Shown piece after piece: positions 1 to 35,504 of a stretch of 35,504 bases of DNA. The notes beneath the pieces are model-generated. The model searched no databases and had not been told where the DNA came from. It worked only from the letters and a program-made list of their open reading frames with translations. The position numbers were made by a program, and so were the translations under genes. The stretch is taken from NCBI GenBank assembly GCA_020344335.1, contig CP070821.1, forward strand, positions 837,409 to 872,912, given 5' to 3'. The DNA comes from Gammaproteobacteria bacterium. GTDB taxonomy: Bacteria; Pseudomonadota; Gammaproteobacteria; UBA9214. The first letter of the stretch is position 1, and each line of letters begins with the position of its first letter.

Positions 1-1
1 C

Positions 2-358
2 CTGTTTTTTACGGACATGGCGGGGTCGTTGCTGCCGATTGCCGTTGCGCACGGGGAAGGGCGCGCCGAGTTTGCGGAGCCGCAGGGCGCCAGGCTGGCA
101 CTCGATCGCGGACTGGTGGCGGCGCGCTTTGTTGACGGGCATGGACAGGTAGCGGAACGCTATCCCGCCAACCCCAACGGGTCACCGCTGGGTATCACGG
201 CACTCACCACAACCGATGGCCGCGTCACCATCATGATGCCGCACCCGGAACGCGTGTTCCGGACGGTGCAGCATTCCTGGCACCCCGATGACTGGGGCGA
301 GGACAGCCCGTGGATGCGCATGTTTCATAACGCACGGGTTTGGGCCGGCCGGCATTGA
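2..358 (+). CDS. purL: Phosphoribosylformylglycinamidine synthase, C-terminal end (partial)
   Basis: This is the last ~118 residues of PurL, which makes FGAM from FGAR, ATP and glutamine in cytoplasmic purine synthesis. The frame is open to the left edge, so the gene starts upstream of the window. What remains is the end of the class I glutamine amidotransferase domain. The segment IAVAHGEGR and the MPHPER motif are characteristic; the His and Glu of MPHPER are the second and third members of the Cys-His-Glu triad. The tail ending in FHNARVWAG also matches the usual PurL C-terminus. No hairpin with a T-run follows. The next gene is convergent and its stop lies about 210 bp away; the gap between holds nothing recognisable. 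Confidence 0.95.
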
Positions 359-567
359 TCGCGGGTCATGAATGTGCACGGGCATATCGAACCTCCTGAT
401 ATTGCCCTGTTTGTGACAGGCGCTCATGGGATCGGATGGTTCTGCTTGTGCATATCTCCGAGCAACGACCGTCAGGATAGCAGTGAATGAGATTACAAGT
501 GACCTGGAAAGAAACCAGCGGACGTGCCGGGACGGGGTCAGGATCCGGTAATCGGGGGATTAACTAA

Positions 568-2121
568 CTACTCACGTCGGGTAATCCAGGTTTCCTCGAT
601 GCCAAGTTTTTTCCTGATCCCGACAGCATGCGATTCGGCGTCACGGCGACTGGCAAAACCGAACACGCGTGCGCGGTAGATGGTTTTGCCCTTGACCTCG
701 GCCGTGACCAGCTCGACGTCGATACCCTGTTGCTGCATCTGTGCCAGTTTTCTCCTGGCAATCCTTTCATTGGTGTAGGAAGCAACATTGATAACCCAGT
801 TGCCATTCGCGGTCCCGGCGGCAACGGGTGCAGCGGGTTCCGGTTTGGCTTCCGGTGCGGGTGCCGGGATGATTCCCGCGGGCTCTACGGCAGTATCCGC
901 CCGGGTGCCGGCCGGCTCGGTTGCAACGGGCTGCTGTGTTGCGAGCGTTGCTGCTTCCGGCCCTGCTGCTGCCGACATTGTCCGGGGGGCAGGTTGATCC
1001 GGGCCGGTTGTGTTTGCCGGTGTGTTATCGGCAAGTGCAGCCAGCATGCCTGACAGGGTTTCCACACGCCCCTCGGCTGTCGCCAGTTGCTGTTCAAGGT
1101 TCTCCAGGTGTTCATCGCTTGCCGTCCGCTGCTGTGTAATTATTTTCATGCGCTCATTGCTCGTCACCAGCTGTTGTTCCAGGTTTTGCATGCGCTGATC
1201 GGTTGCCGCCAGCTGCTGTTCAAGATTTTGCATGCGCTGATCGGCTGCCGCACGCTGCTGTTCAACGGTTTCCGTGTTCTCATTGGCTATCGCGCGCTGT
1301 TGTTCCAGGTCTTGCATGCGCTGATCGGTTGCCGCCAGCTGCTGTTCGATTTCTTGCATGCGCTGATCGGCTGTCGCGCGCTGCTGTTCAACAGTTTCCG
1401 TGTTCTCATTGGCTATCGCGCGCTGTTGTTCCAGTTTTTGCATGCGCTGATTGGCTGCCACCAGCTGCTGTTCGAGGTCTTGCATGCGCTCAGCGACTGC
1501 CACGCGCTGCTGTTCAACGTCTTGCAGGTCGTCATCGGTTGCCACGCGCTGCTGTTCAACGTTTTGCATATGCTCATCAGTTGCCGCCAGACGTTGTTCA
1601 ATATTTTCCAGGCGTTCTTCAATGCCCGTCGGTAGTGCTGACTGTTGCTGCCCGGCATTCTCAATATGCTCGTTCAGCTGTTTTTGCATGTCCCCGAGTT
1701 CAACACTCAGGTTGTTCAGCGTGCGGATATACGGGTCAAGAATATGCGACAGGCGCTTCTCCATCCGGGTTAGCCGGGATTCGACGCGTTCAAGGCCTGG
1801 TGTTTGTTTCAACCGGTCGGTGCGGGTGCCAGCAAGCTCGGCTTCCGGCTGATGTGACAACCAGGTGCCTCCCAGGCCGACCATGAGGCCAATGAGTGCC
1901 AGGATGGCCAACCAGGTCAGGACGCGATCGCCAAGGGTCTGTTGCCGGGCATGCCGGGAAGAATTCATTGCTCCGCGCTTTTTTTTGCGCCGCCTGGCCG
2001 AAGTTTTGTCCTCGCCTTCAGTCGCCGCATCATCCCAGGGTCCATCCGCGAAGGCGGCTGGTCCTTCGTCACGCAGCTTCTGGGTAAATTCCCGGAGTTG
2101 TTCTCGGTCTGACTGCGTCAT
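568..2121 (-). CDS. Membrane-anchored coiled-coil protein with C-terminal SPOR domain
   Basis: A 517-residue bitopic protein. Residues 1-60 are cytoplasmic and charged, with an RRRKKKR patch at 43-49. One membrane helix lies at about 67-89. The periplasmic part starts with a coiled coil, then thirteen near-identical 14-residue units (about 174-355, unit like LEQQLAATDQRMQN, two heptads each). A Pro/Ala-rich linker (about 365-440) follows, then an ~75-residue SPOR domain (starts NWVINVASY, ends ETWITRRE). SPOR domains bind denuded septal peptidoglycan, so a role at the division site or envelope is inferred; the rod would hold the SPOR domain away from the membrane. It lies 62 bp downstream of ettA on the same strand and may be read through from it. 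I do not know a named orthologue; FtsN/DedD-like analogues share only the layout. Confidence 0.85.
   Translation of the reverse strand: MTQSDREQLREFTQKLRDEGPAAFADGPWDDAATEGEDKTSARRRKKKRGAMNSSRHARQQTLGDRVLTWLAILALIGLMVGLGGTWLSHQPEAELAGTRTDRLKQTPGLERVESRLTRMEKRLSHILDPYIRTLNNLSVELGDMQKQLNEHIENAGQQQSALPTGIEERLENIEQRLAATDEHMQNVEQQRVATDDDLQDVEQQRVAVAERMQDLEQQLVAANQRMQKLEQQRAIANENTETVEQQRATADQRMQEIEQQLAATDQRMQDLEQQRAIANENTETVEQQRAAADQRMQNLEQQLAATDQRMQNLEQQLVTSNERMKIITQQRTASDEHLENLEQQLATAEGRVETLSGMLAALADNTPANTTGPDQPAPRTMSAAAGPEAATLATQQPVATEPAGTRADTAVEPAGIIPAPAPEAKPEPAAPVAAGTANGNWVINVASYTNERIARRKLAQMQQQGIDVELVTAEVKGKTIYRARVFGFASRRDAESHAVGIRKKLGIEETWITRRE
1057..1602 (-). repeat. Tandem 42-bp coding repeats (thirteen units) inside the SPOR protein gene
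   Basis: Thirteen contiguous 42-bp units encode 14-residue double heptads. Units alternate between an EQQL type and an EQQR type. Three consecutive units (5-7) are repeated as units 8-10, giving a 126-bp higher-order duplication marked by the shared segment AIANENTETVEQQR. The near identity at DNA level points to recent unequal recombination or slippage. Copy number is likely to vary between strains. Confidence 0.85.
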
Positions 2122-2183
2122 AGATCGCTACCTTGTTATGGATATTTGCCGGGATTGATATCAGGATGCTGAAAACTCTTGCC

Positions 2184-3851
2184 TCATTTCTCCAACCTCT
2201 TGTACTTGATGCGGTGTGGCTGGTCTGCATCGGCACCTAGACGACGCTTTCTGTCGGCCTCGTAATCGGCGTAGTTACCCTCGAACCAGACCACCTTGCT
2301 GTCACCTTCGAAGGCGAGAATATGGGTGGCTATGCGGTCGAGAAACCAGCGATCATGGGAAATAACCACAGCGCAGCCGGGGAAGTCAAGCAGTGCCTCT
2401 TCCAGGGCGCGCAACGTTTCCACGTCCAGGTCATTCGTGGGCTCGTCCAGCAGCAGCACGTTGCCCCCGCTGCGCAGCAGCTTGGCTAGGTGCACTCGGT
2501 TGCGCTCGCCGCCTGACAGGTTGCCAACGTGTTTCTGCTGATCGTTGCCGGTGAAATTGAAACGTGAAACATAGGTTCGGGAATTGAGCTCGTACTTGCC
2601 GATCGTGATGACGTCCTGACCGTCGGAGATTTCCTCCCACACCGTCTTGCTGTCATCGAGACTGTCGCGGCTCTGGTCCACGTTGGCGATGCGGGTCGTT
2701 TCACCGATGCGCAGTTCGCCGCTGTCGGGTTCGAGCGCGCCGGTCAGCAGCCGGAACAGGGTGGTCTTGCCGGCGCCATTTGCACCAATGATGCCGACGA
2801 TGCCACCGCGCGGCAGGTTAAAAGCGAGATCCTCGAACAGCAACTTGTCACCAAACTGCTTTTTCAGCCCGGTCGCCTCGATTACCAGGTCGCCAAGGCG
2901 CGGACCCGGCGGAATATATAGTTGCTTGGTCTCGTTACGTTGCTGGGATTCCCTTGAGGCAAGCTCCTCGAAGCGCGCGAGACGCGCCTTGCTCTTGGCG
3001 TGCCGGCCCTTTGCGCCCTGACGCACCCACTCGAGTTCGGCCTGCATTGCCTTGCGCCGGGCGGACTCCTGTTTTTCCTCAACCCTGAGCCGCTGCTCCT
3101 TCTGTTCCAGCCAGGAAGAATAATTGCCTTCCCAGGGAATGCCATGCCCGCGATCCAGTTCCAGGATCCAGCCGGCGACATTATCGAGGAAATAGCGGTC
3201 ATGGGTGACGGCCACTACCGTGCCGGGGTATTCGGCAAGGAACCGCTCCAGCCAGGCAACGCTTTCCGCGTCCAGGTGGTTGGTCGGCTCATCCAGCAGC
3301 AGCATGTCCGGGTTTGACAGCAACAGCTTGCACAGGGCCACGCGCCGGCGCTCACCCCCCGACAGTTTGCTGACATCCGCATCCCAGGGCGGCAGGCGCA
3401 ATGCTTCGGCCGCCACTTCCAGCTTGCGGTCGAGGTTGTGCCCGTCAGTTGCCTGCAGGATATTCTCGAGGCGGGCCTGTTCGGCCGACAGGGCATCGAA
3501 ATCGGCATCCGGTTCGGAGTACGCGGCATACACGGCATCCAGCTGTTGCTGTACCTCGGTGATGGCGGCGAGCGCTTCCTCAATGTTGCCGCGCACATCT
3601 TTCTCCGGGTCGAGGCGTGGCTCCTGCGGCAGAAAACCGACCTTGATGCCTGCCTGGGGATGGGCCTCGCCCTCGAATTCCTTGTCCTCACCCGCCATGA
3701 TGCGCAGCAGGCTGGACTTGCCGGAGCCATTCAATCCGAGGACACCGATCTTGGCGCCGGGGAAGAAAGACAGGGAAATGTCCTTGAGAATGGTGCGTTT
3801 CGGCGGGACAACCTTGCCCACCTGGTTCATGGTATAGACGTACTGTGCCAT
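2184..3851 (-). CDS. ettA: Energy-dependent translational throttle protein EttA (ABC-F ATPase)
   Basis: EttA binds the ribosomal E site and gates entry into elongation according to the ATP/ADP ratio. The product is 555 residues, the length of the E. coli protein. It has two ABC domains: Walker A GLNGSGKSS with signature LSGGERRR, and Walker A GANGAGKTT with signature LSGGERNR. An arginine/lysine-rich linker (the P-site tRNA-interacting motif region) lies between them. Each domain has a LLLDEPTN Walker B. I chose the ATG at 3851 because the protein then begins MAQYVYTMNQVGKVVPPKR, as in known EttA; an in-frame ATG 14 codons upstream lacks family support. It is divergent from the histone-deacetylase-like gene, with about 110 bp between starts. 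Confidence 0.96.
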   Translation of the reverse strand: MAQYVYTMNQVGKVVPPKRTILKDISLSFFPGAKIGVLGLNGSGKSSLLRIMAGEDKEFEGEAHPQAGIKVGFLPQEPRLDPEKDVRGNIEEALAAITEVQQQLDAVYAAYSEPDADFDALSAEQARLENILQATDGHNLDRKLEVAAEALRLPPWDADVSKLSGGERRRVALCKLLLSNPDMLLLDEPTNHLDAESVAWLERFLAEYPGTVVAVTHDRYFLDNVAGWILELDRGHGIPWEGNYSSWLEQKEQRLRVEEKQESARRKAMQAELEWVRQGAKGRHAKSKARLARFEELASRESQQRNETKQLYIPPGPRLGDLVIEATGLKKQFGDKLLFEDLAFNLPRGGIVGIIGANGAGKTTLFRLLTGALEPDSGELRIGETTRIANVDQSRDSLDDSKTVWEEISDGQDVITIGKYELNSRTYVSRFNFTGNDQQKHVGNLSGGERNRVHLAKLLRSGGNVLLLDEPTNDLDVETLRALEEALLDFPGCAVVISHDRWFLDRIATHILAFEGDSKVVWFEGNYADYEADRKRRLGADADQPHRIKYKRLEK

Positions 3852-3962
3852 GTTCGGGATATCTTTTTGTATCGGGTGTATGAAGGGACGCAATTATAGG
3901 CATATCCGACTGACGGGAAAATGCCGCCCGTATGGTCGGTCATAGTAGACTAAACTTGGCAC

Positions 3963-4910
3963 ATGCCTGCAACGACCTGTGTCTATGTCGGCGATGAACT
4001 GGCCAGCTATGGCTTTGGACAGGGCCACCCGTTTGGTCCGGACCGGCTCGGGGCCTTCTGGACACTGGCACGGGACCGCGGTCTCGATCACAGGGTGGAT
4101 ATCTGTACGCCGGTGAGCACCGGTCGCGAAACCATCGAGCGATTTCATACGTCCGCCTATGTCGAGCGGGTGATTGCCCAGTCCGCCTCGGGCGAGGGCT
4201 ACCTTGATTCTGGCGACACGCCGGCGTTCCCCGGAATCTATGAGGCGGCCTGCTATGTCGTTGGCACTGTGCTGGATGCCCTGGCACAGTTGATGGACGG
4301 TGGGTGTCGTCATGTGTTTGTGCCGATTGCCGGGCTGCACCATGCGGCGCGGGACAGCGCGGCCGGTTTTTGCGTTTTCAACGATTGCGGTATTGCCATC
4401 GAAACGCTGCGCTCGAGATACGGGCTCGAGCGCATTGCCTATGTCGATATCGATGCCCACCATGGAGATGGCGTCTTTTATGCCTTCGAGGACGACCCGC
4501 AGCTTATATTTGCAGACTTGCACGAGGATGGCCGTTACCTGTATCCCGGTACCGGCGCCATGGAGGAAACCGGCCGGGGGGCGGCGCAGGGTACCAAGCT
4601 GAATATTCCCATGGCACCGGAGGCAGACGATGCGGCGTTTCTTGCCGCCTGGGAACAGGTGGAGCGCTTCCTGGAGACACACTTGCCGGAATTCATATTG
4701 CTGCAATGCGGTGCCGACAGCATTGCCGGCGATCCCATCACCCACCTGCAATATTCACCGGCTGCACACCGCCATGCGGCAGCACGCCTTTGCCGGCTGG
4801 CAGACCGCTGTTGTGACGGCCGCCTGCTGGCACTGGGGGGCGGGGGCTACAACCGCGACAACCTGGCCCGCGCATGGACGGCGGTGGTGGAGGCGCTGGT
4901 CGAGAACTGA
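3963..4910 (+). CDS. Histone deacetylase family protein (class II-like, zinc hydrolase)
   Basis: A 315-residue single-domain protein of the arginase/deacetylase fold. Visible active-site elements are the tandem His pair in GLHHA (126-127), the metal ligands in DIDAHHGDG (Asp164, His166), the third ligand Asp in QCGADS (252), and the GGGGY motif carrying the catalytic Tyr near residue 292. In bacteria, members remove acyl groups from small molecules such as acetylpolyamines, or from protein lysines (AcuC-like). The substrate cannot be told from this sequence. The gene stands alone: ettA is divergent upstream, and REP elements and a convergent kinase gene lie downstream. No clear Shine-Dalgarno precedes the ATG. 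Confidence 0.88.
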   Translation: MPATTCVYVGDELASYGFGQGHPFGPDRLGAFWTLARDRGLDHRVDICTPVSTGRETIERFHTSAYVERVIAQSASGEGYLDSGDTPAFPGIYEAACYVVGTVLDALAQLMDGGCRHVFVPIAGLHHAARDSAAGFCVFNDCGIAIETLRSRYGLERIAYVDIDAHHGDGVFYAFEDDPQLIFADLHEDGRYLYPGTGAMEETGRGAAQGTKLNIPMAPEADDAAFLAAWEQVERFLETHLPEFILLQCGADSIAGDPITHLQYSPAAHRHAAARLCRLADRCCDGRLLALGGGGYNRDNLARAWTAVVEALVEN

Positions 4911-4927
4911 CTCCCCATATGGCAACA

Positions 4928-4995
4928 CTGTAGGAGCGGCGTCCTCGCCGCGATGCGGCCCGGATCAATCGCGCCGCAGGCCGGCGCTCCTACAG
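4928..4995 (+). repeat. REP/BIME-type element, copy 1
   Basis: A 68-bp unit starting ctgtaggagcggcgtcc and ending ggcgctcctacag. The ends are inverted (gtaggagc / gctcctac) and the inner part is GC-rich and self-complementary (gcggcg...cgccgc). It is nearly identical to copy 2, 13 bp downstream. It belongs to the 'gtaggagcgg' REP family widespread in gammaproteobacteria. It sits 17 bp after the stop of the deacetylase-like gene. Confidence 0.85.
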
Positions 4996-5008
4996 GATAA
5001 CCGGAATA

Positions 5009-5075
5009 TGCAGGAGCGGCGTCCTCGCCGCGATGCGGCCCGGATCAATCGCGCCGCAGGCCGGCGCTCCTACAG
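5009..5075 (+). repeat. REP/BIME-type element, copy 2
   Basis: Repeats copy 1 in direct orientation. The inner ~60 bp are identical, and the left edge reads tgcaggagc rather than tgtaggagc. Together with copy 1 it forms a tandem array between convergent genes. Confidence 0.85.
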
Positions 5076-5085
5076 GTGTGTGTAG

Positions 5086-6507
5086 TTACCCTGTAGGAGC
5101 GGTCTCCTGACCGCGATTTTTTCCCAACTGCGGGAAACGCAGTGTCACCACCAGTCCCGGCCCGGAATCACCCAGTAACAGTTCCGCCTTGTGCAATGTC
5201 GCGACGGCCTGTACCAGACTCAGCCCAAGCCCGTTGCCCGGCGTATTGCGCGCACTCTCCAGCCTGACAAAACGTTCCAGTACGTGGGCGCGCTCTGCTT
5301 CGGGGATACCATCGCCGGTGTCGGAGAGGGTGATATCCACCGTTTTCCTGCCCGGTATGACCTGCAGGCGAATCGAACCACCGTCCGGGGTGAACTTGAT
5401 GGCATTTTCTAGCAGGTTGCCGATCGCCTGTGCCAGCAGGTCGCGGCTGCCGGTGATTACTGACCTGTTATCCGTGATCAATTCAAGCTGCTGTCCTTTT
5501 TCCTCGGCAGATGCCCGGTACAGGTCGGCAAGATCATGCGCCAGCTCATCCAGATTGACTGTACCCCACTCGGCACGGTGGTTGCCGGACTCGGCCTGTG
5601 CAATGCTGAGCAGTGCATTGAAAGTCCTGATCAGTGACTCTGTCTCTGCGATTCCCTGGGTCAGTGCATTTCGATATTCCTGCGGGTCGCGATCTTCCAG
5701 CAGGGTAACCTCCAGCTGATTGCGCAGCCGTGTCAGCGGGCTTCTCAGGTCATGCGCGATGTTGTCGGTAACTTCCCGGATGCCCTTGATCAGCAACTGG
5801 ATTTGGTCAAGCATCAGGTTGAGTCGTCCGGCAAGGGCGTCGAACTCGTCATCCCGGTCGCTGATTGGTATCCGCTGTGACAGATCGCCGGTCATGATGT
5901 CCCCGGCCGTATTACTGATGGTATCCATGCGCCGCAAAATGGTACGGCTCAGGATGATACTCATCACCAGTCCGAGCACTACGGCAGCACCCACGATCTC
6001 GATGAGAATCTCCGTAACTTCGTTCAGTGGTCCGCTCTGTGGCACATCCTGGGCCAGTAGCAGCCGGCTGCCATCGTCAAATTCGCTGACGATGGCCGGT
6101 AGCAGGGCGTCATCTCCATGACGGTCACCGGGGATGATTTCCTCGTCGAACCATTCGGTCTGCACGGTGCCGCCCGGGGTAATGTCGGCTTCATCCGGCC
6201 AGGCCAGCAGGTTGCCGGCGATCCGGGAACCGTCTTCTGCAACCAGCAGGTAATAGCGGCCGGACTCCGGTTTGGCTGTCAGCTTCCGGTTAATGATGTC
6301 AATCAGGTGTGTATTGCCGTACTGCGCCTGCGTCTTCGATAATGCGCTGAGTTCCCGCTCCAGTTCCGTCTCCAGCCGTGCATCGATCTGTTTACCGGTT
6401 GTCCACAGGAACGCGCCCAGCACAAGGCCCAGCACCACCAGGTAGACAAGCGTATAACGGAATGCCAGCCGGACCGCGGTGGTAGAAAACAATCTAGGGA
6501 GTTTCAC
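5086..6507 (-). CDS. Two-component sensor histidine kinase (HAMP-HisKA-HATPase)
   Basis: The partner of the OmpR-type regulator just upstream. The protein has two membrane helices (YTLVYLVVLGLVLGAFLW, and one around EILIEIVGAAVVLGLVMSII) enclosing a periplasmic sensor of roughly 130 residues. A HAMP segment follows, then the H-box AHDLRSPLTRLR with the phosphoacceptor His, the N-box NLLENAIKF, G1 DTGDGIPEAE, and G2 GNGLGLSLVQA. I chose the GTG at 6507, which overlaps the regulator stop by 14 bp and gives about 473 residues. A longer frame opens at 6597 but would overlap the regulator by more than 100 bp. The last ten residues (NRGQETAPTG) are encoded by a REP element. The overall type resembles metal or oxidant sensors such as CusS/HprS; the signal is unknown. 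Confidence 0.9.
   Translation of the reverse strand: MKLPRLFSTTAVRLAFRYTLVYLVVLGLVLGAFLWTTGKQIDARLETELERELSALSKTQAQYGNTHLIDIINRKLTAKPESGRYYLLVAEDGSRIAGNLLAWPDEADITPGGTVQTEWFDEEIIPGDRHGDDALLPAIVSEFDDGSRLLLAQDVPQSGPLNEVTEILIEIVGAAVVLGLVMSIILSRTILRRMDTISNTAGDIMTGDLSQRIPISDRDDEFDALAGRLNLMLDQIQLLIKGIREVTDNIAHDLRSPLTRLRNQLEVTLLEDRDPQEYRNALTQGIAETESLIRTFNALLSIAQAESGNHRAEWGTVNLDELAHDLADLYRASAEEKGQQLELITDNRSVITGSRDLLAQAIGNLLENAIKFTPDGGSIRLQVIPGRKTVDITLSDTGDGIPEAERAHVLERFVRLESARNTPGNGLGLSLVQAVATLHKAELLLGDSGPGLVVTLRFPQLGKNRGQETAPTG
5091..5122 (+). repeat. REP half-element (copy 3), also terminator-like
   Basis: The sequence ctgtaggagcggtctcctgaccgcgat is a shorter REP with a gcggtc-tcct-gaccgc hairpin. 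It is followed on the + strand by a run of T residues (5117-5122), so it could also terminate the deacetylase-like transcript. It overlaps the 3' end of the convergent kinase gene, whose last ten codons fall inside this element. Confidence 0.75.
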
Positions 6508-7171
6508 TGAGTTTGTACCCGGTACCGCGTACGGTGTGGAGGAGGGGGCGGTCCGCATCCTTGTCAATCTTGTTGCGCAAGCGGCTGATTTGCACATCGA
6601 TCACGTTGGTCTGCGGATCGAAGCGGAAATCCCACACATTCTCCAGTATCATCGTGCGGGTAACGACCTGATCTGCATGTCGCATCAGGTATTCCAGTAA
6701 CCGGAACTGGCGTGGCTGCAGGCGTATCTGCTGGCCGGCGCGTGCGGCGGATTGCCTGCGCAAATCTATCACCAGGTCGGCAACCTGGAGCTGTTGCTGT
6801 AAATCCATTGGCTGGCTGCGGCGCGTCAGTGCCTCGAGCCGTGCGAGCAGTTCAGAAAAGGCATAAGGCTTGACCAGGTAGTCATCACCACCGGCCTGCA
6901 AGCCGGTAATCCTGTCATCTACTTCACCCAGCGCTGACAATACAAGCACCGGCGTTTGGTTCTTGTCGGCCCGTAGCATCCGGACGATGGACAGGCCCTC
7001 ACGCCCGGGCAGCATGCGATCGGCGATTATGACATCGTAATTACCGGTCAACGCAAGGTGCAGGCCATCATCACCGGTGGCGGCATGATCAACCACATGT
7101 CCGCCCTCACCCAGCCCCTTCACCAGGTACTCCGCAGCCTGAACGTCATCTTCAATTAGCAATATATGCAT
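6494..7171 (-). CDS. OmpR/PhoB-family response regulator
   Basis: A receiver domain (acidic pocket IEDD near the N-terminus, phosphoacceptor Asp in YDVIIADRML, conserved Lys in DDYLVKPYAF) is followed by a winged-helix DNA-binding domain (about 125-222; TRTMILENVWDFRFDPQTN, then IDVQISRLRNKID). It is about 225 residues, the normal length. I chose the ATG at 7171; a TTG three codons upstream is also in frame. The kinase gene overlaps its 3' end, so the two are co-translated. A CATTAC-N6-GTAATG palindrome lies 35 bp upstream of the start, consistent with autoregulation. The helix and linker features fit the heavy-metal/peroxide subgroup (CusR, HprR), but the exact subgroup is inferred. Confidence 0.92.
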   Translation of the reverse strand: MHILLIEDDVQAAEYLVKGLGEGGHVVDHAATGDDGLHLALTGNYDVIIADRMLPGREGLSIVRMLRADKNQTPVLVLSALGEVDDRITGLQAGGDDYLVKPYAFSELLARLEALTRRSQPMDLQQQLQVADLVIDLRRQSAARAGQQIRLQPRQFRLLEYLMRHADQVVTRTMILENVWDFRFDPQTNVIDVQISRLRNKIDKDADRPLLHTVRGTGYKLSETP

Positions 7172-7205
7172 TATTGACAATCATAGCCTTATACAAAGGG
7201 GGGCA

Positions 7206-7223
7206 CATTACCGTTTTGTAATG
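7206..7223. promoter_or_regulatory. Palindromic operator CATTAC-N6-GTAATG
   Basis: A perfect 6-6-6 inverted repeat lies in the intergenic region between the response regulator (start at 7171, left) and the divergent secreted protein (start at 7326, right). It matches the half-sites recognised by E. coli HprR and CusR (CATTAC and GTAATG with a 6-base spacer). It is the best candidate for the binding site of the adjacent regulator. A second, weaker inverted repeat, AAACG-N5-CGTTT, follows immediately at 7224-7238. Confidence 0.6.
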
Positions 7224-7325
7224 AAACGGAAAACGTTTGGCAAGCCTGTATCGGAATAATGAACATGTGACAGCAATACTTTCGTTGATTGATGAGCCGT
7301 TTTTTCTTGCCAGGAGGATTACTCG

Positions 7326-8330
7326 ATGAACAAGCAGAACATTAACGTAACTCGAAAGGCGCGGTCGGCCGTGCCGGGTGTCATCATGTCCGTCGTGTTG
7401 ACGGGTGGTCTGGCAGCCGGGACGCAGGGTGCATGGGCAGGTAACGGGCACAAGTACTGTTCCGCCACCGCCAAGGCCGCATTCAGGGCCTGTGAAAATG
7501 AGGTCACGGATGATTACTGGATTGCACAGGCCATCTGTATCAATGTCTCCGATGATGGTGACCGTGCAGAGTGCGAAGCGGATGCCAGGGAGGCAAAGGA
7601 AGAGGACAAGGAATTATGTAGTGAACAGCGGGATGCCCGTATGGAGCTTTGCAGTCTCGTTGGAGAAGAGCGTTATGATCCGGACTTCGATCCGACCAGC
7701 TTTGTCGACCCGGATGCTATCGGAGACACCGTGGCAGCGAATCCGTATTTTCCGTTGATACCCGGTACTACCTGGGTCTATGAAGGGGGTGACGAGACGA
7801 TTACCGTGGTCGTTACCGACAAGACCAAACTGATCGATGGTGTAACCTGTCGTGTCGTAAATGATGTTGTCGAAGATGACGGCGAGGTAATCGAGGATAC
7901 CGATGACTGGTATGCCCAGCATGTTAACGGCGATGTCTGGTATTGCGGTGAACTTGCCAGGGATTTCGAGACCTTCGAGGGGGATAATCCCGATGATCCC
8001 GAGCTCGTTGAAATCGAAGGGTCATTCAAGGCCGGGCGGGATGGCGACAAGCCGGGGATACTTATGCCGGCTGTGCCGCAAGTGGGTGATGTATACCGCC
8101 AGGAGGTGTCGCTGGGTAATGCCGAAGACGCCGCAGAGGTTATCAGTCTGTCAGGCACGGAAATGGTGCCTGCTGCTGAGTGTAATAACGACTGCCTCAT
8201 TACCAGGGATTTTACCCCGCTTGAGCCGGGTATCGAAGAGTATAAATACCATGCACCAGGTGTTGGCATGATCCTTGAGGTCGACATGGAAGGCAATCGC
8301 GTAGAACTCGTTGAGGTGACCACTCCTTGA
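7326..8330 (+). CDS. Secreted protein of unknown function, cysteine-rich helical N-region
   Basis: A 334-residue exported protein. The signal peptide runs to AWA at about residue 38 (hydrophobic core 18-32). The mature N-region (39-115) is helical and highly charged, with six Cys at 45, 56, 71, 83, 98 and 109; the spacing is symmetric (10, 14, 11, 14, 10 residues between). An acidic linker follows, then a beta-rich domain starting near NPYFPLIPGTTWVYEG (139) and running to the end, with three or four further Cys. The start has a good Shine-Dalgarno (caggagg, 7 bp upstream). The gene is divergent from the two-component system and shares its intergenic region, so it may be a target. I recognise the 'PLIPGTTWVYEG' type of domain from other uncharacterised exported proteins but know no function. 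Confidence 0.8.
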   Translation: MNKQNINVTRKARSAVPGVIMSVVLTGGLAAGTQGAWAGNGHKYCSATAKAAFRACENEVTDDYWIAQAICINVSDDGDRAECEADAREAKEEDKELCSEQRDARMELCSLVGEERYDPDFDPTSFVDPDAIGDTVAANPYFPLIPGTTWVYEGGDETITVVVTDKTKLIDGVTCRVVNDVVEDDGEVIEDTDDWYAQHVNGDVWYCGELARDFETFEGDNPDDPELVEIEGSFKAGRDGDKPGILMPAVPQVGDVYRQEVSLGNAEDAAEVISLSGTEMVPAAECNNDCLITRDFTPLEPGIEEYKYHAPGVGMILEVDMEGNRVELVEVTTP

Positions 8331-8425
8331 TGTCATCAAGCCAATCGATCATCAGGATAATTGGATCGAACTGGTCTTTTTTGATGTGACTGGTGCAACC
8401 TTCCCCTTAGATAGCAGCCAGTCTG

Positions 8426-8462
8426 GCCGGCAGGGTATTGAAAGCCCTGCCGGCGTTTTTTT
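8426..8462 (+). terminator. Rho-independent terminator after the secreted protein gene
   Basis: A perfect 10-bp stem (gccggcaggg / ccctgccggc) with a 9-base loop is followed by g and seven T residues. It lies 96 bp after the stop of the gene ending at 8330 and isolates it from the downstream porin-like gene. Confidence 0.92.
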
Positions 8463-8543
8463 ACTCATGTCACAGGACTGTTTCTGTTACCAGGCATGTA
8501 TCTTCAGGTAATATCCAGCAGTTGCGGTAACGCGGACAGATAG

Positions 8544-8558
8544 TCATGTGCGACATGA
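8544..8558. promoter_or_regulatory. Perfect palindrome TCATGTGCGACATGA upstream of the porin-like gene
   Basis: A 15-bp inverted repeat (6-bp arms, 3-base centre) centred about 55 bp upstream of the start at 8607. It is a candidate operator or a leader hairpin. It does not match a Fur box or another site I know. Confidence 0.35.
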
Positions 8559-8606
8559 ATTAACAAGAAAATACGGTCATTCTCGTTCTGCTGACGTACT
8601 GCATTG

Positions 8607-9704
8607 ATGATTCGTGGCTGGATCAAAACAAGTTGTGTGATTATCAGCATGGCGATACTGGTATTGCCGGATTATGCACTCGCTGCAGATGCCGTTATGC
8701 ATGATGAAGTGAATGGGCATGTGCGCATTTACAGGACACGCGAGGAACGTCGTGAAGCGGGTCTGAAACACGAAATCACTGACTGGCTGACGCTCTCGGG
8801 CCTGTTGGAACTGGAGTATGAGTTCCAGCGGTTCAGCCATAATGATACCTCGTCACATTCCCATGATGATGATTTCACCAAGACGCTTCAGATCGGCGCC
8901 GAGCTGCATCCATTTTCCTGGATGAAGGGTGAACTGATCTATGAGTACGATGATGAAGCCAACCGGCATACCCTGGACGAGGGGTTTGCATCCTTCGAGG
9001 CCGGTGATTTCGAACTGGAGGCGGGGAGATTGTATGTCCCGTTTGGCGTGTATTTCAGTCATTTTGTCACCGGTCCGGTACTTGAGTTCGGCGAAACCCG
9101 CGATGTGGGGATGAACCTTTCCTGGGCACCCGATGACCGGCTGGATATTGCCGCCTTTGTCTACAAGGGCCGGGCTCGCAAGGCCGGTTCAGGTGGCAAG
9201 GACTGGGACTGGGGGTTCACGGCAGAAGGCTCGCCGTTCGAATTCGGTTCGTTTGGCGTCAGCTACCTGTCCGACCTGGCGGATTCCCAGGAGGGATTCC
9301 TCAGTGACGAGGGTGACCGCTATGACTCGCGCGTGGACGCCTGGAGTGCCTATGCCGTTGTCGGGTACGACCGTTTTGAACTGACGGCCGAGGTGGTGCG
9401 TGCGCTGGATTCGTTCCGGGAGCTGGATCCGGACCGGGACAGGCCGCGCGCGTGGAATGTCGAGCTCGGTTTTTACCCGGCGGGTAACTTCGAGTGGGCA
9501 CTGCGGGTGGAAGGCAGCGGCGATGTCGAGGATGCCCCGCGGTTACAGGGCGGGGTATCGGTCGCCTGGCGGATTACCCGGACCGCCAGCCTGACACTGG
9601 ATTATCTCAGGGGTTCCTACCGTCGGGGCCTGGCCGAGGGTCCCGGTGACCGTGAACTGGACAAGGTCCACCAAGTGGCCGGACAACTCTCGGTTGAGTT
9701 CTGA
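8607..9704 (+). CDS. Outer-membrane beta-barrel protein, LbtU-family porin-like
   Basis: About 365 residues. An N-terminal signal peptide ends near YALA. The rest is an alternating amphipathic beta-strand pattern, with aromatic girdles and acidic, glycine-rich loops, ending in a terminal strand QLSVEF with a C-terminal Phe, as in outer-membrane barrels. Segments such as FGVYFSHFVTGPVLEFGETRD and AYAVVGYDRFELTAEVVRAL recall LbtU-type siderophore porins; the family call is from memory. A His/Asp-rich loop (SHNDTSSHSHDDDF, about 78-91) could bind metal. A TTG immediately precedes the ATG in frame; no strong Shine-Dalgarno is visible. Genes on both sides are on the same strand but separated by a terminator upstream and about 195 bp downstream. 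Confidence 0.7.
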   Translation: MIRGWIKTSCVIISMAILVLPDYALAADAVMHDEVNGHVRIYRTREERREAGLKHEITDWLTLSGLLELEYEFQRFSHNDTSSHSHDDDFTKTLQIGAELHPFSWMKGELIYEYDDEANRHTLDEGFASFEAGDFELEAGRLYVPFGVYFSHFVTGPVLEFGETRDVGMNLSWAPDDRLDIAAFVYKGRARKAGSGGKDWDWGFTAEGSPFEFGSFGVSYLSDLADSQEGFLSDEGDRYDSRVDAWSAYAVVGYDRFELTAEVVRALDSFRELDPDRDRPRAWNVELGFYPAGNFEWALRVEGSGDVEDAPRLQGGVSVAWRITRTASLTLDYLRGSYRRGLAEGPGDRELDKVHQVAGQLSVEF

Positions 9705-9899
9705 TCCAGCACCGGTAGTTACTTCACCTAATAATTGCAACTTGTTGATTACATATATAACGTATACCTTGATGGATGCTGTTCGATAACCCCTTTTTGG
9801 GTGCGGTCGTTCGCGCCATACCGCCTTATCGGCTATCATTGATCGTTTACCGGGTGCGCTGCCTGGCCGTTTTTTATTCCTTTTACGAGGGTTACGTGA

Positions 9900-11153
9900 A
9901 TGTTTGACAAAGACATGAAAATTGCCGGTTATGACGAGGAACTCGCGCAGGCCATCGAGAGCGAGCGCCAGCGGCAGGAAGACCATATCGAGCTGATCGC
10001 ATCAGAGAACTATGCCAGCCCGCGGGTGCTCGAGGCACAGGGATCGGTGCTTACCAACAAGTATGCCGAGGGCTATCCCCGCAAGCGGTATTACGGCGGC
10101 TGCGAATATGTCGATGTGGCCGAGCAGCTGGCCATCGACCGCGTCAAGAAGCTGTTCGATGCCGACTATGCCAATGTGCAGCCGCATTCCGGGTCCCAGG
10201 CGAATGCCGCGGTCTACCTCGCGCTGCTGCAGCCGGGTGATACCATCCTCGGTATGAGCCTGGCCGATGGCGGCCACCTGACCCACGGCTCGAAGGTCAG
10301 CTTTTCCGGCAAGCTGTATAATGCGGTGCAGTACGGTCTCAACCCGGAGACCGGCGAGATCGACTACGATCAGGTCGAGGCGCTTGCAAAAGAGCACCGG
10401 CCCAAAATGGTGATCGCCGGTTTTTCTGCCTATTCACTGAAAGTCGACTGGCAGCGGTTTCGGGATATTGCCGATTCGGTAGGTGCCTTGCTGCTTGTCG
10501 ACATGGCACACGTAGCCGGCCTGATCGCCGTCGGCCTCTATCCCAGCCCGGTCAATATCGCGGATATCACCACCTCGACCACACACAAGACCCTGCGCGG
10601 TCCGCGCGGCGGGATTATTCTTGCCCGCGCCAACGAGGAGATTGAAAAGAAACTCAGTTCAATGGTGTTTCCGGGGACGCAGGGTGGACCGCTGATGCAC
10701 GTGATTGCGGCCAAGGCGGTCGCGTTCAAGGAAGCACTGGAACCGGCCTTCCGTGACTACCAGCAGCAGGTACTCGACAGTGCACGCGCAATGGCGGCTG
10801 TATTTATCGAGCGGGGCTTTGATGTCGTCTCGGGGGGCACGGATGACCACCTGTTCCTGGTCAGTTTTATCAAGCAGGGCCTGACCGGGAAGGCGGCGGA
10901 TGCGGCACTGGGTGCGGCGCATATTACCGTGAACAAGAATGCCGTGCCGAATGATCCCCAGTCACCGTTTGTGACCAGCGGGATACGCGTGGGCACGCCG
11001 GCGCTGATGACACGTGGCTGTGGCGAAGCAGAGGCACGCGAACTGGCCGGCTGGATGTGCGACATCCTGGATGATGTCGATAACCAGGATATGATCGAAG
11101 CCGTGCGCGGGAAGGTGCAGGCCCTGTGCAAAAAATTTCCGGTTTATGGCTGA
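9900..11153 (+). CDS. glyA: Serine hydroxymethyltransferase
   Basis: A cytoplasmic PLP enzyme that interconverts serine + tetrahydrofolate and glycine + methylenetetrahydrofolate. At 417 residues it has the length of E. coli GlyA. The Schiff-base lysine is Lys230 in [13 protein letters not shown]. Other signatures are LIASENYAS (substrate loop), [16 protein letters not shown] and [12 protein letters not shown] Shine-Dalgarno-like gagg lies 10 bp before the ATG. It leads a long co-directional run (nrdR, rib genes, nusB, thiL, pgpA), a neighbourhood common in gammaproteobacteria. The 195-bp upstream gap contains AT-rich sequence (9725-9770) that could hold the promoter; no riboswitch is apparent. 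Confidence 0.97.
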
Positions 11154-11181
11154 ATCATTGGTTGCCGACTGATAGACGAGC

Positions 11182-11682
11182 ATGTATTGCCCTTTTTGCA
11201 GAGCCCAGGACACCAAGGTCATCGACTCGCGGCTTGCCAGCGACGGGACACAGGTGCGTCGCCGACGTGAATGCCTGGCCTGCGAGGAACGCTTCACGAC
11301 ATTTGAAACGGCCGAACTGGTGATGCCGCGTATCATCAAAAGCAGCGGTGTCCGCGAACCGTTCGACGACAAGAAGCTGTCCGCGGGTATCATGCGCGCC
11401 CTCGAAAAGCGGCCGGTCGATTCCGAAAGCGTCGATGCCGCCATTAGCCGCATCCAGCATCGCCTGCGGGCAAGCGGCGAACGGGAACTCCAGTCGCGGC
11501 TGTTGGGTGACTGGGTGATGCACGAACTGCGTGAGCTTGACCAGGTCGCCTATGTGCGTTTTGCTTCCGTGTACCGCAGTTTCGAGGATGTGAAGGCCTT
11601 TCAGGAAGAGATCGAGCGCCTGGGGAACGAACCCACCGTCGAAGAGAGAAAGGACCAGATCTCGCTTTTGCCGGACGACTGA
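11182..11682 (+). CDS. nrdR: Transcriptional repressor NrdR (ribonucleotide reductase regulator)
   Basis: A 166-residue repressor of ribonucleotide reductase operons that senses dATP/ATP through its ATP-cone. The zinc ribbon ligands are Cys3, Cys6, Cys31 and Cys34, and the basic segment VRRRREC contacts DNA. The ATP-cone runs from about 47 to 137 ([20 protein letters not shown] onward). It starts 28 bp after glyA and is followed by ribD after 53 bp, the usual glyA/nrdR/ribD order. NrdR boxes belong upstream of nrd genes; none are in this window. Confidence 0.96.
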
Positions 11683-11735
11683 GCGACGCGCAGGCGCCCG
11701 GTGACCCGTGCTGTATTGCCCGGCAAACCCGTTAC

Positions 11736-12839
11736 ATGAGTACCGCAGAAGATCATCGTCATATGGCCCATGCCCTGCGCCTCGCCGCACGCGGGCTGTA
11801 CACCACGGAACCCAATCCGCGGGTCGGTTGTGTGCTGGTAAAAGACGGCCGGGTCGTCGGCGAGGGATGGCATCGATATGCAGGCAGCCCGCATGCCGAG
11901 ATTAACGCACTGGCCCAGGCCAGTGCAGCCGCAGCCGGCGCGACCGCCTACGTCACGCTGGAACCCTGCTGCCACCATGGACGTACGCCCCCGTGTACGG
12001 AGGCACTGATCAGGGCCGGGGTGCAGCGCGTGGTGTTTGCGATGCGGGATCCCAATCCGCAGGTCACCGGCGCAGGTGGCGGTGCCCTGCAGGCTGCGGG
12101 TATTGAGGTGCAGTCCGGCGTTCTTGCGGATGAGGCCATTCGACTGAATCCGGGGTTTGACCTGCGCATGCGTACCGGTCGCCCATGGGTGCGTTGCAAG
12201 CTGGCAATGAGCCTGGATGGACGCACGGCGATGAAAAGCGGCGAAAGTCAGTGGATTACCGGCAGTGCGGCGCGCCGTGACGTGCATCACCTGCGGGCAC
12301 GCAGTTCTGCCATCATGACCGGTATCGATACAGTGCTGGCAGATGATCCCTCGCTGACAGCAAGACTGGAGGATGATCCTGATACCGAAGTCAGGCAGCC
12401 GCTACGGGTTATTCTGGACAGCCGCTTGCGCCTCCCTGCAACGGCCAGGTTGCTTGACCTTCCAGGTAACACACTGGTTTTTACCGGTGCGGATGCCTCC
12501 GCGGCAGAAGCGAGGTACGGGCATGCTGCGGTCTCGTTCGTTACCGTACCGGTAACGTCCGGACGACTTGATCTTGCCGCAGTCTTTCAGCACCTGGGGA
12601 GTCTGGAGGTTAACGAGGTGCATGTAGAGGCAGGACCAACACTTTCAGGCGCATTGCTGCAGGCCGGACTCGTGGATGAACTGGTTATCTACATGGCGCC
12701 ACACCTGATGGGTGATGCGGCCCGCGGTTTGTTTTCATTGTCGGGACTGGACAGCATGACTGATCGAATTCAGCTGGCGATTACTGATATGCGGGCCATC
12801 GGACAGGACTGGCGTATAACTGCTACAGTGAAACAGTAG
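11736..12839 (+). CDS. ribD: Bifunctional riboflavin deaminase/reductase RibD
   Basis: Catalyses the second and third steps of riboflavin synthesis: deamination of the GTP-derived pyrimidine, then NADPH reduction of the ribosyl side chain. At 367 residues both domains are complete. The zinc deaminase has His53-Glu55 (HAEINAL) and Cys78/Cys87 (PCCHHGRTPPC). The reductase part starts near PWVRCKLAMSLDGRTA, with the usual SGESQWITG segment. It is the first rib gene of the operon. Unusually, about 300 bp of repeat sequence separates it from ribE. Confidence 0.96.
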   Translation: MSTAEDHRHMAHALRLAARGLYTTEPNPRVGCVLVKDGRVVGEGWHRYAGSPHAEINALAQASAAAAGATAYVTLEPCCHHGRTPPCTEALIRAGVQRVVFAMRDPNPQVTGAGGGALQAAGIEVQSGVLADEAIRLNPGFDLRMRTGRPWVRCKLAMSLDGRTAMKSGESQWITGSAARRDVHHLRARSSAIMTGIDTVLADDPSLTARLEDDPDTEVRQPLRVILDSRLRLPATARLLDLPGNTLVFTGADASAAEARYGHAAVSFVTVPVTSGRLDLAAVFQHLGSLEVNEVHVEAGPTLSGALLQAGLVDELVIYMAPHLMGDAARGLFSLSGLDSMTDRIQLAITDMRAIGQDWRITATVKQ

Positions 12840-12871
12840 TTTGACCAGATGTTTTTTTAAATTATTTTATT

Positions 12872-13105
12872 AACCGCAGAGATGCCGAGGACGCAGAGAA
12901 AACAAAAGAGAAACTATCCCCTCTTCCCCTGTGGGGGAGAGGGTTAGGGTGAGGGGCATATACGAATTGACAACCCTCACCCCACCCTCTCCCTGAAAGG
13001 GAGAGGGGGTGGAGTCTGCTCCAGTTTCAGGCTGGATGCCTGCTTTCGCGGGACTATGGAAATTCAGGTTTTTTTACCTGATTTGTTTTTCTCTGCGTCT
13101 CTGCG
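12872..13105. repeat. Composite nested repeat in the ribD-ribE gap (miniature-element-like)
   Basis: The 299-bp gap is almost entirely repeat. Outer inverted arms: cgcagagatgccgagg plus acgcagagaaaacaaa (about 12875-12906), and the complement at 13082-13105 (tttgtttttctctgcgtctc...). Inside are two inverted hairpin units of a second family: 12918-12957 (cccctgtgggggagagggttagggtgagggg) and 12974-13012 (ccctcaccccaccctctccctgaaagggagaggggg). A third motif, ggatgcctgctttcgcggg (13033-13051), resembles another dispersed repeat. The outer flanks are AT-rich. No coding capacity or transposase. The riboflavin synthase start follows 33 bp after the right arm. Confidence 0.75.
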
Positions 13106-13138
13106 AAAAGACTTGTTTGAATATTTTTTGGATTAGCA

Positions 13139-13810
13139 ATGTTTACAGGAATTATCCAGGCCACGGGAACCATTGCTGCACTGGAACAGCGCGGTGGTGA
13201 TATGCGTATTACCATTCACACAGGCAACTTGCCGCTTGCGGCTGTCAGGACCGGCGACAGTATTGCAGTCAGCGGAGTCTGTCTGACAGCGACAGATATA
13301 ACGCAAGGCGGGTTCAGTTCCGATGTCTCTGTTGAGACGCTCCGGCGAACAGTGATTGGTGAGCTTGAGGTCAATGCCACGGTTAACCTGGAAACGGCGC
13401 TCACCCTGCAGACTCCCCTTGGCGGTCATCTGGTCAGCGGTCACGTGGACGGTATCGGTACCGTGGTATCCCGCGCGGATGAAAGTCGTTCTGTACGCTT
13501 TGTTATCGAGGCACCTGCCGAACTGGCGCGTTACATTGCAACCAAGGGTTCCATCTGTGTCGACGGCGTCAGTCTGACTGTCAACCGAGTCGAAGGCGCG
13601 GTGTTCGAAGTAAATATCGTGCCACACACCCTGCAGGAAACCACGCTGGATGAATACCGGCCGGGACGCCGGGTCAACCTGGAGGTCGATCTGGTTGCGC
13701 GTTATCTCGAGCGGTTGCTGCTGGGTGACCGCGCCGCACAGCCCGGGACATCCGGCGGGATTACCCGCGAGATTCTCGAGGCCACCGGTTTTACGGGTAA
13801 GTCCGGATGA
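13139..13810 (+). CDS. ribE: Riboflavin synthase alpha chain
   Basis: Converts two molecules of 6,7-dimethyl-8-ribityllumazine to riboflavin and the pyrimidine precursor. At 223 residues it has two homologous lumazine-binding barrels (about 1-97 and 98-200). The first begins MFTGIIQATGTI and has GDSIAVSGVCLT; the second has GHLVSGHVDGIGTV, with KGSICVDGVSLTVN. The trimeric enzyme acts with RibH encoded just downstream. The start is fixed by MFTGI, but its upstream region is AT-rich repeat edge with only a weak Shine-Dalgarno (ttgga), so translation may be modest. The symbol ribC is also used. Confidence 0.95.
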   Translation: MFTGIIQATGTIAALEQRGGDMRITIHTGNLPLAAVRTGDSIAVSGVCLTATDITQGGFSSDVSVETLRRTVIGELEVNATVNLETALTLQTPLGGHLVSGHVDGIGTVVSRADESRSVRFVIEAPAELARYIATKGSICVDGVSLTVNRVEGAVFEVNIVPHTLQETTLDEYRPGRRVNLEVDLVARYLERLLLGDRAAQPGTSGGITREILEATGFTGKSG

Positions 13811-13892
13811 CACCTGTATCATTGCCTATTGTCGTGAAGCCAGGTTGTCGATCGTGGATAATGTTATCTATTCAAACCGGCGGGCAGGCACA

Positions 13893-14999
13893 ATGCAGCT
13901 AAACAATATTGAAGAAATCATTGAAGATATCCGTGCCGGGCGCATGGTTATTCTAATGGATGACGAAGACCGCGAGAACGAGGGCGATCTCGTCATGGCG
14001 GCATCCCATGTGCGTCCGGAAGATATCAACTTCATGGCCAGCCACGCACGCGGCCTGATCTGCCTGACGCTGACCCGCGAACGCTGCGAACAACTCGACC
14101 TTTCCCTGATGGTGCGCAGCAACGCGTCACTGGACAAGACAAATTTCACCCTCTCCATTGAGGCCGCCGAGGGCGTGACCACGGGCATCTCAGCGCACGA
14201 TCGTGCTCGCACGGTGCAGGCGGCCGTACATGCCAATGCCGGCCCGCAAGACATCGTGCAACCGGGTCATATCTTCCCGCTGATGGCGCAACCGGGAGGT
14301 GTGCTGACACGTGCCGGGCACACCGAGGCCGGTTGCGATCTGGCGCGCCTCGCAGGCCTGGAACCGGCTGCCGTGATCGTGGAGATACTCAAGGAAGATG
14401 GCAGTATGGCACGACGCCCGGACCTGGAAATCTATGCCCGCGAGCACGGTCTCAAGATCGGTACCATCGAGGACCTGATTCGTTACCGTATCGAGAACGA
14501 GAAAACGGTCGAGCACGTGGCGGAGGCGGACGTGGCGACGGAACACGGGGTGTTTCGGGTGCATTCCTATCACGATTCCACCGATAGTGCAGTGCACCTG
14601 GCACTGGTGCTGGGAAAGATCGAACCGGATGAACCGGTTCTCGTCCGGGTGCAGCTGCAGCACACGCTGCATGACCTGCTGAATGTGAAGGAGGAAGGCA
14701 ATCACTGGCCACTGCGCGATGCACTGCAGCGTGTGTCCAGGGAAGGCAAGGGGGTCGTGGTCATTTTGCGGCCACAGGAATCCGCGGATGCGATTGTCGA
14801 CCAGATAAGGTCGTATCATATGCCGGATGAAGCGAAGCAAGTGCCGGAAAGCGGCGAGCCTGATGAGTTACGCACCTATGGTGTAGGCGCACAGATTATT
14901 GCAGACCTCGGGGTCACGAAAATGCGCGTGCTCAGTGCGCCCAAGATCGTGCATGGTATTGCCGGCTTCGGTCTGGAAGTGGTTGAGTATGTTTCCTGA
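13893..14999 (+). CDS. ribB: 3,4-dihydroxy-2-butanone-4-phosphate synthase with degenerate GTP cyclohydrolase II domain (RibBX type)
   Basis: About 368 residues. The N-terminal half is a complete DHBP synthase: DDEDRENEGDL (acidic catalytic loop, about 23-33), FMASHARGLIC, and AGHTEAGCDLARLAG. It makes the four-carbon unit for lumazine from ribulose 5-phosphate. The C-terminal half (about 205-368) has the GTP cyclohydrolase II fold, but the zinc cysteine cluster of active RibA is missing: where RibA has HSECLTGD...RCDCG, this protein reads QLQHTLHDLLNVKEEGNHW. It is therefore of the hybrid RibBX type described for Proteobacteria, and a separate RibA must exist elsewhere. I chose the ATG at 13893; the frame is open upstream to 13650 but overlaps ribE. 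No FMN riboswitch is visible in the 82-bp leader. Confidence 0.92.
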   Translation: MQLNNIEEIIEDIRAGRMVILMDDEDRENEGDLVMAASHVRPEDINFMASHARGLICLTLTRERCEQLDLSLMVRSNASLDKTNFTLSIEAAEGVTTGISAHDRARTVQAAVHANAGPQDIVQPGHIFPLMAQPGGVLTRAGHTEAGCDLARLAGLEPAAVIVEILKEDGSMARRPDLEIYAREHGLKIGTIEDLIRYRIENEKTVEHVAEADVATEHGVFRVHSYHDSTDSAVHLALVLGKIEPDEPVLVRVQLQHTLHDLLNVKEEGNHWPLRDALQRVSREGKGVVVILRPQESADAIVDQIRSYHMPDEAKQVPESGEPDELRTYGVGAQIIADLGVTKMRVLSAPKIVHGIAGFGLEVVEYVS

Positions 15000-15047
15000 G
15001 CGCGTGCATTGTGCCCGTAAAACTGAAAACAGTTAAGGAAAGATTCT

Positions 15048-15524
15048 ATGAGTGACATTACCGTTGTGGAAGGGGAGCTCGTGGTGCGGGATGCGCGTAT
15101 TGCATTGCTGGTATCGCGCTTCAACAGCTTCGTGGTCGACAGCCTGCTTGCGGGCGCACTCGATACCCTGAAACGTCATGGTGCCGATGAACGTGATTTG
15201 CAGATTGTCAAGGTACCGGGTGCCTATGAGATGCCGCTGGCCGCACAACGTCTGGCGGCGTCAAAACGCTTTGATGCCATCATTGCACTCGGTGCTGTAA
15301 TCCGCGGTGGCACTCCGCATTTTGAATACGTGGCCGGGGAATGTACCCGTGGACTGTCAGCGGTATCGATGCAATACGATATCCCCGTTGCATTCGGTGT
15401 CTTGACAGTCGATACCATCGAACAGGCAATCGAAAGGGCGGGGACCAAGGCAGGTAACAAGGGCGGGGAAGCGGCCCTGTCTGCAATTGAAATGATAAGC
15501 CTGCTGCGCGGACTGGAGAGCTGA
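15048..15524 (+). CDS. ribH: 6,7-dimethyl-8-ribityllumazine synthase
   Basis: A 158-residue lumazine synthase that joins the RibB product with the RibD-pathway pyrimidine; it usually assembles as pentamers or 60-mers. Signatures: [16 protein letters not shown] near the N-terminus, [28 protein letters not shown] (with the catalytic His), and [12 protein letters not shown]. It lies 48 bp after ribB and 14 bp before nusB, in the standard order. A Shine-Dalgarno (aagga) precedes the ATG by 9 bp. Confidence 0.96.
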
Positions 15525-15538
15525 GCAGGGCCGGTTGC

Positions 15539-15967
15539 ATGAAGCAATCCGCCCATGAACGTGCGCGCGCACGCCGCTATGCCATGCAGGCACTCTACCA
15601 GTGGGACCTGTCCGGCGAGCCTGTCAGCACGATCAGGGAGCAGTTCCTGGAGGCCGAGGATTTTTCCCGGGCGGATAAATCCTACTTCAACAGGATATTG
15701 AATGATATATCCGGTAATATCGAAGTGATCGATAAAAATTTATCGGAATTTATTGACCGCCCCCTCAAACAGCTGGACCCGGTGGAACGTGCGGTATTGC
15801 GTATTGCGATCTGCGAATTACTGTTGCGCCCTGATATTCCGTACCGGGTCACGATCAACGAGGCCGTGATGCTGACAAAAAAATTCGGTGCCGAGCAGGG
15901 CCATGCATTTGTCAACGGTGTGCTGGACCGGGCTGCACATTCCATCAGGCCGGACGAGTGTGCGTAG
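15539..15967 (+). CDS. nusB: Transcription antitermination factor NusB
   Basis: A 142-residue all-helical protein that pairs with NusE (S10) on boxA RNA to prevent premature termination, chiefly in rRNA operons. It shows the N-terminal basic RARRYAMQALYQWDLSG segment, and the C-terminal FGAEQGHAFVNGVLDRAA signature. It starts 14 bp after ribH, so translational coupling is likely. Length is normal. Confidence 0.96.
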   Translation: MKQSAHERARARRYAMQALYQWDLSGEPVSTIREQFLEAEDFSRADKSYFNRILNDISGNIEVIDKNLSEFIDRPLKQLDPVERAVLRIAICELLLRPDIPYRVTINEAVMLTKKFGAEQGHAFVNGVLDRAAHSIRPDECA

Positions 15968-16024
15968 AAAAACCTGCAGGTTGACGGATCCTGAGCTGTC
16001 CTCCCGGTCAACAGTTCACCCACA

Positions 16025-16999
16025 ATGGCCGCATCTGAATTTGAAATTATCCGCCGTTTCTTCACTCCTCCCGGACCCGGGCGGAATGATGTCCTGGCCG
16101 GAGTCGGTGATGACGCGGCCCTGCTCGCCGTGCCTCCGGATAGTGAACTGGTTGTGTGCATGGATACCCTGGTTGCCGGGGTGCATTTCCCCAAAGAGAC
16201 CGCACCGGCTGCAATCGGTTACAAGGCACTGGCAGTCAACCTGAGCGATCTTGCGGCCATGGGTGCTGAACCGGCCTGGACTACCTTGTCGGTGACCCTG
16301 CCGGATAACGACATGGACTGGCTGGAGCAATTTTCCCGCGGCTTTTTCGGGCTGGCCAGCCGCTACAATGTCCAGCTGGTAGGCGGCGATATCACCCGGG
16401 GTCCGCTGAATATAACGGTTCAGGCACATGGTTTTGTCCCGGCGGGGCAGGCACTGTACCGCCAGGGGGCACGACCGGGTGACCTGGTCTGTGTTACCGG
16501 GTCTCTCGGTGATGCCGGGCTCGCCCTGCACCTGGGTTTGACCGGTGAGGCACCATTACGCAAGCGCCTGGACTACCCGCAGCCGCGAATCGAGGCGGGT
16601 ATCGCCTTGCGTCAGTACGCAAGCGCCATGATCGATATCTCGGACGGGTTGCTGGCCGACCTGGATCACTTGCTGGAGGCTGACGGACTGGGTGCATTAC
16701 TGCGGGTGGATGAGCTGCCGCGCTCGGCTGATTTCCTGTCAGCGCTGGATGCCGCCGGCCCGGGTTGCGAATCCCTGGCCCGGGACCTGACACTAAGTGC
16801 CGGCGACGACTATGAATTGTGTTTCTGCATCCCGGAGCTGCAGCGTGTGGCCATGGAGGAAACGCTTGCCTCGATTCCCTGTGCCGTGACCGCGGTCGGC
16901 GTAATTGAAGAGGAGCCGGGCATCCGCTGTTACCGGAAGGACGGCAGTACTTACACACCGTCTACCACCGGGTATCAGCATTTCAACAGGACAGACTGA
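16025..16999 (+). CDS. thiL: Thiamine-monophosphate kinase
   Basis: Phosphorylates thiamine monophosphate to the active cofactor thiamine diphosphate. At 324 residues it belongs to the PurM-like ATPase fold. Motifs: GVGDDAALLAVP, the metal/ATP-binding MDTLVAGVHFP, NLSDLAAMGAEPAW, QLVGGDITRGPLNI, IDISDGLLADLDHL, and SAGDDYELCF. Its stop is 2 bp before the pgpA start. nusB precedes by 57 bp. Order and length are typical. Confidence 0.95.
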   Translation: MAASEFEIIRRFFTPPGPGRNDVLAGVGDDAALLAVPPDSELVVCMDTLVAGVHFPKETAPAAIGYKALAVNLSDLAAMGAEPAWTTLSVTLPDNDMDWLEQFSRGFFGLASRYNVQLVGGDITRGPLNITVQAHGFVPAGQALYRQGARPGDLVCVTGSLGDAGLALHLGLTGEAPLRKRLDYPQPRIEAGIALRQYASAMIDISDGLLADLDHLLEADGLGALLRVDELPRSADFLSALDAAGPGCESLARDLTLSAGDDYELCFCIPELQRVAMEETLASIPCAVTAVGVIEEEPGIRCYRKDGSTYTPSTTGYQHFNRTD

Positions 17000-17001
17000 G
17001 C

Positions 17002-17478
17002 GTGGCCGGCGGCGTTTCACCCCGGCTGTTGCGACATCCCCTCGGATTCCTGTCGCTGGGATTTGGAAGTGGACTGGTCCCGGTCGCACCGGGAACGGCC
17101 GGCACCCTGGCGGCAATTCCCGTTTACCTGCTCATGCAGGACCTGGCGTTGAATGTTTATATTGCTGTAGTCGGCCTGCTGTTTCTTGCGGGCATCCCGA
17201 TCTGCACGTGGACAACCAGGCAGCTTGGGGTGCATGACCATCCGGCCATTGTCTGGGACGAGATAACCGGTTACCTCGTCACCATGATCGCGGCACCGGC
17301 AGGCTGGATGTGGATGCTGGCCGGATTTTTGCTGTTTCGGCTGTTCGATGTTGCCAAGCCCTGGCCGATCACATGGTGCGACCGGCATGTGCATGGCGGC
17401 TTCGGAATCATGCTGGATGATTTGCTGGCTGGCGTATTTGCCGCCCTGTTGTTACAGCTGCTGAACATCTATTTGTAA
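17002..17478 (+). CDS. pgpA: Phosphatidylglycerophosphatase A
   Basis: A 158-residue inner-membrane protein that dephosphorylates phosphatidylglycerophosphate. About four hydrophobic segments are visible. Family motifs are GFGSGLVPVAPGTAGTLAAIP near the N-terminus, the metal-binding HDHPAIVWDEITGYLVTM, and FRLFDVAKPWPI. The start is GTG, 2 bp after thiL; a Shine-Dalgarno (agga) lies inside the end of thiL, so the two are coupled. It is the last gene of the housekeeping run; no hairpin-plus-T terminator follows closely. Confidence 0.94.
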   Translation: MAGGVSPRLLRHPLGFLSLGFGSGLVPVAPGTAGTLAAIPVYLLMQDLALNVYIAVVGLLFLAGIPICTWTTRQLGVHDHPAIVWDEITGYLVTMIAAPAGWMWMLAGFLLFRLFDVAKPWPITWCDRHVHGGFGIMLDDLLAGVFAALLLQLLNIYL

Positions 17479-17800
17479 GGTACATCATCACGCCAGAAAA
17501 AAATCGTCTCATGCAGTAACGCAGAAAAGACCTGCTTCAGAGGCCGATAGGGTAAATCCCGTGACTCTTGTTCTGCTGCATCTCATTCATTGTGAGAGGG
17601 GAATTTCGTATTCAGAAGGTCACTGCCTTCAGGCACTTCCCGATCATGAATTTGCGATCCTCAAGTGACCAATACGGTGAGATTATCAAAATCATATGTA
17701 CGGAATCGCTTTGTCGACAAAGCCTAGTACTTCCGAACAATAGTATCCCTTACCAGAATTAAGCATGCTTGTGCGTACATAAAAGTTACCAGGAGACACT
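17479..17800. other. Intergenic region after pgpA: palindrome and possible structured RNA
   Basis: No supported gene. It holds the segment GGGTAAATCCCGTG (17550-17563), which recurs at 19589-19602; here it lies between short complementary arms (gcagaa at about 17521 and ttctgc at about 17571). It also holds the perfect 16-bp palindrome GCTTTGTCGACAAAGC at 17708-17723, inside wider arms cggaa (17701-17705) and ttccg (17731-17735). The base composition is more AT-rich than the operon upstream. Confidence 0.5.
17708..17723. promoter_or_regulatory. Perfect 16-bp palindrome GCTTTGTCGACAAAGC
   Basis: It lies about 78 bp upstream of the small membrane protein at 17801. Outer cggaa/ttccg arms extend it into a possible hairpin. 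It could be a dimeric repressor site or an RNA stem; no T-run follows, so a terminator is unlikely. Confidence 0.4.
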
Positions 17801-17926
17801 GTGACTGATTTGCTAAAAATCCTGATGCTGGTCAGCGCATCTGTTGGAATAGCTACCATAACCGTAGCAATAATCTGGTTCTGTGTGGTGCTGTCACGAA
17901 TATATTTCAAGAAATTCTCAAGTTGA
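17801..17926 (+). CDS. Small single-pass membrane protein (41 aa)
   Basis: A 41-codon frame with a GTG start and TGA stop. A good Shine-Dalgarno (aggag, 5 bp before the start) supports translation. The product begins MTDLLKILMLV. It has one hydrophobic helix of about 25 residues (7-31), then a basic, aromatic tail (RIYFKKFSS), so the C-terminus probably faces the cytoplasm. There are no neighbours within 300 bp on the same strand. I recognise no family. It could be a regulatory micro-peptide, a type I toxin-like hydrophobic peptide, or a chance frame; the ribosome-binding site and the clean helix favour a real gene. Confidence 0.5.
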   Translation: MTDLLKILMLVSASVGIATITVAIIWFCVVLSRIYFKKFSS

Positions 17927-18299
17927 TGTTCTTCGTGGCTGTTTTTTTTATTTATTTCAGAAGGGTAACTATTCCCTGAAACCGGGCGTTCAGGATATTA
18001 ATCCCAGGAATTCGAGTCTTTTGTCTTGTTGCTGATCAGGCAGGCATCAAGCGTATCGTCTGGACTGGCTCAGTAATCCACCCCTGCTCTGCAATTAAAA
18101 AAGGGCTGTCGAAACGTCTCCGGGATAGCTGATTATCTTGATATTTGCGATCAGTTACACGCCAGAACCTTGTCTTACCAAATGGTAATGATACGGTCGG
18201 TATCCATTGTCTATACTCGAATGTGTGGCATTTCGTTGCCAAAAGATCCGGCAAACTGCCGGATGTAATGTATGTATAGCGAATAATAAGGAGGACATT
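17927..18299. other. Intergenic region before the secreted protein at 18300: inverted repeats, probable promoter
   Basis: No supported gene in 373 bp. It holds an inverted repeat TTACC-AAAT-GGTAA at 18175-18188, a plausible -10 (TATACT, 18212-18217), and a leader hairpin at 18246-18264. The first 100 bp are T-rich and AT-rich. Confidence 0.4.
18246..18264 (+). promoter_or_regulatory. Leader hairpin upstream of the secreted protein gene
   Basis: ATCCGGCA-AAC-TGCCGGAT forms an 8-bp perfect stem with a 3-base loop, ending 35 bp before the start codon at 18300. There is no T-run. It may affect mRNA stability or be a protein-binding site. Confidence 0.4.
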
Positions 18300-19202
18300 A
18301 TGAAATACGAAGCTGTTATTTCTAATATGCTCATGCATGTTTCGTCACGCTTGGAGAAACTGTCCACCAACCGGGGCGCTTCCTTTGATGGTGATAATCG
18401 AACAGGAATAAACGATGTGACAATACGCAGGCACAGATTTCCCGTTTATGCGGTATCAATGTTCGCCTTTGCGCTGGGGATGCCTGCGTGGGGTGATGAA
18501 GAACCCAACGAAATCAGTGAATGCGACGTTTTTATAGAAATTAACGCCACCGATGAAGATGCAGGGTGGCAGGGAATTCTTGATGCCAGCCCGTGGAGGA
18601 TGGCCCAGGTCATTGGCCCGGATGAGAATGGAAGTGATGGTAAAACATTCCTGAAAATAAAAGCACAGGGTGAGGCCAGAAAGCAGGGTATAACCGAATA
18701 TCGATGGGAAAGTGCCGAGCCGACGTTCGACGACTTCGCGCTGGAAGATTTCCTCGACCGGTTCCCTGCAGGTGAATATACATGCAGTGTCACCTTTATC
18801 GACGGTCATCCTAAAAAGGAAGAGGATGAGGATGAACTCACGCACTGTCTTCCGGACGGGCCGGTAATTACGGACCCGGGAGAGTTGCCCGCAGGTACAG
18901 ACTGGACGGTCATGTGGGGCCCGGTTACGACTCAATATGATGGAGATGGTCCCGGTCTGGGTGCTCCACTTGATGAATGTGACCCTGAAGATGAGCTTGT
19001 GAAATACAACGTTACCGTCGAGTTTGAAAACGGTTTTGATAAAGTGATGAACTTTGATGTTATGGCACCTGCCTCAATGGCCGTGATTTCCGGAGACTTT
19101 CTCGAATGTGGCCTGGAGGGGAAGGTCGAAATTGGGGCATTCCTGGATAGCGGCAACTCGACCTTCAGGGAAATCGAGATCGCCACAAGCGACTGTCCGT
19201 AG
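18300..19202 (+). CDS. Secreted acidic protein of unknown function
   Basis: A 300-residue frame preceded by a very strong Shine-Dalgarno (aaggagg, 5 bp before the ATG). The signal-peptide-like part is internal: RRHR at about 43-46, then a hydrophobic stretch (VYAVSMFAFALGM) and a cleavage-like AWG at about 65. The first 40 residues (MKYEAVISNMLMHVSSRLEK...) are an odd extension. An in-frame GTG at 18417, with an AGGA 9 bp upstream, would put the signal peptide at the very N-terminus. The mature part is acidic and probably beta-rich, with about six Cys (for example CDVF, YTCSVTF, THCLPDG, ECGLEG) and a C-terminal TSDCP. The central GTDWTVMWGPVTTQY segment suggests immunoglobulin or fibronectin-like strands. 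No function known. It ends 112 bp before a terminator. Confidence 0.7.
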   Translation: MKYEAVISNMLMHVSSRLEKLSTNRGASFDGDNRTGINDVTIRRHRFPVYAVSMFAFALGMPAWGDEEPNEISECDVFIEINATDEDAGWQGILDASPWRMAQVIGPDENGSDGKTFLKIKAQGEARKQGITEYRWESAEPTFDDFALEDFLDRFPAGEYTCSVTFIDGHPKKEEDEDELTHCLPDGPVITDPGELPAGTDWTVMWGPVTTQYDGDGPGLGAPLDECDPEDELVKYNVTVEFENGFDKVMNFDVMAPASMAVISGDFLECGLEGKVEIGAFLDSGNSTFREIEIATSDCP

Positions 19203-19697
19203 CCGGCGCCTGGAAGCAATCCGGGTTGGCTGCGGATCACGGTCAGGCACGCAGGGTGCTCTGCCAGGATTATTCGAGTTCAGGTTTCTTCACTCTCGTT
19301 CGCTGTTTGGAAGCCCCGCGTTAGCGGGGTTTTCTTTGCATTAGGCAACCATCTGCTGTTTTTTCCCCAGAGACAAGATATCTTTCCTGTGCTGCAGAAA
19401 AGAAGTAAAAACTTCACATTCATACTGTGTACGACTGCAGGTCGTTTTCGTGACTCACCTCATAAATACTGTCTCTCCTCATTTCACGCCAAGGATAATG
19501 TGCGCACGCTCACGGAGCGCACCATCATGACCTCCTAAGCTAGCCACCCATTACAACAGGACATGGTGCTGAATACCTGTGTGTTCTGGGGTAAATCCCG
19601 TGGGCGTGTATTTGCGCGTGCCGATATATTGGCCTGTGCTTGTACGGAGCCTGTAACCGATTACAAATCGATTTGATTAGTTACTGGAGAGATATTG
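19203..19697. other. Intergenic region with terminator and repeated GGGTAAATCCCGTG motif
   Basis: No supported gene in 495 bp. It contains a terminator (19314-19337) for the gene ending at 19202, then about 350 bp leading to the next secreted protein. The second copy of GGGTAAATCCCGTG is at 19589-19602, flanked by complementary gaatac/gtattt. A small inverted repeat CGATT-ACA-AATCG is at 19658-19670, just upstream of the ribosome-binding site. Confidence 0.5.
19314..19337 (+). terminator. Rho-independent terminator
   Basis: A 6-bp GC-only stem (ccccgc / gcgggg) with loop gtta is followed by ttttcttt. It lies 112 bp downstream of the stop of the secreted protein gene. Confidence 0.85.
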
Positions 19698-20147
19698 ATG
19701 AAAAACATTACGCTTATTTCAATAGCAGTCTCCCTGGCTTGTACCTCGTATGCGGTAAATGCCAGGAAACCCCATCCTGTATCGCCATACGATATCGGCA
19801 ACGTAACGTGTACCTGTGACTGGAGTGTAGCTCCAAGTAGTTGCACTGTGTCCTGGTCCGATGTTAATGCGCCCGGTTATGGTGTGGATGTTGAATTTGA
19901 GGCGGAGTGGATGGAAGGTGATGTGGAAATGAAGAGCTTTGCAGAACTCGATCTTGATGACAACTGGATGTGCGACGAATTTGGCGCCTGTTCAGCAAGT
20001 GGTGAGTTCGTCTTGCCGGATTTTCCTGCTGATGCTGACATCAAATTCGTTGGCAAAGTCAAAGGTTTTGATACTGGATCCGATGGCGTCACTTCTCGTG
20101 ATTTTGTCAAGGCAACCGGCGCTTGCAATCTTCCTGCGAATGGCTGA
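19698..20147 (+). CDS. Small secreted protein of unknown function
   Basis: 149 residues. The start is ATG at 19698, with ggagag about 9 bp upstream. The signal peptide is about 1-22 (KNITLISIAVSLACTSYAVNA). The mature protein has five or six Cys (VTCTCDWS, SSCTVSW, WMCDEFGACS, ATGACN), is acidic, and has alternating strands of immunoglobulin/fibronectin type (TVSWSDVNAPGYGVDVEFEAEW). In composition and Cys content it resembles the secreted protein at 18300; both have a W-x-V/S-x-W strand near Cys. I recognise no family. A hairpin-like GTCCCT...AGGGAC followed by a T-stretch after the stop (about 20153-20199) may terminate it. Confidence 0.7.
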   Translation: MKNITLISIAVSLACTSYAVNARKPHPVSPYDIGNVTCTCDWSVAPSSCTVSWSDVNAPGYGVDVEFEAEWMEGDVEMKSFAELDLDDNWMCDEFGACSASGEFVLPDFPADADIKFVGKVKGFDTGSDGVTSRDFVKATGACNLPANG

Positions 20148-20447
20148 AAAATTGTCCCTGGATTACAACCAGGACTCCGTCAAGGGACCCTAGTTTTTGG
20201 TTTGACAAGGCAATTCACGCCACTGCCTTTCCCGGAGTGTCAGGCGATACTGATGGATAGCTGGACTTGCCAGAGGTCACTACTACCATGAACCGTTCCA
20301 GAATGACCTGACGCTTGCGGTCATTCCAAAAATGGCAGGAGACAAGCATTTTCAGACCTTCATTGCCCGTCAGGGAAGGCCTCGTTGTCGTGCCTATGGT
20401 CAATTTACAAGAGTGGGCAAGATATACTCCGACATAGGGTGCGACAA
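20148..20447. other. Intergenic region between convergent genes: possible terminator and hairpin
   Basis: No supported gene in 300 bp. Near the left end, gtccct...agggac with an inner cctgg/ccagg pair, followed by ctagttttt (about 20153-20199), may end the secreted protein transcript. A perfect 8-bp stem GAATGACC-N10-GGTCATTC lies at 20301-20326. No T-run follows it on the + strand. It resembles a dispersed extragenic hairpin. Confidence 0.45.
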
Positions 20448-21170
20448 TCATGTGTTGCTTCCGTGGGCCTGCAGTACAGGCCGCAGCCAGCGCCGGTAGA
20501 GCGGTGCTGCGACTGCCTGCATGGCAGTGATTCTTTTCTCCAGGTCGTGATTGATCTCCATCACCGATTGCACGGCCGGCGACGGGTCGTCCAGTTCGTC
20601 CTGGTATAATCCGGCCCATTCACGCACCATGGGCGCTGTCATCTCCACATGGCATTGCAGGGCGAGGATGTTGTCGATTGCAAAGGCCTGGTGGGCACAC
20701 CAGTCATTTTCCAGAATCAGTTCGGCACCGTCCGGTACCGAGAAGGTTTCGCCATGCCAGTGAAACAGTTCCACGCCATCGACGAACCCCTCGAGCCAGT
20801 CACTGGCAGCTGTACCCTTGCTACTGCGGACCGGGTGCCAGCCAATCTCCCGTAGCGGGTTGGCAGTCACTTCGCCACCCAATGCCTTGCTGATGAGTTG
20901 CCCGCCGAGGCAGTGTCCCAGTACCGGCATTCCCTGCCGGTATGCATCTTGAATCAGGGCCAGCTCCTGCCGTATCCAGGGGTGATCATCGTTGACACTC
21001 ATGGGGCCGCCCATGAATACCAGACCGCTGCAGTCACCCGGGTTGTCCGGCAGGGGGTCATTTCTGTCAATCGCGATCAGCTGCCAGGGAATATTGTAAT
21101 GGGACAGCACCTCGGCCAGATAACCGGGTCCCTCGCACTCAATGTGGCGAAATATGAGCAGAGGTTTCAT
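20448..21170 (-). CDS. Class I (GATase1) glutamine amidotransferase-like protein
   Basis: 240 residues with the triad glutamine amidotransferase fold. The nucleophile is Cys87 in GHCLGGQL. The oxyanion strand is VFMGGPMSVND (about 51-61), and the His-Glu pair sits in QCHVEM (about 171-175). It is related to stand-alone GMP-synthase-like amidotransferases of unknown acceptor, not to GuaA, since no ATP-pyrophosphatase domain is present. The gene is divergent from the retropepsin-like gene, with start codons about 41 bp apart, so promoters must overlap. The downstream neighbour is convergent. Confidence 0.85.
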   Translation of the reverse strand: MKPLLIFRHIECEGPGYLAEVLSHYNIPWQLIAIDRNDPLPDNPGDCSGLVFMGGPMSVNDDHPWIRQELALIQDAYRQGMPVLGHCLGGQLISKALGGEVTANPLREIGWHPVRSSKGTAASDWLEGFVDGVELFHWHGETFSVPDGAELILENDWCAHQAFAIDNILALQCHVEMTAPMVREWAGLYQDELDDPSPAVQSVMEINHDLEKRITAMQAVAAPLYRRWLRPVLQAHGSNT

Positions 21171-21210
21171 AATGGGGCTTCAGTCGGGTCGTGCGGGGTG
21201 TTATTTGCAT

Positions 21211-21864
21211 ATGGCATTATCCAGAATTTTTCTGCTGGTCACAGCCCTCGTTGCTGCCTCGGGTACAGCAGTTATAGCGGCACCCGATATTCGCGTAGTC
21301 GGCCTGTTCAAGGACCGTGCCGTTGTCAAGATTGATGGTCGGCAACGAATTCTCCGTATCGGGGAGACCAGCCCGGAAGGGGTCCGGCTGGTATCCGCAG
21401 ACAGCGAGTCTGCTGTACTCGAAGTTGACGGGAAAGAAATCCGGGGCACACTGGATGGCCGGGTAAGTGCGCGCAACAGGTCTCCCGAGACGCAGAGCGT
21501 ACAGATCATGCGTAACAGTCACGGCATGTATACAACAGTCGGGAGTATTAACGGACTGCCAGTAGCTTTTCTGGTGGATACCGGTGCGACCCAGGTGGCG
21601 ATGAATGCAGCTGCGGCACGCCGGCTCGGGATTGACTACCGGGTGGTCGGAGTTCCGGCGGCGGTTACCACGGCGTCCAAGATCGAGCGTGCCTGGGCCG
21701 TGACGCTGGATTCTGTGAAGGTCGGTAATATCCAACTGAAAAATGTTCCCGGTATTGTGCTGGAAGGCTCGCAACCTTCGAAGGTATTACTGGGAATGTC
21801 CTACCTTGGGAGGCTGGAAATCACCAATGACGGGCGCCTGATGACATTGCGCAAGAAATACTGA
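21211..21864 (+). CDS. Retropepsin-like aspartic protease, secreted or membrane-anchored
   Basis: About 217 residues from the ATG at 21211, chosen because the product then starts with a signal peptide (ALSRIFLLVTALVAASGTAVIA). The frame is open to 21142, but that would overlap the divergent amidotransferase. Residues about 27-90 form a small beta domain (VVGLFKDRAVVKIDGRQRIL). The protease domain (about 100-217) has the FLVDTGATQVAM active-site motif with the catalytic Asp, a later hydrophobic-hydrophobic-Gly element (KVLLGMSYLGRLEI), and probably acts as a dimer. It belongs to the bacterial clan AA group (TIGR02281-like). Substrates are unknown; envelope proteins are likely. Confidence 0.85.
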   Translation: MALSRIFLLVTALVAASGTAVIAAPDIRVVGLFKDRAVVKIDGRQRILRIGETSPEGVRLVSADSESAVLEVDGKEIRGTLDGRVSARNRSPETQSVQIMRNSHGMYTTVGSINGLPVAFLVDTGATQVAMNAAAARRLGIDYRVVGVPAAVTTASKIERAWAVTLDSVKVGNIQLKNVPGIVLEGSQPSKVLLGMSYLGRLEITNDGRLMTLRKKY

Positions 21865-22068
21865 AGCGGATTACTTCAGTAGAATACAATCAGGGGTGGC
21901 ACAGGTTTATTTGTTCTTGTGCTTCCTGCGAAGCAAGCATCACCCTGCGAAAGTGGCCGGGAAACCGTTAATACGTAGACTGTCAGCTACCGTATTCCTG
22001 GTTACCACTCAGCACACCCCGTTACCATGAAAGCAGGGTCCCGGAATGACTGCATATCAGTTTCTTCC

Positions 22069-22887
22069 CTAGTCTTCTTCCTTGTCATGCTCGATAAGGG
22101 CATATGCAGAGTGATTGTGGATGGACTCGAAATTCTCCGATTCAACAACATAGGAAGCGATACGGTCATCGTCATTCAGGCTGCCAGCAATATCCCGCAC
22201 CATATCTTCGACAAACTTCGGATTGTCGTATGCAGTTTCCGTGACGTATTTTTCATCAGGGCGTTTTAGCAGGCCGTACAGTTCGCAGGAAGCCTGTTTC
22301 TCGATCATGTCGATCAGGTCTTCGATCCATACAAACCCCCTTGTCTGGGCGGTGACCGTGACGTGTGAGCGCTGATTGTGTGCCCCGTAATCTGAAATCT
22401 TTTTCGAGCAGGGGCACAGGCTGGTCACGGGGACAACGACCTTGATGTTCATTTTTGCCCGGCCTTCGTTGATTTCACCAACCAGGCTAACTTCGTAATC
22501 CATCAGGCTTTCAACACCGGTTATCGGCGCTGCCTTGTTGATGAAGTAGTGGAAATTCATTTCGATATGACCGGCTTCTGCTTCAAGGCGGTCTGTCATC
22601 TCGTGCAGCATTTCCTTGAACGAGTCGACCGTGATCTCGCGTTCGTGCTGGTTGAGGATCTCGACGAAGCGTGACATGTGCGTACCCTTGAAGTTATGGG
22701 GCAGGTTAACGTACATGTTGAAGGTCGCGATGGTGTGCTGTTCACCAGCAGAACGGTCCTTGACGCGTACCGGGTGCCGGATATCCTTGATCCCAACCTT
22801 GTCTATGGGTATCCGCCGCGTATCAGCGCTGCTCTGTACATCCGCGATGGTATTGGTTTTTTGCTGTGCCAGATCAGTTGATTTCAT
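22069..22887 (-). CDS. folE2: GTP cyclohydrolase I, FolE2 type (GCYH-IB)
   Basis: Makes dihydroneopterin triphosphate from GTP, for folate and (in many bacteria) queuosine. FolE2 replaces or backs up zinc-dependent FolE. The ATG at 22887 gives 272 residues; a longer frame to 22959 adds an unlikely basic extension. Signatures: [32 protein letters not shown], and [22 protein letters not shown] with the catalytic Cys. No Zur-like inverted repeat is visible upstream, though FolE2 is often Zur-regulated. It follows ispA (same strand) after about 240 bp, whereas in many relatives dxs lies between them. Confidence 0.93.
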
Positions 22888-23126
22888 TGCGTTACGGTCC
22901 GGATAGTTTCTGGAATGTCGAGGGCGCCAATGCTCTTTATTAAGCCGGAAGGCGCGCAAGACTAGCGGTTACAGGCTGGCAGTGATACATGCACAAAGAG
23001 GTATCCCCGTCGAAAATTCCGGGTTTTGCCTCTATGGGGAATTCCCGTAATCCTGAGTGAATAACTCAGATATTAGCCTGATAATACTTGTATTTCAATA
23101 AGCTATCCTTTGATTAAAGGAGCAAC

Positions 23127-24029
23127 TTATCGATCTCTTTCAATAATATAGTGAGAAATCCAGCGCAACGGATCTGCCTCTGCGCCCAGCCCGGACAGGC
23201 TCGCCATGGCCTCCTCGTGCAACTCGTCGGCACGCTGCTTGGCCGCGTCGAGCCCGATGACGGCGGGGTAGGTCGATTTGCTGAGCGAGCGGTCGGAGCC
23301 GGAGCGCTTTCCGAGAGTACCGGTTTCTCCCTCTTCATCGAGAATATCGTCCCGGATTTGGAACGCCAGGCCAATGCACTTGGCGTAATGGTCGAGACTG
23401 TCAAGGGTATCCGGCTCCAGATCCGGGTTGGTTAATGCACCGATTACCACACTGCAACGAATCAGCGCACCGGTCTTGTGAATGTGCATGTACTCGAGTT
23501 CGGCGATGTCGAGCTCCTGCCCGGCAGCTGTCAGGTCAATCATCTGTCCACCGGCCATGCCACGCGAGCCGGCAGCGAGCGCCAGTGCTTCAATCATACG
23601 CCGGCGTGTCTGGTCCCTGATGGGCGTGTTGTCATGTGCAAGTACGTAAAATGCAAGGGACTGCAGGGCGTCGCCGGCGAGTATCGCCGTGGCTTCCCCG
23701 TAGGCCCTGTGACAGCTGGGCTTGCCACGCCGCAGGTCATCGTCATCCATGGCCGGGAGGTCGTCGTGCACCAGTGAGTAGGCATGCATAAACTCGATGG
23801 CACAAGCCGGACCGTCGAGAAGTTCCGGAGCGCTGCCGACCGCCTGGCCGCTGGCATATACAAGTGTAGGACGAATACGTTTACCACCGTCGAGTACAGC
23901 ATAGCGCATCGACTCATGCAGCGTGGCCGGGTGTGTGCCTGCGGCCGGGAGCCAGTGGGACAGGCTTTTCTCAAGGCGCTCCTGGCAGTTCGCCATAAAA
24001 GCCTGCAGGGGAGGATCAGGTGTCTTCAC
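23127..24029 (-). CDS. ispA: Polyprenyl synthase: farnesyl diphosphate synthase
   Basis: Adds IPP to DMAPP and GPP to make FPP, the precursor of undecaprenyl phosphate and quinone side chains. 300 residues. The first Asp-rich motif [10 protein letters not shown] starts at 89, the second is [10 protein letters not shown] near 225, and the conserved GGKRIRP is at 48-54. The two residues before DDxxMD (LVH) fit a short-chain synthase. It overlaps xseB by 14 bp, as in the classical xseB-ispA pair, but dxs does not follow. Confidence 0.95.
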
Positions 24030-24258
24030 TGTCGAATGGAACGACTTCTTCCTGGCCGTTTTTTATCAACAGGGCTTCGACTTTCTGCTCCGCTTCTTTC
24101 AATGCCTGCTGGCAGGCACGGGTCAGTTGCACGCCGCGTTCAAAATGCTGCAGCGACTCCTCCAGGCTCAGGTCTCCCTGTTCCATCTTTTCTACCAGGG
24201 CTTCCAGTTCCTTGAGAGATTGCTCAAAGGGCGCTGGTTGTTGCTGTTTTTTGGCCAT
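24016..24258 (-). CDS. xseB: Exodeoxyribonuclease VII small subunit
   Basis: 80 residues, the usual size. It binds XseA to form the ssDNA exonuclease VII. Signature: [33 protein letters not shown]. It is helical throughout with a short acidic tail. Its stop overlaps the ispA start by 14 bp, indicating translational coupling. The start has little Shine-Dalgarno. It is divergent from the rubrerythrin gene. Confidence 0.94.
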
Positions 24259-24367
24259 GCTTGAATCTTGGGTGGAATCGGATTACGTTACCCCAGCTTG
24301 ACGATAGGGGTCAAATACACTACTTGTTCGAGTAAGAATCGATTTCGCCCCATCTTGAATGATCTGC

Positions 24368-24396
24368 TTGACTGACTTGGGAAAGCATACTAATCT
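24368..24396 (+). promoter_or_regulatory. Likely sigma-70 promoter of the rubrerythrin gene
   Basis: TTGACT (24368-24373), a 17-bp spacer, then TAATCT (24391-24396). It lies 75 bp upstream of the rubrerythrin start. No clear OxyR or IscR site was recognised. Confidence 0.55.
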
Positions 24397-24470
24397 ACGA
24401 ATTAGACAGGGTCTAAACAGAAGGGGTAGCAGCCCACCCACGGTAATTTGTCAATAAAGAGGATACAACT

Positions 24471-24890
24471 ATGGACTTGAAAGGTAGTTCCACTGAGCAA
24501 AACCTGAAAGATGCATTTGCCGGCGAATCCCAGGCCAACCGCCGTTACCTGTATTTTGCTTCCAAGGCCGATGTCGAGGGTTACAACGATGTGGCAGCCG
24601 TATTCCGCTCCACGGCGGAGGGCGAAACCGGCCACGCCCATGGTCACCTCGAATACCTGGAGCAGGTCGGTGACCCGGCGACCGGGCTGCCAATCGGGGG
24701 TACCAGCGACAATCTGAAGGCCGCGATTGCCGGTGAGACCCATGAATACACCGATATGTACCCGGGCATGGCGAAATCTGCCCGTGATGAAGGGTTCGAT
24801 GAAATCGCGGACTGGTTCGAGACGCTGGCCAAGGCCGAGCGCTCGCATGCCAATCGTTTTCAGAAAGCCCTGGACGGGCTCGATAGCTAG
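24471..24890 (+). CDS. Rubrerythrin-family di-iron protein (erythrin domain only)
   Basis: 139 residues. The four-helix bundle carries the diiron ligands Glu19, Glu52-x-x-His55, Glu89/Glu92, and Glu123-x-x-His126. These match Glu20, Glu53/His56, Glu94/Glu97 and Glu127/His130 of classical rubrerythrin. The C-terminal rubredoxin domain is absent, so an external electron donor is needed. Rubrerythrins reduce hydrogen peroxide to water in the cytoplasm. The Fe-S protein and DUF3501 protein that follow form a recurrent neighbourhood with this gene. It is preceded by a good Shine-Dalgarno (agagga), a TTGACT/TAATCT promoter, and followed at once by a strong terminator, so it may be a separate transcript from the rest. 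Confidence 0.92.
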
Positions 24891-24909
24891 CAACTGACCG
24901 GCCATTCTC

Positions 24910-24939
24910 AAGGGGCCGGGTTACCGGCCCCTTGTTTGT
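24910..24939 (+). terminator. Terminator after rubrerythrin
   Basis: A 10-bp perfect stem (aaggggccgg / ccggcccctt) with loop gtta is followed by gtttgt. It is 20 bp after the stop and should uncouple rubrerythrin from the Fe-S gene at least partly. Confidence 0.8.
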
Positions 24940-25029
24940 CTCGCAGAGATGCGGCAACACTCGCCGGCGCACATCCCCGTGCTCCGGTGGCAGCTGGATA
25001 TCCTGTGCCTCTTCGCCGGCAAGATACAA

Positions 25030-25110
25030 CTGCAGGGAGTAAGGTGGTACCGGCAAACGGTCTGGAGCTCGTCTGGGTAATGCAGGAGGCAGAGTATCAA
25101 ACACAGGCGC
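25030..25110 (+). repeat. Diverged intergenic repeat, left copy (flanks the Fe-S gene)
   Basis: It begins ctgcagggag and ends gaggcagagtatcaaacaca + ggcgc (25086-25110). The right copy at 26582-26678 has the same two ends and about 60% identity across the first 55 bp. No coding potential is supported. Confidence 0.55.
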
Positions 25111-25162
25111 TGCAGGCATGGATGGTTACCGGGAGCGATGCTATCTAGAGGGACGCTGATAC

Positions 25163-26509
25163 ATGTCAACAACAACTGAAGGTACACGCGAGGGCAGTCT
25201 CGAGGCCCCTACGCGTCACCCGCTGGACTGGCAAAACGAGCGTTTTTATGACAGGGAGGACCTGTTCGGCGAGCTCGAGCGGGTCTACGACATATGCCAT
25301 GGTTGCCGGCGCTGTTTCAGCCTGTGCAACGCCTTTCCCACCCTGTTTGACGCGATTGACGAATCCGACACCATGGAGCTGGACGGGGTGTCGCGCGAGA
25401 CCTACTGGAATGTCGTGGATCACTGTTACCTGTGTGACATGTGTTACATGACCAAGTGTCCCTATGTGCCGCCGCATGAATGGAACGTCGATTTCCCGCA
25501 CCTGATGCTGCGTGCCAAGGCGGTGAGGTTCCGGGAGGGGGGGGCACGTGCGCGTGACCGCATACTGACTTCGACCGACACGGTAGGCCAGCTTGCAGGA
25601 ATACCGGTCGTGGTGCAGGCAGTCAACGCAACAAACCGGTCAAAAACCGGGCGCAAGCTGCTCGAGAAACTGCTCGACGTCCACCCGGAAGCCATTCTGC
25701 CCGAGTACCATGCGAAGACCCTGCGCAAGCGGCTTGGCAAGCGGGGCCCGGTTGATGTTACAGGAGAGACCGCAGGGCCTACAAAGGGCAAGGTGGCGCT
25801 GTTTTCCACCTGCTACGGCAATTACAACGAACCCGGCATCGGCGAAGACCTGGCCGTGGTACTGGAACACAACGGCATTCCGGTTACCCTGGCGAAAAAA
25901 GAACACTGCTGTGGTATGCCGAAGCTGGAACTGGGTAACCTGGAGGCAGTCCGGAAGGCGAAAGAGACCAATATTCCCGCCCTCGCGGAACTGGTCGATG
26001 CCGGTTGGGACATTATCGCGCCGGTACCTTCCTGTGTGTTGATGTTCAAGCAGGAACTTCCCCTGATGTTTCCGGATGATGCGGATGTAATCAAGGTCAG
26101 GGATGCCATTTACGATCCGTTTGAATACCTGATGCTGCGCCACAAGCATGGCAAGCTCAAAACCGACTTCAAGCAGCCACTGGGGACGATCGCCTGGCAA
26201 GTCGCCTGTCACCTGCGGGTGCAGAACATCGGCATGAAAACCCGTGATGTGCTGCAACTGGTTCCCGATACCACGGTTGAGCCGATAGAGCGCTGTACCG
26301 GCCATGACGGCATCTATGCGGTGAAGCAAGAATGCCACGAGATCTCGATGAAGATCTGCCGCCCGGTGGTCAACCGCGTAGTGAAGGCAGAAGCCGATCA
26401 TTACAGCAGCGACTGCCCGATGGCCGGGCACCAGATTGAGAACGGCCTCGACAGCGGCAAGTCGCCGACACATCCGCTGACCCTGCTGCGTATGGCCTAC
26501 GGGATTTAG
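25163..26509 (+). CDS. Heterodisulfide-reductase-like (CCG domain) iron-sulfur oxidoreductase, rubrerythrin-linked
   Basis: 448 residues. The N-terminal part has two ferredoxin-like clusters: Cys45-x2-Cys48-x2-Cys51-x3-Cys55 and Cys88-x2-Cys91-x2-Cys94-x4-Cys99. The C-terminal part has two CCG-type modules, as in GlpC and HdrB. The first has FSTCYGNY...KKEHCCGMPKLE; the second has ACHLRVQN...IERCTGHDG...SSDCPMAGHQI, where CCG is replaced by RCTG. No transmembrane segment is seen. Its place between a rubrerythrin that lacks rubredoxin and a DUF3501 gene suggests it passes electrons to the rubrerythrin; that is inference. The start is about 270 bp after rubrerythrin and its terminator. It is flanked by two related intergenic repeats. 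Confidence 0.85.
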   Translation: MSTTTEGTREGSLEAPTRHPLDWQNERFYDREDLFGELERVYDICHGCRRCFSLCNAFPTLFDAIDESDTMELDGVSRETYWNVVDHCYLCDMCYMTKCPYVPPHEWNVDFPHLMLRAKAVRFREGGARARDRILTSTDTVGQLAGIPVVVQAVNATNRSKTGRKLLEKLLDVHPEAILPEYHAKTLRKRLGKRGPVDVTGETAGPTKGKVALFSTCYGNYNEPGIGEDLAVVLEHNGIPVTLAKKEHCCGMPKLELGNLEAVRKAKETNIPALAELVDAGWDIIAPVPSCVLMFKQELPLMFPDDADVIKVRDAIYDPFEYLMLRHKHGKLKTDFKQPLGTIAWQVACHLRVQNIGMKTRDVLQLVPDTTVEPIERCTGHDGIYAVKQECHEISMKICRPVVNRVVKAEADHYSSDCPMAGHQIENGLDSGKSPTHPLTLLRMAYGI

Positions 26510-26823
26510 GCGCACCAGCGCAGATAAGTACGACTGCATGAATGACGGTCACGCAAGTGCGGGTGTCGCGCAGGCGCAGTGCTGCAGGGAGCAGGGCAGA
26601 CCGCGAACCGGTTGAGAGGCTGGTCTGGCCCATGCACGACTGCATGGATGAAGGAGGTAGGGAATCAAAAGCAGGCGCATTAGCGATTCCCTCAACGTGA
26701 TCCCTTCTGTCCGGGCTTCGGCCACTCGCCGAAGTGGGCAGGGGACTGGTTTACTGAATTGTGCGCACTGTGTCCGCTGCAAGACTGCGGTGTTGTACAG
26801 TTGCAGGTAACAAGGTAATGACG
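26510..26823. other. Intergenic region between the Fe-S gene and the DUF3501 gene: repeat and hairpin
   Basis: No supported gene in 314 bp. It holds the right repeat copy (above) and a hairpin CTTCGGC-CACTC-GCCGAAG (26716-26734), which has a 7-bp stem but no T-run. The likely ribosome-binding site for the next gene (aaggt) is at 26812-26816. Confidence 0.5.
26582..26678 (+). repeat. Diverged intergenic repeat, right copy (flanks the Fe-S gene)
   Basis: It starts ctgcagggag at 26582 and ends gaggtagggaatcaaaagca + ggcgc (26654-26678), which is 20/25 identical to the left copy's end. A 16-bp insertion relative to the left copy contains gactgcatggatga. A nearby direct repeat ACGACTGCATG is at 26530-26540 and 26636-26646. 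Confidence 0.55.
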
Positions 26824-27408
26824 ATGAAAAAACTTACCCGTGATGATCTTTACACACTCGAGAAATACGCCGAGGTCCGTCCGGAATTCCGTGCCCGTGT
26901 TATTGCTCACAAGAAGAATCGGAATGTACCGATCGGCCCTGCTGCCACGCTCTATTTCGAGGACCGCCAGACTATCCAGTACCAGATCCAGGAGATGTTG
27001 CGAGTGGAGCGGATTTTTGAAGCCGCCGGGATCGAGGAGGAACTGGAGGCCTATAACCCCCTGATACCCGACGGCAGCAACTGGAAAGCGACATTCATGA
27101 TCGAGGAACCGGATGTAGACAAGCGGCGGGAGCTGCTGGCCGGTCTGATCGGTATCGAGCACCGGGTGTGGGTCAGGGTTGACGGGCATGACCCGGTGTA
27201 CGCGATTGCCGATGAAGACCTGGAGCGGGATACGGAAGAGAAAACCTCTTCGGTGCATTTCATGCGTTTTGAACTGGTCCCGGGGATGGTCAATGATCTC
27301 CGGGCAGGGGCGGTGCTCAGTATGGGTGTCGATCATGAAAACTATCGTTACCAGCTTGAACCCGTCACTGACAATGTACGGGAAGCCCTGCTGGCCGACC
27401 TGGACTGA
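26824..27408 (+). CDS. DUF3501 family protein
   Basis: About 194 residues, cytoplasmic, no signal peptide. It begins MKKLTRDDLYTLEKYA, the usual start of this family, and carries the segments RNVPIGPAATLYFEDRQTIQYQIQEMLRVE and IPDGSNWKATFMIEE typical of it. The function is unknown. It sits in the rubrerythrin/CCG protein neighbourhood, where the three are repeatedly found together. I chose the ATG at 26824 because aaggt lies 8 bp upstream; an ATG two codons earlier (26818) is equally in frame. Confidence 0.85.
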   Translation: MKKLTRDDLYTLEKYAEVRPEFRARVIAHKKNRNVPIGPAATLYFEDRQTIQYQIQEMLRVERIFEAAGIEEELEAYNPLIPDGSNWKATFMIEEPDVDKRRELLAGLIGIEHRVWVRVDGHDPVYAIADEDLERDTEEKTSSVHFMRFELVPGMVNDLRAGAVLSMGVDHENYRYQLEPVTDNVREALLADLD

Positions 27409-27452
27409 CCAGACTCGAAATAAGTTCACAGGCGCGTTACACTGCGCTCCCC

Positions 27453-27995
27453 ATGAGAGTGAGTTTCAACTGCAGGGACCGTGTGCTGGCGGTATTCCTT
27501 GCATGCCTGCCGGCCGCGTCCGCCGGTGATGAAGATACGGGCTGGACCACTGATCACTATGTTCCTCAAGAGGCCTGGGAAGAAGGACAGGTCACCATCC
27601 CCCCCTGGCCGGAGAAACAAAATCTGCTTGAGGTTGAGGTTGACCGGGGCGGTTTTCCCTTCCGTGTCTTCATCGATTCGCAGTCACTCGAGGTCGGTGA
27701 TGATGGTGTCGTGCGCTACTCGCTGGTGATCATCTCGACATCGGGCGCAAGGAATGCCTCATTTGAAGGTGTCCTCTGCAACAAGCGTGAGTACCGGCGC
27801 TATGCCTATGGTTCAGCGGACCGATGGCACAGGCTTGCCGGATCCCAATGGCAGCGTATCACCAGAGGCGGCAGTGACGGGTACCGCTATGTGCTGTACC
27901 GGCACTATCTGTGCAATACCGCGGGCCTCAACCCCAGGGTCGAGGGAATTCTGCAACGTATTCGCTATCCAAGAGATGTGTATCTTGATGATTGA
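27453..27995 (+). CDS. CNP1-like family exported protein
   Basis: 180 residues with a short signal peptide ending near AASA (about 25). The mature protein starts DEDTGWTTDHYVPQEAWEEGQVTIPPWPEKQNLLEV. It contains the FRVFIDSQSLEVGDDGVVRYSLVI and CNKREYRRYAYGSADRWHRL segments typical of CNP1-like proteins. Periplasmic location is expected; the function is uncharacterised. It is followed closely (33 bp) by parE on the same strand, and lies 44 bp after the DUF3501 gene. Confidence 0.8.
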   Translation: MRVSFNCRDRVLAVFLACLPAASAGDEDTGWTTDHYVPQEAWEEGQVTIPPWPEKQNLLEVEVDRGGFPFRVFIDSQSLEVGDDGVVRYSLVIISTSGARNASFEGVLCNKREYRRYAYGSADRWHRLAGSQWQRITRGGSDGYRYVLYRHYLCNTAGLNPRVEGILQRIRYPRDVYLDD

Positions 27996-28028
27996 CGGTT
28001 ACCGCCTGACTGGCTGCAGGGCTTTCCG

Positions 28029-29915
28029 GTGAGTACCGGTTACGATGCCGCTGCAATCGAGATCCTCAGCGGTCTCGAGCCGGTGCGCAAGCGTCCGGGC
28101 ATGTATACCGATACCAGCCGACCGAACCACCTTGCGCAGGAAGTGATCGATAACAGTGTCGACGAGGCGCTTGCCGGTCATGCCTCGCGTATTGACGTAA
28201 CCTTGTTCAAGGACGGTTCGGTGGAGGTCCGGGACAACGGTCGTGGTATGCCGGTGGACATTCACCCGGAAGAGGGTATCCCGGGCGTTGAAGTCATCCT
28301 TACGCGTCTGCACGCCGGCGGCAAGTTTTCGGCCAAGAACTACACCTTCTCCGGTGGCCTGCATGGTGTTGGCGTATCGGTTGTCAATGCCCTGTCGAAA
28401 CACCTTGAGGTCTGGGTGCGGCGTGGTGGCAAGGAATACAACATGGCCTTTGCCGGCGGTGATACTGCCTCACCACTGGAGGTAATCGGCAAGGTCGGCA
28501 AGCAGAATACCGGGACCACGCTGCGCTTCTGGCCGGACCCGAAGTATTTTGATTCTGCAAAAATCTCGCTGCCACGACTCAAGCATGTTCTGCGCGCCAA
28601 GGCCGTGTTGTGTCCCGGTCTTGAGGTACGCCTGAAAGACGAGGCCAGCGGTGAGAAGCTCGTGTGGTGTTATGCCGACGGCTTGCCGGATTATCTCAAC
28701 GGGGAACTGGGCGATTTACCGAGGCTTCCCGAGGAACCCTTTACCGGTAACATGCAAGGTAATTCCGAGATGGCGGAATGGGCACTCGCGTGGTTGCCGG
28801 AAGGGGGCGACATGGTGGCCGAGAGCTACGTCAACCTGGTTCCGACAGTGCAGGGCGGGACCCATGTCAATGGACTGCGTATGGGACTGACGGAGGCGGT
28901 ACGGGAATTTTGCGAGTTTCGCAACCTGCTACCGCGCGGCGTGAAGATTGCACCGGAGGATGTCTGGGAACGCGTGAGTTATATCCTCTCAGTGAAGTTG
29001 CAGGACCCGCAGTTCAGCGGTCAGACCAAGGAACGGTTGTCTTCCCGGGAATGTGCCGCGTTTGTGTCCGGTGTAGTCAAGGATGCCTTCGGGATATGGC
29101 TGAATCATCACACGGAAGCCGGTGAGAAAATTGCCTGGCTGGCCATCGAGAATGCGCAGCAGCGTCAGCGCGCCGGTAAAAAGGTGGTGCGCAAGAAGGT
29201 CACCAGCGGACCGGCACTGCCGGGTAAGCTGGCAGACTGTTCCTCCTCGGATACGGAACGCGCCGAACTGTTTCTGGTCGAGGGCGATTCGGCCGGTGGA
29301 TCGGCAAAGCAGGCGCGTAACCGCGAGTTCCAGGCGATCATGCCGTTGCGCGGCAAGATCCTGAATACCTGGGAAGTCGATCCCGCCGAGGTGCTGGCTT
29401 CCCAGGAAGTCCACGACATCGCGGTTGCCATCGGTGTCGAACCGGGATCCAGGGACATGAAGAACCTGCGCTACGGCAAGGTCTGCATCCTGGCCGATGC
29501 CGACTCGGACGGGGCGCATATTGCAACCCTGCTGTGTGCCTTGTTCCTGCGACATTTCCATACGCTGGTAGAGGCCGGGAAGGTGTTCGTTGCCATGCCG
29601 CCGCTCTACCGGATCGATGCCGGAAAGGAAGTGTTCTATGCGCTCGATGACGCCGAGAAGCAGGGCGTACTGGACCGGATAACGGCCGAGAAAATCAAGG
29701 GGAAGGTCATGGTGCAGCGATTCAAGGGCCTCGGCGAGATGAACCCGATGCAGCTGCGCGAAACAACGATTGCACCGGAAACACGCCGACTGGTACAGCT
29801 CACGGTGGATTCAAAGGACGCTACCCACAAGCTGATGGATATGTTGCTGGCACGCAAGCGGGCTTCCGACCGTCGTGCCTGGCTGGAGAAGAAGGGCGAT
29901 TTGGCGGAGACCTGA
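28029..29915 (+). CDS. parE: DNA topoisomerase IV subunit B
   Basis: 628 residues. With ParC it decatenates daughter chromosomes and relaxes supercoils. Features: the GHKL ATPase domain (EVIDNSVDEAL, DNGRGMPVDI, TFSGGLHGVGVSVVNALS), the transducer domain, and TOPRIM with EGDSAGGSAKQARNR and the DADSDGAHI acidic motif. The C-terminal end is the short ParE type (KRASDRRAWLEKKGDLAE). The start is GTG at 28029. It is separated from parC by a 94-bp repeat-filled gap. Confidence 0.97.
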   Translation: MSTGYDAAAIEILSGLEPVRKRPGMYTDTSRPNHLAQEVIDNSVDEALAGHASRIDVTLFKDGSVEVRDNGRGMPVDIHPEEGIPGVEVILTRLHAGGKFSAKNYTFSGGLHGVGVSVVNALSKHLEVWVRRGGKEYNMAFAGGDTASPLEVIGKVGKQNTGTTLRFWPDPKYFDSAKISLPRLKHVLRAKAVLCPGLEVRLKDEASGEKLVWCYADGLPDYLNGELGDLPRLPEEPFTGNMQGNSEMAEWALAWLPEGGDMVAESYVNLVPTVQGGTHVNGLRMGLTEAVREFCEFRNLLPRGVKIAPEDVWERVSYILSVKLQDPQFSGQTKERLSSRECAAFVSGVVKDAFGIWLNHHTEAGEKIAWLAIENAQQRQRAGKKVVRKKVTSGPALPGKLADCSSSDTERAELFLVEGDSAGGSAKQARNREFQAIMPLRGKILNTWEVDPAEVLASQEVHDIAVAIGVEPGSRDMKNLRYGKVCILADADSDGAHIATLLCALFLRHFHTLVEAGKVFVAMPPLYRIDAGKEVFYALDDAEKQGVLDRITAEKIKGKVMVQRFKGLGEMNPMQLRETTIAPETRRLVQLTVDSKDATHKLMDMLLARKRASDRRAWLEKKGDLAET

Positions 29916-29930
29916 ACAAAAACTGAATAG

Positions 29931-30009
29931 ACCCCCCTCCCTTGCAGGGAGGGGGTTGGGGGGAACACCGATACCCCCACCCTAACCCTCCCCCTTAAAG
30001 GGGGAGGGA
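29931..30009. repeat. Inverted pair of CCCTCCC/GGGAGGG hairpin repeats between parE and parC
   Basis: The left unit (about 29931-29965) is cccccctcccttgcaggg + agggggttgggggg; the right unit (about 29973-30009) is cccccaccctaaccctcccc + cttaaagggggaggg. Each folds as a hairpin (ccctccc/gggaggg; ccctccccc/gggggaggg). The two units are inverted to each other. They resemble the inner pair in the ribD-ribE gap. The last bases include a purine-rich ggggagg directly before the parC start. Confidence 0.75.
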
Positions 30010-30015
30010 ATGAGC

Positions 30016-32295
30016 ATGAAGCGGATCACAAATATGGAAACACTGGAACTCGATTACGAAGGCATTGAGCAGTTGCCACTGAAGACCTTTACGGAGAAGG
30101 CCTACCTGGATTATGCCATGTACGTCATTCTCGACAGGGCACTGCCACATATCGGTGACGGCCTGAAGCCGGTGCAGCGGCGCATCGTTTACGCGATGTC
30201 CGAGCTCGGACTGCTGGCAGCTGCCAAGCACAAGAAATCAGCGCGCACCGTTGGCGACGTGCTTGGCAAATTTCACCCGCATGGCGACTCGGCCTGTTAC
30301 GAGGCCATGGTGCATCTCGCGCAGTCGTTTACCTGCCGCTACCCGCTGATCGACGGGCAGGGCAACTGGGGTTCGCCCGATGATCCACGGTCGTTCGCTG
30401 CCATGCGTTATACCGAGGCACGCCTGGCGCCGTTCGCGGAAGTACTGCTCGCAGAACTGGGACAGGGTACGGTCGACTGGACACCGAATTTTGACGGTAC
30501 CCTGAAGGAGCCGGTGCTATTACCGGCGCGGTTACCGAGCGTACTGCTGAATGGCGCTACCGGTATCGCTGTCGGCATGGCAACGGATATTCCCCCGCAT
30601 AACCTGAACGAGGTTGCCGACGCCGCCATCCTGTTGCTTGACAAGCCGAAGAGCACGGTGGCCGAGCTGTTCAAGCTGGTCAAGGGACCGGATTTTCCAA
30701 CGGGCGCAGAAATCATTACGCCGGCAGCCGAATTGCTGGAGGTTTACAAGACCGGTCACGGTAGTGTGCGCATGCGTGCCTGTTATGAAAAAGAGAACGG
30801 CGAGATCGTAATTACTGCGTTGCCCTACCAGACTTCCGGCAGCAAGGTGCTGGAGCAGATCGCGGCACAGATGACTGCGAAGAAACTGCCCATGGTCGAA
30901 GACCTGCGCGATGAGTCGGATCACGAGAATCCGACCCGCCTGGTGATCGTGCCGCGCTCCAGCCGTGTTGATAGCGAAGCCCTGATGTCACACCTGTTCG
31001 CGAGCACCGACCTGGAACGCACCGCACGCATCAACCTGAACATGATCGGCCTGGACGGCCGGCCGGGTGTCAAGGACCTGCGGACTATTCTCAAGGAATG
31101 GCTTCAATACCGCAGTGCGACCGTAACGCGGCGCCTCGGCTATCGCCTGGAGAAGGTGGACCGGCGCCTGCACCTGCTCGAGGGGCTGTTGATCGCGTTC
31201 CTGAATCTCGACGAAGTTATCAGGATCATTCGTACCGAGGACAAACCGAAACCGGCGCTGATTAAACGCTTCAAGCTGTCTGACGAACAGGCAGATTACA
31301 TTCTTGACACCCGGCTGCGGCAACTTGCGCGCCTTGAAGAAATGAAGATCAGGGATGAGCAGAAAGAACTCGCCCTGGAACGTGATGAACTGCAGAAAAT
31401 CCTGAAGTCAAAAGCTCGCCTGAAGACGCTGATCAAGAAAGAGATCATGGACGATGCAGCCAGGTTTGGTGATGTGCGTCGATCGCAACTGGTTGAACGT
31501 GAAGCAGCCCGGGTGCTGGATGAAACAGCGCTGGTGCCGAGCGAACAGGTTACCGTAGTTCTGTCGAAAAACGGCTGGGTGCGTGTCGCCAAGGGGCACG
31601 ATATCGATCCGGCCGGGATGAGTTACAAGGCCGGTGACAAATTTGCTGCCGCTGCACGCGGACGCAGTAACCAGCTGGCACTGTTCCTGGATTCCAACGG
31701 GCGTGCCTATGCGCTGCCGGCGCACACACTGCCGACGGCGCGTGGTCAGGGCGAGCCATTGAGCGGCCGCCTGAAGCCGGCAGACGGGGCGCGCTTTGTC
31801 GGTGTCATGGCCGGTGAGCCGGACCAGCTGTATTTGCTTGCAAGTGATTCCGGGTACGGGTTCGTGGGCCGTCTTGGCGACCTGGTGACCCGTAACAAGG
31901 CAGGCAAGGCCGTGCTGTCGGTTCCAAAGGGCTGTAACGTGCTGCCACCTGTTCCGGTACGCAGTCTGGAGGATGACTGGATCATCGCTGTGACCACCGA
32001 GGGTTACATGCTCGTGATACCACTCTCCGACCTGCCGCAAATGTCCCGCGGCAAGGGCAACAAGATCATCAACATCCCGTCCGCACGGCTCAAGAACCGG
32101 GAAGAGTATGTTGCCGCGCTGGAATGCATACAGGACGGCGAGAAACTGGTAGTCCACGTCGGGAAGAAACACAAGACCATGAAGGCCGACGAGGTGGATG
32201 AATTTGCCGGGGAGCGTGGTCGCCGGGGCCGCAAGCTCGCCCGTGGCTACCGGAAGGTCGACCGCCTGGAGGTCCTCTATAATCTGCCGGAATAA
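30016..32295 (+). CDS. parC: DNA topoisomerase IV subunit A
   Basis: About 759 residues. It holds the DNA-breaking winged helix and the C-terminal beta-pinwheel. The catalytic Tyr is in [10 protein letters not shown] (132 by the ATG at 30016). The quinolone region [12 protein letters not shown] has the sensitive-type Ser and Glu (at 92 and 96). Start choice: an ATG at 30010 gives only 2 bp between the ggggagg and the start; the ATG at 30016 gives 8 bp and is preferred. Homologues suggest either is possible; a third ATG at 30034 has no good ribosome-binding site. parE precedes it on the same strand. Confidence 0.96.
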
Positions 32296-32350
32296 TACCA
32301 GGTAGATCACCGGGCTGGACACCAGTCTGCTGTTTTCCTAGATTTATACC

Positions 32351-32941
32351 ATGAAGCAGCGATGTTCCATGGCGGGGATCCTCTTTTGTCTTGGCAGTTT
32401 CTGTATGGCAGCCGCAATGGCAACGCTGGCACAACCGCCGTTTGAAAACTGTGTCGATTTCCATTGCGATGCAACCCGCACAGTGAAGCTCGCTGATGGT
32501 CACTGGCAGGCCGTGCGGGCGTTGTTTGCAGGTAAAACCTCACCGGCAGGTGAACGGGAGCGGATTCGCCAGGCCATCGCACTGCTGGAACGCGAGGTGG
32601 GCCGGATCATCGGGACCTCGGGCGACATGGCCCGCAACATGACGGGCGCGGGCTACCAGCTGGACTGCATCTCGGAATCGAAAAATACCACCACCTACCT
32701 GCAACTGTTGTTTGATGATGGCCTGCTGCGATGGCACGAGATCAATGAACGACAGGTTCGCTACCCGTTGATTTTTGATACCCACTGGACCGCTGTTATC
32801 CAGGAGCTCAATAGCGGGCAGCGCTATGCCGTGGATTCCTGGTTCCTGGATAACGGTGAACCACCCTATATCCAGCCACTGGAGGACTGGCTGTCAGGTC
32901 GTCGCATCGATGGTGCAGTGGAAAGCCCTGATCAGCGCTAG
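32351..32941 (+). CDS. Exported protein of unknown function
   Basis: 196 residues. The signal peptide ends near MATLA (about 27). The mature part starts QPPFENCVDFHCDATRTVKL and has three Cys. A helical middle (GERERIRQAIALLEREVGRIIG) is followed by a compact C-terminal segment (DTHWTAVIQELNSGQRYAVDSWFLDNGEPPYIQPLEDWLSG), which recurs in uncharacterised exported proteins by my memory. No catalytic motif is certain. It lies 55 bp after parC, so co-transcription is possible; the next gene is convergent. Confidence 0.7.
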   Translation: MKQRCSMAGILFCLGSFCMAAAMATLAQPPFENCVDFHCDATRTVKLADGHWQAVRALFAGKTSPAGERERIRQAIALLEREVGRIIGTSGDMARNMTGAGYQLDCISESKNTTTYLQLLFDDGLLRWHEINERQVRYPLIFDTHWTAVIQELNSGQRYAVDSWFLDNGEPPYIQPLEDWLSGRRIDGAVESPDQR

Positions 32942-32985
32942 TACCCGGTAATTGGGCGTGTGTATTGTTACTCGCTCCTGAAATG

Positions 32986-34083
32986 TTACTGCTGCCTGCT
33001 TTTTAGCTCTTCCAGGCGCGCCAAAACCTTGTGGGCACGCTCGAGCCGCTCCCTGATCCCGGAATTTTCGGGATCCAGTTCCAGGGCCATGTTCCAGGAG
33101 TCGATTGCCCGGTTCACCTTGTCGGCACGGTACTGTCGATCACCCTTGTCAAGCAGTTCCTTGACAACGGGGTCAATGGCCTGTTCCAGCCTGGCTTGCA
33201 TGTCAACGACTGCTTTTGTATTGCGTTCGCGTGCGGGAATTTTACTGAAGGTAGTGCGGGCGGTCAGCAAGTCGTTACCCTCCAGTGCCTTCCCGGTCCT
33301 GGAAAGCAGTTCCTGGGTTTTGTTCCGGCGCGTGATCGCCTGGTTCTTTCTTTTCTCGACCTGCTTGATGTGTTCTTTCTTTTCCTGCGTGTCCCGGTGT
33401 GACTCCTGCTTCTCCGCGAGACTGGCAAGGGCGGATTGTACAGCCGGTGTGTCGTCAATGGCGCTTGCGAGTTGCAGGCACTTGTCCGCTGTCACAAGAT
33501 CATCTACCTGCATGGATTCCAGACCGCATTGCAGTAAATCGTCTGCCATGCCGGCCGCTTCCTGCTGGTACAGGGTATGGATCCAGCGGTTGCCAAGTCC
33601 AGGTGGCTCGAGATTTTGCTGTTCTTCATAGATTTTCTGCTGCTGTACGATATATTCAGCCCGTGACACCAGTTTCTTGCGCTGGTTGTCGCGCAGGCGC
33701 GCATCCCGCTTGCTTGCAAGGGTGCGCCGGTAGTCATTCAGCACGGTACTGTGAGGAAGGTTCGTCAGTGCCTTGTCGAGAACGCCGAGGGCACTGTAGA
33801 GATCATCACCGGATTCCAGTGCCTTTGCCTCAGCCAGTGTTGCCTGTTCATATTCGGCAATTTGCTCATGCAGGTATTCACGCTGGCCGGTTTTATCGAG
33901 GTAGGGGAAATCATTGAGCAATTGCTCTGCGCGTTCGTATTGCCGGGACTCTATTAGTGCATTCAGGTCTTCAGGCCGGCTTTTATCGCGCCCGATTGTG
34001 TCTATATGACTGCAGCTCGCCAGCAGCGAGAGGAGCAGCAGCGCTGTCGTCAGGTCAGGACGCCAGTGATTCATGATATTCAT
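32986..34083 (-). CDS. Lipoprotein with TPR-like repeats
   Basis: About 365 residues. A lipobox (LLSLLASC) puts the acylated Cys at about 24, after a hydrophobic signal sequence. The rest is helical: an N-terminal pair of helix-turn-helix units (NALIESRQYERAEQLLNDFP, SGDDLYSALGVLDKAL), a long charged coiled segment (about 200-265, rich in K and E), and a C-terminal TPR-like unit (GDRQYRADKVNRAIDSWNMALELDPENSGIRERL). It overlaps the 3' end of the cyclase gene by 29 bp (20 bp from the ATG at 34074). A role as an envelope scaffold for the cyclase system is inferred only from the overlap. Confidence 0.75.
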   Translation of the reverse strand: MNIMNHWRPDLTTALLLLSLLASCSHIDTIGRDKSRPEDLNALIESRQYERAEQLLNDFPYLDKTGQREYLHEQIAEYEQATLAEAKALESGDDLYSALGVLDKALTNLPHSTVLNDYRRTLASKRDARLRDNQRKKLVSRAEYIVQQQKIYEEQQNLEPPGLGNRWIHTLYQQEAAGMADDLLQCGLESMQVDDLVTADKCLQLASAIDDTPAVQSALASLAEKQESHRDTQEKKEHIKQVEKRKNQAITRRNKTQELLSRTGKALEGNDLLTARTTFSKIPARERNTKAVVDMQARLEQAIDPVVKELLDKGDRQYRADKVNRAIDSWNMALELDPENSGIRERLERAHKVLARLEELKSRQQ

Positions 34084-35504
34084 TTTCCGCAGTCCGTGTA
34101 ATCTGGTTGAAATGACCGACCAGCCTGGTTTGCCAGTCTGCCGTCAGGTCTTCAACAAGATAAGTGCTGACCGGGTGTTTTATGCCACGCAGCCGGATTG
34201 ACTGGTATTCACCGGCCAGGACACGCTCTCTCACGATTTGGTTCATGTACATGTCTCTCGAGACAACGATCTGCCCCTTGTTGGCTATACCGCAGAGGCG
34301 TGATGCCAGGTTGACGGTATCCCCGACAACCGTGTATTCCATACGTTCTCTCGAGCCCATGTTACCTGCCAGCATCTTGCCCGAATTTGCACCGATCCGG
34401 AACTGCACCGGGAACAATCCTTTTTTCCTGCGCTGCTCGTTTTCATGTTCAATCAGCCGCTGAATCAGCAGTGCACAGGACACGGCATGAAATGCGTGAT
34501 CCTCGTCCGGCTGGGGTGCTCCGAACACCAGCATGACACCGTCGCCCATGTACTTGTCGACAGTGCCGTTGTTCAGTTCACAGGCGCTGGTGATGAGTGA
34601 AAAGTAGTCATTGAGAATGCTGACCAGCTCTTCGGGCTTCATTTTTTCGGCAATCTGCGTAAAGCCGACGATATCGGCAAACAGCACCGTGGCCTCGATG
34701 CTCTTGCCGCCGAGCTCGACTACATCCAGGTTTGACAGGATTTCCTGTGCTACGCCGGGGGATACGTATCTCGACAATGCGTTCTTGACCTGGGATTTCT
34801 CCAGCATGCCTTCTGCCATCTCATTGAAGGCATTCATCAGCTGGCCGATTTCATCGGTGCGGCGTTCCTTGAATCGCTTGGTGTACTCGCCCTTGCCAAT
34901 GGCGCGACTGGCATCCACCAGTTCATCGATCGGCACGGTGATCTGCTTGCCCAGTGCAAATGCCATGGCGATGCCAAGCAGGATGATCAGGATGGTGGCG
35001 CCGAGAATCGCCTGTTTTGCCTTTTTCAGCGAGATCGCCATCCCGGACTTGCTGATCGTTACCATGGTATAGCCAACGATCACATTCTGGAATGTCACCG
35101 GTTGCACAAAGGAGATTACCATGCCGGCAGAGGCTCTTCGTGCCGACGGAAATTTCCATAACCGTGAGCCCGGCTCATTGCCCATCAACTGTTTGAGTAC
35201 GCTTGTCTGGTAGATGCTGGAGCCGTCATGATACTGACCGGTGTGCGAGACGATTTCGCCTTCCAGAGTCACGATTGCCGTACCGACGATACTGCCGCTG
35301 GTGGCATAACCGGTCGTGATACCGTCAAGCGCCAGCTGGTCCCCGGCGAGCAACGGTTCCTTGGCGGATTTCGCCATTAACCTGGCCAGCGTGGTGCCCT
35401 GTTCGTTCAGCTGGTCCTCGAACAACTGGGTCTGCTGCTGGATAATGACGGAGCCGAGCAGTCCCATGCAGATAACCACAAGCACGGTTATCAGCAGTGA
35501 CAGC
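34055..35504 (-). CDS. Adenylate/guanylate cyclase (class III) with membrane sensor, partial
   Basis: The frame is open through the right edge, so the N-terminus is missing; a membrane helix (SLLITVLVVICMGLLGSVII) begins at the edge. A periplasmic sensor (about 150 residues, Cache-like in pattern), a second helix (AILGATILIILLGIAMAFAL), and a HAMP segment follow. The catalytic domain has the metal-binding Asp residues in VLFADIVGFT and DKYMGDGVM, the latter with the Lys before Asp that favours ATP, and EYTVVGDTVNLASRL. It should make cAMP, though substrate choice is not certain. The start codons seen inside the window (GTG at 35485) are not the real start. Confidence 0.9.
   Translation of the reverse strand, partial: LSLLITVLVVICMGLLGSVIIQQQTQLFEDQLNEQGTTLARLMAKSAKEPLLAGDQLALDGITTGYATSGSIVGTAIVTLEGEIVSHTGQYHDGSSIYQTSVLKQLMGNEPGSRLWKFPSARRASAGMVISFVQPVTFQNVIVGYTMVTISKSGMAISLKKAKQAILGATILIILLGIAMAFALGKQITVPIDELVDASRAIGKGEYTKRFKERRTDEIGQLMNAFNEMAEGMLEKSQVKNALSRYVSPGVAQEILSNLDVVELGGKSIEATVLFADIVGFTQIAEKMKPEELVSILNDYFSLITSACELNNGTVDKYMGDGVMLVFGAPQPDEDHAFHAVSCALLIQRLIEHENEQRRKKGLFPVQFRIGANSGKMLAGNMGSRERMEYTVVGDTVNLASRLCGIANKGQIVVSRDMYMNQIVRERVLAGEYQSIRLRGIKHPVSTYLVEDLTADWQTRLVGHFNQITRTAENEYHESLAS

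Follow-up and report, generated by a model that had tools for sequence, protein, structure and literature searches.

A conserved GTAATG dyad as candidate operator of a CusR-sister response regulator, with predicted leaderless self-activation and likely control of an exported protein

The window (the whole 35,504-nucleotide stretch of DNA analysed here) carries genes for an OmpR-type response regulator (RR) and its cognate sensor histidine kinase, which are divergent from a gene for a Cys-containing exported protein that is followed by a porin gene of the LbtU family (Table 1). Domain searches of the RR returned a receiver domain (PF00072) and an OmpR-type winged helix (PF00486), and its further neighbours include glyA-like and deacetylase-like genes (both by eye). 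Between the two divergent genes, the letters at positions 7206-7223, where the initial annotation had placed an operator of HprR/CusR type, read CATTACCGTTTTGTAATG. This palindrome lies close to the RR gene, as had been claimed, although 34 nt rather than 35 nt separate it from the RR start codon (ATG 7169-7171, minus strand); on its other side, 102 nt lie before the ATG of the divergent gene. The protein encoded by the latter has no match in Pfam or NCBIfam, a sequence search of the PDB found no relative (best E 0.5), and its AlphaFold model is poor (mean pLDDT 43). Homologues of this protein were found in 8 of 368 other genomes of the class. After the kinase gene, at about 4931-5115, lies a REP-like inverted repeat, GTAGGAGCGG...CGCTCCTAC, in two near-identical copies and a partial one.

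Table 1 Features of the window discussed in the text, with the basis of each assignment.
Feature	Coordinates	Strand	Basis or remark
Sensor histidine kinase, cognate to the RR	5086..6510	-	HAMP, HisKA, HATPase_c; alignment; periplasmic part without Cys or Met
OmpR-type response regulator (RR)	6494..7171	-	Pfam Response_reg and Trans_reg_C
Predicted -10 TATGAT of the RR promoter	7180..7185	-	20 nt from operator, 8 nt before RR ATG
Candidate operator palindrome CATTAC-N6-GTAATG	7206..7223	.	Exact match and positional footprint in related RR loci
Possible -10 AATAAT of the exported-protein gene, weak	7255..7260	+	31 nt past operator
Divergent exported protein, signal-like N-terminus (by eye), Cys-containing helical part	7326..8330	+	No known family
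LbtU-family outer-membrane porin	8604..9704	+	NF033652, 116.5 bits against a cut-off of 90
Second candidate operator TCTTACCAAATGGTAATG, core TTAC-N6-GTAA exact	18173..18190	+	Layout match
Predicted -10 TATACT	18212..18217	+	21 nt past second operator; RR promoters 20-23 nt
Exported protein (by eye), unnamed family	18300..19202	+	Homologues beside RR or kinase genes in G227 and G374

Searches for further copies of the palindrome in the genome were pattern searches. An exact CATTAC-N6-GTAATG occurs once in the window and once in the 2,617,867-base genome, in both cases as the copy at 7206-7223, so that the genome scan proposed in the initial annotation found this site to be unique; base composition predicts 0.08 exact copies in the genome and 5e-6 in this 154-nt intergenic stretch. 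Palindromes with up to two mismatches were not in excess genome-wide (73, against 76 for the reversed control), and the count of matches therefore proves little on its own. The two genomic places with a single mismatch (L002, L003) were discarded because each falls within a long reading frame. The real support for a functional site at 7206-7223 is its positional conservation in related genomes, not the number of matches.

RR homologues were collected from a scan of titled genome contigs (best 80 matches), from the 8 genomes in which the exported protein has a homologue, and from a set of 369 genomes belonging to the same class; 52 of the latter match at E <= 1e-80, and loci were taken from the best 30 of the 52. 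Together with six loci of the same family, these sources gave 123 placed RR genes. Gammaproteobacterial loci whose RR was at least 60% identical and which had 150 nt of DNA upstream numbered 60, and removal of redundancy left 57, window included. The loci were assigned to the class by the class search or by record title, two titles saying only Proteobacteria. A site was scored when it had at most 4 mismatches in the 12 half-site bases and lay 32-35 nt before the RR start.

Such a site was present in 30 of the 57 gammaproteobacterial loci among the matches listed. For comparison, 35 other 4-nt windows held a site in a mean of 1.4 loci (maximum 5), and 300 shuffles gave a mean of 0.8 (maximum 4). 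Only a spacer of N6 stands out, with at most two mismatches in 11 loci and a maximum of one locus for any other spacer from 2 to 10. Exact copies of the palindrome are also found in L133, L149 and L134, in the last of these at 87 nt. No site was found at 32-35 nt in the remaining 27 of the 57 loci, nor in any of 52 other RR loci (mostly alphaproteobacterial by title, at least 55% identity), and the site therefore belongs to part of the RR family. Absence from orthologous promoters had been named as the observation that would speak against an operator; instead, 30 of 57 orthologous promoters carry the site. On comparative grounds, the palindrome at 7206-7223 is thus a well-supported candidate operator of the adjacent RR, and its predicted role in autoregulation is likewise well supported.

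The same data bear on the view that the palindrome arose by chance or is part of a mobile repeat. Artefacts of this kind do exist: in locus L124 (genome G074), the gene for a homologue of the exported protein is preceded by an exact palindrome that is part of a 16-bp perfect hairpin (around 1187-1222), and the hairpin follows what looks, by eye, like the last part of a REP-associated transposase. This locus was considered as a target in trans and was dropped as REP-like; hairpins of this type are a trap for motif scans. At 7206-7223, where the site is unique in its genome, such an origin is contradicted by the positional footprint in other families and is barely credible.

The bases that follow the operator on the RR side are also shared between loci. 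Hexamers with A at position 2, T at position 6 and 3 to 6 matches to TATAAT were selected as -10 candidates. In all 30 site-bearing loci, the best hexamer lies 20-23 nt beyond the site and precedes the ATG by 5-8 nt, the latter distance being exactly 6 nt in 22 of them; when ties were broken the other way, the hexamer still lay at 5-8 nt in 28 of 30. Applied to the 27 gammaproteobacterial loci lacking the site, the same procedure placed a hexamer at 5-8 nt in 10; the corresponding figures were 13 for the 62 other RR loci and, when the 30 loci were shuffled 200 times, a maximum of 10. A Shine-Dalgarno-like motif was found in none of the 30 site-bearing loci, compared with 6 of the 27 gammaproteobacterial loci without the site and 21 of the 62 other RR loci. 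From the position of the hexamer, transcription is predicted to start at the ATG or no more than about 2 nt from it, giving a leaderless transcript; the RR-kinase mRNA is probably leaderless across the 30 gammaproteobacterial loci. The predicted start in the window is at about position 7173, which would centre the operator at about -41.5, and the corresponding centres in the 30 loci range from -41.5 to -44.5.

An operator near -41.5 is in the position of a class II activator, which suits activation and not repression. The -10 spacing thus suggests positive self-activation of the RR. The autoregulation raised in the initial annotation is backed by the site in 30 of 57 RR promoters and by the shared -10 spacing. 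In the proposed mechanism, the phosphorylated RR would bind the palindrome as a dimer, with one subunit on each GTAATG half-site. Bound about 41.5 bp before its own transcription start, it would stand in for a -35 element by contacting RNA polymerase, and would activate its own leaderless RR-kinase mRNA in a positive feedback loop.

The arrangement with a divergent exported protein recurs outside the window. Homologues of the protein are divergent from the same RR in L041 (a Hydrocarboniphaga MAG), L046 (a Thiogranum MAG) and L122/L133, and a porin gene of LbtU type adjoins the exported protein in the window, in L046 (107.8 bits) and in L122 (by eye). All four loci with the divergent exported protein have the palindrome with 0-1 mismatch, compared with 4 of the remaining 53 loci (L149, L153, L134 and L160). 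Three of the four are sisters in the RR tree (support 100/97) and L046 stands apart, so that they amount to about two independent observations and not four. On the exported-protein side of the palindrome, hexamers resembling a -10 element, with 4-5 of 6 matches, lie at 31-32 nt in the four intergenic regions (by eye), although they are weak.

These observations were weighed against a reading in which the operator serves autoregulation of the RR-kinase pair only, the exported protein being a bystander with a promoter of its own. The site keeps its position equally well where the genes upstream are of quite another kind, as in L040, L044, L049 and L084, and the -10 hexamer of the exported-protein gene is weak. 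Moreover, most homologues of the exported protein are found away from the RR: among the nine genomes with a homologue, the RR lies within about 1.5 kb only in the window and in G037, and in L125, L128 and L132 the homologue is near a LuxR-like membrane regulator and not this two-component system (all by eye). The near-perfect palindromes in every locus with the divergent exported protein argue against a bystander, as do the recurrence of the arrangement in L046, which does not group with the other three as a sister, and a second site preceding another exported-protein gene (described below). We therefore regard a role confined to autoregulation as unlikely. Control of the divergent exported protein by the RR from the palindrome, which had been put forward in the initial annotation, is likely from the sequence comparison: the palindrome speaks for it, and the weak -10 and the location of most homologues speak against it. 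From this one site the RR would most likely activate the exported-protein gene, and perhaps also the LbtU porin gene that follows.

A second candidate operator was located 11 kb away in the window, followed by a predicted -10 element and, downstream, by a gene for another exported protein with a normal ribosome site and ATG at 18300. A genome-wide search for the operator-plus--10 layout gave 4 matches, and the reversed control also gave 4; the case for this second site therefore rests on position and neighbourhood. Two of the four matches are the sites at 7206-7223 and 18173-18190. Homologues of the protein encoded at 18300 were found in 6 of 368 other genomes of the class. In G227 a homologue is divergent from an RR, in G374 one adjoins a kinase that is paired with an RR paralogue of 54% identity (L143), and in G195 homologues of both exported-protein families are present on one contig. 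The second operator would put the 18300 protein under the control of the same RR.

The other two matches were assessed individually. One (L184) was dropped, since it overlaps the last part of a reading frame that is oxidase-like. At the other (L185, G000:C1:2078050-2078094), an RND pump gene carries a core site, TTACGAAACCGTAA, with CATACT 21 nt later and 6 nt before a possible GTG start. The -10 spacing is right, but identity between this pump and the RND proteins neighbouring the RR elsewhere is only 22-29%, and it is considered a tentative target. In G037 the same layout search found nothing but the RR promoter; in G215 it matched the RR palindrome, which was hit in both directions, and a single further place. 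With so few matches, the RR regulon looks small, and in this it would resemble those of HprR and CusR, which are described as single-target regulators (PMC8249747).

To what extent the system is of HprR/CusR type, as had been proposed, depends on the feature compared. The half-sites and the N6 spacer are identical to those of the E. coli hiuH-hprR box, CATTACAAAATTGTAATG, but the box beside E. coli cusR differs at 4 of the 12 half-site bases. The recognition-helix pattern N-x-(I/V)-D-V-x-(I/V)-x-R-L-R is common to the RR, CusR and HprR, as the comparison suggested in the initial annotation shows. Among five E. coli RRs compared, CusR is the closest (49% identity; HprR, 43%). The nearest NCBIfam models are TIGR01387, for heavy-metal RRs, and the CusR model, and the RR scores below the cut-off of both (252.1 bits against a curated 279.2, and 252 against 420), as it does for the HprR model (218.2 against 353). 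The RRs of the sister loci L041 and L122 score 237.5 and 259.2 bits on TIGR01387. Two CusR-like RRs from the same taxonomic family (L029 and L009, 69% identical to CusR) pass this model with 346.5 and 349.3 bits, although they fall below the CusR cut-off. In the tree, the RR clade (support 98/91, 32 rows) is sister to the CusR/HprR clade (99/94, 8 rows) and not inside it; long branches mark the deep rooting with PhoP, BasR and QseB, on which no conclusion is based. The box recurs, as CATTACAATTTTGTAAT[G/C], in the CusR-like RR loci L009, L010 and L029 of the same taxonomic family; the copies in L009 and L029 are flanked by the RR on one side and, by eye, an oxidase-like gene with a TAT signal on the other.

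The inner bases of the box differ as well. The AgrR box consensus is ATKACA-N4-TGTMAT (PMC7380067), and a box of the type ATTACA-N4-TGTAAT goes with the CusR/HprR clade; the window site agrees with the latter in its exact half-sites but does not keep the inner pair. Read in the direction of the RR, the inner bases of the window site are A and G; of the 30 site-bearing loci, 5 have A at position 7 and 4 have T at position 12, so the sites of the clade mostly lack the inner A and T of the consensus.

The sensor part of the kinase was compared with that of CusS, the boundaries being set by eye in both. The periplasmic stretch of the kinase (128 residues) has 0 Cys, 0 Met and 2 His, and that of CusS (150 residues) has 8 Met and 10 His. 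In four related kinases the counted sensor stretch contains 1-2 Met and 2-6 His. No copper efflux or oxidase genes were seen beside the RR at the locus, and a divergent hiuH-msrPQ was not found, the divergent gene being that of the unnamed exported protein. The copper or peroxide signal proposed in the initial annotation is thus unlikely: the sensor stretch offers 0 Cys, 0 Met and 2 His, and no copper or peroxide gene was seen beside the RR. That the RR is an orthologue of CusR or HprR responding to either signal would account for the half-sites and spacing of the hiuH-hprR box and for CusR being the closest of the five E. coli RRs. The sister position in the tree, the scores below three curated cut-offs (that for heavy-metal RRs being exceeded by CusR-like RRs from the same family), the inner bases of the box and a sensor without Met or Cys (though the four related kinases have a few Met and His) make such orthology very improbable.

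In selected loci of the RR clade, Pfam searches of the neighbouring genes found a Do/DegP-type protease (L056, L135), a PepSY protein (L160, L042), cytochrome b561 (L134, L152, L153) and an RND pump (L044), and a divergent Do-type protease is beside the RR in 13 of 56 loci (by eye). Given these neighbours and a sensor lacking Met and Cys, we infer with moderate confidence that the kinase reads an envelope condition, which it would most likely sense rather than copper or peroxide.

Among known systems, E. coli HprR/HprS shares with the window locus the CATTAC/GTAATG half-sites, the N6 spacer and a box between the RR gene and a divergent gene, and on the hprR side TATGAT lies 21 nt past the box (counted here on the sequence); autoregulation of HprR is reported (PMC9302797, PMC8249747). 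It differs in the RR, which belongs to a separate clade from that of the window, and in having 4 Met in the HprS sensor part against none here; beside the window RR, moreover, no hiuH or msrP was seen, and its predicted -10 is 8 nt before the ATG. CusR, CopR and AgrR (PMC7380067) are likewise OmpR-type RRs with an inverted-repeat site near the RR gene, sometimes with a divergent operon. Unlike these, the clade of the window RR has not kept the inner box bases, and the window system lacks a Met/His-rich sensor and has an RR below the TIGR01387 cut-off. Passages on UzcR contained no box. The loci in which the RR is beside a Do/DegP protease, PepSY, cytochrome b561 or RND gene are in the same clade as the window, and many share the operator place and the layout. 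They differ in the divergent gene, which encodes the Cys-containing exported protein in the window and three loci, and in the LbtU porin of the window, L046 and L122. A literature search found no description of this RR clade or its promoter layout among the matches listed.

Taken as a whole, the explanation that we favour, with a probability of roughly three in four, is that the palindrome is the operator of the RR, from which the RR would activate its own leaderless mRNA and control the divergent exported protein, with a second operator before the 18300 gene and a kinase responding to an envelope signal. More tentatively, and at a confidence short of even, the clade may represent a lineage sister to CusR that is linked to envelope genes (Do/DegP, PepSY, cytochrome b561, RND, LbtU) and controls itself without a leader through a GTAATG dyad at -41.5, and that in several lineages has been rewired so that its main targets are exported proteins of two unnamed families.

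The same half-sites are used by a sister RR clade whose sensor and neighbours are different, and finding CATTAC-N6-GTAATG is therefore not enough by itself to imply that copper or peroxide is the signal. The analysis turns a motif match into a testable circuit, with a defined candidate operator and a predicted leaderless, self-activating promoter, and would place two exported-protein families of unknown function under one envelope regulator.
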